Assembly: GCA_913778495.1 (NCBI GenBank)
Contig: CAJYVD010000034.1
Span: 62,001 to 126,000 of the forward strand
Reading direction: 5' to 3'
Length of the DNA: 64,000 bases
Source: an uncultured Pantoea sp.
Lineage (GTDB): Bacteria > Pseudomonadota > Gammaproteobacteria > Enterobacterales > Enterobacteriaceae
The notes beneath the pieces were generated by a model. That model had not been told where the DNA came from. It did not search any database and saw only the letters and a list, made by a program, of their open reading frames with translations. Positions within the stretch are counted from its first letter, which is position 1, and every line of letters begins with the position of its first letter. The position numbers and the translations under genes were made by a program. Shown piece after piece: positions 1 through 64,000 of the stretch.

Positions 1-453
1 GACGGTGCGCTTATCAATAGAACGTGGAATTTCCAGGCGGGAAATAGCGATTTGCGCGGGCTTGTGGCCCATCAGGCGCGAAAGGCCTTTACCAATAACC
101 GGGAAGTAATTTTGCTGTACGACGGTATCCAGACCGAGGTCGTCTACCGTTTTCCCCAGCACCATACGGGATTCAACAATCTGAATCTCGGTATCCGAGG
201 CGGGAGTGGAAGGCAGCACGTCCTGCAGCTCATTCAGTACCGAAGCGGTATTTTTTTGCTCGACCTGAACCATCGCGTCAGCGCTATAGATGGGCGTTGC
301 AAACAGTGTGTAGAGCGTCCCCACCAGCATAAAGAAGGCGGTGACGGCAACAATGATCCAGCGGTGATCAATAAGCTGTCCCACAAGATGCGCCAGATCC
401 CATCCATTCGAATCTTCCTTTGGCGCGGTCATAACCTTGTTTTTGATATTCAT
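1..453 (-). CDS. wzc: Exopolysaccharide tyrosine autokinase Wzc/AmsA (N-terminal part, cut by window edge)
   Basis: Only the first 151 codons are inside the window; the rest lies to the left of position 1. The N-terminus reads MNIKNKVMTAPKEDSNGWDL and is followed by a hydrophobic segment (about residues 33-51, rich in I/V/F) and a periplasmic stretch, as expected for a polysaccharide co-polymerase with an N-terminal Wzz domain. The catalytic Walker motifs and tyrosine cluster of the family are outside the view. It starts 12 bp after the wzb stop, in the operon order wza-wzb-wzc. In the family, Wzc is the inner-membrane autokinase that Wzb dephosphorylates, and the cycle drives export of high-molecular-weight polymer. 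In Erwinia the same gene is called amsA. Confidence 0.93.
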   Translation of the reverse strand, partial: MNIKNKVMTAPKEDSNGWDLAHLVGQLIDHRWIIVAVTAFFMLVGTLYTLFATPIYSADAMVQVEQKNTASVLNELQDVLPSTPASDTEIQIVESRMVLGKTVDDLGLDTVVQQNYFPVIGKGLSRLMGHKPAQIAISRLEIPRSIDKRTV

Positions 454-465
454 GGATATTCCCAA

Positions 466-900
466 CTATCGGCTTAATACGTTGACCCACTTCTGGGTAG
501 CGTTTTCCAGTAACCCGTAGACCTCTTCGAAGGCCTCGCGGCTTTTTTTATACGGATCCGCAATTTCCTGCTGCCCAAGCCAGTGGCCAAGCAGCATCGT
601 TTTGCCGCGAGCGGCTGGGTCGATTCTATTTACCTGCTCAATGTGGCGCTTTTCCATTACCAGAATCAGGTCGTATTCACGGCACATAGGGGCCGTTAAC
701 TGCTGCGCCTGATGGCCCGCCAGTGACAGGCCGCGTTCTGCAGCCACGTCAGTGGCGGTCTGGTCCGCCGCGTGGCCTTGCAAGGCACTGAGACCCGCAG
801 AGGCCACATGGATATCAGGTAGCGCGCGCTTGAACAGGCGCTCCCCGGTAGGGGAGCGGCAAATGTTGCCGACGCAGACAACTAACACGGACTTGATCAT
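466..900 (-). CDS. wzb: Low-molecular-weight protein-tyrosine phosphatase Wzb/AmsI
   Basis: This 144-residue protein has the low-molecular-weight phosphatase P-loop C-X5-R-S at C9-R15 (VCVGNICRSP) and the general-acid motif DPYKKS at D115, so it should be catalytically active. The length matches E. coli Wzb and Erwinia AmsI. It lies between wza (14 bp upstream) and wzc (12 bp downstream), consistent with its family role of dephosphorylating the tyrosine-rich tail of Wzc in the cytoplasm. It is translated as part of the exopolysaccharide operon. Confidence 0.95.
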   Translation of the reverse strand: MIKSVLVVCVGNICRSPTGERLFKRALPDIHVASAGLSALQGHAADQTATDVAAERGLSLAGHQAQQLTAPMCREYDLILVMEKRHIEQVNRIDPAARGKTMLLGHWLGQQEIADPYKKSREAFEEVYGLLENATQKWVNVLSR

Positions 901-914
901 GCTAAACCTTGCTT

Positions 915-2045
915 CTACCAGTTATGGATACGCTGTGCCGCTGAGGTCGCGTTATCGATACCGACGATGGTTGGCAGCAGCCCCGAGATCACACGGTTCC
1001 AACGCGTGATCGGCGTGGAGGTCACGTAGACGATATCGTACGGTTCAAGCTGGAATTCCGTTCCCATCACCATAGAAGCGGCATCTTTGGTATTCAGCTG
1101 GTAAACGTTGGCAATCTTGGTGCGATTCGTGCCGCGAATGGTACGAATGACGAAGACACCGGTAGCGTCTGAGGTGGTTTGATCCATACCCTGCGCGTTA
1201 CCCAAGGCTTCCGCCAGCGTCATACCGCTGCGATCCATTTTCAGCGTCGCCTGCTGCTTCACTTCGCCCATCACAAACACTTTCAGGTCGTCGTTACGCG
1301 GCACGAACAGGATGTCGCCCGGATAGAGCAGATGGTTCTGGCTCAGATCGCCGTTTTGCATCAGCGCCTGCAGCGAAATACGCTGCTCGCGACCGTTGTG
1401 CGTCAGCACAACGTTGCGCCAGTCGGCATCGGCAGCAAGGCCACCGGCGGCGTTGATGGCATCCAGCACCGTGAGCGGCACGTTGGTAATGGCCTGCTGG
1501 CCAGAATTGGTGACGGAGCCCGTCACGTAGGTTTTCTGCGAGCGGAACGCGGCAATGTTCACGTCCACCTGCGGGCTTTCGATGTACTGCGCCAGACGGC
1601 GCGAGATTTCGGCGCGAATTTCACCCACGGTACGGCCCACAACGCGCACCTTACCGATGTAAGGGTAGAAGATAGTGCCGTCTGCCTGTACCCAGTTACC
1701 GGTGTCGCTGGCGCTGCGATACTGACCGGCGGGCGTGGTCAACTCAGGGTGATCCCACACGGTGACGTTCAACACATCACCGACGCCCACGCGGTATTCA
1801 TAGCTTTGGATTTCCGTTTGCAGCGCGGGGTTAGCCTGCGCCACATTCTGACGCGGACGCATCTGCTCAACCAGACGCGGCGTGAGCGGAAAGACGTTTA
1901 CGTATTTGTCGATGTCGAAGTTACTGTCCTGTTGCTCAACGACATCTTTTCCACTGGTGGAAAGGTGCGAACCCGGCTCGATGGTGCATCCGGAGAGAAA
2001 AGTTGCGGATACCAGTAAAGGTATCAATTTAGTTTTCATTATCAT
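915..2045 (-). CDS. wza: Outer-membrane polysaccharide export lipoprotein Wza/AmsH
   Basis: A 376-residue protein with a lipoprotein signal peptide ending in the lipobox LSGC, Cys20 being the predicted acylation site. The remainder resembles Wza throughout: the PES/SLBB regions contain [20 protein letters not shown] and [15 protein letters not shown], and the protein ends in RIHNW like E. coli Wza. The family forms the octameric outer-membrane channel for capsule or exopolysaccharide export, with Wzc below it. Start: ATG at 2045 has a GAAGA-like ribosome site at good spacing; an in-frame ATG two codons later (2039) is possible. It is 293 bp downstream of the amsG-type gene and shares its operon. 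Confidence 0.95.
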
Positions 2046-2337
2046 CTGATTCTTCGCTATCAGTTAATGATCGATCGAGGCGAAAACGCCGCTGTGTAGC
2101 GTCTATGTAAAAGTAAACGTGACAAATTAACGACTAAAACTTAAGGCCATTATCATTTGCTCCCGTGGTTTTGCGTCGTCACCGTGCCTGGGACGACGTG
2201 CACTAAAGTAGGTTATTGACCTTGCGGAAAATTAGCCCGCTTTATTATGGCTCGATAATGGCCGTTGTCAGATAAAAGCACGCTAAATATCGGCGGTACA
2301 GGATGGGGAAGCATACGTTCGTTCCCCTGCCCTGCGG
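2046..2337 (-). other. amsG-wza intercistronic region
   Basis: A 292-bp gap without a gene inside the exopolysaccharide operon. It holds one hairpin just after the amsG stop (GGGGAA at 2305-2310 facing TTCCCC at 2322-2327). No T-tract follows, so it looks more like an mRNA processing or stabilising element than a full terminator. A similar long gap separates the equivalent genes in Erwinia, from memory. Confidence 0.35.
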
Positions 2338-3771
2338 TCAGTAAGCGCCATCGCGTTTCAGCACGACGCCAACCGTCTTAAACAGAATCGCGATGTCATT
2401 CCACAGCGACCAGTTTTTGACATACCAAGAGTCGAAATAAACGCGCGTTTCATAGTCCACGTCATTACGACCGCTTACCTGCCACAATCCCGTCATGCCT
2501 GGCTTTGCCATCAGGTAGTAATCGACATCACCGGCATAACGACAGAGTTCATCTTCAATAACCGGGCGCGGGCCAACCAGGCTCATATCGCCACGCACGA
2601 CGTTCCACAGCTGCGGCAGCTCATCCAGACTGGTTTTGCGGATGAAGTGGCCAACTTTGGTGATACGCGGGTCATTTTTCAGTTTGAAATCTTTATCCCA
2701 CTCGGCGCGCGCAACGGGGTCAGTGCGCAGCACTTCTTCCAGCACTTCTTTGGAGTTGATCACCATTGAGCGGAATTTCAGGCATTTAAATTTGCGGCCG
2801 TTCATGCCTACGCGTTCGTGACCGTAAATCGGTGGCCCGCCGTCGCGACCCACCATGAAGCCGAGCACCAGCAGCGCAGGCGACAGAGCGATAATAATGC
2901 TGAGCGCCCCGACGATATCGAACGCGCGCTTGAGGAAACGCGAGGTGCGTTTCGCCAGGTTGTTGTTGACGCGCAGGATCATCACTTCATGGCTGAAAAT
3001 GTACGCCATGTCGGTGCCGTACAGCGGAACACCACGCAGCGTAGGAATCACAGAGACGGAGCGGCAGTTGTGTTTGGCCAGCGTTTTCAGCCAGTTATCA
3101 CGGTGCTGACTCTGCTCAAATTCCACAGCGACAATAAATTGGGTCTCGGTGTTAGTAAGCTGCCACACCTCTTCTTCGCTGCGCAGCACCGGCACGCCAG
3201 CAATGCTTGCCTGAGGGCAACTGCCGTCGACATCAAAGAAGGCGATCACATCAAATCCCATCACCTCTTCGCTTTGCAGCGCCTGCCAGGCTTCCTGCGC
3301 GTTGTGGTTACTGCCGATAATGATGGTCTGCTTTTTCCACATGCCATAGTGATTCAGTACTCGTTTGGACAGGGCACGTGCCACAGGAATCAGCACCAGG
3401 GCTAATAGCCACGTCAGAACCCAGACAAAACGAGAAATTTGCCACTGCGACAGCGCAGAAATTGACAGATCGATTACAGAGAAAATCAGAACGGTACGAA
3501 AAATCTCTTTCAGTTCGAACCAGAAAGGTTTGCGATAGGTGTAATGACGCAAACGCACCCAGAACCATCCGGTGCAAATTATGGATAAGCAAATGTGCGT
3601 GGCAATTTTTAAATTCAGATCTTTTTCAGAAATATCTGCCAGGGGAGAATGTGTGAACGAATTAATGAGCGCCAGAGCAATAAACAACGCTGCGTTGAAA
3701 CAAATTAAATCCGAGCACGCCAGTAAAATTTTTGTCAGAAGACTTTTATATGTAAATTCGTTATCGCGCAT
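2338..3771 (-). CDS. amsG: Undecaprenyl-phosphate hexose-1-phosphate transferase (AmsG/WcaJ/WbaP-type initiating transferase)
   Basis: A 477-residue polyprenyl-phosphate sugar transferase. The N-terminal half has several hydrophobic segments (about residues 11-30, 50-70, 90-105, 115-130) followed by a nucleotide-binding-like region (IIIGSNHNA, near residue 150). The C-terminal catalytic domain begins near KRAFDIVGA and carries the signature blocks KCLKFRSM, DELPQLWNV, LVGPRP and the final KPGMTGLWQVSGR region. The family transfers hexose-1-phosphate to undecaprenyl phosphate at the inner membrane, starting repeat-unit synthesis. Length and position as first gene before wza-wzb-wzc match AmsG, which uses UDP-galactose; galactose rather than glucose is inferred from this context. 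A long leader with JUMPstart and RcsAB-like sites precedes it. Confidence 0.9.
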   Translation of the reverse strand: MRDNEFTYKSLLTKILLACSDLICFNAALFIALALINSFTHSPLADISEKDLNLKIATHICLSIICTGWFWVRLRHYTYRKPFWFELKEIFRTVLIFSVIDLSISALSQWQISRFVWVLTWLLALVLIPVARALSKRVLNHYGMWKKQTIIIGSNHNAQEAWQALQSEEVMGFDVIAFFDVDGSCPQASIAGVPVLRSEEEVWQLTNTETQFIVAVEFEQSQHRDNWLKTLAKHNCRSVSVIPTLRGVPLYGTDMAYIFSHEVMILRVNNNLAKRTSRFLKRAFDIVGALSIIIALSPALLVLGFMVGRDGGPPIYGHERVGMNGRKFKCLKFRSMVINSKEVLEEVLRTDPVARAEWDKDFKLKNDPRITKVGHFIRKTSLDELPQLWNVVRGDMSLVGPRPVIEDELCRYAGDVDYYLMAKPGMTGLWQVSGRNDVDYETRVYFDSWYVKNWSLWNDIAILFKTVGVVLKRDGAY

Positions 3772-3997
3772 ATTTAACTCTTTTATTTTAATTCCGTAAT
3801 CCCTAATGCCTCGCTGCTGCGTAATAAATCAGCAAAACGTTAACTGCAATTCAGGAGGCAATCTGCGGTATCCACGTTGGTGTTAAGCTAATGCTTGCTC
3901 AAGTTAAGCAGCAAAATTCTCTTAAGTACCAACAGATTACTCTGACTTCTCTTGCCACTACTCAGATATTTCCGCAGATGAAAAAGTCATTTCAGGC

Positions 3998-4008
3998 ACG
4001 CTACCGCC
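3998..4008 (-). promoter_or_regulatory. ops element of a JUMPstart sequence (RfaH recruitment)
   Basis: Reading the minus strand, 4008 to 3998 is GGCGGTAGCGT, an exact match to the ops core, preceded by GGCAGCGACAGCTAAG, which resembles the upstream half of JUMPstart. In enteric bacteria this element in the non-template strand pauses RNA polymerase and recruits RfaH, which lets long surface-polysaccharide operons be transcribed to the end. It lies about 230 nt before the amsG start codon. Confidence 0.85.
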
Positions 4009-4161
4009 CTTAGCTGTCGCTGCCAATATCGCTTTGGAACCCGTGTTTTTTGGACAAATATTGTGCATTCGCCGCGCACGATCACAATTCACAACATTAA
4101 GCAGCCAATACAGCGCGCATAAACATCATTCACGCAGACAATTCCTTACCCGTTGCTATAC

Positions 4162-4235
4162 TAGTTATTACTGGCCTGTTTACAAGTAGGCCCCGTGTCC
4201 CCTGCTCTATTTTAGGAAAAAGACTACCAGTCATA
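4162..4235 (-). promoter_or_regulatory. Candidate exopolysaccharide operon promoters
   Basis: Two weak sigma70-like candidates lie between the RcsAB-like box and the ops element. One has -10 TAAAAT at 4214-4209 with a poor -35 (TTATGA, 16 bp upstream). The other pairs TTGTAA with TAGTAT at a 16-bp spacer near 4184-4162. Either would place the ops element in the transcribed leader. Weak -35 boxes fit an activator-dependent promoter. The choice between them cannot be made by eye. Confidence 0.3.
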
Positions 4236-4276
4236 AGTATTGCCGCCATCCCCTTTATCCCTCTTCGCTGCAAAAT

Positions 4277-4290
4277 TCAGATTAATTCGA
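4277..4290 (-). promoter_or_regulatory. Candidate RcsAB box
   Basis: The minus strand reads TCGAATTAATCTGA, which agrees with 11 of 14 positions of the RcsAB consensus TRVGAAWAWTSYGA. It is about 510 bp upstream of the amsG start. An RcsA/RcsB site roughly 500-580 bp before amsG is known in Erwinia amylovora, so the position supports the call more than the match itself. Confidence 0.5.
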
Positions 4291-4691
4291 TACTCATTGC
4301 ATAATGCGTCTATCAAAGGTTGCGCCGCCCCGAAACATTGAATTAATGGCGACAACCTGAGATATATCTGATTTAGCTATCGGCAAAACTTATGGACAGC
4401 CAATTATCCGACAAATAAAAGGCTAATGCTGTTAGGCCAGCGGTAATGCAACTTGCGGGCTATTTTTACCCTGTAACCTGATTAATTTTCATCAGAATGG
4501 GCTTATTTCGTTGATGGAAGGCATGCGTCAAAGGAGGGAAAAGGCTCACGATGCGTGTTAGCGAGAGACACTGCCTGCTCGCACGTTGCGCTTAGCCACG
4601 CACCGATAACCTGTTTGGGTATGCTGACGGTAAGCGATACACGGGAATGCGCGCGATAGCGGGGGCAAAGGGAGTCGCGGTTAACGCATGA

Positions 4692-4718
4692 CCCGGCACG
4701 CCTTGCGGCTGCGCCGGG
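4692..4718 (-). terminator. Hairpin downstream of asmA
   Basis: CCCGGC (4692-4697) pairs with GCCGGG (4713-4718) and the arms continue inward with CGCC/GGC pairs. No T-tract follows on the minus strand, so this is a REP-like or factor-dependent 3' end rather than a classical intrinsic terminator. Confidence 0.4.
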
Positions 4719-4726
4719 CAGGTAGA

Positions 4727-6529
4727 TCAGCGTGAGGGTTTAGCGGGTTGCTGGCGGTCTAGCCAATCATTCAATCTTGCTTTGGCTTTGTCCTGCACCT
4801 GCTGGCGCATCACCTCATCAACCGGTAACGCATATTGCAGATTGTCCCAGCGGCCATAGACGCGCAGCGGGATGGATTGTTTGTTTAATACGTCAGCCAG
4901 CTGATCATCGCCTTTCCAGCCGCGCAGCATCAGGTTAAGGGTGACATCTAGCTGCTGATTGACCACATCCACGCTGCCCTGCGTTTGCACCGCCATGCGG
5001 CTATTGCCGCCGTGCAGGTCGGGCAGTTGTACCTTGCCCTGCTGGAGCGCGATGTGCCCGCTTAACTGCTCAATGCCTTGACTGTCGGGCTGGTCATTGC
5101 TGACGCGGTTACTCAGGCGCGTGACCGCACGGCGTACCATTTGCTGTAAATCCAACTGGCTTAACTGCACATTATCCGCTTCGAGATCGGCACTGCCCTG
5201 CCAAAAACGTTTGGCCTCCGCCACGCTCAGCCCATCCCCCTGCAGATCGCCTTTCAGCGAGACGCTGCCCTGCAGCGCCGCAGGCAATTCAAAGGCTTTA
5301 AGCAGCGGCGCCAGCGCAATATTGTCGAGCTCAGGCTGAAACGCCACTTTGGTGACAGGCTGGCGAATATCCACCGAGCCGGGAATGGAAAAGTGGCCAG
5401 GCCCCATATTGCCCTGCAGGGCGTTAAGGGCGATCAGACCCTGCTGGTTTTGGAGATCGATGCGCAGATTGCTGAGCGCGAGGCCACGCCACGTGGCGCT
5501 GTCGGCCTCCAGCCGTAGCGACAGGTCGAGGTCGGTCAGCGGCGAATCGGCGTTGTCACGCGTGCGCGGTTCCGCAATCACCGGCGGTCGCATCACGCTG
5601 GCGTGTTGCGTCACGCCGCCGTCGGTGCTGGCCGCGCCCACCAGCAGAGCATCAAAGTTTAGCGCACTCGCCTTCAGCGCCAGCGTAAGCTGCTGCGGCA
5701 GGGCCAGACGACCTTGCGCGCTGCCCTGCAGAGCGCTGTCATTGGCACTGAGTTGCACATTTTGCAGCGAAAACTGCTGGTTATCGCCATCCCAGTCGCC
5801 CTGCCCGCTTAACACACCTTTGATGCCCTGCGGCGGTAAATTCACGCCGTCAAGCGTGTAGGCGAACTCGTCAATTTGGCCGGTGAGCCGATGGGGATAT
5901 TGCGCAACATTCATCACGCCGTTGAGGCGGACGCTGAGGTTGCGCTGATTGCGCGAGACGCGGGTAGCCAAATCAAGCCGGGCATTTTGATCCGCATCCT
6001 GGCTCATCGCCAGATTGAGGTCGCGAAAATTGTATTCGGCCCCGCCGCGCTGCTGCCAAATCAGCAAACTGTCAGCAAGGCGCAGTTTGCCAATAGTAAA
6101 CGACCAACCGTCACCGCTGGCGCCTGGCGACGCATTGTCGCCAGGCCCGACGGGCGCGCCCTGCGGTCGCTGCGCATCACTGTCTGGAGTAACGCGGATC
6201 ACGGCATTCTTGAGCATGACCTGGCTGACGCTGAGCTGATGCGACAGCAGCGGCCAAAGATGGACATCGAGGCGCATGTTGTCCGCTGTTACCATCGGCT
6301 GGCTGGCGCCCGGTGCGGTGAGGCTCATGCGCCCGGCCAGAATGCTAAGCTGCGGCCATACGTGCCAGCGCAAATCGCCGTTGATCTCAAGCTGATAACC
6401 GCTGCGCTGCGCGACCTGTTTGACCATATAGTTACGAAAGTCGTTGGGATTGACCAGCAGCACCAGCGCCGTCATACCCGCGACGACCACCACTAACAGG
6501 ATGGCCAGCGTGGTTATCACTCTTCTCAT
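4727..6529 (-). CDS. asmA: AsmA family outer-membrane assembly / lipid transport protein
   Basis: A 600-residue protein (E. coli AsmA is 617) with one N-terminal membrane segment, about residues 5-26 (ITTLAILLVVVVAGMTALVLL), and a long periplasmic part. The AsmA N-terminal pattern NPNDFRNYM, KQVAQRSGYQLEINGDLRW follows, and the conserved C-terminal AsmA domain includes QLDVTLNLMLRGWKGDD and IPLRVYGRWDNL. AsmA-like proteins form periplasm-spanning bridges and are implicated in phospholipid supply to the outer membrane. The linker around residues 120-145 (GAPVGPGDNASPG) is Gly/Pro-rich and low complexity. It is followed after 94 bp by a position matching E. coli order (dcd upstream). Confidence 0.93.
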   Translation of the reverse strand: MRRVITTLAILLVVVVAGMTALVLLVNPNDFRNYMVKQVAQRSGYQLEINGDLRWHVWPQLSILAGRMSLTAPGASQPMVTADNMRLDVHLWPLLSHQLSVSQVMLKNAVIRVTPDSDAQRPQGAPVGPGDNASPGASGDGWSFTIGKLRLADSLLIWQQRGGAEYNFRDLNLAMSQDADQNARLDLATRVSRNQRNLSVRLNGVMNVAQYPHRLTGQIDEFAYTLDGVNLPPQGIKGVLSGQGDWDGDNQQFSLQNVQLSANDSALQGSAQGRLALPQQLTLALKASALNFDALLVGAASTDGGVTQHASVMRPPVIAEPRTRDNADSPLTDLDLSLRLEADSATWRGLALSNLRIDLQNQQGLIALNALQGNMGPGHFSIPGSVDIRQPVTKVAFQPELDNIALAPLLKAFELPAALQGSVSLKGDLQGDGLSVAEAKRFWQGSADLEADNVQLSQLDLQQMVRRAVTRLSNRVSNDQPDSQGIEQLSGHIALQQGKVQLPDLHGGNSRMAVQTQGSVDVVNQQLDVTLNLMLRGWKGDDQLADVLNKQSIPLRVYGRWDNLQYALPVDEVMRQQVQDKAKARLNDWLDRQQPAKPSR

Positions 6530-6622
6530 TGCATCCTCAAAGTCTTATTGGCCGTCCTGCACCTTTTTACAGATAGGGCAGAAACGGCGGCGCGTTATCC
6601 CACCGCCTGCGGCACCCACCGA

Positions 6623-7204
6623 TTAATCTTTATCAATGCGGCTGGCGTCTGCGCCCTGCTGACCGCGATACTTGGCATCTTCACGGCGATTATAAGGACG
6701 TGCTGCCGGCCCAGAAAGCGGCTCAAAGCTCAGCGCGCCAATCAACATGCCCGGCCGCAGCGCCAGCGGCAGTTTTCCTGAATTATAGAACTCCAGTACG
6801 ATACGACCCTGCCAGCCGGGATCGATACGGTGTGCGGTCACGTGCACCATCAATCCCAATCGCGCCAGCGACGAGCGCCCGTCAAGCCAGCCGACTAAAT
6901 CATCGGGAATGGTCACAGACTCTAGCGTCACTGCCAGCGCCAGTTCTCCCGGGTGCAGGAAAAACGCTTCGCCCTCGGGCAACACGATTTCGTCGCTCAT
7001 GACGCGGTCCAGCGCGGCGCTGACTTCGTGCTTCGGGCCACTCAAATCGATATAAGCGGCGGTGTGCCCACTGAACGTACGAAACTGATTGCCCAGGCGC
7101 ACATCGACCGTGGCACCGTTGATACGCTCTACTGGCGGGCGAGGCGAAATGGCTAACTTACCGCTATCCAGCCAAGCCTCAATGTCGCGATCGCATAATC
7201 TCAT
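6623..7204 (-). CDS. dcd: dCTP deaminase
   Basis: A 193-residue protein, exactly the E. coli Dcd length when started at ATG 7204 ([11 protein letters not shown]); an upstream in-frame ATG would add 26 poorly conserved residues. The active-site block [21 protein letters not shown] contains S111 and R115, and the catalytic Glu138 lies in VLEFYN. The enzyme converts dCTP to dUTP and ammonia, feeding dTTP synthesis through Dut and ThyA. It sits between udk and asmA, as in E. coli. Confidence 0.97.
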
Positions 7205-7327
7205 CGCTGAAACTCCATGAATTAAGTGTAGCGAAAGGCTGCGCAAACGTGACAGCCTTGCGTCACGTCCATCCGGACGCACAGTACATCTGCGGCTGAA
7301 ACATAGCCCGCCACAGAGTGCTCAGCC

Positions 7328-7966
7328 TTAAAGGTACTGGTTAATTTTGGCCTTAAGGATATCAATGGCAATGCGATTTTTTCCCCCGCGCGGCACGATG
7401 ATATCGGCGTATTGCTTAGACGGCTCAATGAACTGTAAAAACATGGGGCGGACGGTTTTCTGGTACTGACTCATTACCGAGTCCATCGAGCGTCCGCGCT
7501 CGTTGACGTCGCGCTTCATGCGGCGCATCAGGCAGATATCCAACGGCGTATCGACAAAAATGGAGAAGTTGAGCTCCTGCCGCAGGCGCGCATCCGTCAG
7601 CAGCAAAATCCCTTCCAGAATGATGACTTTTTTCGGCTTCAGATGAATGCACTGCGCCGTACGGGTGTGTTCAACGTAGCTGTAAACAGGTAACTCAATG
7701 TCTTCGCCAGCTTTAAGGGCACGCAAATGCTGCAGGAGCAAGTCGTGATCCATGGCGCTGGGGTGGTCGTAGTTGGTTTTTACCCTCTCTTCCATGGTGA
7801 GGTGGCTTTGGTCTTTGTAGTAAGCATCTTCGGGGATCACCCCAATATGCTCGTCACCAACCTGGTCACGGATTTCACGGTAGAGCGTGCTGGCGATAAG
7901 ACTTTTTCCGGATGCAGATGCGCCTGCAATGCCAACGATCACGCACTGATGGGACTTGTCAGTCAT
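7328..7966 (-). CDS. udk: Uridine kinase
   Basis: A 212-residue kinase (E. coli 213) with Walker A GASASGKS at residues 15-22 and the uridine-kinase blocks [21 protein letters not shown] and the lid region [12 protein letters not shown]. It phosphorylates uridine and cytidine with GTP or ATP in pyrimidine salvage. It is directly upstream of dcd with a 123-bp gap, so both can be read from one leftward transcript. The N-terminus [10 protein letters not shown] matches the usual family start. Confidence 0.97.
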
Positions 7967-8196
7967 ACTTTTTTAAGACCTGATAACTGGAGCACATTAC
8001 CGCCAAAGCAGCAACGGGCCGAATGAGAGGGTTTGTTGGCGGCAATTATAGGTATTTCATCAGTGCGTTGCCAGAGAAATGGGGCGGCGGCTTTTCAGAT
8101 TATCCCCTTTATGCAGCCAGACGGTTAATCGATACACTGTTTACCTGTCCGCCTTGTACGCAACGCAGACAGACTCGCCTACTTTTAAGGAAAAAT

Positions 8197-8811
8197 ATGA
8201 GTTGGAAAACCTTGACCTATTTTGGGGACAGCATGTTGCTTATCCCCACCGCAGTGATTATTGCGTTGGTGCTCCCCTGGAAAAGTGACAATCGCCGCAG
8301 CGTGTGGTACTGGCTGCTGGCGTTTGGCCTCGCGGGATTGCTGGTGAGTATTTCAAAAATTCTGTTTTTGGGCTTTGGTATTGGTAGCGCCCGCTTTAAC
8401 TTCACCGGATTCAGCGGCCACAGCGCGATGTCCGCGACGTTGTGGCCCGTGATGATGTGGCTGGTTTCCGGCCGGTTTTCCGCTGCCTGGCGCACCGTCA
8501 CCATCGGTATCGGTTATCTTATTCCGCTGCTGGTCGGCCTGTCGCGCCTGGTGATTCACGCGCACTCGTTAAGCGAAGTGCTGGCCGGTCTTGCGCTGGG
8601 CTTTACCCTCAGCAGCGCGTTCCTTATCACGCAGCGCCACACAGCCTTGAAAGGCTTTAGCCTCGGCCAGATCAGCCTGGCGCTGCTGCTGCCGTTGCTG
8701 CTGCTGACCCACGGACGCGTGGCCACCACGCAACAATTTCTTGAACGCTTCTCCGCCAATCTTGCCGGGCTGGAAAAACCCTTTACCCGTGCCGATCTTT
8801 ACCGTCGTTGA
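8197..8811 (+). CDS. PAP2-family membrane phosphatase (variant motifs)
   Basis: A 204-residue membrane protein starting at ATG 8197, which has a TAAGGA ribosome site; the longer open frame to 8023 lacks one. Five or six hydrophobic segments are visible. Two of the three PAP2 phosphatase motifs can be seen: SGH in GFSGHSAM (about residue 72) and SR-X5-H in SRLVIHAHSLSEV (about residue 116), but the last acidic residue is Glu instead of Asp. The usual first motif K-X6-RP is not evident. The family dephosphorylates lipid or undecaprenyl pyrophosphates at the outer face of the membrane; the substrate here is unknown. It is divergent from udk. Confidence 0.75.
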   Translation: MSWKTLTYFGDSMLLIPTAVIIALVLPWKSDNRRSVWYWLLAFGLAGLLVSISKILFLGFGIGSARFNFTGFSGHSAMSATLWPVMMWLVSGRFSAAWRTVTIGIGYLIPLLVGLSRLVIHAHSLSEVLAGLALGFTLSSAFLITQRHTALKGFSLGQISLALLLPLLLLTHGRVATTQQFLERFSANLAGLEKPFTRADLYRR

Positions 8812-8900
8812 CAGCGCGCCGTCATCATCCTTTTTCAGGTAATCCCTTGAATATCAATTAAAACGATTAATGCGCAGAGATTTTAAGCAGATGTGCTAGC

Positions 8901-8969
8901 ATGAAAAAAAGAAAATCTCTGGCGCATTTTTTGTCGGAAGCGAATGCGCGCTGCTGGATTCGTGCATGA
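8901..8969 (+). CDS. Short upstream ORF overlapping the dgcE start (possible leader peptide)
   Basis: A 22-codon ORF (MKKRKSLAHFLSEANARCWI and two more residues) stops with TGA at 8967-8969, inside the ATGA overlap with the dgcE start codon at 8966. It begins with four basic residues out of five. Its own ribosome site is weak. The dgcE start has no clear Shine-Dalgarno sequence, so translation may be coupled through this ORF. There is no homology evidence; the claim rests on position and phasing only. Confidence 0.35.
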   Translation: MKKRKSLAHFLSEANARCWIRA

Positions 8970-11530
8970 CTCTTGAACTCTCGCCTTCTCCGGACAGGCC
9001 ACACCCTATTACGCGCCAGGCCTTATCGCTGGCCTTGCTGGCTTTTGTGCTGACGCTGTTCTGCCTCGAACTGATTGTGGTCAGCGGGCATATTTCTCCT
9101 TTGTGGTACTCAACGGCGCTAATGACGGTGGTGGTGTTTCGTGCCCCCGCGCGACAAGTGCCGCTGTTATTGGCTTGCTGCGTGCTGGGTACCGCCTTCG
9201 CCAATATGCTGGTGATTGGCCCCTCACCCAGTAACATAAAATTCTCGCTGCTGAATATGCTGCAGGCGCTGCTGGGCGGGATGATGCTGCGCGCCCTGTT
9301 GAATCGCCGTAAACCACTGGATTCGCTCTTGGACTGGGTACGTTTCGTGGCGTGTGCGGGCCTGATTGCTCCGCTGGTGGGCGGGCTGGCCGCCGTGTGG
9401 ATGCTGAATGTCGGTCAACAGGCTTCCTGGGCGTTCTTTTCCACATGGGTTATCGCGGAGATTGTCGGCGTCCTGGCGCTGGGTCCGGTATTGTTGCTGT
9501 GGCCAAACGGCCCGCTGCACAAGGCCATCGCGCCCGAACATCAGCTGGAAACCCTGGTCATGCTCGCGGCCACCCTGCTCGCCAGCTATCTCTCGCTGCG
9601 TTTTCTGCCGTGGCCTTTTACCTTTATCGTCATGATTCTGTTTTGCAGCGCCGTGCGGCTGCAAAAGTTCGACGCTTTTTTACTGTTTTTCCTCAATGCG
9701 ACCTTTATCTCGCTGCTGCTGGCGCTGGGCTGGGTCGATATCGCCCCCAATGCGCGTGCAGCGGGTCACGCCGGCGTGTGGTTGCCCTTTTTACTGGTGC
9801 TGCTGCCGAGCCATGTGATGTCCATGGTGATGGACGCATTCCGTCGCGAGAAACACAACATCAGCGAGAGTGAAACCCGCTTTCGCCACGCGATGGAATA
9901 TTCCGCCATCGGCATGGCGCTGGTGTCGCCGCAGGGCAGTTGGCTACAGGTGAATCAATCGCTGTGCCAAACGCTGGGCTTTCGGGAAGATGAGTTGAAG
10001 AAGCTCACCTTTCAACAGATCACCCATCCTGACGATCTCAACAGCGATCTTCAGCAAGTCGCGCGGTTAATCGCGGGCGACATTCAAACCTACACCCTCG
10101 AGAAACGCTATTTTCGTAAAGACGGCGAGATTGTCTGGTCGCGTTTAACGGTCTCCTTGGTGCGTGACGCGGATCTTCAGCCGCTCTATTTTATCGCGCA
10201 GATTGTCGATATCTCCGAGCTCAAGCAGAGTGAGCAGGTGAATCGCCGCCTGATGGAGCGCATCACGCTGGCAAATGAAGCGGGTGGAATCGGCGTTTGG
10301 GAATGGAACCGGCTTTCCGGCGAAATGCTCTGGGACAAACGCACCTATGCGCTGTTTGGCCTGGGCGTGGATCAGCTGCCCACTTTCGAGCTTTGGCTCA
10401 GTTTGATTGATCCCGCCGAGCGTGAGGGTGTGATGTCAGTTGTGCAGCAAGCCATTGAGCAACGCAGCGCCTTCCACCTTGAATACCGTATCAACCTGGC
10501 GAATGACGTGCGTTACATTCGCACGGAAGCCAACCGCATTCTGAGTCAGGACGGTCAGATTGAACGCATGCTGGGCATCTGCCGCGATATCACGCCGCTG
10601 CGCCAGCTTACCGATGCGCTGTTTCAGGAAAAAGAGCGCATGGCGATCACGCTGGATTCCATCGGCGAAGCGGTGATCAGCACCGATGATGAAATGCGCG
10701 TCACCTTTATGAATCCGGTGGCCGAGACCCTCAGCGGCTGGCCCCAGGCGCAGGCCGCGGGCGTGCCCCTGGGTAGCCTGCTGCACATCACGCGCGGAGC
10801 CGCTGGCGATCGCGTGGAAAATCTGCTGCTGTGCCAACTGCCTGGTGAAAAAACCACGCCGGATCTTGAAGAAGAGTTAGTGCTGCACACGCCGGATGGC
10901 GGACAGGTTGAGATTCATTACAGTATTACGCCGCTAAAAACGCTAACTGGCGTGAGCATCGGCGCGGTCATGGTTATTCAGGACGTGAGTGAGTCCCGTC
11001 GGATGATGAAACGCCTGAGCTACAGCGCGTCGCACGATATGCTGACGCGCCTGCCGAATCGCCACAGTTTTGAGCAGCAGCTGAAGCGGTGGGTAGGCGA
11101 CGCCGCCGCGCATGACGCCCGACACGTGCTGGTGTTTATCGATCTGGATAAATTCAAAGCGGTCAACGACACCGCCGGTCATGCGGCCGGTGACCAACTG
11201 CTGCGCGAATTGGCGAAGCTGATGCAAACCCTGCTGCGCGAAAGCGACGTGCTGGCGCGCCTCGGCGGCGATGAGTTTGGCGTACTGCTCCCCCACTGCA
11301 CTGTGGAGCAAGCGCGCGAGGTGGTGCAGCGCATGGTGAGCGCCATCGGCAATTATACCTTTCTCTGGCAGGGCCAGCCCTTCCACGTTGGCGCCAGCGC
11401 CGGACTTACGCAGATTGACCAACATAACTGCACCAGCAGCACCGTGATGTCGCAGGCCGATGTGGCGTGCTACAGCGCCAAACATGCCGGGCGCGGCCAG
11501 TATCGCGTGTATCAGGACGTGATGCAGTAA
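8966..11530 (+). CDS. dgcE: Diguanylate cyclase DgcE (YegE), form lacking the C-terminal EAL-like domain
   Basis: An 854-residue protein aligned with E. coli DgcE/YegE (about 1105 residues). Order: MASE1-type membrane sensor (about residues 20-290, eight or more hydrophobic segments), three PAS/PAC units (about 305-425, 430-555, 560-685), then a GGDEF domain. The active-site motif GGDEF is at 767-771 and an inhibitory I-site R-X2-D (R758-D761) lies five residues before it, so c-di-GMP synthesis and product inhibition are both expected. The protein ends 80 residues after GGDEF; the degenerate EAL-like domain found at the end of the E. coli protein is absent, and yegD starts 77 bp later. c-di-GMP promotes biofilm and polysaccharide production. 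Confidence 0.92.
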   Translation: MTLELSPSPDRPHPITRQALSLALLAFVLTLFCLELIVVSGHISPLWYSTALMTVVVFRAPARQVPLLLACCVLGTAFANMLVIGPSPSNIKFSLLNMLQALLGGMMLRALLNRRKPLDSLLDWVRFVACAGLIAPLVGGLAAVWMLNVGQQASWAFFSTWVIAEIVGVLALGPVLLLWPNGPLHKAIAPEHQLETLVMLAATLLASYLSLRFLPWPFTFIVMILFCSAVRLQKFDAFLLFFLNATFISLLLALGWVDIAPNARAAGHAGVWLPFLLVLLPSHVMSMVMDAFRREKHNISESETRFRHAMEYSAIGMALVSPQGSWLQVNQSLCQTLGFREDELKKLTFQQITHPDDLNSDLQQVARLIAGDIQTYTLEKRYFRKDGEIVWSRLTVSLVRDADLQPLYFIAQIVDISELKQSEQVNRRLMERITLANEAGGIGVWEWNRLSGEMLWDKRTYALFGLGVDQLPTFELWLSLIDPAEREGVMSVVQQAIEQRSAFHLEYRINLANDVRYIRTEANRILSQDGQIERMLGICRDITPLRQLTDALFQEKERMAITLDSIGEAVISTDDEMRVTFMNPVAETLSGWPQAQAAGVPLGSLLHITRGAAGDRVENLLLCQLPGEKTTPDLEEELVLHTPDGGQVEIHYSITPLKTLTGVSIGAVMVIQDVSESRRMMKRLSYSASHDMLTRLPNRHSFEQQLKRWVGDAAAHDARHVLVFIDLDKFKAVNDTAGHAAGDQLLRELAKLMQTLLRESDVLARLGGDEFGVLLPHCTVEQAREVVQRMVSAIGNYTFLWQGQPFHVGASAGLTQIDQHNCTSSTVMSQADVACYSAKHAGRGQYRVYQDVMQ

Positions 11531-11607
11531 TCTTGCGTGCCTGCCCATTGCCAGCTTGGCCAGGCTGCGCTAAAGTCGCCCCCTTTTTTCGGGCATGGGG
11601 GAAAATA

Positions 11608-12960
11608 ATGTTTATTGGATTCGATTACGGCACAGCCAACTGTTCTATCGCGGTGAGTGAAAATGGTACGCCGCGCGCGCTCATGCTGGAAAACGATCGG
11701 CCGCTGCTCCCCTCCATGATTTGTGGCCCGACCCGCGAGGCGATCAGCGAATGGCTGTATCGTCACCACCAGGTGCCGACGCCCGATAGCGAAGGCACGG
11801 CGCTGCTCCAGCGCGCGCTACGCTATAACCGCGAAGAAGATATTGAGGTGCTGCCGGGCAGCGTACAGTTTGGATCGACCGCGTTACAGCAGTACATGGT
11901 GGATCCGGAAGAAGTCTGGTTTGTGAAATCGCCCAAGTCGTTTCTCGGCGCAAACGGCCTAAAGCCGCAGCAAATTGCGTTTTTTGAAGATCTGGTCTGC
12001 GCCATGATGCTGCACATTCGCCAGCAGGGTGAACGTCAGCTGGATGCCGCTATCGAGCAGGCTGTGATTGGTCGCCCTATCAATTTTCAAGGATTAGGCG
12101 GCGAGGACGCTAACCAGCAGGCGCAGGGCATTTTGCTGCGCGCAGCTAAGCGCGCAGGGTTCCGCGACGTGGAGTTTCAGTTTGAGCCGGTGGCGGCCGG
12201 ACTCGATTTTGAAGCCACGCTGACGCAGGAAACGCGCGTGCTGGTGGTGGATATCGGCGGTGGGACCACCGACTGCTCGATGCTGCTGATGGGGCCACAA
12301 TGGCGCCAGCAAAGCGATCGGCGTGCGAGCCTGCTGGGCCACAGCGGCTGCCGCGTAGGCGGTAACGATCTCGATATTATGCTGGCGTTTAAAACGCTGA
12401 TGCCGCTGCTCGGCCTGGGCGGACAAACCCAGAAAGGCACCGCCCTCCCCGCCCTGCCGTGGTGGAATGCCGTGGCGATCAATGACGTGCCCGCACAGAG
12501 TGATTTTTATGCCACCGCCACCGGCAAGCAGTTGCGCGAGCTGATCCGCGATGCGCAAGACGCCGATCGCGTGGCGCACCTGCTGAAAGTGTGGCAGCAG
12601 AAGCTGAGCTATCGGCTGGTGCGGGCGGCAGAAGAGAGCAAAATCGCGCTGTCGGCACAGTCGCACGCCGAAGCCTCGCTGGCGTTTATCGCGCCGTCGC
12701 TGCAGGCCACGCTATCGACCGACGTGCTGGAAGAGGCCATCAATCAGCCGCTGGCGCGTATTCTGGAGCAGGTGCAGCTCGCCCTGGCCACCAGCGAAGC
12801 GAAACCGGAGGTGATTTATCTCACCGGCGGCAGCGCCCGCTCACCGGTATTGCGCGCCGCGCTGCAGCACGCGCTGCCGGATACGCCGATTGCCGGTGGC
12901 GATGATTTTGGCTCCGTGACCGCCGGCCTGACCCGCTGGGCAGACGTTATCTTCCGCTAG
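11608..12960 (+). CDS. yegD: Hsp70-family chaperone-like ATPase YegD
   Basis: A 450-residue actin-like ATPase, the same length as E. coli YegD, starting MFIGFDYGTANCSIAV at ATG 11608 behind a GGGGAAAA ribosome site. The phosphate-1 motif FDYGTANCS is N-terminal, phosphate-2 is VLVVDIGGGTTDCSM (about residue 210-224), and the adenosine motif YLTGGSARSPV is near 407. It has an Hsp70-like ATPase domain but no substrate-binding beta domain or lid, so it is probably not a general folding chaperone; the cellular role is unclear. E. coli has alkA between dgcE and yegD; here alkA is absent. Confidence 0.93.
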   Translation: MFIGFDYGTANCSIAVSENGTPRALMLENDRPLLPSMICGPTREAISEWLYRHHQVPTPDSEGTALLQRALRYNREEDIEVLPGSVQFGSTALQQYMVDPEEVWFVKSPKSFLGANGLKPQQIAFFEDLVCAMMLHIRQQGERQLDAAIEQAVIGRPINFQGLGGEDANQQAQGILLRAAKRAGFRDVEFQFEPVAAGLDFEATLTQETRVLVVDIGGGTTDCSMLLMGPQWRQQSDRRASLLGHSGCRVGGNDLDIMLAFKTLMPLLGLGGQTQKGTALPALPWWNAVAINDVPAQSDFYATATGKQLRELIRDAQDADRVAHLLKVWQQKLSYRLVRAAEESKIALSAQSHAEASLAFIAPSLQATLSTDVLEEAINQPLARILEQVQLALATSEAKPEVIYLTGGSARSPVLRAALQHALPDTPIAGGDDFGSVTAGLTRWADVIFR

Positions 12961-12990
12961 CGGTTTCAGCTTTACCGGTCACACCTACGC

Positions 12991-13019
12991 AAAAGGGCGG
13001 CTCTGAGAGCCGCCCTTTG
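12991..13019. terminator. Bidirectional intrinsic terminator between yegD and the porin gene
   Basis: An 11-bp stem AAAGGGCGGCT / AGCCGCCCTTT with a five-base loop (CTGAG). The A- and T-rich ends lie on both sides, so it can serve the convergent yegD (+) and porin (-) transcripts. Confidence 0.8.
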
Positions 13020-13040
13020 ATTTATCCGCGCAGAAGCGGA

Positions 13041-14375
13041 TTAGAAATTGATGTTCGCGGAAATGCCGCCGACAAAGGCATCCTTCACTTCGCTGACGGC
13101 GCCGGGCGCTACGACATATTGCAGATTCGGGCGCAGCTGCAGCCATTTGGTGAGCTGGGCGTTGTAATAAATCTCATAGTTGTACTCCGATCCCTCCTGA
13201 ATCGGCAAATAGGTCGGGCTGTTAAAATCGGTTTCTCCGTTCGCGTTATTCTGCTCACGCAGCGCGCGCGAGTAATCACTGTTCACGTGAATGCGCGCCG
13301 CGCCGACGCCAATCTCATCCTGTGGACGCGCGTCAAACGGCCCTTTCCACGTAAAGCTGATGGACTGGTAGTTGTCTGTTTTCGACGTTTTGTGATCGTT
13401 CATGACCGCCTGCACGCTGACGCCGAGGCCCCGACTGGCATCGCCGCCCTGCGCCGTAAGCTGCTGCTGCAACAGCACGTAGCCGCCGTAGGCATGATTT
13501 TTTTCTTGATACGCGCCGTCGCGCCAGCTGCCGTAGTTGTCGCCGTTGGCCGAGGAGTAGTAATACCCAATGCGGTAGTTGCCCGGCAGCTTATCCGCGC
13601 CCAGCGTCGGTTTCCAGCCTAACTCCACCGGCACCAGGTTGCCTTCAGAATGGCTGGTATCAAGGCGGAAACCGTCGCCGCGATCGTAGTTGGCGCGGTT
13701 TTGGTTGTAGAAGCCCACCTGGAAGAATACCTCGGGAGTGAAATTGACCTTAACGCGCCCGCCCCACTGCGACACCGGCCAGTTGAACCAGCGATCGCCA
13801 CGCCAGTTGCCTGCCTGACCGCTGCCAAAGGCGAGGTTCTGGAACTTACTGTCGAAATTATCGAAATCTTCCCCCACCGTAACGCGACCGGCTTTGAGGT
13901 TGACCGTGTTGTCAAACAGGCCTTTGCTTAACCAGAACTGCGTTAAACGCCAGGTTTGTCCGCGACCATACACCTCCTGCGTTGAGGAGAGCATGCCGGT
14001 ACGGCGATCGGCCACCTGATCGGAGATGTTGCGACCGTTACGATCGGTCACGGTCATCTGGAACTGCGCATCTTGCCAGTTAAGCAGCTTATCGAGGTCG
14101 AAGTTGGCGCCAAACGCCCACTGATCGCTGTAGCGCATGGAGGTATGGCTATCTGCCCCGCCGCCAAGATTAGACGCGCTCTCCATGGTGTAGTTGACGT
14201 CAAATTTCACGCCTGCCTGCTCCCACTGCGTGCGCGTGCCGCCCCAGTCGCCAAACATATAGGGTGAGTCATAGCTAAACGCGTCGGCGGCCATGGCAGA
14301 GGTGCTCACCATCGCCAACATCAGGGTGCCCGCTGCCAGGCGGGGCATGTGCTGCACTGCTTTCTGTGTTTTCAT
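13041..14375 (-). CDS. Carbohydrate porin, OprB/LamB-like outer-membrane beta-barrel
   Basis: A 444-residue protein starting at ATG 14375 with a Sec signal peptide (MKTQ..., hydrophobic core, predicted cut after SAMA at about residue 29). An upstream in-frame ATG would put 25 residues before the signal peptide and is unlikely. The mature part is rich in alternating aromatic and polar strands, with repeated W/Y/G patterns such as DWGGTRTQW and FYNQNRANYDRGD, and ends in Phe (ISANINF), typical of an outer-membrane barrel. OprB-type porins take up sugars; the substrate is unknown. It lies between yegD and mdtA with an aldo/keto reductase, a position not occupied by these genes in E. coli. Confidence 0.85.
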   Translation of the reverse strand: MKTQKAVQHMPRLAAGTLMLAMVSTSAMAADAFSYDSPYMFGDWGGTRTQWEQAGVKFDVNYTMESASNLGGGADSHTSMRYSDQWAFGANFDLDKLLNWQDAQFQMTVTDRNGRNISDQVADRRTGMLSSTQEVYGRGQTWRLTQFWLSKGLFDNTVNLKAGRVTVGEDFDNFDSKFQNLAFGSGQAGNWRGDRWFNWPVSQWGGRVKVNFTPEVFFQVGFYNQNRANYDRGDGFRLDTSHSEGNLVPVELGWKPTLGADKLPGNYRIGYYYSSANGDNYGSWRDGAYQEKNHAYGGYVLLQQQLTAQGGDASRGLGVSVQAVMNDHKTSKTDNYQSISFTWKGPFDARPQDEIGVGAARIHVNSDYSRALREQNNANGETDFNSPTYLPIQEGSEYNYEIYYNAQLTKWLQLRPNLQYVVAPGAVSEVKDAFVGGISANINF

Positions 14376-14551
14376 CGTCGTTATGCTTTTTTTAGGTAAC
14401 GGAAAAGGATCGCAAAGAGGATAGTGCTGAGGATATGTCAACTTTTGCAAATATGTGCGCAGCGGATGTCAATGAGGGCGTTAATGCGAGCAACTGTGAT
14501 ACGGGTCTATGAATGATGTTTTTTTTAGGCAAAAGGCACATTTGGTGAGGC

Positions 14552-14576
14552 AAAAACGGGGCGCCGCGGCGCCCCG
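14552..14576 (-). terminator. Intrinsic terminator of the aldo/keto reductase gene
   Basis: A perfect 20-bp palindrome (CGGGGCGCCG and its mirror) at 14557-14576, followed on the minus strand by TTTTT at 14556-14552. It lies just beyond the aldo/keto reductase stop codon. Confidence 0.8.
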
Positions 14577-14582
14577 CTGGGC

Positions 14583-15548
14583 TTATGGCTGGCTGGCGCG
14601 AGACAGTTCTTCGATCTCTTGCTTGCTCAGCGTAAGCTGCGTGGCCTTTACCAACTCATCGAGCTGTGCAAGCGAAGTGGCGCTGACAATCGGTGCGGTA
14701 ATGCTTGGCCGGGCAATTTGCCAGGCGAGCGCAACCTGCGTCGCAGAAGCATCGTGCGAGGCCGCCACATCCTCTAGCGACTCCACAATGTTTTTACCGC
14801 GTGGCGTGAGGTATTTCTCAACAATGCCCTGACCGCGCGCGCTTTTGTGCGCATCTTCGGGCTTTTTGTACTTGCCGCTGAGGAAGCCGCTGGCAAGCGA
14901 GTAGTAGTTAATGACGCCGAGACCGTGCTGCAGGGCCACCGGCTCAAGCTCACTTTCATACGGCTCGCGATCGTAGAGATTGTATTCAGGCTGCAGCGTT
15001 TGATAGCGGGCCAATCCTGCCTGCTGGCTCACCGCCAGCGCCTCCTGCAGGCGCGCAGCGCTGTAGTTGGAGGCGCCGATGGCCCGCACTTTACCGGCTT
15101 TGATCAGCGCATCAAAGGCACCCAGCGTGTCCACCAGCGGCGTATCCACATCGTCACGGTGCGCCTGATAGAGATCGATGGTGTCGGTTTGCAGACGGCG
15201 CAGGGAATCCTCCACCGCTTGACGAATATACGCGGGCTTGAGGCCGGTTTTCTCCGCCGACATCTCCATGCCCACCTTCGTCGCCAGCACGATGCGGTCG
15301 CGCTTACCGCTTTTTTTCAACCATTTGCCAATAATGGTTTCCGATTCGCCACCCTGGTTGCCCGGCGCCCAACGTGAATAAACGTCGGCGGTATCAATAA
15401 AGAACAGCCCTTTTTCCACCAGCGCATCCAGCAGGGAAAACGCGGTTTTTTCATCCACCGTCCAGCCGAAAACGTTGCCGCCAAAGGTCAAAAGCGGTAC
15501 CTGGATTCCCGTATCGCCCAGCGGGCGCGTATGCTGTCGAGGCATCAT
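14583..15548 (-). CDS. Aldo/keto reductase
   Basis: A 321-residue NADPH-dependent aldo/keto reductase. The catalytic tetrad is complete: D52 and Y57 in [12 protein letters not shown]91 in ATKVGM, H130 in LYQAHRDD. Later signature blocks include GASNY (about 159) and the coenzyme-binding stretch [16 protein letters not shown]. It resembles the group of voltage-channel-beta-like and YajO-type reductases; the substrate cannot be told from sequence. It has its own terminator before the porin gene. Upstream it is divergent from mdtA, with a shared 218-bp intergenic region. Confidence 0.9.
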
Positions 15549-15659
15549 TCTCTCCTGTGGTCGTTGAAAGCGGTGTGCTTATTAGCGTAGCAAATGCCTG
15601 CTTCCGGCGAGATTTTCACAAAACATACATACTTAGCGCGGGCGGAACGATATTCTTAA

Positions 15660-15695
15660 TTCCTTCAATTTTTGCCCCTTTAGGGCGACTACAAT
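15660..15695 (+). promoter_or_regulatory. Candidate mdtA promoter with weak BaeR-like site
   Basis: TACAAT at 15690-15695 is a good -10 hexamer with no clear -35. Just upstream, 15660-15675 (TTCCTTCAATTTTTGC) matches about 10 of 16 positions of the BaeR box core TTTCTCCATAATTGGC. That is weak; position in front of an mdt operon that ends in baeSR is the main support. Confidence 0.3.
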
Positions 15696-15766
15696 CATTC
15701 GTTTGCGAAATGACCTTTTGCTTTCGCACGTGGGGAAAACGAAACCGCTGGAGAGCACACACATCC

Positions 15767-16984
15767 ATGAACAAGCCTTTTACGCGCACCCTGATTGTCG
15801 TTGGCGTGGTTGCCGCGCTGGCCGCGGGTTATTACGCCTGGCAACACACCGCACACTCTTCTGATCCGCAGGCGCAGGAAAAACCGGGCGGCAAACGCGG
15901 CGCTAATGGCCGCCGTCCGCTGGCCCCCGTGCAGGCCGCCACCGCGACCACGCAGAGCGTACCCTGGTATCTCAGCGGATTGGGCACCGTGACTGCCGCC
16001 AACACCGTCACGGTGCGCAGTCGCGTCGACGGCCAACTTATGGCTCTGCATTTCCAGGAGGGGCAACAGGTGGAAGCCGGTGCGCTGCTGGCTGAGATTG
16101 ATCCGCGCCCCTATCAGGTGGCGCTTACCCAGGCGCAGGGCCAATTAGCGAAAGATCAGGCCACGCTGGCTAATGCGCGGCGCGACCTGGCGCGCTATGA
16201 AAAACTGGCAAAAACCGCGCTGGTGTCGCAGCAGGATCTGGATACCCAGCGTGCGCTGGTCAGTGAATCGCTGGGCACGCTCAAAGCCGATGAAGGCAGC
16301 GTCGCCAGTGCTCAGCTGAACCTCACCTACAGCCGGATTACCGCGCCCTTCGCCGGACGCGTCGGCCTGAAGCAGGTGGACATCGGCAACTACGTTACGT
16401 CTGGCGACACCAACGGGCTGGTGGTGATCACGCAAACCCACCCCATTGACGTGATTTTCAGCGTGGCGGAAAACAACATCGGCCAAATCCTTAAGGCGCA
16501 AAAAAGCGGCCAGCCGCTGATCGTAGAGGCCTGGGATCGCAGCAACAAAACGCTGCTGACCACGGGCACGCTACTCAGCCTGGATAACCAAATTGATGCC
16601 ACCACCGGCACCATCAAGCTGAAAGCGCGCTTCACCAACCAGGATGACGCCCTGTTCCCCAACCAATTTGTGAACGCGCGCCTCAAGGTAGACACACTGC
16701 AGGATGCGGTCGTGATCCCCACCGCCGCGCTGCAAATGAGCAATGACGGCCACTTTGTCTGGGTGGTGAACAGTGAGAACAAGGTCAGTAAAAAACGCGT
16801 CACCGCCGGACTGCAAGACAGCGAGAAAGTGGTGATCGCCGCCGGATTAAATGCGGGCGACCGCGTGGTCACTGACGGTCTTGACCGCCTGACCGAAGGC
16901 GCCACGGTGGAAATTGTCGCGCCGCAGAGTACCGCCACGCAACACACCCGCGCCTCCCAACCGGCCCGTGGAGAGCGTCAATAA
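15767..16984 (+). CDS. mdtA: Multidrug efflux periplasmic adaptor MdtA
   Basis: A 405-residue membrane-fusion protein (E. coli 415) started at ATG 15767 ([14 protein letters not shown]), which puts the membrane anchor at residues 8-25; the longer frame upstream lacks homology. It shows the HlyD/RND adaptor order: lipoyl half-motifs around [20 protein letters not shown] and [11 protein letters not shown], a coiled hairpin rich in Q/A/L between them, and a beta-barrel. It joins MdtBC to the outer-membrane channel TolC. The stop overlaps the mdtB start (TAATG), showing tight coupling. Known substrates in E. coli include bile salts and novobiocin. Confidence 0.96.
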
Positions 16985-19900
16985 TGCAGGTGATGCCTCC
17001 CGACGCCAGCGGCGGCCCGTCGCGTTTATTTATCCTGCGCCCGGTGGCTACCACGCTGCTGATGATCGCCATTCTGATTGCCGGCATACTCGGGTATCGC
17101 TTCCTGCCCGTCTCGGCGCTGCCGGAAGTCGATTACCCGACGATTCAGGTGGTCACGCTCTATCCGGGCGCCAGTCCGGATGTGATGACCTCGTCGGTCA
17201 CAGCACCGCTTGAGCGCCAGTTTGGTCAAATGTCGGGGCTGAAGCAGATGGCGTCGCAGAGCTCCGGCGGCGCCTCGGTGATCACATTGCAGTTTCAGCT
17301 ATCGCTGGCCTTAGACGTCGCCGAACAGGAAGTGCAGGCGGCGATCAACTCCGCCAGCAATCTGCTGCCCAGCGATCTGCCTAATCCGCCGGTGTACAAC
17401 AAAGTGAATCCGGCCGACCCGCCGATCATGACGCTGGCGGTGACCACCACCAGCATGCCACTGACCCAAGTGCAGGACATGGTGGAAACGCGGGTGGCGC
17501 AAAAAATCGCCCAGGTGAGCGGCGTGGGGTTGGTGACCCTTTCTGGCGGGCAGCGCCCCGCGGTGCGGGTGAAAATGAATGCGCAGGCGCTGGCGGCTCT
17601 CGGCCTGACCAGCGAAAGCGTGCGCACCGCCATTACCAACGCCAACGTCAACTCGGCCAAAGGCAGCCTGGACGGCCCGGAACGCGCTATTACGCTTTCG
17701 GCCAACGATCAGCTCACCTCGGCCGACGATTACCGCAGGCTTATCGTCAGCTATAAAAACGGCGCGGCGGTGCGCCTTGGCGACGTTGCCACGGTGGAAC
17801 AAGGCGCGGAAAACCGCTGGCTGGGCGCGTGGGCTAATCGCCAACAGGCGATAGTGCTTAACGTGCAGCGCCAGCCCGGAGCCAATATTATTGCCACGGC
17901 TGACAATATTCGTGCGCTGCTGCCCTCTCTCACCGCCTCGCTGCCAAAGTCAGTGGACGTTAAGCTGCTTACCGACCGCACCACCAACATTCGCGCCTCG
18001 GTCACGGATACCCAGCATGAGCTGCTGTTGGCGATGGCGCTGGTGGTGATGATCATTTACCTTTTTCTGCGCAACGTGCCCGCCACCATCATCCCGGCGG
18101 TGGCGGTGCCGCTGTCGCTTATCGGCACCTTCGCCGCCATGTACTTCCTCGGCTTCTCCATTAACAACCTGACGCTAATGGCGCTGACCATCGCCACCGG
18201 CTTTGTGGTGGATGATGCCATCGTGGTGATTGAAAATATCTCGCGCTATGTCGAGAAGGGGGAAAAACCGATGACGGCGGCGCTCAAAGGCGCAGGCGAA
18301 ATTGGCTTTACCATTATTTCCCTGACCTTTTCGCTGATTGCAGTGCTGATCCCGCTGCTGTTTATGGGCGATGTGATTGGGCGGCTGTTCCGCGAATTCG
18401 CCGTGACGCTGGCGGTGGCCATTTTGATCTCGGCGGTGGTCTCCCTGACGCTGACGCCGATGATGTGCGCCCGCATGTTGAGTGCGGAATCGCTGCGCAA
18501 ACAAAACCGCTTTTCCCGCGCCAGCGAAGCGATGTTTGAGCGCATTATCGCCCGCTATGGTCGCGCACTCACGCGCGTGCTGCGCCACCCGTGGCTCACG
18601 CTGTCGGTGGCGCTGGGCGCGCTGGCGCTCACCGTGCTGCTGTGGATAGTCATTCCCAAGGGCTTCTTCCCGCAGCAGGACAACGGCATTATTCAGGGCA
18701 CGCTTCAGGCGCCGCAGTCGGTTTCCTATGCCAGCATGGCCGAGCGCACGCGCGATGTGGCGTCGCGCATTATGCAAGACCCGGCGGTGCAAAGTCTGAC
18801 CTCGTTTGTGGGCGTGGACGGCACCAACGCGGCGCTCAACAGTGCCCGCCTGCAGATCACGCTCAAGCCGTTAAGCGAGCGTGATGACCGCATTCCGGCG
18901 GTGCAGGCGCGCCTGCAGCAGGCGATCGATCGCGTTCCCGGCGTATCGCTGTGGCTGCAGCCGGTGCAGGATCTCACCATTGAAACGCAGTCGAGCCGCA
19001 CGCCGTACCAGTTCACGCTGCAATCCGGCTCGCTCGACTCGCTGAGCACGTGGGTGCCGCAGCTGCTGACCGAACTGAAGCGCTTGCCCCAGCTGCGCGA
19101 TGTCAGCAGCGACTGGCAGGATCAGGGCCTGGAAGCCTATGTTCGCGTGGATCGCGACAGCGCCAGCCGCTTGGGTATCGCCATGGCCGATGTGGATAAC
19201 GCGCTCTATAACGCCTTTGGACAGCGGCTGGTCTCCACCATCTATACGCAGGCGAACCAATATCGCGTGGTGCTGGAGCAGAACAACGATCATACGCCGG
19301 GCCTGGCCAGTCTGGAGGGGATTCGGCTTAACAGCAGCGATGGCGGCAGCGTGCCGCTTAGCGCCATCGCGCAAGTAGAGCAGCGCCAGGCCGTGCTCAG
19401 CGTGAACCATCTCGATCAGTTCCCGTCGGCCACCTTCTCGTTCAACGTGGCAGACGGCTATTCACTCGGCGATGCGGTTAAAGCCGTCGGTGAGGCGGAA
19501 GCGAATCTTGGTTTACCCGCCGATCTGATGACGCAGTTCCAGGGCAGCACGCTGGCCTTTGAGGCTGCACTGAGCAGCACGGTATGGCTGATCGTTGCTG
19601 CGGTGGTGGCGATGTATATCGTACTCGGCGTACTGTATGAGAGTTTTATTCATCCCATCACCATTCTTTCCACCTTGCCCACCGCAGGCGTTGGGGCACT
19701 GCTGGCGCTGATGTTGAGCGGCAACGAGCTGGATATCATCGCCATCATCGGCATTATTTTGCTGATCGGCATCGTGAAAAAGAACGCCATCATGATGATT
19801 GACTTCGCGCTGGCCGCCGAGCGTGAGCAAGGCTTGTCGCCGCGTGAAGCGATTTATCAGGCCAGCCTGCTGCGTTTCCGCCCGATTCTGATGACCACGT

Positions 19901-20106
19901 TGGCCGCCCTGCTCGGCGCGCTGCCGCTGATGCTGAGCACCGGCGTCGGCGCCGAACTGCGTCATCCGCTGGGCATCGCCATGGTGGGCGGCCTGATCCT
20001 CAGCCAGATCCTGACGCTGTTTACCACGCCGGTGATTTATCTGCTGTTCGATCGTTTGGCGCACGCCACGCGGCGTCGTTTTGGCAGAACGGAGGCGCAG
20101 TCGTGA
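16984..20106 (+). CDS. mdtB: RND multidrug efflux transporter subunit MdtB
   Basis: A 1040-residue RND pump, the E. coli MdtB length. Twelve membrane segments are arranged as one, a large periplasmic loop, six in the middle, a second loop, then five. The proton-relay Asp residues are expected in TM4 ([16 protein letters not shown]), and the block [14 protein letters not shown] in the second half is typical. MdtB and MdtC form a heterotrimer powered by protons and docked to MdtA and TolC. The start overlaps the mdtA stop by one base and the end overlaps the mdtC start. Confidence 0.97.
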
Positions 20107-23100
20107 GGTTTTTTGCGCTGTTTATTCATCGACCGGTTGCCACGACGTTACTGACGCTGGCGATTGCGCTGGCCGGGATTCTGGGCTTTCGCCTGCTGCC
20201 GGTAGCGCCGCTGCCGCAGCTCGATTTTCCGGTGATCATGGTGTCGGCCTCGCTGCCGGGCGCCTCGCCGGAGACCATGGCCTCGTCGGTGGCGACGCCG
20301 CTGGAGCGTTCGCTGGGCCGCATCGCGGGCGTCAGTGAAATGACCTCCACCAGCTCGCTCGGCAGCACGCGTATTATTCTGGTGTTTGATTTCAACCGCG
20401 ACATTAACGGCGCGGCGCGCGACGTACAGGCAGCGATCAACGCGGCACAAAGCCTGCTGCCCTCGGGGATGCCAAGCCGCCCCACTTACCGCAAGGCGAA
20501 TCCGTCCGATGCGCCTATTATGATCCTTACCCTGACATCGGATATCTACAATCCGGGCCAGCTCTACGACTACGCCTCAACCCAGCTGGCACAAAAGCTG
20601 TCGCAGCTGGAAGGCGTAGGCGACGTGACGGTGGGCGGGAGTTCATTGCCAGCGGTGCGCGTCGATCTCAATCCTCAGGCGCTGTTCAATCAGGGTGTCT
20701 CGCTGGACGCGGTGCGCACGGCCATCAGCAATGCCAACCAGCGCCGTCCGCAAGGTGCGATTGACGATGTGGCGCAGCGCTGGCAGGTGCAGACCAACAG
20801 CGAGCTGCAGACCGCTGCGGAGTATCAGCCGCTGGTGGTGCATTACAATAATGGCGCGGCGGTGCGCCTCAGCGACGTCGCCACCGTGCAGGATTCGGTG
20901 CAGGATGTGCGCAATGCCGGCCTGACCAACGGCAAACCCGCGGTGCTGCTGGTGGTGCGCAAATCGCCCGACGCCAATATCATCGAGACCGTGGACCGCA
21001 TCCGGGCGGAAATGCCGCTGCTGCATGATGTGATCCCCGCCGCCATCGATTTACAGATCGCGCAAGACCGCTCGCCCACCATTCGTGCCTCGCTGCACGA
21101 GGTAGAGCAATCGCTAATCATCGCGGTGGGGCTGGTGATTTTGGTGGTGTTCCTGTTCCTGCGTGACGGGCGCGCGACGCTGATCCCGGCGGCGGCGGTG
21201 CCGGTGTCGCTGGTGGGCACCTTTGCCGCCATGTATCTGTGCGGTTTTAGCCTCAACAACCTTTCGCTGATGGCGCTGACCATCGCCACCGGCTTTGTGG
21301 TGGATGACGCGATTGTGGTGCTGGAAAATATCGCGCGGCATATCGAGTCAGGCATGAAGCCGCTGCAAGCCGCGCTGACGGGCGTACGCGAAGTGGGCTT
21401 TACCGTGCTGTCGATGAGCCTGTCGCTGATTGCCGTCTTTTTACCCCTGCTCATGATTGGCGGCATCATTGGGCGCTTTTTCTCTGAATTTGCGATTACG
21501 CTGTCGGTCTCGATCCTGATCTCGCTGTTTGTCTCCATTACCTTAACGCCCATGATGTGCGCCTATCTGCTGCGTGCGCCGCGCGCCGCGCAAGCCGAAC
21601 CTGCACGCGGCTTTGCTCGCCTGATGAGCGGCGTGCAACACGGCTACGCGCGCTCGCTGCGCTGGGTACTGAATCATGCCGTCTGGGTGCTACTGGTGCT
21701 GCTCGCCACGGTGGCGCTCACGGTTTGGCTGTTTATTAGCATTCCCAAGACCTTTATGCCTGAGCAGGATACCGGGCGGCTCAACGGCTTTATTCAGGCC
21801 GACCAGAGCATCTCGTTCCAGGCGATGCGCGGCAAGATGCTGGATTTCATGAACATCATTAAAGCCGATCCGGCGGTGGATAACGTTACCGGGTTTACCG
21901 GCGGAATGGGCACCAACAGCGGCCTGATGTTTGTGGCGCTCAAACCCCTTTCTGAGCGCAGCGAGAATGCCCAAGCGGTTATTGCCCGCCTGCGCACCAA
22001 ACTGGCGAAAGAGCCGGGGGCCAATCTGTTTCTGAATGCGGTACAGGACATTCGCGTGGGCGGGCGCGAATCCAACGCCAGCTATCAGTACACGCTGCTT
22101 TCCGATAATTTGGCCGACCTGCGCACGTGGGAGCCTAAAATTCGCGAAGCCTTCGCGGCCCTGCCGGAACTGGCGGATGTTAACTCAGACCAGCAAGATC
22201 ACGGCAGTGAAATGGCTTTGACTTACGACCGCGATCGCATGGCGCAGCTGGGTATTGATGTGTCGGCGGCGAACGCGCTGCTGAACAACGCCTTTGGACA
22301 GCGGCAAATCTCCACGATTTATCAGCCGCTTAACCAGTACAAAGTGGTGATGGAGGTCGACCCGCGTTACACCCAGGATATTAGCGCGCTGGACAAGATG
22401 TTTGTGATCAACAGCGACGGTGCGGCCATCCCCCTCAGCGGCTTTGCCAAGTGGCAGCCGGCTAACGCGCCGCTGTCGGTCAACCATCAGGGGCTGTCGG
22501 CGGCCTCCACGGTCTCCTTTAACCTGCCGGAAGGCGTCTCGCTTTCGCAGGCTTCTGACGCCATCGACCGCACTATGACGGCGCTCGGCGTCCCGTCCAG
22601 CGTGCGCGGCAGCTTTGCCGGGACCGCGCAGGTGTTCCAGCAATCACAGTCTAATCAGCTGTGGCTGATGCTGGCGGCGATTGCTGCGGTGTACATCGTG
22701 CTGGGCATCCTGTACGAAAGCTATGTGCATCCGCTAACCATTCTCTCTACCCTGCCCTCGGCGGGCGTGGGCGCGCTGCTGGCGCTAAAACTGTTTGATA
22801 CGCCGTTTAGCCTGATCGCCCTGATTGGCATCCTGCTGTTGATTGGCATCGTGAAGAAGAACGCCATTATGATGGTGGACTTTGCCCTTGAAGCGCAGCG
22901 CAGCCGCAGCTTGACGCCGCGTGAGGCGATTTTCCAGGCCTGCCAGCTGCGTTTTCGACCAATACTGATGACCACGCTGGCCGCGCTGTTTGGTGCCCTG
23001 CCGCTGGTGCTGACCAGCGGCGACGGGGCGGAGCTGCGCCAGCCGCTGGGCATTACCATCGCCGGTGGCTTAGTGATGAGTCAGCTGCTGACGCTCTATA

Positions 23101-23186
23101 CCACGCCGGTGGTCTACCTGATGATGGATAAGCTGAGCCGCCGACGTAACAACGTGGCCCACCTGAATGACATGCGCGCCCGGTAG
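20103..23186 (+). CDS. mdtC: RND multidrug efflux transporter subunit MdtC
   Basis: A 1027-residue RND transporter (E. coli 1025) started at GTG 20103 in a GTGA overlap with the mdtB stop. The N-terminus [20 protein letters not shown] matches MdtC, and [19 protein letters not shown] carries the paired Asp of the proton relay. In E. coli MdtC is the subunit that moves drug and MdtB mainly couples protons. No truncation or missing motif is seen. Confidence 0.97.
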
Positions 23187-23207
23187 AAACCGGGCTGGGG
23201 AGTGAAC

Positions 23208-24611
23208 GTGGAAACGCAACCCGCCAGCGTGCGCTGGCAGCTGTGGATTGTCGCCTTCGGCTTCTTTATGCAGACGCTGGACACCACCATCGTCAACACG
23301 GCGATCCCGTCGATGGCGCGCGATCTCCACGTCAGTCCACTGCAAATGCACGCAGTGATTGTGGCCTACGTGCTGACAGTCGCGGTGATGCTGCCGCTCA
23401 GCGGCTGGCTGGCCGATCGTTTTGGCGTGCGCAAGGTGTTTTGCAGCGCCATCGTGCTGTTCAGCTTGGGTTCGCTGCTGTGCGCCCTGGCAGACTCCCG
23501 GGATCAGCTGGTGCTGGCGCGCATCGTACAGGGCATCGGCGGGGCCATGCTGGTGCCGGTGGGCCGCCTGACGGTGATGAAAATTGTCCCGCGCGAGCAG
23601 TATATGTCGGCGATGACGTTCGTGACGTTACCGGGGCAAATCGGCCCGCTGCTTGGCCCGGCGCTGGGCGGCGTGCTGGTAGAGTACGCCAGCTGGCACT
23701 GGATTTTTTTGATCAACATTCCGGTGGGCATGGTGGGTGCCGTTGCGGCTTTACTGCTGTTGCCCAACGGCGCGCTGCCGCCGCGACGCTTTGATTTTAT
23801 CGGCTTCGCCCTGCTGGCGATCGGCATGGCGACGCTGACGCTGGCTCTGGATGGCACGCGCGGCAGCGGCTCGGCGTGGCGGCTGGCGGCGCTGGCGATC
23901 GCGGGGAGCCTGGCGCTGCTGCTGTATCTGTGGCACAGCCGCGGCAACGCGCGCGCGCTGTTCAGCCTCGCGCTGTTTGATAACCGTTTATTCCGCATCG
24001 GTCTGCTGGGCAGCTTAACCGGCCGCATCGGCAGCGGCATGCTGCCGTTTATGACGCCGATTTTCCTGCAGGTGGGCCTGGGGTTTAGCCCTTTTCACGC
24101 CGGGCTGATGATGATCCCCATGGTGCTGGGCAACATGGGCGTCAAGCGTGCGGTCGTGCAGCTGGTCAATCGGTTTGGCTATCGCCACGCATTAGTGGGC
24201 GCCACCCTGGCGCTTGCGGGCGTGGTGCTGCTGTTTCCGCTGGTGGCCCTGTTGCAAGTGTGGTGGCTGCTGCCGGTCGTGCTGTTTTTACAAGGGATGG
24301 TGAACGCGGTGCGCTTCTCTTCCATGAACACGTTAACGCTGAAAGATCTGCCGGACGCGCTCGCCTCCAGCGGCAATAGCCTGCTCTCCATGGTGATGCA
24401 GCTGGCCATGAGCATCGGCGTGACCGTGGCCGGTTTGCTGCTCGGGGCCTTTAGCCATGACGCGTTAGGCAACGGTGCGGCGGTGCAACAGACTTTTATT
24501 TATAGCTGGCTCTGTATGGCCGTCATCATCGCCCTGCCGGCGCTGGTGTTCTGGCGCGTGCCGCGCGACATCAGTAAAAATGTGGTGCTAAGCCGCAGGA
24601 GAAAATCATGA
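23208..24611 (+). CDS. mdtD: Major facilitator transporter MdtD (DHA2 family)
   Basis: A 467-residue MFS protein with about 14 membrane segments; motif A appears as [13 protein letters not shown], and [16 protein letters not shown] near the N-terminus is the DHA2 motif. GTG 23208 is chosen because GGGGAG lies five bases upstream; another in-frame GTG at 23202 falls within that ribosome site. In E. coli MdtD is in the mdt operon but is not needed for MdtABC efflux and has been linked to iron-citrate export. The stop overlaps the baeS start (ATGA). Confidence 0.93.
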
Positions 24612-25999
24612 AACAGCCGGTCAGACTCGGCATTGGCGCCAAACTGTTTATCGCCATCTTTTCAACCTGCATGCTGGTGATCATCACCATGCACTGGGGC
24701 GTGCGCCTCAGCTTTGAACACGGTTTTGTCGATTACATCAAGCGCGGCAACGAGCAGCGCCTTACCCTGCTAAGTGACGCCCTGGCCGATCAGTACGAGC
24801 AGCACGGCAGCTGGGATTTTTTGCGTCATAACGATCGCCTGATATTCACGATTTTGCGCTCGCTGGAGCAGAACCCCGGCAGCGGCAATCAGCTACCGCC
24901 GCACGGCTGGCGCACCCAGTTCTGGATCATCGATCAGCAGTTTAAAGTGCTGTCTGGCCCGCGTGCGCCGGTGCCGCCGGAAGGGTCTCGACGCAGCATC
25001 ACCACCAGCAACGGCAAAGTGGTGGGCTGGGTTATCGCCTCCCCTGCCGAGCGATTAACCCGCAGCACCGACATCAATTTTGATCGCCAGCAGCGCCAAA
25101 CCAGCTGGATGATCGTCGCACTCACCACGCTGCTGGCGGCGCTGGTGACCTGGCTGCTGGCACGTGGCTTGCTGGCGCCGTTAAAGCGACTGGTGGACGG
25201 CACGCACCACTTGGCCGCCGGCAAGTTTGCGACCCGCGTGGAAGTAGACAGCAGCGACGAGATTGGCCAGCTGGCGCGTGATTTTAACCAGCTCGCCCGT
25301 TCGCTGGAAAAAAATGAGAGTAACCGTCGCGCGTTTATGGCCGATATCTCACACGAGCTGCGCACGCCGCTGGCGATCCTGCGCGGCGAGTTAGAGGCGA
25401 TGCAGGATGGCGTACGGCCGCTGACGCAGGCGGCCGTGGCCTCTCTGCAGAGCGAAGTGGTGGTACTCACCAAGCTGGTGGAGGATCTGCACCAGCTTTC
25501 GCTGTCGGATGCGGGCGCGCTGGCCTACCGTAAACAGCCGGTAGAGCTGGTGCAGCTGCTGGAAGTGGTGGCGGGCAGTTTTGCGGCGCGCTACCGCAGC
25601 CGTGACCTGACGCTCCAGCTGACGCTGCCCGCCGAGGCCGGGAGCTTTGGCGATCCTGACCGGCTGATGCAGCTGTTTACCAATTTGCTGGAAAACAGCC
25701 TGCGCTACACCGACGCGGGCGGCACGGTTCGGGTCAGCATGGCGCTCGCTGGAGAGCACTGGCAGCTGGATTTTGCCGATAGCGCGCCCGGGGTGGAGGC
25801 GACGCAGCAGGCGCAGCTGTTTGAACGTTTCTTCCGCGCGGAAAGCTCACGCAATCGCGCCAGCGGCGGCTCGGGTTTGGGGCTGGCCATCTGTAAAAAT
25901 ATCGTTGAAGCGCACGGCGGCACGATTTCTGCGCTTCACTCTGATTTAGGTGGACTGCAAATCAGGCTAAACTTGCCCTATGTTCCCTATCAGAAATGA
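24608..25999 (+). CDS. baeS: Envelope-stress sensor histidine kinase BaeS
   Basis: A 463-residue kinase (E. coli 467): TM1 about residues 11-30, a periplasmic sensor to about 165, TM2 about 166-186, HAMP, then the phosphoacceptor His249 in [10 protein letters not shown]. The ATP-binding N, G1 and G2 boxes follow ([11 protein letters not shown], and [19 protein letters not shown]). It senses envelope damage from indole, tannins or misfolded proteins and phosphorylates BaeR, which activates mdtABCD. The start overlaps mdtD by four bases, so pump and sensor are made together. Confidence 0.96.
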
Positions 26000-26002
26000 C
26001 TT

Positions 26003-26710
26003 ATGACCCCGGACAGCCACGATCCCCTGATTCTTGTCGTCGAGGATGAACCCAAATTGGCGCAGCTGATGATGGACTATCTGCAAGCCTCTAACTATCG
26101 CACGCACCATCTTGCCGACGGCAGCGACGTGCTGAGTTATGTGCAGAATACGCCACCTGATTTGATGCTGCTGGACCTGATGTTGCCCGGCCGCGACGGC
26201 CTGACGCTGTGCCGTGAGATCCGCCGCTTTTCCGAGTTGCCCATTATCATGGTCACGGCGCGCACCGAAGAGATTGACCGCCTTCTGGGCCTGGAGATCG
26301 GTGCAGATGACTACATTTGCAAGCCGTTTAGCCCGCGTGAAGTGGTGGCGCGCGTGAAAACCATTCTGCGCCGCGTACGCCGCTCGCCGGAAGAGGCGCA
26401 GCAGGCTTCCCCGCTGATCATCGATGAAGGTCGCTTTCAGGCCAGCTGGCGCGAGCAGCCGCTCGAGCTCACGCCAGCCGAATTTCGCCTGCTGAAGACC
26501 CTGGCGCTGGAGCCTGGCAAGGTGTTTTCACGCGAGCAGCTGCTGAACCACTTGTACGATGACTATCGCGTCGTCACCGATCGCACCATCGACAGCCACA
26601 TTAAAAATCTGCGGCGCAAGCTGGAGAATCTGGATGCCGACCAGCCGTTTATTCGGGCGGTTTACGGCATGGGCTACCGCTGGGAAGCGGATGTCTGCCG
26701 CTTGATCTAG
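26003..26710 (+). CDS. baeR: Envelope-stress response regulator BaeR
   Basis: A 235-residue OmpR-family regulator. The receiver domain has the acidic pocket E14-D15, the phosphorylation site D58 in [10 protein letters not shown], and the conserved Lys in [12 protein letters not shown]. The C-terminal winged helix includes [12 protein letters not shown] and [16 protein letters not shown]. It lies 3 bp after baeS. Phosphorylated BaeR activates the mdt operon and spy in E. coli. The stop is only five bases from a perfect FNR box belonging to the next gene. Confidence 0.97.
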
Positions 26711-26715
26711 CCGCG

Positions 26716-26758
26716 TTGATCGCGATCAATTTACATCGCGCCTGCACCCGCCTACAAT
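26716..26758 (+). promoter_or_regulatory. FNR box and -10 element in front of trhP
   Basis: TTGAT CGCG ATCAA at 26716-26729 matches the FNR consensus TTGAT-N4-ATCAA at all ten conserved bases. TACAAT at 26753-26758 is a good -10; a start site seven bases later (about 26765) puts the box centre at about -42, the class II activation position. No good -35 is present, as expected for an activated promoter. Confidence 0.65.
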
Positions 26759-26771
26759 TCCCCACTTTTTG

Positions 26772-26794
26772 CAGGGCTGTTTACCGCAGCCCTG
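26772..26794 (+). other. Hairpin in the trhP leader
   Basis: CAGGGCTG (26772-26779) pairs perfectly with CAGCCCTG (26787-26794) across a seven-base loop. No T-run follows on the plus strand. It could be the 3' end of the baeR transcript or a leader structure of trhP. Confidence 0.4.
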
Positions 26795-26840
26795 TACGGT
26801 CATCCAGTGACTGCCCGATTTAACAGCCGTGAGACGCCCG

Positions 26841-28196
26841 ATGTGTAAACCCGAACTCCTCTCTCCAGCAGGCTCGCTGAAGAACATGCGCTACGCCTTT
26901 GCCTACGGCGCCGATGCCGTTTACGCCGGCCAGCCGCGCTACAGTTTGCGCGTGCGTAATAATGAATTTACCCACGAGGTGCTGGCGCAGGGCATTGCCG
27001 AGGCGCACGCGCTGGGTAAGAAATTCTATGTGGTGGTGAACATTGCGCCGCATAACGCGAAGTTGAAAACCTTTATTCGCGATTTAGCGCCCGTGGTGGC
27101 GATGCAGCCCGATGCGCTGATCATGTCCGATCCTGGGCTCATTATGCTGGTGCGCGAGGCGTTCCCTGCCATGCCCATTCATCTTTCCGTACAGGCCAAC
27201 GCGGTGAACTGGGCCACGGTGAAATTTTGGCAGCAGAGGGGGCTCACGCGCGTGATCCTCTCGCGCGAGCTGTCGCTAGAGGAAATCGCCGAGATCCGCG
27301 CGCAGGTGCCGGAGATGGAGCTGGAAATTTTCGTGCACGGCGCGTTATGCATGGCCTACTCGGGCCGCTGCCTGCTGTCTGGCTATCTCAACAAGCGCGA
27401 TCCCAACCAGGGCACCTGCACCAACGCCTGCCGCTGGGAATACAAGGTGGCGGAAGGCCAGCAGGACGAACTCGGCAATATCGTGGGCATTCACCAGCCC
27501 GTGGCCGTGCAGCCGCCGACGCTGGGCGTCGGCACGCCCACCGATCGGGTGTTTTTGCTGGAAGAAAAGATGAAGCCGGGCGAGGTCATGAGCGCGTTTG
27601 AAGATGAGCATGGCACCTATATCATGAATTCCAAAGATCTGCGCGCCGTGGCGCACGTAGAGCGCCTGAGCCAAATGGGCGTGCACTCGCTAAAAATAGA
27701 GGGGCGCACCAAGTCCTTTTACTATTGCGCGCGCACCGCGCAGGTGTATCGTCGTGCGATTGATGATGCCGCAGCGGGAAAACCTTTCGACACCACGCTA
27801 CTGGAAACGCTGGAAGGCCTGGCGCATCGCGGCTATACCGAGGGTTTTTTACGTCGCCACACGCATGACAGTTACCAAAACTATAGCCAAGGTTTCTCCG
27901 TGTCTGAGCGGCAGCAGTTTGTCGGTGAATTTACCGGCGAGCGCCGCGGTGACTGGGCGCAAATCGCGGTAAAGAACAAGTTCATGGTGGGCGACGCGGT
28001 GGAGATCATGACGCCCGAGGGCAACCTTAACGCCACGCTGGAGACGCTGCAGAACGATCGCGGCGACGCGGTGCAGATCGCGCCCGGCGACGGGCACCGC
28101 GTTTGGATGCCGGTGCCTGCGTCGGTTGATCTAGCGTATGCCCTGCTGCTACGCAATTTTAACGGCGAAGGCACCACGCAGGCGCCGCGTGGTTGA
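26841..28196 (+). CDS. trhP: tRNA 5-hydroxyuridine modification protein TrhP (YegQ), U32 family
   Basis: A 451-residue U32-family protein (E. coli YegQ 453), nearly collinear with it from MCKPELLSPAGSLKNM onward; ATG 26841 gives the matching start. Conserved Cys residues sit in HGALCMAYSGRCLLSGY and QGTCTNACRWEY, the probable Fe-S ligands. TrhP makes ho5U at position 34 of tRNAs using prephenate and without molecular oxygen, in parallel with the oxygen-dependent TrhO. The perfect FNR box upstream fits a role when oxygen is low. CyaR follows on the same strand, as in E. coli. Confidence 0.94.
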   Translation: MCKPELLSPAGSLKNMRYAFAYGADAVYAGQPRYSLRVRNNEFTHEVLAQGIAEAHALGKKFYVVVNIAPHNAKLKTFIRDLAPVVAMQPDALIMSDPGLIMLVREAFPAMPIHLSVQANAVNWATVKFWQQRGLTRVILSRELSLEEIAEIRAQVPEMELEIFVHGALCMAYSGRCLLSGYLNKRDPNQGTCTNACRWEYKVAEGQQDELGNIVGIHQPVAVQPPTLGVGTPTDRVFLLEEKMKPGEVMSAFEDEHGTYIMNSKDLRAVAHVERLSQMGVHSLKIEGRTKSFYYCARTAQVYRRAIDDAAAGKPFDTTLLETLEGLAHRGYTEGFLRRHTHDSYQNYSQGFSVSERQQFVGEFTGERRGDWAQIAVKNKFMVGDAVEIMTPEGNLNATLETLQNDRGDAVQIAPGDGHRVWMPVPASVDLAYALLLRNFNGEGTTQAPRG

Positions 28197-28226
28197 GATC
28201 GCACTTTCGTAAAGAAAACGGCGAAG

Positions 28227-28269
28227 TTAGAACAGGATCACAGACCGCCCGGCGTACGCGCCTTATTAT
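28227..28269 (+). promoter_or_regulatory. cyaR promoter with class II CRP site
   Basis: TTAGA-ACAGGA-TCACA at 28227-28242 has a perfect right CRP half-site and three of five bases in the left. TATTAT at 28264-28269 is the -10. With a start at 28277 the CRP centre is at about -42, the class II position. CyaR is known to be activated by cAMP-CRP in E. coli. Confidence 0.7.
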
Positions 28270-28276
28270 CGCGCCT

Positions 28277-28364
28277 GCTGCTAACGAGTAACAACTAACG
28301 GCAAGTTCTATCAGGAACCACCTCATTCACCCGCTCGGCTCCCCCGTGCGGGTCTTCTTTTTTT
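28277..28364 (+). ncRNA. cyaR: CyaR small regulatory RNA
   Basis: An Hfq-type sRNA of about 88 nt. The core CAGGAACCACCTC (28312-28324) is identical to the conserved single-stranded seed of E. coli CyaR, and the gene lies in the same place, downstream of yegQ and on the same strand. The 3' end is an intrinsic terminator (ACCCGC at 28329-28334 against GCGGGT at 28348-28353, then a T-run at 28358-28364). The 5' part and terminator stem differ from E. coli. CyaR represses ompX, luxS, nadE and yqaE by base pairing near their ribosome sites. Confidence 0.88.
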
Positions 28365-28440
28365 CAGCCTCCGCAAAATAAAGTTTCCGCCGCAGCTATG
28401 CTATAACCACTGCACTGAATCACGCATCAAGGAACTGATT

Positions 28441-29340
28441 ATGCAAAATAATTCGCTCACCATGCTGATCCTCAACGGGAAAGGCGCGGGCAATGACGAT
28501 CTGCGCGCCGCCGTCGCTACGCTGCGTGACGAGGGGTTTAACGTGGCGGTCCGCGTCACGTGGGAGAAAGGCGACGGGGAACGTTACATCCAGGAAGCCG
28601 TGGCGCTGCAGGCGGAAACCGTGGTTGCCGGCGGCGGCGATGGCACCGTCAATGAAATTGCTACCGCGCTGGCAAAGCTGCCTGCCGCACAGCGCCCCGT
28701 GCTGGGCATTTTACCGCTGGGCACCGCCAACGATTTCGCCACCAGCGTGGGCATTCCAGCCGAGATGGAGCCTGCGCTGCGCCTGGCGCTGGTCGGCAAA
28801 GCGAGCGCCATCGATCTCGCCTGTGTTAACGGCGATCGCTACTTTATCAATATGGCGACCGGCGGCTTTGGCACGCGGATTACCACTGAAACACCGGAAA
28901 AGCTGAAATCCGCGCTCGGCGGCGTGTCCTATTTTATTCACGGCCTGATGCGCGTGGATGCCCTGAAGCCAGACAGCTGTGAAATCAGCGGACCGGGCTT
29001 TGCCTGGCAGGGCGATGCACTGGTGATCGGTATTGGCAACGGACGCCAGGCGGGCGGCGGGCAGAAGCTCTGCCCAGAGGCGCTAATCAATGACGGCGTG
29101 CTCAATCTCAGCATCGTGACGGCGCAGGAGTTACTGCCAACGCTGCTGCACTCGCTGACGCGCGACGATGAGAACCCCAATATTGTCACCGCGCAGCTGC
29201 CGTCGTTAACCATACGCTCGCCCAATGAGATGACGTTCAACCTGGACGGTGAGCCGCTGACCGGCAGTGAATTTACCCTTGAGGTGATGCCCGGCGCGCT
29301 GAACTGCCGTCTGCCCCCGCAGTGTCCGCTGCTGGCGTGA
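28441..29340 (+). CDS. yegS: Lipid kinase YegS
   Basis: A 299-residue diacylglycerol/sphingosine kinase-like protein, the E. coli YegS length. The nucleotide-binding motif is GGGDGTVNE at about residues 64-72, and [13 protein letters not shown] follows. The C-terminal block includes [10 protein letters not shown]. The E. coli enzyme phosphorylates phosphatidylglycerol in vitro with metal dependence; its role in the cell is not settled. It starts 76 bp after CyaR and ends in an intrinsic terminator. Confidence 0.95.
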
Positions 29341-29346
29341 TCGCCA

Positions 29347-29370
29347 CGGGGCGCCAGACGCCCCGCTTTT
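29347..29370 (+). terminator. Intrinsic terminator of yegS
   Basis: CGGGGCG (29347-29353) pairs with CGCCCCG (29359-29365) around CCAGA, followed by CTTTT. It overlaps the stop codon of the convergent oxidoreductase gene by two bases. Confidence 0.75.
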
Positions 29371-30490
29371 ACACCTTGATCCAGCGTCGCTCCACGGCCG
29401 AGATGGCCACCGCTTCCAACACTTTTTGCACCTGCAGCCCTTCCGCGAAATCCGGCCACATATGGTCGCCGGCGGCGATGCCGTTGATCAGATCGCGGAT
29501 CTCCACGGTTTTCTGGTCGTTAAAGCCAATGCCGTGCCCCGCAGACACGCAGAAATAGGCATAGTCAGGATGCGCCGGTCCGGTCAGCAAGGTTTTAAAT
29601 CCCTGGCGCCCCGCCGGATCGTTGTGATTATAGAGCGCAAGTTCCGCCATGCGCTCTTGGGTATAGCGCAGCGTGCCTTTGGTGCCGGTCACCACGTAAG
29701 TCAGGCCCATTTTGCTGCCGCAGGCGATGCGCGAGGTTTCAAACACGCCGTGCGCGCCATTTTTAAAGCGCAGCAGCGCGCTGGCCTGATCTTCGTTCTC
29801 CACCGGCAGCAGGCGCGCGGGATCCTTGGGATCGGGACGTTGGGTGATGACCGTCATCATGTCGCCGCTGACTTCGTCGATCTCTCCGACCAGATAGTGC
29901 GCCATATTGACGATATGCGCGGCCAGATCGCCCAGCGCACCCAATCCCGCCAGCGCTTTCTGACAGTGCCAGTCCAGCGGCGTCTCAGGACGCGCCAGGT
30001 AATCTTCATTGTGGGTGCCATAAAAGTGCACCACCTCGCCAATTTCTCCTGCGGCAATGATTTCCCGCGCCAGTTGGCTGGTGGGATTTTTCATGTAGTT
30101 AAAGCCTACCAGGGTTTTCACGCCGGCCTGCTGCGCCGCCTGCACCATCTCTTCGGCATCCGCGACCGAGAGCGACAGCGGTTTTTCAGAGTAAACGTGT
30201 TTGCCGTGGCGGATCGCCTCCAGCGCCATCTCTTTGTGCAAGAAGTTCGGGGCGCAGATATCCACGAGGTCAATCTGTGGATCGCTCACCAATTCGCGCC
30301 AGTCCCCCGTGGCGCGTGCAAAACCGAACGCGGCCGCCTGCGCCCTTGCCCGCTCGCTGTCCACTTCCGCCAGCATCTCACGCACAATTTCGCCCTTGAG
30401 GGGAAAAACCGTCGGCGCTTGCGCATAGGCAATGGCGTGACACCGGCCAATGTAGCCACTGCCGATCATTCCGATTCTGACTTTGTTCAT
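29369..30490 (-). CDS. Gfo/Idh/MocA family oxidoreductase (sugar or inositol dehydrogenase type)
   Basis: A 373-residue protein started at ATG 30490, which has AGGTG five bases upstream; a longer frame adds 20 residues without homology. The Rossmann motif G-X-G-X2-G is at residues 10-15 (GSGYIG), and the family signature EKP is at 102-104. A catalytic-type His lies in LGDLAAHIVNMAHY. Members oxidise sugars, inositols or related compounds with NAD(P); the substrate is not known. It stands alone, with a CRP-like site upstream and a GntR regulator on the far side of tRNA-Asn, and could belong to sugar catabolism. Confidence 0.87.
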   Translation of the reverse strand: MNKVRIGMIGSGYIGRCHAIAYAQAPTVFPLKGEIVREMLAEVDSERARAQAAAFGFARATGDWRELVSDPQIDLVDICAPNFLHKEMALEAIRHGKHVYSEKPLSLSVADAEEMVQAAQQAGVKTLVGFNYMKNPTSQLAREIIAAGEIGEVVHFYGTHNEDYLARPETPLDWHCQKALAGLGALGDLAAHIVNMAHYLVGEIDEVSGDMMTVITQRPDPKDPARLLPVENEDQASALLRFKNGAHGVFETSRIACGSKMGLTYVVTGTKGTLRYTQERMAELALYNHNDPAGRQGFKTLLTGPAHPDYAYFCVSAGHGIGFNDQKTVEIRDLINGIAAGDHMWPDFAEGLQVQKVLEAVAISAVERRWIKV

Positions 30491-30633
30491 GCTGCACCTG
30501 TTACAGGAGGGGAGATGAAGCGGAATATATGTTTCGTTTTTTGCCGTCACAACGGCGAAATGAAATATCTGTGATCATCTTTGCGAGGTATCTGACAAAA
30601 CCGACAAATCAGGATGTAATTTTGCACAACAAC

Positions 30634-30649
30634 GGTGATTTCAATCACA
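30634..30649 (-). promoter_or_regulatory. CRP-like site upstream of the Gfo/Idh/MocA gene
   Basis: GGTGA-TTTCAA-TCACA matches nine of ten conserved bases of the CRP consensus TGTGA-N6-TCACA and contains a 6-bp perfect inverted repeat (GTGATT / AATCAC). It is about 150 bp upstream of the start codon. A clear -10 at class II spacing was not found. Confidence 0.5.
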
Positions 30650-30737
30650 AACAGCCGTTTTGTGTGCCGTCATCTGTTTGTCGCAATGGCCGATTGACGC
30701 TTTATTCAGCAGTCAGAAAAAATTATGAAAAAGGGCT

Positions 30738-30766
30738 TTGACAACCCCCACCTACCCCGATAATAT
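30738..30766 (+). promoter_or_regulatory. Promoter of tRNA-Asn
   Basis: A consensus -35 TTGACA (30738-30743), a 17-bp spacer and -10 TAATAT (30761-30766), followed by the GC-rich discriminator GCGCCCCG, typical of stable-RNA promoters under stringent control. Confidence 0.85.
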
Positions 30767-30785
30767 GCGCCCCGTTCCAAGCGAT

Positions 30786-30861
30786 TCCTCTGTAGTTCAG
30801 TCGGTAGAACGGCGGACTGTTAATCCGTATGTCACTGGTTCGAGTCCAGTCAGAGGAGCCA
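30786..30861 (+). tRNA. tRNA-Asn (anticodon GUU)
   Basis: A 76-nt tRNA ending in an encoded CCA and apparently identical to E. coli tRNA-Asn. The acceptor stem TCCTCTG pairs with CAGAGGA, the anticodon GTT is at 30819-30821, and the T-arm reads CTGGTTCGAGTCCAG. A consensus promoter and an intrinsic terminator flank it. Asn tRNA genes are frequent integration sites for islands, but no integrase or repeated 3' end is seen here. Confidence 0.98.
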
Positions 30862-30870
30862 AATTCTTGA

Positions 30871-30899
30871 AAAAAGCAGCCTTTATGGCTGCTTTTTTT
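30871..30899 (+). terminator. Intrinsic terminator of tRNA-Asn
   Basis: AAAAAGCAGCC and GGCTGCTTTTTTT form a stem around TTTAT (30882-30886), with a seven-base T-run. Confidence 0.9.
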
Positions 30900-31206
30900 A
30901 TGCCTGTTATCCAGGCGTGTCGAACTGGCTTTCCCCGACGCGGCGTCTTTCACTGCCCAGCGGCGGCACCGCGCTGCCCGCTGTGAGCCGCTTCACAACC
31001 TTCACCCTTATGGTTGTCGCGCAGGTCGCGGGAACGCTATGTTGCCTCTCTTGCTGCGCCGCCCCCACGCGCGCAGGCTTCCCGTGCTGCTGCCCTCTCT
31101 TCTGTCGTTCAGGCAACGGTACGCCCGAACCCGCTTGCCGCAGTGCGGGGTGGATTTACTTATCTGACCAGGCTAGCCGTGCTGGTCGTAATAGGGATAT
31201 TACCGC
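30900..31206. other. Intergenic region between tRNA-Asn and the GntR gene
   Basis: About 307 bp without a convincing gene on either strand. Apart from an inverted repeat near the GntR start (31166-31187, listed separately) I see nothing recognisable. Confidence 0.5.
31166..31187 (+). promoter_or_regulatory. Inverted repeat, possible GntR operator
   Basis: GACCAG (31166-31171) and CTGGTC (31182-31187) form a perfect 6-bp inverted repeat with a 10-bp spacer, ending 19 bp before the regulator start codon. Members of the GntR/FadR group often repress themselves through nearby repeats containing TGGT or ACCA. Confidence 0.35.
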
Positions 31207-31893
31207 ATGCCGACTGCCTACACTCTCACCGCCAGCGAGCCCATCAATCAGCAGATCTACCGCTATCTGCGCAGAGATATCGTTGGCTGCGCCATTCAAC
31301 CGGGCACGCTGCTGTCGGAGAAAGAGGTGTCCGCGCGTTTTAACGTGTCGCGTCAGCCGGTGCGAGAGGCCTTTATTAAGCTGGCCGAAGCCGGGTTAGT
31401 GCAGATCGTGCCGCAGCGTGGCACCTTCGTGCGCAAAATCTCGCTGCAGCGCGTGGCCGACGGGCGCTTTATTCGCGAAGCCGTGGAAGTGGCCGTGGTA
31501 CGCCGCGCCGCACAGACGCTGACTGACACCGGCCTGATGGCGCTGGAGCACAACTTGCAGCTTCAGCATCTCGCCGCGACGCACCACGACAGCCAGGCTT
31601 TTATGCTGCTCGACGATGAATTTCATCGCCTTATTGCCGAGGGCATTGATTGCCTGCTGGCATGGGAGACGGTCGAGAACATCAAAGCCACGCTGGACCG
31701 CGTGCGCTTTCTGACGCTGAATGCGGTGGCGCCGGCAGAGCACCTGATTCAGCAGCATCAGGCTATTTATCAGGCGCTGCTAGCCGGTGATGCCGACGCT
31801 GCCGAGCGCGCTTTGCGCCATCACCTGCAAGCGATGATGCTGAATATCGGCCCGATTGCGGAGCAGAACAGCGCGTGGTTTGAAACGCCGTAA
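31207..31893 (+). CDS. GntR-family transcriptional regulator (FadR subfamily, FCD domain)
   Basis: A 228-residue regulator. The N-terminal winged helix (about residues 12-78) contains LSEKEVSARFNVSRQPVREAF and the wing VPQRGTFV. The C-terminal all-helical FCD domain (about 85-215) has metal-ligand-type residues in DDEFHRL and HQAIYQALL. Such regulators bind small carboxylates or sugar acids and control nearby catabolic genes. No target is adjacent on the same strand; the oxidoreductase at 29369-30490 across the tRNA is a possible one. The effector is unknown. Confidence 0.88.
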   Translation: MPTAYTLTASEPINQQIYRYLRRDIVGCAIQPGTLLSEKEVSARFNVSRQPVREAFIKLAEAGLVQIVPQRGTFVRKISLQRVADGRFIREAVEVAVVRRAAQTLTDTGLMALEHNLQLQHLAATHHDSQAFMLLDDEFHRLIAEGIDCLLAWETVENIKATLDRVRFLTLNAVAPAEHLIQQHQAIYQALLAGDADAAERALRHHLQAMMLNIGPIAEQNSAWFETP

Positions 31894-31894
31894 C

Positions 31895-31910
31895 GCCGGA
31901 CAAGTCCGGC
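31895..31910 (+). terminator. Weak terminator-like hairpin after the GntR gene
   Basis: GCCGGAC and GTCCGGC flank AA, directly after the GntR stop codon. No T-run follows. The loop of a real stem would need to open one or more of these pairs. Confidence 0.35.
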
Positions 31911-31927
31911 CTTGTGTCGGCTGCGGC

Positions 31928-32728
31928 TTACCACCAGCGATGAAAATGGTGCACCGGCCCAATCCCTTTTCCCACCTCTAGCGAATCCGCATGGTGCAGC
32001 GCCTGCTGTAGCCAGGCTTTCGCCGCCGCCACGGTCGTCGCCCAATCCTGATGCTGTGGACGCAGCGCGGCCAGCGCCGCCGAGAGCGAACAGCCGGTGC
32101 CGTGCGTATGGCGCGTCGCCACGCGTACGGCGGTAAAGCGCTGATGTCCATGGCGGGTAATCAGCCAGTCGGGACTTTCGGCGTGCTGCAGGTGTCCGCC
32201 CTTCATCAAGACCGCCTCACAGCCGAGCTGCAGTAGCGCGTCCCCCTGGCGCCGCATCTCAGTTTCATCCTGCGCCGGGGCACAATCCAGCAGCGTGGCG
32301 GCTTCAGGCAGGTTCGGCGTGATGAGTGAGACCTGCGGCAGCAGACATTCACGCAGCGTCGCCACCGCCTCGGGCGACAGCAGCGCATCACCGCTCTTCG
32401 CCACCATCACCGTGTCCAGTACCACAAACGGCAACTGCGCCTGCGCCAGCCGCTGCGCCACGGTTTCAACGATGGCCGCCTCGCCGAGCATGCCGATTTT
32501 GGCGGTATCGATGCGCACATCATCCAGCACCGCGTCCAGTTGGGCGGCGACAAACGCGGGATCGACGCGATACACCGACCGCACGCCGCAGGTGTTTTGC
32601 GCCACCAGCGCGGTGATCACGCTGGTGCCGTAAGCGCCCAGCGCCGAGAACGCTTTGAGATCGGCCTGGATGCCCGCGCCGCCGCTGGGATCGGTGCCCG
32701 CAATCGTTAAGGCATTAATGCGTGTCAT
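31928..32728 (-). CDS. thiD: Hydroxymethylpyrimidine / phosphomethylpyrimidine kinase ThiD
   Basis: A 266-residue ribokinase-fold kinase (the E. coli length) started at ATG 32728, which has a very strong GGAGGGGAGG ribosome site. The N-terminal block TIAGTDPSGGAGIQADLKAF binds the pyrimidine, and the C-terminal GTGCSLSAALAAL holds the catalytic and anion-hole region. It makes HMP-PP for thiamine synthesis in two phosphorylation steps. A TPP riboswitch lies about 190 nt upstream. In E. coli thiM sits between riboswitch and thiD; here a 48-codon ORF takes that place and overlaps the thiD start. Confidence 0.96.
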   Translation of the reverse strand: MTRINALTIAGTDPSGGAGIQADLKAFSALGAYGTSVITALVAQNTCGVRSVYRVDPAFVAAQLDAVLDDVRIDTAKIGMLGEAAIVETVAQRLAQAQLPFVVLDTVMVAKSGDALLSPEAVATLRECLLPQVSLITPNLPEAATLLDCAPAQDETEMRRQGDALLQLGCEAVLMKGGHLQHAESPDWLITRHGHQRFTAVRVATRHTHGTGCSLSAALAALRPQHQDWATTVAAAKAWLQQALHHADSLEVGKGIGPVHHFHRWW

Positions 32729-32871
32729 CCCCTCCCCTCCATCGCGCCCTTGCAATCGGTGAAAAAGGCGTAACAGGCAGGCGTGACGGTGTGGACCAGG
32801 CAGCAAACGCATCGCGGTAAGAAGGCTGGCGCACACGGCGTATGGGCAAGAAGGTCAGGTTGATGTGTCAT
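32725..32871 (-). CDS. Small Cys-rich ORF between the TPP riboswitch and thiD
   Basis: A 48-codon ORF beginning MTHQPDLLAHTPCAPAFLPR. ATG 32871 has GGGAG four bases upstream, and the stop codon overlaps the thiD start in an ATGA arrangement. Cys residues are at 13, 21, 23, 24, 33 and 40. It has no resemblance to ThiM that I can see. It may be a real peptide, or a translated leader that passes riboswitch control on to thiD by coupling. A longer in-frame extension of thiD in the other frame is possible but lacks homology. Confidence 0.45.
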   Translation of the reverse strand: MTHQPDLLAHTPCAPAFLPRCVCCLVHTVTPACYAFFTDCKGAMEGRG

Positions 32872-32916
32872 AAGGCTCCCAACCGGCGATCAAGAAGGCG
32901 AATGCGGTCAGGCATC

Positions 32917-32995
32917 TGACTTCCCTACGCTGGCATTATCCAGATCAGGTAATACGGGTATTTCTCAGCCTTCATACGAAGGGCACCCCGAGTCA
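32917..32995 (-). promoter_or_regulatory. TPP (THI-box) riboswitch
   Basis: On the minus strand the aptamer runs from TGACTCGGGGTGCCC through a GAAGG-stem hairpin, the conserved GGCTGAGAAATACCC, then ACCTGATCTGGATAATGCC and the closing CGTAGGGAAGTCA. The P1 stem is TGACT/AGTCA. It is nearly identical to the E. coli thiM aptamer. In enteric thiM leaders TPP binding hides the ribosome site. Here the nearest ribosome site belongs to the 48-codon ORF, about 37 nt downstream. Confidence 0.96.
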
Positions 32996-33323
32996 TGTCG
33001 TAACAGGCGTTACAGCGGCTCAGCATACGGGAAGGCGCGTAAACCGTGCAAGCCACTTTCGTCGCGCCACGTTGAAGCGGTTGTTGATGGTGTGCGCCGC
33101 CCTTTTTCCCTGTGCCAGGCACATATGACAGCCTGCGTTTAACCGCGCCAGATCAAGGCACAGCCGCTGTTGCCTTGCGGCGTAAAACGCGGAAATTGCG
33201 CTATTCGACGTTGGCAGGGGAAAAAGCGCGCGGCACGGCTGGAAATTGATGCACATCAACGCCGTTAACGCGTTATACGGGCTTAATCCCTGCGGTTTAA
33301 CGCCTTTTCTCGCGGACTGAATA
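32996..33323. other. Intergenic region between the TPP riboswitch and the 67-codon ORF
   Basis: About 330 bp with no convincing gene. It must hold the promoter for the thiD transcript (leftward) and, from 33246, a perfect FNR box facing rightward. Nothing else was recognised. Confidence 0.5.
33246..33287 (+). promoter_or_regulatory. FNR box and -10 element upstream of the 67-codon ORF
   Basis: TTGAT GCAC ATCAA at 33246-33259 is a perfect FNR consensus site. CTTAAT at 33282-33287 is a fair -10; a start at about 33294 puts the site centre at -41.5, the class II position. The next start codon is ATG 33324, leaving a 30-nt leader. Confidence 0.55.
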
Positions 33324-33527
33324 ATGATTTCACGGCTTCTGGCTTTTCTTCCCCACGCCCATCGCTGGCGGATCATGCATATCACGCGCTGCGGCGCGCA
33401 GTTTCCCGGCGGGCGTCAGGGCATGTGCACCGCTGTTCTGGCGCAGTGCACCGGCTGCGGGGTACGACTGCACAAAGTGTTTTATCGCGATATCAGCGAT
33501 GCCCAGGCGCGTCGGTGGTTAGGATAA
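33324..33527 (+). CDS. Small Cys-rich protein of unknown function (possible zinc ribbon)
   Basis: A 67-residue ORF with Cys at 23, 35, 42 and 45, the last two forming CTGC (CxxC), so a metal-binding knuckle is possible. The protein is basic and ends DISDAQARRWLG. The ribosome site is weak (GGA seven bases upstream). A perfect FNR box with a fitting -10 lies just upstream, and the stop codon runs into the shared hairpin region after ahpF, which together support a real transcription unit. I do not recognise the family. Confidence 0.55.
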   Translation: MISRLLAFLPHAHRWRIMHITRCGAQFPGGRQGMCTAVLAQCTGCGVRLHKVFYRDISDAQARRWLG

Positions 33528-33557
33528 AAAAAAGCCCCGCAACAGACGTTGCGGGGC
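33526..33557 (-). terminator. Intrinsic terminator of ahpF (shared with the small ORF)
   Basis: GCCCCGCAAC (33534-33543) and GTTGCGGGGC (33548-33557) form a 10-bp stem with a four-base loop. On the minus strand a run of eight T follows, so it is a strong terminator for ahpF. On the plus strand there is no T-run. Confidence 0.88.
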
Positions 33558-33578
33558 GGTTGCGTGGCTATCGCAACA

Positions 33579-35147
33579 TTATTCAGCCGGCTTGGTGCGG
33601 ATCAGGTAATCAAAGGCGCTCAGGGAGGCTTTCGCACCTTCACCGCTGGCAATGATAATCTGCTTGTACGGGACCGTGGTGCAGTCGCCTGCCGCGAATA
33701 CCCCTTTCAGGCTGGTTTCGCATTTGGCGTCAATGATCACTTCGCCCATTTTGTTCAGCTCCACCGCGCCTTCCAGGAAACCGGTGTTCGGCAGCAATCC
33801 AATTTGCACAAAGATGCCGCTCAGGGCGATGTCATGGCTGGTTTGGTTAGTACGGTCAATGTAGCTCAGCCCCGTGACTTTGCTGCCGTCGCCTTTGACT
33901 TCGGTGGTTTGTGCATTGAGGATCACATCCACGTTTTTCAGGCTGCGCAGTTTATCCTGCAGCACTTTGTCGGCACGCATTTCGCCCGCGAACTCCAGCA
34001 GCGTAACGTGCTCAACGATACCCGCGAGATCGATGGCCGCTTCGACGCCGGAGTTACCGCCGCCGATGACTGCCGTACGCTTGCCCTTAAACAACGGACC
34101 GTCGCAGTGTGGGCAATAGGTCACGCCCTTGGTGCGATACTGCTCTTCGCCCGGGACGCCCATGTTGCGCCAGCGCGCACCGGTGGCAATGATGATGCTG
34201 CGCGATTTCAACACCGCACCCGACGCGGTTTCAAGCGCGTGTAAACCGCCCGCTTTAGCCGCTGGAATCAGTTTGATGGCGCTCTGGGTATCAATCACGT
34301 CCACGTTGTAATCTTCCACGTGCGCACGGAGGGAACCCGCCAGCTTCGCACCTTCTGTTTTCGGCACGGAGATGTAGTTTTCGATGTCGACGGTGTCCAG
34401 TACCTGTCCGCCGAAGCGCTCGCCCATCAAACCGGTGCGAATGCCTTTACGCGCCGAGTAAATGGCCGCAGCCGCACCTGCCGGGCCGCTGCCGACGATC
34501 AGTACGTCGTAGGCCGCGCGTTTGTTCAACTCTTCTGCGGCGCGCTTCTCGGCGTTGGTGTCGACTTTACCGACGATCTCGGCGAGGCTCATACGGCCCT
34601 GACCAAACTCTTTACCGTTGAGGTAGACCGCCGGCACGCCCATCACGTTACGTTCGGTGATCTCATGCTGGAACATGCCGCCGTCGATGGCCGTGTGGCT
34701 GATGCGCGGGTTGAGGATCGCCATCAGGTTCAGCGCCTGCACGACATCCGGGCAGTTATGGCACGACAGCGAATAATACGTTTCAAAGTGCAGATCGCTG
34801 TCCAGCGCGGCCACTTGCTCCAGCAGACTTTGCGCTTCTTTAGAGGGATGCCCACCGGTCTGCAGCAGCGCCAGCACCAGTGAGGTAAATTCGTGGCCCA
34901 TTGGGGAACCCGCAAAGCGCGGCCCGCCGTTGCGGCCAGGGTTGGTAATCAGAAAAGAGGGTTTACGCACCGGACGATCGTTCTCTTCGCGGAAGCTGAC
35001 TTTTTCTGACAGGCTGGCGATGTCGGTCAGCAGCGTGCGAATCTCAGTAGATTTGGCGCTGTCGTCCAGCGTAGCAATCAACTCAACCGGTTTTGTTAAT
35101 TTCTCAAGGTAGGCCTTGAGCTGCGTTTTTAAATTGGTGTCGAGCAT
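33579..35147 (-). CDS. ahpF: Alkyl hydroperoxide reductase subunit F
   Basis: A 522-residue flavoprotein (E. coli 521). The N-terminal double thioredoxin fold carries C129 and C132 (CHNC); after a linker, the thioredoxin-reductase-like part has the FAD motif [13 protein letters not shown] at 218-230 and the redox pair C345/C348 (CPHC). Electrons pass from NADH through FAD and both Cys pairs to AhpC. It is 70 bp downstream of ahpC with a hairpin between them, and ends in a strong terminator. Confidence 0.97.
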
Positions 35148-35163
35148 AGTGAGTTCCTGTCAA

Positions 35164-35189
35164 GAAAATCGGGTGCCGTAGCACCCGAT
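35164..35189 (-). terminator. Hairpin between ahpC and ahpF (partial terminator)
   Basis: ATCGGGTGC (35168-35176) and GCACCCGAT (35181-35189) form a perfect 9-bp stem with a four-base loop, followed on the minus strand by TTTTC overlapping the stem end. It may stop part of the transcripts, giving more AhpC than AhpF. Confidence 0.6.
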
Positions 35190-35217
35190 TGAGAAAGATC
35201 GAAGGGCTGGGCGGTGG

Positions 35218-35781
35218 TTAGATTTTGCCAACCAGGTCCAGTGATGGCGCCAGCGTTGCATCGCCTTCTTTCCATTTAGCCGGGCAAACTTCACCTGGGT
35301 GAGAAGCCACGTACTGTGCAGCTTTCACTTTGCGCAGCAGGTCAGAAGCGTCACGGCCGATGCCTTCAGCAGTGATTTCGATCGCCTGAATGATGCCTTC
35401 TGGGTCAACGATGAACGTACCGCGATCGGCCAGACCTTCAGCTTCACGCATGATTTCGAAGTTGCGGGTCAGCGCGCCAGTTGGGTCACCGATCATCGCG
35501 TACTGGATCTTGGCAATGGTGTCAGAAGAACCGTGCCAGGCTTTGTGGGTAAAGTGCGTGTCAGTAGAAACGGAGTAGATGTCTACGCCCAGCTTCTGGA
35601 ACTCTTCATAATGGTCTGCAACGTCACCCAGCTCAGTCGGGCATACGAAGGTGAAGTCAGCCGGATAGAAGAAGAAAACACTCCATTTACCTTCAACGTC
35701 TTTTTCGGTTACGTCGATGAATTCGCCGTTTTTGAAGGCGGCATTTTTAAAGGGCTTGATCTTGGTATTAATAATGGACAT
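35218..35781 (-). CDS. ahpC: Alkyl hydroperoxide reductase subunit C (peroxiredoxin)
   Basis: A 187-residue typical 2-Cys peroxiredoxin with peroxidatic Cys47 in DFTFVCPTE and resolving Cys166 in GEVCPAKW, exactly the E. coli positions. It reduces hydrogen peroxide, organic peroxides and peroxynitrite and is recycled by AhpF. The start at ATG 35781 has the strong ribosome site GGAGGTC. A four-element OxyR site about 60-95 bp upstream shows peroxide control. Confidence 0.98.
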
Positions 35782-35838
35782 GAATGACCTCCGTTAAAAT
35801 ATGTGATGCAAGTTACATAATTTTTGGGCCAACATCTA

Positions 35839-35875
35839 ATAAGCAGGCGTTATCACTCAGATAACCAAAAGCTAT
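35839..35875 (-). promoter_or_regulatory. OxyR binding site of ahpCF
   Basis: On the minus strand four tetranucleotides ATAG, TTAT, ATAA and TTAT are separated by exactly seven bases each, matching the OxyR pattern ATAG-N7-CTAT-N7-ATAG-N7-CTAT with one mismatch in three of the four. It ends near the -35 position; TTATGT at 35820-35815 is the likely -10. This fits direct activation by oxidised OxyR. Confidence 0.75.
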
Positions 35876-35984
35876 CAAGTAGCCCAAAGCCAGATTTCAT
35901 GCGGCTTGCCGCGGCATTCTACACAGGTTAACCCGGCATTTAACAGGCTTTCTCGCGATTGGCGACGCCTGCTACTTTTAGAGT

Positions 35985-36461
35985 ATGACCTCATTGCAGG
36001 AGCCTGATGTGGAGATTCGTTTATTTACGGAAAGCGACCGGCCTTTTTTACGCACGCTCTATCTGGCGGCGCGACGCCACAGCTGGACGTGGCTGAAGGG
36101 CGACGCCTGGCAGCTGGAAGATTTTGACGCAGTCATCCTGGGGGAAACGGTCTTGGTGGCGGAGTTGGCAGGGCACCGCGCGGGGTTCGCCGGGGTGCTG
36201 GATAACGACAACTTCTTACACAGTCTGTTTGTCGATCCGGCCTTTCAAGGGCGCGGCGTCGGTAGCGCCCTGCTCGCGGCGGCGCAGCAGCTATTCACGT
36301 CCACCGGCGCGCTGAAGTGCCTGGCACAAAACCGTGCGGCGCTGGCCTTTTATGAAAAACACGGATGGCATCAGGAAGCGCGGGGCGAAAGTGAACAAGG
36401 CGAATACGTGCTGATGCACTTTCCGCTGACGGCGCGCGCCAGCGGAAGGGCCACGGGTTAA
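35985..36461 (+). CDS. GNAT-family N-acetyltransferase
   Basis: A protein of up to 158 residues with the GNAT acetyl-CoA loop in VDPAFQGRGVGSALL (about residues 81-95) and the later motif AQNRAALAFYEKHGW. The substrate is unknown. Start is uncertain: ATG 35985 is annotated, but in-frame GTG 36009 has AGGAG six bases upstream and would give the compact start VEIRLFTESD. The stop codon shares TTAA with that of the convergent apbC gene, so the two genes overlap by four bases. Confidence 0.85.
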   Translation: MTSLQEPDVEIRLFTESDRPFLRTLYLAARRHSWTWLKGDAWQLEDFDAVILGETVLVAELAGHRAGFAGVLDNDNFLHSLFVDPAFQGRGVGSALLAAAQQLFTSTGALKCLAQNRAALAFYEKHGWHQEARGESEQGEYVLMHFPLTARASGRATG

Positions 36462-37570
36462 AGTGCGCGGAAGGCGATATCGCCGGGAATAACGCTGCCC
36501 TGCCAATAGAGCTGGGCCGCCACGCGTCCCGCCAACTGACGATACAGCGCTGTAAACTCGCTATCGGGGCGGCGCACGACGGTAGGTTCGCCGTCGTCCA
36601 GATCTTCCCGCAGCGTAATGTGCAGCGGCAGTTGCGCCAGCAGCTGGATGTGATAATCCTCCGCCAGGCGCTGCGCGCCGCCGGTGCCAAAAATCGGCTC
36701 GTGATGGCCGCATTCGCTGCAAATGTAAATACTCATGTTCTCCACCACGCCCAGCACCGGCACGCTGACTTTTTCAAACATCACCACGCCTTTACGCGCG
36801 TCCATCAGCGCGATGTCCTGCGGCGTGGTGACCACCAGCGCGCCGGTCACGGGGACGCTTTGCGCCAGGGTAAGCTGGATGTCGCCGGTGCCCGGCGGCA
36901 TGTCCAGCACCAGGTAATCCAGTTCAGGCCACAGCGTTTCATTCAGCAGCTGCGTGAGCGCTTTGCTCGCCATCGGCCCGCGCCACACCATGGCGTTGTC
37001 CTCGGAGGCCAGGTAACCAATGGAGTTAGTGGCTAAACCGTGCGCGACAATCGGCGCCATGTGCTTGCCATCTGGCGAGGTGGGACGCTCGTGCGGGGTG
37101 CCCAGCATACTTGGCACGGAGGGGCCGTAGATGTCCGCATCGAGCAGACCAACGCTCGCTCCCTCTGCCGCCAGCGCCAGCGCCAGATTCACGGCGGTGC
37201 TGGATTTGCCCACGCCGCCTTTGCCCGAGCTCACGGCAATGATATTTTTCACGCCGCTGACGCCCGGCAGGTTTTTCACCCGCTTCAGCGTGGCGATGTC
37301 GTGGCGCAGGCGCCAGTCGATGGCGCGCGCTTGGGTCACACGCAGCAGCTCGGCGCTGGTTTCGGCTTTAAGTTCGTCAAACGCGCTGCCCCATGCAAAC
37401 GGCATCAGCAGTTCGATATGCAACGTGTCGTCCAGCAGCGCCACATGGTGCAGCGCTTTCAGCGTGACCAGGTTGTGGCGCAGCGTGGGATGTTCAAAGC
37501 GATTCAGGACGCTGATAACCACAGCGCGCAAGGCTTCAGGGGTGTGATGCTGCCGGGATTGTGAAGTCAT
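36458..37570 (-). CDS. apbC: Fe-S cluster carrier ATPase ApbC (Mrp)
   Basis: A 370-residue P-loop ATPase of the Mrp/NBP35 group. It has an N-terminal MIP18-like domain (residues about 10-90), the deviant Walker A GKGGVGKS at 116-123, DADIYGPS at about 145, and the cluster-binding CxxC at C284/C287 (ICSECGHH). It binds and transfers 4Fe-4S clusters to apoproteins. It is divergent from metG, as in E. coli. Confidence 0.96.
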   Translation of the reverse strand: MTSQSRQHHTPEALRAVVISVLNRFEHPTLRHNLVTLKALHHVALLDDTLHIELLMPFAWGSAFDELKAETSAELLRVTQARAIDWRLRHDIATLKRVKNLPGVSGVKNIIAVSSGKGGVGKSSTAVNLALALAAEGASVGLLDADIYGPSVPSMLGTPHERPTSPDGKHMAPIVAHGLATNSIGYLASEDNAMVWRGPMASKALTQLLNETLWPELDYLVLDMPPGTGDIQLTLAQSVPVTGALVVTTPQDIALMDARKGVVMFEKVSVPVLGVVENMSIYICSECGHHEPIFGTGGAQRLAEDYHIQLLAQLPLHITLREDLDDGEPTVVRRPDSEFTALYRQLAGRVAAQLYWQGSVIPGDIAFRAL

Positions 37571-37731
37571 CCCTACTCCTCTCTTTTCATGGCGCCAGCG
37601 ATCGGCGATGTGCTTTCAATCATATCAGATAGCCATTAAAAGTGACGTAGCGGAGCAGCCGTGTTTACGCCAGAGGGTGCATCAGTTAACATCTAAACCC
37701 GATTTTTCATTCACGGAAAGCTACGCAAATT

Positions 37732-39765
37732 ATGACTCAAGTCACTAAAAAAATTCTGGTAACGTGCGCCCTGCCGTACGCAAACGGCTCAATCCACTTA
37801 GGTCACATGCTTGAGCATATTCAAGCTGACGTGTGGGTACGTTACCAGCGAATGCGTGGCAACCAGGTTTACTTCATCTGCGCGGACGATGCACATGGAA
37901 CGCCGATCATGCTGAAAGCACAGCAGCTGGGCGTTGCGCCCGAGCAGATGATCGCGGAGATGAAGCAAGAGCACGAAGCGGATTTTGCTGGCTTCAACAT
38001 CAGCTATGACAACTACCACTCTACGCACGGTGAAGAGAACCGCGAGCTGGCCTCGCTGATTTATTCCCGTTTGAAAGAGAACGGTTTCATTAAAAATCGC
38101 ACCATTTCACAGCTGTACGATCCAGAAAAAGGCATGTTCCTGCCGGACCGTTTTGTAAAAGGCACCTGTCCAAAATGCAAAGCGCCGGATCAATATGGCG
38201 ATAACTGTGAAGTGTGCAGCGCCACCTACAGCCCTACCGAGCTGATCGATCCCAAATCCGTGGTGTCGGGTGCGACGCCGGTGATGCGCGACTCTGAACA
38301 CTTCTTCTTTGATTTGCCGTCGTTCAGCGCGATGTTGCAGGCGTGGACGCGCTCCGGGGCGCTGCAAGAGCAAGTCGCCAATAAAATGCAGGAGTGGTTC
38401 GACTCCGGACTGCAGCAGTGGGATATTTCCCGTGACGCGCCCTACTTTGGCTTTGAAATTCCTGATGCGCCAGGTAAGTACTTCTACGTCTGGCTGGACG
38501 CGCCAATTGGCTATATGGGATCGTTCAAAAACCTGTGCGACAAGCGCGGCGACATCAATTTCGATGAATTCTGGCACAAAGAGTCGACCACCGAGCTGTA
38601 CCATTTCATCGGCAAAGATATCGTGTATTTCCACAGCCTGTTCTGGCCGGCGATGCTGGAAGGCAGCCAGTTCCGTAAGCCGACCAATCTGTTTGTGCAC
38701 GGCTATGTGACGGTCAACGGCGCCAAAATGTCGAAATCGCGCGGCACCTTTATCAAAGCCAGCACCTGGCTGCAGCATCTTGACGCCGACAGCCTGCGTT
38801 ACTATTACGCGGCCAAGCTCTCCTCGCGCATCGACGACATCGATCTGAATCTGGAAGATTTTGTGCAGCGCGTGAATGCCGATATCGTCAATAAAGTGGT
38901 CAATCTGGCGTCACGCAACGCCGGCTTTATCACGAAACGCTTCAATGGCCAGCTCGCCAGCGAATTGGCTGATCCGGCGCTTTATCAGACCTTTGTGGAT
39001 GCCTCCGAGCGCATCGGCGAAGCGTGGGCGAATCGCGAATATAACCGCGCGATTCGCGACATCATGGCGCTGGCCGATATCGCCAACCGCTACGTTGACG
39101 AACAAGCGCCGTGGGTGGTGGCGAAACAGGAAGGCCGCGACGCCGATCTGCAAGCCATCTGCTCGATGGGCATTAACCTGTTCCGCGTATTAATGACCTG
39201 GCTGAAACCGGTGCTGCCCGCGCTGAGCGAGCGCGCCGAGGCCTTCTTGCAGAGCGAACTGCAGTGGGACGCGATAGCCCAACCGCTGTTGAATCACACC
39301 GTCGCGCCGTTTAAAGCGCTGTACGGGCGTATCGAAATGGCGAAAGTCGAGGCGCTGATTGCGGCTTCCAAAGAGGATGCGGCAGCGGCCAACGCGCCTG
39401 CGCCATCCGGTCCGCTGGCGGATGCGCCAATTGGCGATACCATTACCATTGATGATTTTGCCAAAGTGGACATGCGCGTGGCGCTGATCGAGCAGGCGGA
39501 GTGCGTGGACGGCTCCGACAAGCTGCTGCGCCTGTCGCTGGATTTGGGCGGCGAGAAGCGCCAGATATTCTCCGGCATCCGCGCGGCGTATCCCGATCCG
39601 TCGGTGCTGGTGGGTAAAATGACCATTATCGTCGCCAATCTTGCGCCGCGTAAAATGCGCTTTGGTGTCTCAGAAGGCATGGTGTTGTCCGCGGGACCGG
39701 GCGGCAAAGATCTGTTTGTGCTGTCCGTGGACAGCGGCGCACAGCCCGGCATGCCCGTGAAGTAA
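37732..39765 (+). CDS. metG: Methionyl-tRNA synthetase
   Basis: A 677-residue class I synthetase, the E. coli length. The HIGH-type motif is HLGH at 22-25, the zinc knuckle Cys residues are C146, C149, C159 and C162, and the KMSKS loop is at 332-336. The C-terminal EMAP-like tRNA-binding domain (about 575-677) includes [12 protein letters not shown], which also serves in dimer formation. It charges initiator and elongator tRNA-Met in the cytoplasm. A strong intrinsic terminator follows the stop codon. Confidence 0.98.
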
Positions 39766-39771
39766 GTGAAC

Positions 39772-39796
39772 AAGCCGCCTGTCAGGCGGCTTTTTT
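39772..39796 (+). terminator. Intrinsic terminator of metG
   Basis: AAGCCGCCT (39772-39780) pairs with AGGCGGCTT around GTC and runs into TTTTTT, ending at 39796. Confidence 0.92.
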
Positions 39797-39822
39797 ATGG
39801 GGTTAAACCTCAGGAGCCTGCT

Positions 39823-40197
39823 GTGTTAACTGCCTGTTGGCGCTATCTGCGCGCCTTTGTAATTATCTACGCTGCGCTGTATGCCGGTAACGGGCTGGCC
39901 AGCCTACTGCCGATTACGCTGCCCGGCAGTATCCTCGGCATGCTGATGCTGTTTATGCTATTGGCGCTGCAAATTTTGCCGGTGGAGTGGGTGAAACCCG
40001 GCTGTCATCTGCTGATCCGTTATATGGCGCTGCTGTTCGTGCCGATTAGCGTCGGCGTGATGGGCTACACCGATCTGCTCACCGCGCAGTTCGGCCCGAT
40101 TGTGGTCTCCTGCACGCTCAGCACGATTCTGGTTCTGCTGATAGTGGGATTGAGCGCGGACCGTCTGCAACGGCGTGGGGAGAAGTCGCATGAGTGA
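39823..40197 (+). CDS. yohJ: CidA/LrgA-type membrane protein YohJ
   Basis: A 124-residue membrane protein with four hydrophobic segments, started at GTG 39823 behind AGGAG (six-base spacing); starting earlier would overlap the metG terminator. Matches to E. coli YohJ include [20 protein letters not shown], and [12 protein letters not shown]. CidA/LrgA proteins are holin-like and act with CidB/LrgB partners; in bacteria they are tied to cell-wall turnover or small-molecule export. It overlaps yohK by eight bases, indicating coupling. Confidence 0.9.
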
Positions 40198-40882
40198 CGC
40201 CTGGTGGTCGCTGCCGCTGACCGTGGCGGCTTTTTTGCTGGCGCGCAAGCTGGCAAGCAAACTCAAATTGTCGCTGATCAATCCTTTGCTGGTGGCGATG
40301 GCGATCATCATCCCCATTTTGCTGCTGACCCATCTGCCTTATAGCCGCTATTTTGCCGGCAGTGCGCTGCTTAATCAGCTATTACAGCCTGCGGTGGTGG
40401 CGCTCGCGTTGCCGCTCTATGAGCAGATGCATCAGATTCGAGCGCGCTGGAAAACCATCATCACCGTCTGTTTTATTGGCAGCCTGACGGCCATGGTGTC
40501 CGGCACGGCCATTGCGCTGTGGATGGGGGCGACGCCGCAAATTGCCGCCACGATCATGCCTAAATCCGTGACCACGCCGATTGCCATGGCGGTATCGGGT
40601 TCGCTGCACGGTATCCCCGCCATCAGTGCGATCTGCGTGCTGATTGCCGGCGTACTCGGCGCGGTGCTGGGACATACCTTGCTGAATCTGTTTGGCGTGC
40701 GTAAGACGGCCTCACGCGGGCTGGCTATCGGTAACGCCTCGCACGCCCTGGGTACCGCGCGCGCTGCCGAGGTCGATTACCAGGAAGGCGCGTTCAGCTC
40801 GTTGGCGCTGGTGATCTGCGGCATCATCACGTCCCTGTTGGCGCCGTTTGTGTTCCCGCTGCTGATGCGCTGGCTCGGCTAA
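40190..40882 (+). CDS. yohK: CidB/LrgB-type membrane protein YohK
   Basis: A 230-residue membrane protein with six to eight hydrophobic segments (E. coli 231). ATG 40190 is inside the end of yohJ. LrgB-family blocks include [19 protein letters not shown] and [27 protein letters not shown]. It probably works with YohJ as an LrgAB-like pair that moves small metabolites or influences autolysis; the exact function in enterics is not established. A hairpin begins directly after the stop. Confidence 0.93.
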
Positions 40883-40908
40883 AACTTTGCGAGAGATCTC
40901 GCAAAGTT
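40883..40908. terminator. Hairpin after yohK
   Basis: AACTTTGCGAG and CTCGCAAAGTT form a perfect 11-bp stem with a four-base loop right after the yohK stop. There is no T-run on the plus strand, so termination, if any, may be weak. Confidence 0.5.
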
Positions 40909-40924
40909 GAAACAACCTAAGCAA

Positions 40925-40959
40925 CTTGCATTGTCATAGCGACATGGATCACATATAAA
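40925..40959 (+). promoter_or_regulatory. CRP/CytR-type control region of cdd
   Basis: CTTGCATT at 40925-40932 resembles the CytR half-site GTTGCATT. AGCGA-CATGGA-TCACA at 40938-40953 is a CRP site with a perfect right half. The following ATCACATATAAA is also present in the E. coli cdd promoter as I recall it. This fits induction by cytidine and cAMP-CRP. Confidence 0.6.
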
Positions 40960-41005
40960 CCTCAGGCGGCGCGTTGCCGCCACCGCGTTTTATGAGGCCT
41001 TCACC

Positions 41006-41902
41006 ATGCATCCACGATTTAACCCGGCATTCGCTACGCTGTCCGATACCTTGCAACACGCCCTTCAGCCGCTGCTGGACGATGAAGATTTTCACGGCGT
41101 GATTAGCCCAGAAGCGGTAAAGCAACTGCAACAGGCCACCGGAATGGATGACGATGCGCTGGCACTGGCGCTGCTGCCTGTCGCTGCCTGCTGCGCCGTG
41201 GCCCCCATTTCTCATTTCAACGTAGGCGCGATCGCGCGGGGCACCAGCGGCGCGTGGTATTTCGGCGCCAACATGGAGTTCACGCACGCCACCATGCAGC
41301 AAACCATTCACGCGGAGCAGAGCGCCATCGCGCACGCCTGGCTGCGCGGCGAGCCTGCGCTGGCGACCATTACGGTGAACTACACGCCCTGCGGTCACTG
41401 TCGTCAGTTCATGAATGAACTCAACAGCGGCACCGCCATCCGCATTAGCCTGCCGGGCCGCGCCGTGAATACGTTGGCCGATTATTTGCCGGACGCTTTT
41501 GGACCGGCCGATCTCGACATCGTTGAACGGTTAATGACCCCCAATCAGCAAGGTTTCGTGCGGCACGGCGATGCGCTGCAGCAGGCCGCCATCGCGGCCG
41601 CAGACCAGAGCCATGCGCCTTATAGCCGCAGCTACAGCGGCGTGGCGTTACGCACCCGCGCCGGAGCGCTTTACAGCGGTCGCTACGCTGAAAATGCGGC
41701 GTTCAACCCGAGTTTGCCCCCGCTGCAGGCGGCGCTGATTATGCTGAATATGCATCACGAGGACGTTCATAGCGTGCAGCAGGCGGTGCTGGCGGAGTGT
41801 GAGGGCTGCACCCTGACCCAGCGCGACGCCACGCGCGCCACGCTGGCCGCACTGGGCTGTGAGGATTTTTCAGTTACTTTAGTTTCAAAAACATCAGTTT
41901 AG
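41006..41902 (+). CDS. cdd: Cytidine deaminase
   Basis: A 298-residue enterobacterial-type cytidine deaminase (E. coli 294). The N-terminal catalytic domain has the zinc site H102-A-E104 and C129-X2-C132 (PCGHC), Glu104 being the proton shuttle. A second, non-catalytic copy of the fold follows (about 185-298). It converts cytidine and deoxycytidine to uridine and deoxyuridine in pyrimidine salvage. A CRP/CytR-like region lies upstream, with a GGCGGC/GCCGCC hairpin in the leader at 40966-40982. Confidence 0.97.
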
Positions 41903-41915
41903 TGATCGTTTCATC

Positions 41916-41943
41916 GCTTTTGTGACCTGCTGTTAACAAAAGC
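41916..41943. repeat. Inverted repeat between cdd and maeA
   Basis: GCTTTTGT (41916-41923) and ACAAAAGC (41936-41943) form a perfect 8-bp inverted repeat with a 12-bp spacer. It could end the cdd transcript without a T-run or be an operator for maeA. Confidence 0.4.
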
Positions 41944-42060
41944 TGTACATCTGCAAGAAATCTCATAGGATCGGGCGCCAGAACGTCGTTAAAAATCAGG
42001 TCTGGCGTCTCGCTCTCCCGTCGACGCGCCAGCAGACACTGCAACCGGAGCAAACACTGC

Positions 42061-43758
42061 ATGGAACTCGAGTACGAAAGTAAACGTCCGCTGTATATTC
42101 CTTACGCGGGTCCGATCTTGCTGGAATTTCCGCTGCTGAATAAAGGCAGCGCATTCACGCTGGAAGAGCGTAACGAATTCAACCTTAACGGCCTGCTGCC
42201 TGATGCCGTTGAGACCATCGAAGAGCAGGCAGAACGCGCCTGGCGACAATTCCTGGATTTCAAAAACAATAACGACAAGCACGTCTATCTGCGCAATATC
42301 CAGGACACCAACGAAACCCTTTTCTATCGCCTGCTCGACAATCATCTTGAAGAGATGATGCCGATTATCTACACCCCCACCGTTGGCGCAGCGTGCGAGC
42401 ACTTCTCGGAAATTTATCGTCGCGCGCGCGGCGTGTTTATCTCGTATAACAACCGCGATCGCATTGAAGACATGCTGCAAAACGCCACCAAGCAGAACGT
42501 CAAGGTGATTGTGGTCACTGACGGCGAGCGCATCCTTGGCTTAGGCGATCTGGGCATCGGTGGCATGGGGATTCCGATCGGTAAACTGTCGCTGTACACC
42601 GCCTGCGGCGGCATCAGCCCGGCTTACACGCTGCCGGTGGTGCTGGACGTCGGCACCAATAACCAGCAGTTGCTGAACGACCCACTGTACATGGGCTGGC
42701 GCCATCCGCGTATCACGGGCGAAGAGTACGAAGCCTTTGTTGACGAATTTATTCAGGCGGTGAAACGCCGCTGGCCCAACGTGCTGCTGCAATTTGAAGA
42801 TTTCGCCCAGAAAAACGCCATGCCGCTGCTGGAGCGCTATCGCGACGAAGTCTGCTGCTTTAACGATGATATTCAGGGTACAGCGGCGGTCACGGTCGGT
42901 ACGCTTATTGCCGCCAGCCGTGCGGCGGGCAGCCGCCTGTGCGAGCAGAAAGTGGTGTTCCTCGGCGCGGGTTCTGCCGGATGCGGTATCGCCGAGCAGA
43001 TTATCGCGCAGATGAAATCGGAAGGTCTTACGGACGACGAAGCGCGCGCCCGCGTCATGATGGTTGACCGCTTCGGCCTGCTTACCGACAAGCTGCCTAA
43101 TCTGCTGGATTTCCAAACCAAGCTGGTGCAGAAAAGCGACAACCTCAAAGAGTGGGATGTCACCAACGATTCTATCTCCCTGCTTGATGTGGTGCGCAAC
43201 GCCCGTCCCGATATTCTGATCGGCGTGTCAGGCCAGCCAGGGCTGTTCACCGAAGAGATCATTCGCGAGATGCATAAACACTGCCCGCGCCCCATCGTGA
43301 TGCCGCTCTCGAACCCCACGTCACGCGTGGAAGCCACGCCAGCGGATATCATTGCATGGACCGACGGCGCGGCGCTGGTGGCTACCGGCAGTCCGTTCTC
43401 ACCGGTGACCTGGAAGGGCAAAACCTATCCTATCGCCCAGTGCAACAACTCCTATATCTTCCCGGGAATTGGATTGGGCGTCATTGCGGCCGGTGCCACC
43501 CGCGTGACCGACTCCATGCTGATGACCGCCAGCCGCGCGCTGGCAGATTGTTCGCCGCTGGTGAACGACGGTGAAGGTCCGGTGCTGCCGGAGATCAAAC
43601 ACATTCAGGGCGTGTCAAAACTGATCGCCATGGAAGTGGGCAAAGCGGCGCAGTTGGCGGGCGTGGCGGTGGTCACCTCAGAGGATGTGCTGTCAAAAGC
43701 GGTCAACAACAATTTCTGGCTGCCGCAGTATCGTCACTATCGCCGTACTTCGATCTAA
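42061..43758 (+). CDS. maeA: NAD-dependent malic enzyme (oxaloacetate-decarboxylating)
   Basis: A 565-residue malic enzyme of the long family shared with eukaryotes, the E. coli MaeA length. Blocks seen include [39 protein letters not shown] (malate and catalytic region), [15 protein letters not shown] (metal site) and the NAD fold [15 protein letters not shown]. It converts malate and NAD to pyruvate, CO2 and NADH for growth on gluconeogenic substrates. It is preceded by a 158-bp gap and followed by two hairpins. Confidence 0.97.
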
Positions 43759-43766
43759 CCGCAGGG

Positions 43767-43818
43767 GTTGCCGGGGCACGCCGGCAACGCTTAAAAAAAC
43801 GCCAGGCAACTGGCGTTA
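43767..43818 (+). terminator. Tandem hairpins after maeA
   Basis: GTTGCCGG/CCGGCAAC (43767-43774 with 43781-43788) and AACGCCAG/CTGGCGTT (43799-43806 with 43811-43818). The second is preceded by a run of A, so it would be strong on the minus strand; on the plus strand no good T-run is present. Confidence 0.45.
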
Positions 43819-43877
43819 ACTTGCTTACCGCACCCGCCTCAAGTAGCCTTGCTGCATTCGGTTTATCCGCCATCTGA

Positions 43878-44609
<732 letters not shown>

Positions 44610-44630
44610 TGCTTGAGAGAGGAAATAAAT

Positions 44631-44655
44631 AAGGCCGCGACAGTCGCGGCCTTTT
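44631..44655. terminator. Bidirectional intrinsic terminator between sanA and mglC
   Basis: AAGGCCGCG (44631-44639) and CGCGGCCTT (44645-44653) with a five-base loop, then TT on the plus strand. The A-rich left side gives a T-containing tail on the minus strand for mglBAC. Confidence 0.75.
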
Positions 44656-44670
44656 GCTGGAGAAACAACG

Positions 44671-45681
44671 CTATTTTTTACGCGCGTATTTCAGGGAGTC
44701 CAGCGCCACGGCGAAGATAATAATGCCGCCCTTGATGATGTACTGCCAGTAAGGGTTAACGCCGATATAGGTTAAGCCGTAGTTGATCACCGTGAAGATG
44801 ATAACCCCGGTCACCACGCCCGCTACGGTGCCCACACCGCCGGCAAACGACACGCCGCCAACCACGCACGCCGCAATCGCATCCAGTTCGTACATAAAGC
44901 CGAGGTTGTTGGTCGCACTGCCGATACGGCCCGCTTCCAACATCCCGCCGAACGCATAGAACACGCCAGACAGGGCATACACCAGAATCAGGTTCAACGG
45001 CACGTTCACGCCAGAAACTTTAGCCGCTTCCGGGTTACCGCCGATGGCAAAGATATTTTTACCAAAGCGCGTTTTGTTCCAGAGGATCCAAACGAACACG
45101 ATGGCGATAATGGCGTAGAAGGTGATGAACGAGAGTTTAAAGTCACCAAAGCGCAGAAAGCCTTGGGTGAATTTAGAAAAGCCTGCGTCGAACCCGGCAA
45201 TCGGTGACGCGCCCACGAAGTCGTAATAGAGCGAGTTGATGCCGTAAACGATGATCATGGTGCCTAACGTCGTGATAAATGGCGTCACTTTGAGGTAGGC
45301 GATGATCACACCGTTAACCAGACCGATAACCCCACCAATGATGCACACCGTCAGGATAACCAGCGGAATCGGCACGGTCTCCAGATGCGGGAACACTTTG
45401 TTGGCGTTATCCATGGATTGCAGCAGCGTGGCGGCAACCACCGCAGCCAAACCCACCTGACGTCCGGCAGAAAGATCGGTCCCTTGTGTAACAATCAGTC
45501 CGGCGACGCCCAGCGCAATAATAATACGCACCGACGATTGGGTCAGAATGTTACTCAGGTTCATTAAACTTAAAAATGTAGGATCCTGGAAAATAATAAT
45601 TGCCAGCAGTACGAACAGGACAACATAGATGCCGCCCTCTTTTAACCAGGTCAGCGCATTCTTTTTAGTAGTCGCTTTCAT
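44671..45681 (-). CDS. mglC: Galactose/methyl-galactoside ABC transporter permease MglC
   Basis: A 336-residue permease of the ribose/galactose (CUT2) type with eight to ten hydrophobic segments; length equals E. coli MglC. Typical blocks are GLIVTQGTDLSAGRQVG and NKTRFGKNIFAIGGNPEAAKVSGV, the latter contacting the ATPase. It is the membrane pore of the high-affinity galactose and methyl-galactoside importer, working with MglA and MglB. It is the last gene of mglBAC and lies 18 bp after mglA. Confidence 0.97.
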   Translation of the reverse strand: MKATTKKNALTWLKEGGIYVVLFVLLAIIIFQDPTFLSLMNLSNILTQSSVRIIIALGVAGLIVTQGTDLSAGRQVGLAAVVAATLLQSMDNANKVFPHLETVPIPLVILTVCIIGGVIGLVNGVIIAYLKVTPFITTLGTMIIVYGINSLYYDFVGASPIAGFDAGFSKFTQGFLRFGDFKLSFITFYAIIAIVFVWILWNKTRFGKNIFAIGGNPEAAKVSGVNVPLNLILVYALSGVFYAFGGMLEAGRIGSATNNLGFMYELDAIAACVVGGVSFAGGVGTVAGVVTGVIIFTVINYGLTYIGVNPYWQYIIKGGIIIFAVALDSLKYARKK

Positions 45682-45699
45682 GTTAAAGCCCTTGCTTCA

Positions 45700-47220
45700 T
45701 TAAAGGTGTAATGACGCTAAACGCAGGATTTCATTCTGCGAGGTCGTTTTGGTATCAACAATGCCCGCTACCTGGCCATTACTCATCACTAAAATACGAT
45801 CGGTAATTCCCAGCAGTTCTGGCATTTCGGAAGAAATAATAATGATGCCTTTTTCTTTCTTAGCCAGTTCAGCAATCAATTGGTAAATTTCAAATTTCGC
45901 ACCCACATCAATACCGCGCGTTGGCTCATCCAGCATCAATATTTCTGGCTGAGTTAATAACCAACGTCCGATAATGACCTTCTGCTGATTTCCGCCCGAC
46001 AGCGATCCAATTTGCGTGTGATGTCCCGGCGTTTTCACGCGCATAGAATCAATTACCCATTGGGTATCGCTCTTCATGCGTTTATTATCAAGCAGCCCCA
46101 TGCTGGATTTATACTTTTTGATATTCGAAATAAGCGAGTTAAATCCAATATCTAAATACGCATAAATACCGGTTGAGCGGCGCTCTTCGGTCACCAGCGC
46201 GAAACCGTGATTGATGGCCTCGTTGGCGCTGTGGTTATTGATCGCCTTGCCGTGCAGCTTAATGGTGCCGCCCGACTTTTCGCGGATACCAAACAGCGTT
46301 TCCACGATATCGGTACGCTTGGCACCCACCAGTCCGGCAATGCCCAGAATCTCACCTTTATGCAGGTCAAATGAGACATCGCGGATAGACGGCTGACGCA
46401 GTGAGGTTAAGTTACGCACCTCAAGAATCACTTCACCCGGCACGTTGTGCTTATCCGGGAAGCGCTGGTTCAGCGAACGCCCCACCATCATGGCAATGAT
46501 CTTGTCCATATCCAGCCCTTCCAGCGACTGGGTGGCGATCCACTGGCCATCACGCAGAATGGTGATTTCATCACACAGCTGGAAAATCTCTTCCATTTTA
46601 TGCGAGATATAAACAATGCCGCAGCCGCGATCTTTCAGCTTACGGATAATGGTAAACAGATGGTTTACCTCTTTTTCCGTCAGCGAGGAGGTTGGCTCAT
46701 CCATAATCACGATTTTCGCGTCATAAGAAAACGCTTTGGCAATTTCAATCATCTGCATTTGCGAGACAGAGAGATTGGCCACTTTATCGCGTGGATCGAT
46801 ATCAATATCTAATTCATCAAAGATCGCTTTGGTGTCGCGATACATTTTATCCTGGTCAACAAAAACGCCTTTTTGTGGATAACGGCCCAGCCACATGTTA
46901 TCCATCACGCTGCGCTGCAGAACCAGGTTTAATTCCTGATGCACCATTGACACGCCATTTTCCAGCGCCTCTTTGGAGCTTTTGTAATCAATTTCCTCAC
47001 CCTGAAACAGGATGCTCCCCGTATCCTTTTTATAAATACCAAACAGGCATTTTAATAATGTCGATTTACCGGCGCCGTTTTCGCCCATTAAGGCATGGAC
47101 CGAGTGCGGCCGCACTTTTAAATTCACATTATCTAAGGCTTTCACCCCTGGAAATGATTTCGAGACATTCGTCATCTCCAGCAGATATTCACGCTGTGTG
47201 GTCGGATTCTCACTGGCCAT
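45700..47220 (-). CDS. mglA: Galactose/methyl-galactoside ABC transporter ATP-binding protein MglA
   Basis: A 506-residue tandem ABC ATPase, the E. coli length. The first nucleotide domain has a normal Walker A (GENGAGKST, near residue 45) and Walker [11 protein letters not shown]. The second has the degenerate Walker [13 protein letters not shown], normal for this family, with signature SGGNQQKV and [11 protein letters not shown]. It energises galactose import by MglBC. It is 72 bp downstream of mglB, separated by a strong hairpin. Confidence 0.97.
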
Positions 47221-47259
47221 AATTTACCTGGCTAAAAAAGCGTTGTTCAGAGGCAACAT

Positions 47260-47283
47260 GGCGCGGCGTTGATCCGCCGCGCC
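47260..47283 (-). other. Hairpin between mglB and mglA
   Basis: GGCGCGGCG (47260-47268) and CGCCGCGCC (47275-47283) form a 9-bp GC stem with a six-base loop just after the mglB stop and without a T-run. Such a structure would protect the upstream mglB mRNA from 3' exonucleases and help make more binding protein than ATPase. Confidence 0.65.
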
Positions 47284-47292
47284 CGTGATGAA

Positions 47293-48288
47293 TTACTTCA
47301 CAAACTGAGACAGATTTTCTTTATCAACCGGCACGTAAGGAACGCGTACCACTTTATCGACCAGCTTGAAGTTGGTACCTACCGTTGGCTCTTTGCCCTG
47401 CGCCAGGTTGTTAGCCATATCAATGGTGGCTTTTGCCTGGTTTTCGGCGTCATTCAGCACGGTACCCGCCATCGCACCGGATTTCACCAGCGCCAGCGCT
47501 TCTGGCAGCGCATCCACGCCAAATACCGGAATGGAGGTTTTGTTGTGCGCTTTCAGCGCTTCAACCGCGCCCATTGCCATGGCGTCGTTGTTCGCGATGA
47601 CCACTTCAATTTTGTTGGCATTTGGACCGGAGAGCCACGCATCCATTTTGTCTTTGGCCTGCGCGGTATCCCACATTGCGGTATCCATCGCCAACTGCTG
47701 CGTTTTGATGCCGTCTTTGTTCAGCGTATCGATCACGTATTTGGTACGGGCTTCCGCATCCGGATGACCAGGTTCACCTTTCAGCAGCACGAACTGGATC
47801 TGACCATCTTTGTTCAGATCCCATGCTGGGGTCGCTTTCCAGTGTTTTTCAATCAGCTCACCCTGCTTGATGCCTGACTCTTTAGAGTCAGTGCCCACGT
47901 AGTAAGCTTTGTCATAGCTGGCCAGCACTTTGGCGTTGGGTTCTTTGTTGAAGAACACCACCGGCACATCGTTAGCGCGGGCTTTGTCGATCACCACTGC
48001 CGCAGCAGCCGGGTCAACCAGGTTAATGGCCAGCGCTTTCACGCCCTTCGCCATCAGCACGTCAATCTGATCATTTTGTTTGGACTGGTCGTTCTGCGAG
48101 TCATTCATCAGCAGCTGAATACCGCCGAGGCTTTTCGCTTCTTTCTCGATGTCCTTACGTACCATCGACATAAAGTTGTCATCGTACTTGTAGATGGTCA
48201 CGCCAATGCGGGTATCGGCGGCGTGCGCGGCTGCACCAAACATCATGCTGGCAACCAGTGCTGTGAGCGTGAAAACCTTCTTATTCAT
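47293..48288 (-). CDS. mglB: Galactose/glucose-binding periplasmic protein MglB
   Basis: A 331-residue binding protein (E. coli 332) with a Sec signal peptide ([20 protein letters not shown], cut after AHA at about residue 23). The mature start [18 protein letters not shown] matches the E. coli galactose-binding protein, which also signals to the chemoreceptor Trg. The Ca2+-binding loop is visible as DLNKDGQIQ. It delivers galactose and glucose to MglAC. The start has GGAG at good spacing. A CRP- and GalS-controlled promoter lies about 240 bp upstream. Confidence 0.97.
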
Positions 48289-48536
48289 GGTATCTCCGGT
48301 TTTTTTATGTAGGGCATATCATCATTGCGCCTGCGGCCTGCGGGCCACCTGCGCCGTCGGTTACAATCGGTGTGGTGCGGACGCGTCACGCAAAACCGGG
48401 CCACGCGTACTGGCCTGACGTCCCGATGCGTAAACGCTTCCTGATGCATGTTGTGTGCTTTTTCAATCGGCTGCTGAAACAGGCCTGCGTGCGGGATGCG
48501 CTGTTACATGCTGTTTCAGTCCGGTGAGACGCTGCC

Positions 48537-48579
48537 ATCATAGTGAGGGGTCTGTTAATTAACTGTGAATACAATCACA
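48537..48579 (-). promoter_or_regulatory. mgl promoter with perfect class II CRP site
   Basis: TGTGA-ATACAA-TCACA at 48564-48579 is a perfect CRP site. On the minus strand TATGAT at 48542-48537 is the -10; a start near 48530 puts the CRP centre at -41.5. About 240 nt of leader precedes mglB. Confidence 0.85.
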
Positions 48580-48581
48580 GA

Positions 48582-48597
48582 TTGGAAACGGTTACAC
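48582..48597 (-). promoter_or_regulatory. gal operator of the mgl promoter, overlapping the galS stop codon
   Basis: TTGGAAACGGTTACAC (plus strand) matches 15 of 16 positions of the GalR/GalS operator GTGNAANCGNTTNCAC. It lies directly upstream of the CRP site and covers the galS stop codon (48592-48594). Repression by GalS or GalR is expected to lift with galactose. Confidence 0.8.
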
Positions 48598-49632
48598 GGC
48601 GGTATCACCCGAATTAGTGACCGACTCCACAATTTGCCGCTGAGCCACTGAGTGACGACGCACCAGCGTCGGCAAGAAGCAGTGCACACCCAGCGGATCC
48701 AGCTGGCCTGCAGCGCCTTTGAGCGCCAGCTCGGTGGCAAGTTTTGCCATAGATACAATGGGATAGCGCACTGTCGTCAGTTGAGGATCGGTGTAACGGG
48801 AGATCGGGATATCATCAAAGCCGATCACCGAGAAATGCTGCGGCACCTGGATGCCGTTATCTTTTAGCGCGGTCAGCGCGCCCGCGGCCATGCCATCGCA
48901 GTAGGAGAACACAGCGGTCAGGTGCAGATTTCGGCCCAACAGCTCGACCATCGCCGCCTCACCGCCCTGCATGTCCGGTTCGCCGTGGGCGATCCACGAC
49001 TCTTGCGGCGTAATCCCTTGTTCTGTCAGGGCTTGCAGCCAGCCTTCTCGGCGCTGGCTGACATCTTCAATCGGATGGCTGGAGCTGAGATAGCCGATGC
49101 GCTGATGGCCCTGTTGTAACAACATGCGCGTAGCGACCAACGCGCCGGTGGTGTTGTCGAGGCACACACAGCGGTGGGCATAACCGGGAATGGTACGATT
49201 AATCAATACCATGCCCGGCACCTGATCCATGAAACTCGCCAACTCTGCGTCTGAAAGCGTTTTCGCGTGCACAACCAGCGCGTTACAGCGCTGGCGAATC
49301 AGCACCTCAATAGCGTGACGCTCTTTCTCTTCCTGATGCCATGAATTACTGATGAGCACATGTTTGTGCATACGCTGCGCCACGGTATCCACCGCTTTCA
49401 CCAGCGCACCAAAAAAGGGGTCGGAAACGTCCATCACCACCACGCCAATGGTGTCGCTGACCTGCGTGGCCAGCGCCTGCGCGTTAGCGTTCGGGCGATA
49501 TCCCAATGACTCCACCGCCTGCAGCACCGCGTCGCGGGTGTCGGGCGTGACGGCACTGCTGTTGTTAAGCACACGCGAGACGGTGGCAACGGATACACCG
49601 GCCTGACGGGCGACATCTCGAATCGTTATCAT
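48592..49632 (-). CDS. galS: Galactose-responsive LacI-family repressor GalS
   Basis: A 346-residue LacI/GalR regulator. The N-terminal helix-turn-helix and hinge are [21 protein letters not shown] and onward, followed by the periplasmic-binding-like effector domain (about 60-335). Position directly upstream of mglBAC identifies GalS rather than the paralogue GalR. It represses mgl and itself; gal operators are present at both ends of the gene (48582-48597 and 49728-49743). Confidence 0.94.
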
Positions 49633-49708
49633 GCAGTGATTCCACAGAGGCTAAAATGCGCAGGGTGCGCGTAACGGCGCTATTCTGGCAGGCTGAGGCA
49701 GGACACTA

Positions 49709-49743
49709 CGTGAATCACGTCACATCAATGAAAGCGGTTACAT
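49709..49743 (-). promoter_or_regulatory. galS control region: CRP site and gal operator
   Basis: CGTGA-ATCACG-TCACA at 49709-49724 matches nine of ten CRP bases. ATGAAAGCGGTTACAT at 49728-49743 matches 14 of 16 gal operator positions. A second CRP-like half-site TGTGA lies at 49760-49764. This supports autoregulation and catabolite control of galS. Confidence 0.7.
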
Positions 49744-49773
49744 GCAAATCTGTAACCTTTGTGATGCAGGTCA

Positions 49774-50934
49774 TTATCTGATTGACGAGGATGCGGCAGA
49801 TTTCCCAGCGACCTTATGCGTGAGCTGACGCCACAGCCACTCCATCGGACCCTGACGAAAGGTGCGCAACCATAGCACGGAAAAGAGGATATTAACCAGC
49901 CAGATGGCAGGTACCAGCGCCAGCAGCGTCAGGCGGTCAAATTTCATAAACAGATCAAAGCGGTAAAACAGCGTAGTGCAGATCAGGGTCTGCAGCAGGT
50001 AGTTGCTGAGCGCCATGCGTCCCACGCACTGAATGGCACGACTGATGCGGGTCGCGCCGATGTGCGGCCATAGCGCGAAGCAGAGTGCGGCATAGCCGAG
50101 GCTGATTAGCGGGCTGGCGAGATCGCGCGGCAGCTGCAGGTAAAACCCGCTGTAGCGAAAGTCCCATGCCAACCACCACTGCCCTACAATGCCCGGTAGC
50201 GCGATCAGCCAACCTACCGTCAGCAGCAGCGCCGCGGCGCGTCGATAGTGCTGGACGCTAAACTCCCCTTTCAGCCAGCCGCTGCGCAGCAGCGCGCCGC
50301 CGATGAGCATCAGTCCGGCCAGCTGCCAGCCGTACTGCGCGGCGAGCGCCATTAGCCCTGACGAGAGCTGTTGAAGTCGGTTTTGCACCGCTTCCCAGCC
50401 GCCCTGCACTTTCCAAAAATGTTCGTATTCCAGGGTCGCAGCACCCGGCAGCCAGTTTTGCGGCGCGGTTGGACTGGAAACGACACCAAAAGCCAGCAGT
50501 GCGCCACAGCCCATAAGATAGAGCAGCGCGCCGGTTTGCAGCAGCGCCCGGTTAGAGGGAACGTCGCGCAGCATGCGCCAGACGATCAGTCCGATCACGC
50601 CGTAGTCCAGCAGGATATCGCCATCCCAGAGAAACACTGCGTGCGTGAAACCCAGCAGCACCAGCAGCGTCAGGCGAGCGGTGATCCAGCGCGTGCCGCG
50701 CGCTGACTGCAATGCCAGTCCGGCACCAAACAGCAGCGCGAACAGCGTTAAAAATTTGAGCTGCGCCAGGGCATCCATCATCGCCCATGTCCAGGCGTCG
50801 GAAAGAGAGACGCTGCCCTGCCATGCCGGATTAAGATAAGCCGCTGACGGCAAGCCAAACGCCACGATGTTCAGCAGTAAAATGCCGAGAATGGCGCAGC
50901 CACGAATAAAATCCAGCGCAAGATAGCGTTGCAT
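49774..50934 (-). CDS. yeiB: DUF418 membrane protein YeiB
   Basis: A 386-residue membrane protein (E. coli 385) with about ten hydrophobic segments. The N-terminal motif LDFIRGCAILGILLLNI and the C-terminal DUF418 block (GRMALSNYLLQTLICTTLFY) are typical. Function is unknown; the fold is related to membrane acyltransferases. It is downstream of folE (45 bp) with a terminator between, as in E. coli. Confidence 0.92.
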   Translation of the reverse strand: MQRYLALDFIRGCAILGILLLNIVAFGLPSAAYLNPAWQGSVSLSDAWTWAMMDALAQLKFLTLFALLFGAGLALQSARGTRWITARLTLLVLLGFTHAVFLWDGDILLDYGVIGLIVWRMLRDVPSNRALLQTGALLYLMGCGALLAFGVVSSPTAPQNWLPGAATLEYEHFWKVQGGWEAVQNRLQQLSSGLMALAAQYGWQLAGLMLIGGALLRSGWLKGEFSVQHYRRAAALLLTVGWLIALPGIVGQWWLAWDFRYSGFYLQLPRDLASPLISLGYAALCFALWPHIGATRISRAIQCVGRMALSNYLLQTLICTTLFYRFDLFMKFDRLTLLALVPAIWLVNILFSVLWLRTFRQGPMEWLWRQLTHKVAGKSAASSSIR

Positions 50935-50948
50935 GCGAGCCTTAGGCG

Positions 50949-50973
50949 TAAAAAAGGCGGCTGGAGTGCCGCC
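50949..50973 (-). terminator. Intrinsic terminator of folE
   Basis: GGCGGC (50956-50961) pairs with GCCGCC (50968-50973), followed on the minus strand by TTTTTT at 50955-50950. It separates folE from yeiB. Confidence 0.82.
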
Positions 50974-50979
50974 CGAAGA

Positions 50980-51645
50980 TCAGCTGTGACGCACCGCGCG
51001 CAGGAACTCCTGACGCGTGTTCTGGCTGGATTTAAACAGGCCGCCAAGCGACGTGGTGGTGGTGGCGCTGGTGGCGTCTTTCACCCCGCGCGCTTTAACG
51101 CAGTAGTGCACGGCGTCAATCGATACCGCCACGTTGTTGGTGCCGAGCAGCGTTTGCAGCGCCACCAGTACCTGCTGGGTCAAGCGCTCTTGCACCTGCG
51201 GACGCTGGGCGAAAAACTGCACGATGCGGTTGATTTTAGACAGGCCGATCACCTTGTCTTTCGGGATATACGCGACCGTGGCTTTGCCGTCGATAATCAC
51301 AAAGTGGTGCTCACAGGTGCTGGTCAGCGTGATATCGCGCACCGTCACCATCTCATCCACCTTCATCTTATTTTCGATCACGGTGATTTTTGGGAAGTTG
51401 GCGTAGTCCAGGCCGGAAAAGATCTCATCCACATACATTTTGGCAATGCGATGCGGTGTTTCCATCAGGCTATCGTCGTTCAGATCCAAATTCAGTAGCT
51501 GCATGATTTGGGTCATGTGATCGGCGATTTCGCGCTTGCGGGTTTCGTCATCCATTTCGCGCACCGGGGCGCGCAGCGGCGTTTCCAGGCCACGCGCCAG
51601 TAACGCTTCATGAACCAAGGCGGCTTCCTGACTTAAGGTGCTCAT
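50980..51645 (-). CDS. folE: GTP cyclohydrolase I
   Basis: A 221-residue GTP cyclohydrolase I (E. coli 222) started at ATG 51645 ([16 protein letters not shown]); an upstream frame extension lacks homology. Zinc ligands are C111, H114 and C182 (STCEHHF and VHYCVK), and [18 protein letters not shown] is conserved. It makes 7,8-dihydroneopterin triphosphate from GTP, the first step of folate synthesis. A large perfect hairpin lies 61 bp upstream of its start codon. Confidence 0.97.
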
Positions 51646-51705
51646 CGTACTTTCTCTCCGGCTGGTGATGCACCCGCGGCACACAGCCTGCGGGGGAAAT
51701 TCTGA

Positions 51706-51732
51706 GCGCGTATTGTGAAACACAATACGCGC
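51706..51732. repeat. Perfect 12-bp inverted repeat upstream of folE
   Basis: GCGCGTATTGTG (51706-51717) and CACAATACGCGC (51721-51732) are perfect mirror arms around AAA. No T-run is present on either side. It may end the MFS transcript, structure the folE leader, or be an operator for a dimeric regulator. Confidence 0.6.
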
Positions 51733-51770
51733 GTAATCCAGCAATCAATCCGATTGGACAGGATCGCGAT

Positions 51771-52901
51771 TTAGCGCGTCGTGCGGCGCATCACCAGCGC
51801 ACCCGCGACCAGTAAGCCGATCGCGGCCACCCAGAGCGCGGGATCGAGCCGCTGCCACAAGGAGGTGGCAATCCATGACAGTAGCGGTCCGCCCAGCTGG
51901 CCCAGCGCGTAGCCGGTGGTGAGCAACCCCGCCAGGTAGCGCGCATGCTGCGGCGCCAGCTCGCGGCCATATTGCAGCGCCATCTGCACCACGCATAAAA
52001 AGCCGCCGCCCACCAGCAGCGCGCCTGTCAGCAGTCCCGCCAGGCCAGGAAGCATCAGCGCCGCCATCACGCCCAGCGCCTGCGTCCACAGTACCAGCGC
52101 CAGTCGCAGATGCGTACTGCCCCAGCGGCGCGTCAGGATCCCCAGCGCAATGCCGACCACCGACGCGCCGCCGAACACCGGCCAGACAAACTGGGCAAAG
52201 GCGCTATCGGGAAAACGCGCCGCCGCCATTTGCGACAAAAACGTGGCGGGCAGAATATAGCCGAAACCTGCCAGGCTATAGCTCAGCACCAGGCGTTTAA
52301 GATCGCCGTTCAGTACCAGCGGCGCGGGCGCTTCGCGGGGGCGATGCAACTGCCCGGTGCGCGGTAGAAAGCGCGCTATGACCGCAATCAATAACAACGC
52401 CATGACGCCATAGGTTGCCCAGGCGACGGCAGCGCTGACGCCGCTGGCATGCATCACCACGGCAACGATACCACTGAGGAAAATGCCGGTGCCGGGGCCG
52501 GCAAACACCGCCGCAGACAGCCCCGGCCGCCCGTGATGGTGCAGCTGCTCATTGCTCCAGGCCGCCACCAGCACCAGCGCCCAGCCGCTGGCGCAGCCAA
52601 TGAGAAAGCGAATCAGGCCGTGCAGCCACGGTCCACTGACGCAGGCGGAGAGCAGCGTCAGCGCTACCGCGCCCCATACGCCCGCCTGCAGTCGCCACTC
52701 CACGCGGCGCCGCGCGCGCATGGCGTCGAACGATCCGCAGAGATAGCCGAGATAGTTGAACGCCGCCACCAGGCTAGCGCTGCTCAGGGTCAGCTGATGA
52801 TCGTGAATCATCAGCGGCACCTGCGGCGTAAAGGCAAACCGACCAATTCCCATTGCCACCACTAAACTTAAGAACGCGCTCAGCGCGACGCGAAATGCCA
52901 T
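51771..52901 (-). CDS. MFS transporter, YbfB/YjiJ family
   Basis: A 376-residue MFS-type protein with 11 to 12 hydrophobic segments, started at ATG 52901 behind GAGG; a longer frame adds 20 residues without homology. The N-terminus MAFRVALSAFLSLVVAMGIG RFAFTP is typical of the YbfB/YjiJ group. Substrate unknown. It is divergent from a LysR gene, and an operator-like palindrome lies between them, so it is probably that regulator's target. Confidence 0.85.
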   Translation of the reverse strand: MAFRVALSAFLSLVVAMGIGRFAFTPQVPLMIHDHQLTLSSASLVAAFNYLGYLCGSFDAMRARRRVEWRLQAGVWGAVALTLLSACVSGPWLHGLIRFLIGCASGWALVLVAAWSNEQLHHHGRPGLSAAVFAGPGTGIFLSGIVAVVMHASGVSAAVAWATYGVMALLLIAVIARFLPRTGQLHRPREAPAPLVLNGDLKRLVLSYSLAGFGYILPATFLSQMAAARFPDSAFAQFVWPVFGGASVVGIALGILTRRWGSTHLRLALVLWTQALGVMAALMLPGLAGLLTGALLVGGGFLCVVQMALQYGRELAPQHARYLAGLLTTGYALGQLGGPLLSWIATSLWQRLDPALWVAAIGLLVAGALVMRRTTR

Positions 52902-52953
52902 TCCGACCTCAAAGACATGTGATTGACCCTTGCCAGCAGTATGCCGGATGCTT

Positions 52954-52974
52954 ATACTCACGAAAAGTGAATAT
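52954..52974. promoter_or_regulatory. LysR-type operator between MFS and LysR genes
   Basis: ATACTCAC (52954-52961) and GTGAATAT (52967-52974) match at seven of eight positions as an inverted repeat with a five-base centre and contain a T-N11-A pattern. It lies midway in the 103-bp divergent region. Confidence 0.5.
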
Positions 52975-53004
52975 TATTAACAAAGTTGTTTACGAGGAGA
53001 GAAT

Positions 53005-55084
<2,080 letters not shown>

Positions 55085-55096
55085 GCAGGAGGCGTA

Positions 55097-55939
55097 ATGA
55101 CTGGCAATCTGGAGCTGTTGGAAGAGCACCGTATTTTTGGCGGCTGGCAGCAGCGCTGGCGTCACCCGTCAGCCGTGCTGAACTGCCCGATGACGTTTAG
55201 CATCTTTCTGCCGCCGCCAAAGCAGGATACGCCGCCACCGGTGGTGTGGTTTCTGGCGGGATTGACCTGTAACGACGAAAACTTCACCACCAAAGCGGGC
55301 GCGCAGCGCGTGGCCGCCGAGTTGGGGCTGGTGTTGATCATGCCCGATACCAGTCCACGCGGTGATGCCGTCGCGGATGACAGCGGTTACGATTTGGGGC
55401 AAGGCGCGGGTTTCTACCTCAACGCGACGCAACAGCCGTGGGCGACCCATTACCGGATGTTCGATTATCTCAGCGCGGAGCTGCCGGCGCTGGTGGCGGA
55501 TAATTTCAAGGTAAGCGATCGTCAGTCGATCATGGGCCATTCGATGGGAGGACACGGCGCGCTGGTGCTGGCGCTGCGGCTCGGGGGGCGCTTCGCCTCC
55601 GCCTCGGCTTTCGCGCCGATTGTTAATCCGATGGAAGTGCCGTGGGGACAAAAAGCGTTTGCGGCCTATCTGGGTGAAGATCGCAGCACGTGGCGTGAGT
55701 GGGACAGCTGCTGGCTGATGCAAAACGTCGAGCAGCGTCTGCCGCTGCTGATCGATCAGGGCGATGGCGATCAGTTCCTCGCCGATCAGCTGCGCCCCGA
55801 GCAGTTAGACGCGGTGGCGCAGTCGCAGGGTTGTCCCTTCACGCTGCGCATTCAGCCAGGCTATGACCACAGCTATTTCTTCATCGCCAGTTTTGTTGAA
55901 GATCACTTGCGCTTCCATGCGAAGCACCTGTTAATCTAA
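55097..55939 (+). CDS. yeiG: S-formylglutathione hydrolase (YeiG type)
   Basis: A 280-residue esterase-D-family hydrolase (E. coli YeiG 278). The nucleophile is Ser149 in GHSMGGHG; a late Asp (DQGDGDQF) and His (YDHSYFF) complete the triad. It hydrolyses S-formylglutathione to formate and glutathione. It lies 12 bp after frmA with its own GGAGG-like ribosome site. In E. coli yeiG lies alone at this locus and frmAB is elsewhere, so here both steps are joined. Confidence 0.95.
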
Positions 55940-55948
55940 GCCGTGACT

Positions 55949-55974
55949 TGGGCGCGCCGCACATGGCGCGCCCA
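55949..55974. terminator. Hairpin between convergent yeiG and the ABC ATPase gene
   Basis: TGGGCGCGCC (55949-55958) and GGCGCGCCCA (55965-55974) form a perfect 10-bp GC stem with a six-base loop. There is no T-run. It sits exactly between the two stop codons. Confidence 0.55.
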
Positions 55975-55976
55975 GC

Positions 55977-56765
55977 TTAGACCAGCGACTCCGCAACCAG
56001 CCCGTCTATCATCACCTGCGGCATCCCTTTCGAACAATGCTCAATGCGGCCACGCACACCGTACACGTGCGCCAGCGTTTCAGCCGTGATCACCTCGGCC
56101 GGCGCGCCCTGCGCTTGCAGCGCGCCGTCTTTCAGCATCAGCGCGTGATCGGCGTGGCGCAGCGCGATGTTGATGTCATGCACTACCACCACTGTGACCA
56201 TGTTTCTCAGGCGCGTTTCACGACGCACCAGATCCATCACGTGGAACTGGTAATTCAGGTCCAGCGCGCTGAGCGGCTCATCCAGCAGCAGCAGTTCAGG
56301 GCGACGGATCAGCGACTGCGCCAGCCCGACCAGCTGTTTTTGACCGCCCGACAGCTGGTCAAGGTAGCGCATCGCCAAATGCGCAATGCCAAGCTGCTCC
56401 AGCAGATGCATGATTTCCGCTTCGCTGGATGCGCTGTGCAAGCCGCCAGACGCGCGCTGGGCAACGATAATCGATTCCAGAACGTGCAAATGCACACCCG
56501 CTGGCAAACTTTGCGGCAGATAAACCACCCGCTGCGCCCTTTTGCTAAACGGCTGGCACATCAGCTCTTCGCCGTTTAACCACAGCTCGCCCTGCCCTTT
56601 GCTCAAACCGGCCAGCGCGCGCAGCAGCGTTGATTTACCGCAGCCGTTAGGGCCGAGCAGCACGGTGATGCGGCCACGCGGCAGCGGCGTAATGCTGAGA
56701 TCGTCGATGACGTTGCGTTTGGGATAACCGGCGTGGAAATGACGCAGTTGTAAACCCTGTTCCAT
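55977..56765 (-). CDS. Iron-type ABC transporter ATP-binding protein (FecE/FepC family)
   Basis: A 262-residue ABC ATPase: Walker A GPNGCGKST at about 38-46, Q-loop YLPQSL, signature LSGGQKQLVGLAQ, Walker B LLLLDEPLSALD and H-loop VVVHDINIAL. The order ISN-type helical region and length match FecE/FepC-type importers of ferric siderophores, heme or vitamin B12. Its start codon shares a base with the stop of the permease gene, so the two are coupled. Iron is inferred from family and from the Fur box upstream. Confidence 0.88.
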   Translation of the reverse strand: MEQGLQLRHFHAGYPKRNVIDDLSITPLPRGRITVLLGPNGCGKSTLLRALAGLSKGQGELWLNGEELMCQPFSKRAQRVVYLPQSLPAGVHLHVLESIIVAQRASGGLHSASSEAEIMHLLEQLGIAHLAMRYLDQLSGGQKQLVGLAQSLIRRPELLLLDEPLSALDLNYQFHVMDLVRRETRLRNMVTVVVVHDINIALRHADHALMLKDGALQAQGAPAEVITAETLAHVYGVRGRIEHCSKGMPQVMIDGLVAESLV

Positions 56766-57844
56766 CAGACGCTCCCCCGGTGGCGCAGAATAATACTCAA
56801 GAAGAACGGCACCCCGACCAGGGAGGTCACAATGCCCACCGGAATGATGACTCCCGGAATCAGGTTTTTCGACGCGACCGAGGCCAGCGACAGCACCAGC
56901 GCCCCCACCAGCGCACTCGCCGGCAGATAATAGCGGTGGTCTTCGCCAAACATCATGCGGGCAATGTGCGGAGCCACCAGTCCGATAAAGCCGATGGGGC
57001 CGACAAACGCAACCGCCAACGCGGAGAGAATACTGATGCGCAGCAGCGTCGCCAGACGCAGGCGACGCACATCAATCCCAAAGCTTACGGCGCGGTCTTC
57101 CCCAAGGCGCAGCGCCGTGAGTTTCCAGCTGCTGAGCAGGGAAAAAGGAATCAGGATGGCAAACGCGGCGGTGAGCACGCCCAGCTTCTCCCACGAGGCG
57201 CGCGCGAGACTGCCCATGGTCCAGAACACCAAGCCCTGTAAGGTATCTTCGCTGGCGATAAACTGCATCATTGAGACCAGCGCGTTAAACGTGAAGACCA
57301 GCGCAATGCCAAACAGCACCACGCCGGAGGTTGAGACTTTGGTCCAGCGCGTTACCGCGTCCAGCATCAGGGCCGCGAAAAGGGCGAACACAAAGGCATT
57401 GGCGGAGATAAACCACTGATCGGGAATACCGGGAATGCCAATGCCAAGAATGATCGCCAGCGCAGCACCAAATGCCGCCGCCGACGAGACGCCCAAGGTA
57501 AAAGGACTGGCGAGGGGGTTATTCAGGATGGTTTGCATTTCCGCCCCGGCCAGGCCGAGCGAGCAGCCCACCACCACCGCCATCAGCGCGTAGGGCAAGC
57601 GGATATCCCAGACGATCACGCGCGTCCCGGCGTCCATGGTATCAGGCTGCGTTAAGGTTTGCCACAGGGTGTCCAGCGACAGGCCGGCAGGGCCCAGCGT
57701 GAAATCAAGAACAACGGAGGCCAGTATCATCAGGACCAAAACGCCTATCATCAGCAGGCGCTGACGCAGAATCTGACGATAATGCGTCATGGTTTCAGCT
57801 TCGCGGCGATTATCCGCCATGAGCGCGGAGTCCGTGGTATGCAT
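56765..57844 (-). CDS. Iron-type ABC transporter permease (FecCD family)
   Basis: A 359-residue FecCD-family permease with nine to ten hydrophobic segments. Signature blocks are GAEMQTILNNPLASPFTLG, LGEDRAVSFGIDVRRLR and VAFVGPIGFIGLVAPHIARM. The start is ATG 57844, with AGGA six bases upstream. Members form homo- or heterodimeric pores for siderophores or B12. A Fur-box-like palindrome lies 53 bp upstream. No periplasmic binding protein gene is next to the pair. Confidence 0.9.
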   Translation of the reverse strand: MHTTDSALMADNRREAETMTHYRQILRQRLLMIGVLVLMILASVVLDFTLGPAGLSLDTLWQTLTQPDTMDAGTRVIVWDIRLPYALMAVVVGCSLGLAGAEMQTILNNPLASPFTLGVSSAAAFGAALAIILGIGIPGIPDQWFISANAFVFALFAALMLDAVTRWTKVSTSGVVLFGIALVFTFNALVSMMQFIASEDTLQGLVFWTMGSLARASWEKLGVLTAAFAILIPFSLLSSWKLTALRLGEDRAVSFGIDVRRLRLATLLRISILSALAVAFVGPIGFIGLVAPHIARMMFGEDHRYYLPASALVGALVLSLASVASKNLIPGVIIPVGIVTSLVGVPFFLSIILRHRGSV

Positions 57845-57896
57845 TTTTCATCCTGTTTCTTGTCGAAATCGTAACGGCTGCCACAATAGTCCAGGT

Positions 57897-57915
57897 GATA
57901 ATAATTATCAATTAT
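57897..57915 (-). promoter_or_regulatory. Fur box upstream of the ABC permease gene
   Basis: GATAAT-A-ATTATC at 57897-57909 is a perfect 6-1-6 palindrome, extended by AATTAT. It matches 13 of 19 positions of the classical Fur consensus. It overlaps an A/T-rich promoter region, so iron repression of the ABC pair is likely. Confidence 0.7.
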
Positions 57916-57968
57916 AACAGTGTTACAAATCCCAAAAAAAGCGGGAGAGCCAGCCGATCGTGCGGCGC

Positions 57969-57996
57969 TAAAAACGCGGCCTCGGCCGCGTTTTTA
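57969..57996. terminator. Intrinsic terminator of lysP
   Basis: An A-run, a GC stem (ACGCGG with CCGCGT as the closing pairs), and a T-run on both strands, at 57970-57995. It ends lysP on the minus strand and could also block reading from the ABC promoter region. Confidence 0.82.
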
Positions 57997-57999
57997 AGA

Positions 58000-59466
58000 T
58001 CACTCTTTGAAGACAGGAAACTCCATTTCACTGTATTTCACGATGCGCGTGCGGCGCACCAGCCGATAGGCGAGCCAGATCAACAGGAACAGCGGAATGC
58101 CGATATAGGTTGCCGCTACGCTGTACCAGTCAATGGTGTCGTTGAGAAACGCCTGATAGTTTTGGCCCAGCGTAATAACCAAACACAGCACAAAGGCAAA
58201 AATCGGGCCCAGCGGAAAGAAGCCGGAGCGATATGGCAGGTCGGCAACGTCATTGCCCTGCGCGATATAGCCGCGACGGAAGCGATAGTGGCTAATGGCG
58301 ATGCCCAGCCAGGCGATGAAGCCGGTCATGCCGGAAGTGTTTAGCAGCCACAGATAGACTTCCTGGTTGCCGAACTTCGAGCTGAGGAAGCAGAGCGTCG
58401 CCACCACCGTCGTGGCGATCAGCGCGTTGCGCGGTACACCGCCTTTAGAGAGACGGGCAAACAGGCGCGGCGCCTTCCCTTCCAGCGCGAGGTTATACAG
58501 CATACGCGTTGAGGCATACATGCCGGAGTTGCCCGCCGACAGCACCGCCGTCAGGATTACCGCGTTCATCACCGCCGCGGCCGAGAGCAAACCGGCGTTC
58601 TTAAATACCAGCGTAAACGGGCTGACGCTGATGTCGGTGACATCGTTATGCAACAGCTGCGGATCGGTGTAAGGCAGAATCAGGCTGATAATCAAAATGG
58701 CAAAGATGTAAAACAGCAGAATACGCCAGAATACTTGCCGTACCGCGCGCGGGATGTTTTTCGCCGGATCTTCTGATTCGCCTGCGGCAATGCCGATAAG
58801 CTCAGTGCCCTGGAACGAGAAGCCGACAATCATCGCCACGCCTATCATCGCCGCAAAACCGCCGGCAAAGGGCGCTTCGCCCACCGTCCAGTTGTGCCAG
58901 CCCGCGTGCTCTGCGCCGCGCAGGATGCCGGTAATCATCAGCACGCCCACCACGATGAAAATCACCACGGTAACCACTTTAATCAGTGAGAACCAATATT
59001 CGGCTTCGCCAAAGCCTTTGACCGAAATAACGTTGAGTAAAAACATCAGGCCGAGGAACAGCGCGCTCCAGATCCAGCCGGGCGTGTCCGGGAACCAGTA
59101 ATTCATCACCAGTTGAGAGGCCACCAGATCTACCGCGATAGTCACCGCCCAGTTGTACCAGTAGTTCCAGCCCAGCGCGAAGCCAAAGCCTTCTTCGACA
59201 TATTTGGCGCCGTAAGTTGCGAAGGAACCGGAAACCGGCATGAAGGCGGCTAATTCGCCGAGGCTGGTCATCAGGAAGTAGACCATCAAGCCAATCAGCG
59301 CATAGGAGAGCAATGCTCCGCCGGGGCCGGCTTGGGAGATTGTCGCACCGGAGGCCACAAACAGCCCTGTGCCAATCGAACCGCCAATGGCGATCATGGT
59401 GAGGTGACGCGCTTTTAAGGCTCGGCGCAGGCCAGGTTGTTGTGTTGTTTTTGTGTCATTATGCAT
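58000..59466 (-). CDS. lysP: Lysine-specific permease LysP
   Basis: A 488-residue amino acid permease with twelve hydrophobic segments (E. coli 489), nearly collinear with LysP from TKTTQQPGLRRALKARHLTM. The APC motif GGSIGTGLFVASG is in TM1. It imports lysine with protons and, in E. coli, also restrains CadC when lysine is absent. A -10 TACAAT lies at 59506-59501 with a poor -35, consistent with ArgP activation. The gene is between the ABC pair and yeiE. Confidence 0.97.
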   Translation of the reverse strand: MHNDTKTTQQPGLRRALKARHLTMIAIGGSIGTGLFVASGATISQAGPGGALLSYALIGLMVYFLMTSLGELAAFMPVSGSFATYGAKYVEEGFGFALGWNYWYNWAVTIAVDLVASQLVMNYWFPDTPGWIWSALFLGLMFLLNVISVKGFGEAEYWFSLIKVVTVVIFIVVGVLMITGILRGAEHAGWHNWTVGEAPFAGGFAAMIGVAMIVGFSFQGTELIGIAAGESEDPAKNIPRAVRQVFWRILLFYIFAILIISLILPYTDPQLLHNDVTDISVSPFTLVFKNAGLLSAAAVMNAVILTAVLSAGNSGMYASTRMLYNLALEGKAPRLFARLSKGGVPRNALIATTVVATLCFLSSKFGNQEVYLWLLNTSGMTGFIAWLGIAISHYRFRRGYIAQGNDVADLPYRSGFFPLGPIFAFVLCLVITLGQNYQAFLNDTIDWYSVAATYIGIPLFLLIWLAYRLVRRTRIVKYSEMEFPVFKE

Positions 59467-59590
59467 GTGTAAACGCTATAGCGGATAAAAATAAGGCGCG
59501 ATTGTAGCAGCTAACCCTTAGCTGTATAGCATTCCCAGCGGGTTATTAGTTACCTTCATAATCGCCCGCTGATTATTAGCCCGGACCGGG

Positions 59591-60457
59591 TTATTCCCGG
59601 CAATACGTGAGGAAACGCTGCAGCGCGTTGGACAGGTGCTTTTGCCGATGATGAATACGATAGAGCGTGCGCGTTAGCCGCGGCAGCGGAGCCTTCACCT
59701 CAACCAGCAAGCCGGTATCCAGCAGATCGGTAATGACGCGGCGCGATAGGCAACTGATCCCCATGCCGTGCCGTACCGCGTGTTTGATCGCTTCTGAATT
59801 GCCCAACTCCATGCCGAGTTGGAACGGCGGCAGGTGCGACAGCAGCTGATAATCTACGATTTCTCGCGTACCGGAGCCGCGCTCACGCAGAATCCAGGGC
59901 GCAGCGGCAAGCGTTGCCGACGTCACCGGCTGCTGCAGGATCGCGGCGTCGGGCGCGGCGAAAATCACCAGCTCATCCTCCAGCCACGGCTCACTGATGA
60001 TCTCCGGCTCGTGACACGGCCCTTCAATAAAGCCAATGTCGACGCGAAAATCCGCGACGGCATGGATCACATCCTGGCTGTTGCCGACGCTCAGCTCCAG
60101 CGGCAGGTGGGGGAAATCGCGGCGGTAATGGGCGATCATGCCCGGCAGGAGATAATTGCCAATGGTGCTGCTGGCAAAGAGCCGCACGGCACCGTTGTCT
60201 TCGCTGAACAGCTGTTCGATTTCGCCAGCCTGCTCCAGCAATCCCACCGCGCGCGGATAGAGTAAGCGTCCGTGCTCATTCAGGACCAGACGTTTACCCA
60301 CGCGATCAAACAGCTGCACGCCCAGCTGACCTTCTAAATCCGCCAACGCAGCGCTCACCGCGGATTGCGACAGCGCCAGCACCTGCGAAGCTTGGGTGGT
60401 AGACCCGCTTTTCAGCACTTCGGTGAAGACCTCAATCTGACGCAGCGTGATATGCAA
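59591..60457 (-). CDS. yeiE: LysR-family regulator YeiE
   Basis: A 288-residue LysR regulator (E. coli 293). The helix-turn-helix is [20 protein letters not shown] and onward (residues 6-60), and the effector domain includes [13 protein letters not shown] and [10 protein letters not shown]. In enterics YeiE is linked to sulfite tolerance and iron homeostasis, and normally lies divergent from yeiH. Here yeiH is missing and a DUF1232 gene is upstream on the same strand, nine bases away, with GGAGGA before the yeiE start. Confidence 0.92.
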
Positions 60458-60466
60458 GCGTCCTCC

Positions 60467-60844
60467 TTACAGTGCGTAATGCTTAATAAAGTACGCGATA
60501 GCCGCCAGCCACATCAGCACCACTATGGCAAGGCCGCTACGACTGATAATTTTTTTGCCTCGCGCGCGCTGCACCTCGGCCCGTTCCGCACTGCTGATGC
60601 GGATTTCACGCGGCAGCAGGCGCAGCAAAATGATCACCCCGAGCGGCACGATGATCGCATCATCCAGTAACCCCAATACGGGAATAAAATCAGGAATGAG
60701 ATCGATGGGGCTGAGCGCATAGGCCACCACGCCAAACGCCAGTAGCTTAAACCACCACGGCGTGCGCGGATCGCGGCAGGCAAACCACAGCGTCAATACA
60801 TCCCGTTTTATGAGCCGAGCCCAGCGGCGCAAGCGCACGAACAT
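60467..60844 (-). CDS. DUF1232 (YkvA-type) membrane protein
   Basis: A 125-residue protein started at ATG 60844, which has AGAGGA at good spacing; a GTG six codons earlier places that site inside the gene. The DUF1232 motif ALSPIDLIPDFIPVLGLLDD is at about residues 43-62, and a second hydrophobic segment lies near the C-terminus (LAIVVLMWLAAIAYF). Function is unknown. Nine bases separate it from yeiE, suggesting a common transcript. Confidence 0.85.
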   Translation of the reverse strand: MFVRLRRWARLIKRDVLTLWFACRDPRTPWWFKLLAFGVVAYALSPIDLIPDFIPVLGLLDDAIIVPLGVIILLRLLPREIRISSAERAEVQRARGKKIISRSGLAIVVLMWLAAIAYFIKHYAL

Positions 60845-61005
60845 TGCTATTCCTCTTATCACGGCGTGTGGTTGAAAACCTATCGCGTGGGTCGTTAGGG
60901 TATGAAACTGGCAGTACCACGATTGCAGGCGCTACCATACCCTGATGCAGACGGTTCCGCTATGATGAGCGCTTCGTTTCACCTATCGCCCATCAGGAGA
61001 GCGGC

Positions 61006-61863
61006 ATGAAATATATCGGCGCACACGTCAGTGCAGCAGGCGGCGTAGACCAGGCAGTGCTCCGCGCCCATGAGCTTGAGGCCACCGCCTTTGCCCTGTT
61101 TACCAAAAATCAGCGTCAGTGGAAGGCAGCCCCGCTGTCAACGCAGGTGATTGACGCCTTTAAACGCGCCTGTGAGCAGTATCATTTTACCTCGGCGCAA
61201 ATCCTGCCGCACGACAGCTATCTGATTAATCTCGGCCATCCCGTGCAGGATGCACTGGAGAAGTCACGCGAGGCGTTTCTGGATGAAATGCAGCGCGCCG
61301 AACAGCTGGGGCTGACGCTGCTGAATTTCCATCCCGGCAGCCATCTGCAGCAGATTGATGAAGAAGCCTGCCTGAAACGCATTGCTGAGTCGATTAATAT
61401 CGCGCTTGATAAAACGCACAATGTGGTGGCGGTGATCGAGAATACCGCGGGCCAGGGCAGCAATCTGGGGTTCCGCTTCGAGCACCTCGCCACGATCATT
61501 GAGCACGTTGAAGACAAATCGCGCGTGGGCGTCTGTATTGATACCTGTCATGCCTTTGCTGGCGGCTACGATTTGCGTACGGAAGCGGCGTGCGAGCAGA
61601 CGTTTGACGCGTTCTCACGCATTGTCGGTTTCCAATATTTGCGCGGCATGCACCTTAATGACGCTAAAAGCGCGCTGGGTAGCCGGGTTGACCGTCACCA
61701 TAGTTTGGGTGAAGGCAACATTGGCAAAACGGTGTTTAGCTGGTTGATGAAAGATGCGCGTTTTGACGGCATCCCGATGATTCTGGAAACCATCAATCCG
61801 GATATTTGGCGCGATGAAATTGCCTGGCTGAAGGCCGAACAGCGCGCTGAGGTGGGCGCATAA
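61006..61863 (+). CDS. nfo: Endonuclease IV
   Basis: A 285-residue AP endonuclease, the E. coli length, starting behind CAGGAG. The TIM-barrel zinc site residues appear in [49 protein letters not shown], and [22 protein letters not shown]. It cuts at abasic sites and oxidised 3' ends and is induced by SoxRS in E. coli. It is divergent from the DUF1232-yeiE unit. Confidence 0.97.
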
Positions 61864-61889
61864 AAAAAGGGAGCCAAGGCTCCCTTTTT
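61863..61889. terminator. Bidirectional intrinsic terminator between nfo and fruA
   Basis: AAAAAGGGAGCC and GGCTCCCTTTTT flank a two-base AA (the real loop will be larger), with A- and T-runs on both sides, between two convergent genes. Confidence 0.88.
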
Positions 61890-61904
61890 GATTGCCGGTC
61901 GCGC

Positions 61905-63623
61905 TTAAGCCGCTTTGGCCAGCTCTTCTTCCGGACGTTTCAGAATGGCGTAGCCCAGGCCCGCAACCGCTGTACCGATCACAATCGCCAGCAGGTAGCC
62001 CAGCACTGGCGTGATGGCGCCCGGGATCAGCAGCACGAACAGCCCACCGTGCGGTGCCATCAGCTTGGCACCAATCGCCATGGAGATGGCGCCGGTGATG
62101 GCACCGCCCACGATACAGCAAGGCAGGACGCGCATCGGGTCACGAGCAGCAAACGGGATCGCGCCTTCAGAGATGAAGCACAGACCCAATACCAGCGCGG
62201 CTTTACCGCCCTCCTGCTGACCTTTGTTAAATTTACGACGCGCAACCAGCGTCGCAAGGCCCATGGCCAGCGGCGGAACCATACCGGCCGCCATGATCGC
62301 CGCCATTGGCGCGTAGGTTTGTGAACTCAGCAGCCCAACGCCAAACGCGTAAGCCACCTTGTTAACCGGACCGCCCATGTCGGTGCACATCATGCCGCCC
62401 AGAATGGCGCCCAGCAGCACGGCATTGGCGGTGCCCATGTTGGACAGCCAGTGCGTCAGACCGCTCATGATGCCCGCCACCGGTTTACCTACCACGTAGA
62501 TCATCAGCAGGCCGGTAATCAAGCTCGCGACCAGCGGAATAATCAGGATAGGCTTCAGCGCTTCCATACTTTGTGGCAGTTTCAACTTACTGCTGATCAG
62601 CTTCGCCGCATAACCGGCAATAAAGCCCGCGATGATACCGCCCAGGAAACCTGCGTTGATGCTGGTGGCGATCATGCCGCCAATCAGGCCTGGCGTCAGA
62701 CCCGGACGGTCTGCGATGGAGAAGGCGATAAAGCCAGCCAAGACCGGCACCATCAGCGCAAAGGCGCTACCGCCACCAATTTGCATCAGCGCGGCGGCCA
62801 ACGTGCCCTGCTCTTTAAACGCGGTGATACCGAAGGCAAACGAGAGCGCAATGCTCAGGCCACCGGCAACCACCATAGGCAGCATGTAGGAAACGCCGGT
62901 CAGCAGGTGGCGATAGGCACCTGCTTTCTCTTTGCTGTCGCCTTGGCTGCTGGCGGCGGCGCTATTGCCCGAAGGCTGATAGGTTTTGGCTTCGACCTGC
63001 GCCTTGTCCAGCTCCTGCGCGGTTTTTTTCAGCGCCAGGCTGGTGGAGGTGCGGTACATCGGTTTGCCCGCGAACTTCGCCAGATCGACATCAATGTCGG
63101 CCGCGACGATCACCAGATCGGCTGCCGCTACTTCTTCTGGGGTAATCGGATTACCTGCGCCCACTGAGCCGCGGGTTTCGACTTTCACCCACCAGCCGCG
63201 CTTTTTGGCTTCAGCGTCAATGGCTTCAGCAGCCATAAAGGTGTGCGCCACGCCGGTTGGGCAGGCGGTTACCGCCACGATGCGTTTTGGCGCGCTGCTT
63301 GTCGCCGGCGCAACCGGTGCCGCACTCGGTGCCGCTGCCGCCGGTACCGCCGCAGGCTGCCAGGTTTTCGCCTGGGCTTTGGCCTGCTGAATAGCAGCCA
63401 GCGGATCGCGCAGCACCTGCTGAACATCTACCAGTGCCAGCGATTTTCCGGCCAGGGCCGTATCTTGCGGCACCTGATGACCCGCAACCAGCACCAGCTC
63501 GGCGTCGGCAGCGTTGTCGGTTATCGTCAGGCCTGCCTGACCGGCACTGGCGCGCAGGCGCTCAAGTGCCAGGTGTGCGGAAGCAAGGCCGAGTGAAGTA
63601 TCTTTTATCAGCAGCGTTTTCAT
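61905..63623 (-). CDS. fruA: PTS fructose transporter subunit IIBC
   Basis: A 572-residue fructose EIIBC (E. coli 563). Order: N-terminal IIB-like domain without catalytic Cys (about 1-85), an Ala/Pro-rich linker (about 90-112), active IIB domain with Cys121 in ACPTGVAHTFMAAEA, a second linker and the IIC membrane domain (about 230-560) with AIPFAARDPMRVLP. It imports fructose as fructose-1-phosphate. It is 16 bp after fruK, in the fruBKA order. Confidence 0.97.
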   Translation of the reverse strand: MKTLLIKDTSLGLASAHLALERLRASAGQAGLTITDNAADAELVLVAGHQVPQDTALAGKSLALVDVQQVLRDPLAAIQQAKAQAKTWQPAAVPAAAAPSAAPVAPATSSAPKRIVAVTACPTGVAHTFMAAEAIDAEAKKRGWWVKVETRGSVGAGNPITPEEVAAADLVIVAADIDVDLAKFAGKPMYRTSTSLALKKTAQELDKAQVEAKTYQPSGNSAAASSQGDSKEKAGAYRHLLTGVSYMLPMVVAGGLSIALSFAFGITAFKEQGTLAAALMQIGGGSAFALMVPVLAGFIAFSIADRPGLTPGLIGGMIATSINAGFLGGIIAGFIAGYAAKLISSKLKLPQSMEALKPILIIPLVASLITGLLMIYVVGKPVAGIMSGLTHWLSNMGTANAVLLGAILGGMMCTDMGGPVNKVAYAFGVGLLSSQTYAPMAAIMAAGMVPPLAMGLATLVARRKFNKGQQEGGKAALVLGLCFISEGAIPFAARDPMRVLPCCIVGGAITGAISMAIGAKLMAPHGGLFVLLIPGAITPVLGYLLAIVIGTAVAGLGYAILKRPEEELAKAA

Positions 63624-63639
63624 TATCGCTCTCCTGCTG

Positions 63640-64000
63640 TTAGTTAACGGGTTGTAAGTCGACGCGTGCCATCATGGCGGCCAACTGGGTACGATCGGTT
63701 ACGCCAACGTTGCTTTGGCTGACGGCCATTGCCGCCACCGCCGTAGCCAAACGCAGCGTATGTTCACTGGATTCGCGCATCAGCAGACCGTAAATCAGGC
63801 CGCCAACCATGGAATCTCCGGCGCCCACCGTGCTGACCACTTCGCACGCAGGCGGTTTGGCGATCCATTCGCCTGAGGCGTTAACCCAGAGCGCGCCTTC
63901 CGCCCCCAGAGAAATCACCACATGCGCAATGCCCTGCTCGCGCAGTTCATGTGCGGCGGCAATCACATCCTGCAGCGTAGGCAGTTTGCGATTAGCCCAA
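63640..64000 (-). CDS. fruK: 1-phosphofructokinase (C-terminal part, cut by window edge)
   Basis: About 119 codons at the C-terminal end are inside the window; the start lies beyond 64000. The reading frame continues to the window edge (WANRKLPTLQDVIAA...). The PfkB-family catalytic block VGAGDSMVGGLIYGL holds the Asp base and anion hole. It converts fructose-1-phosphate to fructose-1,6-bisphosphate with ATP. It is followed after 16 bp by fruA. Confidence 0.94.
   Translation of the reverse strand, partial: WANRKLPTLQDVIAAAHELREQGIAHVVISLGAEGALWVNASGEWIAKPPACEVVSTVGAGDSMVGGLIYGLLMRESSEHTLRLATAVAAMAVSQSNVGVTDRTQLAAMMARVDLQPVN

Follow-up and report, generated by a model that had tools for sequence, protein, structure and literature searches.

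The stretch at 26716-26758 between baeR and trhP (yegQ) in an uncultured Pantoea genome very probably serves trhP as a sigma-70 promoter that FNR activates from a class II position, as judged from its sequence. This reading draws on sequence, spacing, a phylogenetic footprint, the presence of FNR, TrhP and TrhO, and the co-occurrence of the box with TrhO; from these we infer that FNR occupies the site and induces trhP anaerobically, as well as any effect on tRNA.

A candidate FNR promoter upstream of trhP

The window, the whole 64,000-nucleotide stretch that was analysed (C34:62001-126000), belongs to an assembly of 4.09 Mb that is 93% complete. The gene order at the locus is baeS, baeR, trhP, a CyaR-like small RNA and a yegS-like open reading frame (ORF), the last of which, 3' of the small RNA, we take by eye to be yegS. 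TrhP scored 827.6 bits against NCBIfam NF011996 (cut-off 534), and its closest named relative among the matches listed is that of Pantoea sp. Mb-10, at 97% identity. We set the trhP start at ATG 26841, the start of most orthologues fetched; the ORF tool offered an alternative GTG at 26829, 12 nt upstream. The CyaR-like small RNA (28275-28359, 3' of trhP) scored 40.8 in Rfam, below the gathering score of 47, and its counterpart in a relative (L068) scored 48.7, above it.

Table 1. Features of the baeR-trhP region, in window coordinates
Feature	Position	Strand	Basis or remark
baeR, response regulator	26003..26710	+	NCBIfam NF007982, 441.4 bits, cut-off 380
baeR stop codon TAG	26708-26710	+	5 nt before box
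FNR box TTGATCGCGATCAA, perfect palindrome	26716-26729	+	sequence; genus conservation
-35 hexamer TTTACA, no gap after box	26730-26735	+	sequence; promoter scan
-10 hexamer TACAAT	26753-26758	+	sequence; promoter scan; predicted +1 ~26765
Predicted trhP mRNA leader	26765..26840	+	hairpins 26770-26796, 26797-26813
CTGCCCGATTTAACAG, remnant of slot holding CTGACCTGNNATCAG in relatives	26811..26826	+	matched by eye
trhP (yegQ), prephenate-dependent tRNA uridine-34 hydroxylase, 451 aa	26841..28196	+	NCBIfam NF011996

An earlier note on this DNA had described a perfect box, TTGAT CGCG ATCAA, five bases past the baeR stop, followed by TACAAT at class II spacing, and both are present (Table 1). The box ends 23 nt before the -10 hexamer, which places its centre at about -42.5 with the predicted +1 at 26765, or at -41.5 if the start is one base earlier; the class II activator position of CRP/FNR proteins is stated in the accessible text of PMC8561392. 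Absent from that description was the -35 hexamer, which is near consensus, the TTTACA-17-TACAAT pair (26730-26758) matching at 10/12 positions in the promoter scan, so that some FNR-independent transcription is likely. The box agrees perfectly with TTGAT-N4-ATCAA.

The window has two perfect copies of TTGATNNNNATCAA; 60 first-order Markov shuffles averaged 0.05 copies and never had more than 1. This excess, together with the genus footprint described below, led us to reject a chance origin of the box. With up to one mismatch allowed, the window holds four matches against a mean of 1.47, a number reached by 7/100 shuffles; this excess is slight, and the functional case therefore rests on conservation rather than on counts. 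The second perfect box in the window, TTGATGCACATCAA (33246-33259), is without a clear target: it lies about 320 bp past the stop of an ahpF-like gene (33579-35147, minus strand, taken by eye to be ahpF), inside a 121-aa minus-strand ORF (33020-33385) whose reality is doubtful.

The whole assembly has 12 perfect boxes, six of them without an ORF of more than 400 bp across them. Five of these six precede a chemotaxis-receptor-like gene, ompW, adhE, an old-yellow-enzyme-like gene and trhP, and the sixth is the box past the ahpF-like gene. At a seventh site, next to an Ndh-like gene, the only ORF running across has 144 codons, and the other five lie inside longer ORFs or inside one of 135 codons (L006). 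The ompW match is above the NCBIfam cut-off and the adhE match is truncated; the chemotaxis-receptor-like, old-yellow-enzyme-like and Ndh-like matches are below their cut-offs, the last gene presumably being ndh from the reading of its N-terminus. Because FNR regulates adhE, ompW and ndh in E. coli, the simple pattern seems to find FNR promoters in this genome.

Conservation of box and promoter within the genus

The earlier note had staked its proposal on conservation of the site in close relatives, and the site is conserved. We found trhP or its remains in 58/60 genus genomes, the source genome included, and the resulting 58 upstream regions (L013, the source genome; L043-L072; L099-L125) carry a box with at most one core mismatch in 56 cases (39 perfect, 17 with one mismatch and 2 with two). 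The two-mismatch boxes are TTGATCTGACGCAA (L119) and TTGATCTAGCGCAA (L120). In L125, from a reduced genome of 2.4 Mb (G072), trhP is broken and the -10 is unrecognisable, with the box still perfect; this locus was left out of the spacing counts, which leaves 57 loci with a promoter (38 perfect boxes, 17 with one mismatch, 2 with two).

We searched for the -10 hexamer 20-26 nt after the box end and found it at 23 nt in 44/57 promoters and at 22 nt in the other 13. The distance from the baeR stop to the box start takes the values -9, 1, 5, 7, 8, 9 or 16 in the 56 loci measured. With the distance to the -10 near-fixed and that to baeR drifting, box plus promoter appear to be the unit that is held constant. 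The -10 reads TACAAT in 50 of the 57 promoters, TAAAAT in 6 and TATAAT in 1, and a -35 of TTTACT, TTTACA or TTTACC stands at a 17-nt spacer in 44/57. Across 38 unique rows, the ten arm columns of the box average about 1.8 bits (nine at 1.7-2.0, and an A of the right half at 0.83), and the 15 columns upstream of the box lie at 0.06-0.96 bits with a mean of 0.4; the rows were located by their box match, which somewhat inflates the arm values, and all loci with a promoter were retained. At two loci (L099 and L102) an insertion in the leader has apparently moved the intact box and promoter away from trhP, by about 150-210 bp compared with relatives.

This footprint bears on two other accounts of the palindrome. 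It might be conserved for another cause (the end of baeR, Dam sites or a DNA structure, for example), in front of a constitutive promoter: in 7/56 measured loci there is a 9-nt overlap between box and baeR stop (TTG ATC TAG ATCAA type), the window box contains two GATC sequences, and the promoter looks strong without an activator. We consider this very unlikely because the distance of the box is fixed to the -10 and not to baeR, 15/57 genus boxes have a GGTCAA form that breaks one GATC, and boxes with the same core recur at class I spacing in other genera. A box merely riding on the coding end of baeR was likewise rejected as an explanation, since the spacing follows the -10, while remaining a possible origin. 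The last baeR codons and stop (TTG ATC TAG), plus a few substitutions, may have given rise to the FNR box; to judge from the outlier forms TTGATCTGACGCAA and TTGATCTAGCGCAA, two substitutions after the end of baeR would complete it. The TTGATCTAGCGCAA form also occurs in a Mixta locus (L246), and a further entry, L250, with TTGATCTGACGCAA, is to judge by length and place the same contig as L119.

Alternatively, another protein of the CRP/FNR family, most plausibly CRP, could own the box, in which case control would answer carbon source rather than oxygen. CRP and FNR sites have GAT...ATC in common, and the genome encodes one HTH_Crp_2 match above the cut-off besides FNR, probably CRP given that the protein beside it looks, as we read it, like YhfK. 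CRP requires TGTGA, however, and the conserved arms TTGAT/ATCAA, with T at box position 1 in 97% and at position 2 in 100% of the 38 unique rows, do not fit it, so we rejected a CRP site at trhP; only these two matches pass the HTH_Crp_2 family cut-off, and we regard ownership by any relative of FNR as highly improbable.

Boxes at trhP outside the genus

Across other enterics, where the earlier note had suggested looking, the outcome was divided: the box recurs in Yersinia, Serratia, Pectobacterium, Samsonia and a further family (f2), and it is absent in E. coli. Among the other-genus loci of the family, 5/35 have a box, at a distance from the -10 of 50 nt in four of them and 25 nt in the fifth. 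Named loci, the best 80 among the matches listed, gave a box in 9 of the 61 that lie outside Erwiniaceae, against a mean of 0.5 and a maximum of 3 in 100 shuffles of those loci; among those listed, Pectobacterium has it in 4/4, Yersinia in 2/2, Samsonia in 1/1 and Serratia in 2/5. In all nine the box precedes the -10 by 50-53 nt, which puts it at about -70 to -73, close to where class I sites lie. One locus (L288) has a second copy of the box at 71 nt before the -10.

Loci of the order outside the family (105, omitting eight lower-scoring or partial matches: G120, G135, G145, G224, G231, G239, G244 and G257) have a box in 21 cases, compared with a shuffle mean of 2.1 and a maximum of 6. Ten of these boxes are 22 nt before the -10, nine of the ten making up all of family f2 (9/9), each with its first base mismatched; three are at 50-54 nt, and the remaining eight, some of which may be chance matches, are at other distances or lack a recognisable -10. 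Outside the order, 0/29 loci had a box; these loci came from a set of 56 matching genomes, in some of which the match is to a paralogue only. That the box recurs in separate lineages, and at two geometries, speaks for selection for FNR input.

A promoter of the TTTACT-17-TACAAT type is common, with the box absent, at many Enterobacteriaceae loci. Among the named loci listed, no box with up to one mismatch was present at trhP of E. coli, Klebsiella, Citrobacter or Kosakonia; the E. coli MG1655 trhP region has the promoter and yielded no FNR box, and trhP of the best-scoring other genus (L014) is also without a box of up to one mismatch. FNR control is thus dispensable, trhP being kept without the box in E. 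coli, Klebsiella, Citrobacter and L014, and the case of E. coli means that it is not a general enteric rule.

The two geometries also bear on whether FNR might bind here and repress trhP, or have little effect. In favour of this, bound FNR could overlap part of the neighbouring -35 hexamer. Against it, -41.5/-42.5 is where activator sites are classically centred, the alternative placement in other genera (about -70 to -73) comes close to that of class I activators, and repressing FNR sites are usually over the -10, over the +1 or far upstream. We therefore hold a repressing or neutral FNR to be very improbable, and favour activation.

Oxygen and the two hydroxylation routes

The regulator and both enzymes are encoded in the source genome. 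Over 250 aa its FNR, read from L294, shares 92% identity with that of E. coli, and Cys16/20/23/29, Cys122 and the ETISR stretch are all retained. TrhO is encoded as well as TrhP, so that both hydroxylation routes are present, and a TrhO domain was found in 59/60 genus genomes, the exception being 74% complete. In the order outside the family, TrhO is present in 20/21 box-positive and in 37/84 box-negative trhP genomes, absence being scored by exclusion from the complete list of 86 genomes with a match (Fisher p = 1.2e-5 with kinship ignored; 9 of the 20 are from family f2). By family the contrast is small: four families have more than one box, all with TrhO. The one box-positive genome without TrhO (L080) has its box 186 nt from the start and belongs to a family otherwise without boxes.

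TrhO requires O2 and TrhP does not (PMC6599085, accessible text), as the earlier note had also said. According to the same text, wild-type E. coli shows no anaerobic loss of cmo5U, so induction is not needed in that box-less species. Taken with the good -35, this leads us to read the box as an anaerobic booster and not a strict switch; FNR more likely raises a basal level of trhP than turns the gene on from zero. Of the original proposal, FNR control is supported by genus conservation and the near-fixed spacing to the -10; a turn-on from zero is less likely, given the -35, and the switch of route is more conjectural.

At low oxygen, a [4Fe-4S] FNR dimer would bind the palindrome beside the -35 and recruit RNA polymerase, yielding more TrhP, and the O2-independent, prephenate-using route would keep U34 hydroxylated when TrhO cannot work. 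With oxygen present, the near-consensus -35 and -10 would give a basal level of trhP. In this way the cell may switch its modification route with oxygen.

An anticodon-arm-like hairpin in trhP leaders

The window leader folds with z = -2.67 (26765-26845, against 200 shuffles); we dropped its hairpin at 26770-26796 as an anticodon mimic because the fold closes the loop to 5 nt. A different element, CTGA-N7-TCAG, is found in the trhP leaders of 141 of 201 order loci (L013-L213, 58 of them from the genus), adjacent to the ribosome-binding site; it begins 24-37 nt ahead of the start codon. It takes the form CTGA-YYTGNNN-TCAG in 140 of the 201, and one more has the same stem with a different loop. 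Loop base three is T in 141/141 and base four is G in 140/141; base five is A in 107, T in 26, C in 8 and G in none. The reverse orientation occurred in 0 of the 201 loci. As RNA, the motif gives a stem of 4-5 bp and a 7-nt loop carrying U34-G35-N36, and the MG1655 leader folds as a 7-nt-loop hairpin (L301, just before trhP at 2169).

The leader stem is that of tRNA-Thr(UGU), CTGACTTGTAATCAG, in five stretches with that tRNA, and CTGACTTGAAATCAG, present in some leaders, is the tRNA-Ser(UGA) arm in two other stretches; both are cmo5U34 tRNAs. Among the matches listed, from 45 order genomes, seven of the eight stretches fetched are tRNA-Thr(UGU) or tRNA-Ser(UGA) genes, and we accordingly rejected the idea that the leader sequence is simply a common motif. 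The eighth stretch (L303) has an identical 15-mer and a long minus-strand ORF that we take to encode a phage tail protein. The stem is invariant in all 141 leaders, and because it hardly varies, support from covariation is thin. Rfam gave no hit at the trhP leader, either up to E = 5 in 11 loci or up to E = 1 in the window.

Within the genus, the CTGACCTGNNATCAG hairpin is present in 56/58 leaders and absent only in the source genome (L013) and its sister (L043), which appear to have lost it (Table 1). CTGACTTGTAATCAG is absent from the source assembly (G000), so its tRNA-Thr(UGU) gene either falls in an assembly gap or is different. Outside the family, the motif occurs at all loci of f2 (9), f9 (8), f13 (4), f21 (8), f25 (8) and f27 (7), also in f5, f11 and f23 and in 1/8 of f12, and in none of f3, f4, f6, f7, f10, f14, f16, f17, f20, f22 and f26. 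Genus f19 (4/4) has another stem, TAGT/ACTG, with loop CTTGTAA, 53-61 nt before the start. With f19 counted, the motif outside the family is commoner without TrhO (34/48) than with it (19/57), which makes it a matter separate from the oxygen box. A similar element was found in 1/29 loci outside the order: TAGA-CCTGCAA-TCTG, 29 nt before the start in L315, a possible anticodon-arm mimic with a different stem and UGC in the loop.

By analogy, the leader hairpin possibly serves autogenous translational control by TrhP through substrate mimicry. In the E. coli thrS operator, the mRNA leader imitates the anticodon arm of a tRNA, and the trhP leaders of many relatives likewise have a hairpin resembling an anticodon arm immediately 5' of the ribosome-binding site; here, however, the likely reader would be a tRNA-modifying enzyme and not a synthetase, and the hairpin is lost in the window species. 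Tentatively, and with slightly less than even confidence, we propose control at two levels, FNR acting on transcription and a substrate copy in the leader, of which the window species would have kept the first and lost the second. The FNR operator would repeatedly have appeared, or changed place, in lineages that possess TrhO as well. The leader would copy the TrhP substrate, the anticodon stem-loop of U34-G35 tRNAs, with the stem of tRNA-Thr(UGU), and free TrhP would bind it and stop translation when unmodified tRNA is scarce.

Relation to known systems

The trhP promoter resembles enteric FNR class II promoters in its consensus box, a centre at about -41.5/-42.5, a sigma-70 -10 and an FNR encoded in the same genome. 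It differs in its -35, which is better than usual, class II promoters usually having a poorer one than trhP, and in that we found no mention of trhP as an FNR target in the open-access literature searched. That literature (subscription papers and regulon databases lie outside it) yielded, among the entries listed, neither an FNR link to trhP/yegQ, in agreement with the view that the link is undescribed, nor leader control of trhP. The link is absent from the accessible text of PMC6599085, PMC2908626, PMC10470549, PMC3688515, PMC8561392 and PMC12300143, and yegQ is not named in the accessible main text of the E. coli FNR ChIP-seq paper (PMC3688515).

The nearest parallel is E. coli ubiUV/ubiT, genes of O2-independent ubiquinone hydroxylation under FNR, which activates ubiUV; UbiU and UbiV belong to the U32 superfamily, and the distance from the F1 site to the mapped start downstream is 36 nt (PMC10470549, accessible text). 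As proposed for trhP, an O2-independent route is raised by FNR there while O2-dependent enzymes coexist, and the U32 superfamily is shared. The substrate differs, a ubiquinone precursor and not tRNA, and the E. coli F1 and F2 sites, as given in that text, fit the consensus less well than the trhP box.

E. coli trhO is activated by IscR from a type II site, a kind acting mainly aerobically (PMC8561392, accessible text). This is likewise oxygen-linked control, exerted on the other U34 hydroxylation route, through another regulator and another gene. Before trhO of the present genome, the best IscR type II matches have 2 mismatches and lie 146 and 283 nt upstream, and we do not claim such a site. 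In alpha-proteobacteria, a predicted DNR regulon holds a 'peptidase U32 family' gene, RSP0465 (PMC2908626, accessible text), a case similar in its U32-family gene and predicted FNR-type regulator and different in the regulator itself and the bacterial class. By locus number its neighbour in that text is a lipid carrier protein, and we infer that RSP0465 is UbiU, not TrhP.

Biological meaning

In kind, trhP would be a new candidate target of a well-known regulator, FNR. Two chemically different routes, one of them needing O2, make the same wobble-base modification, and an FNR box on the O2-independent gene, beside the IscR control of trhO in E. coli, would make the choice of route oxygen-regulated. 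The leader hairpin is a less expected lead than the FNR box: if it binds TrhP, a tRNA-modifying enzyme would gauge its own substrate through an mRNA mimic.
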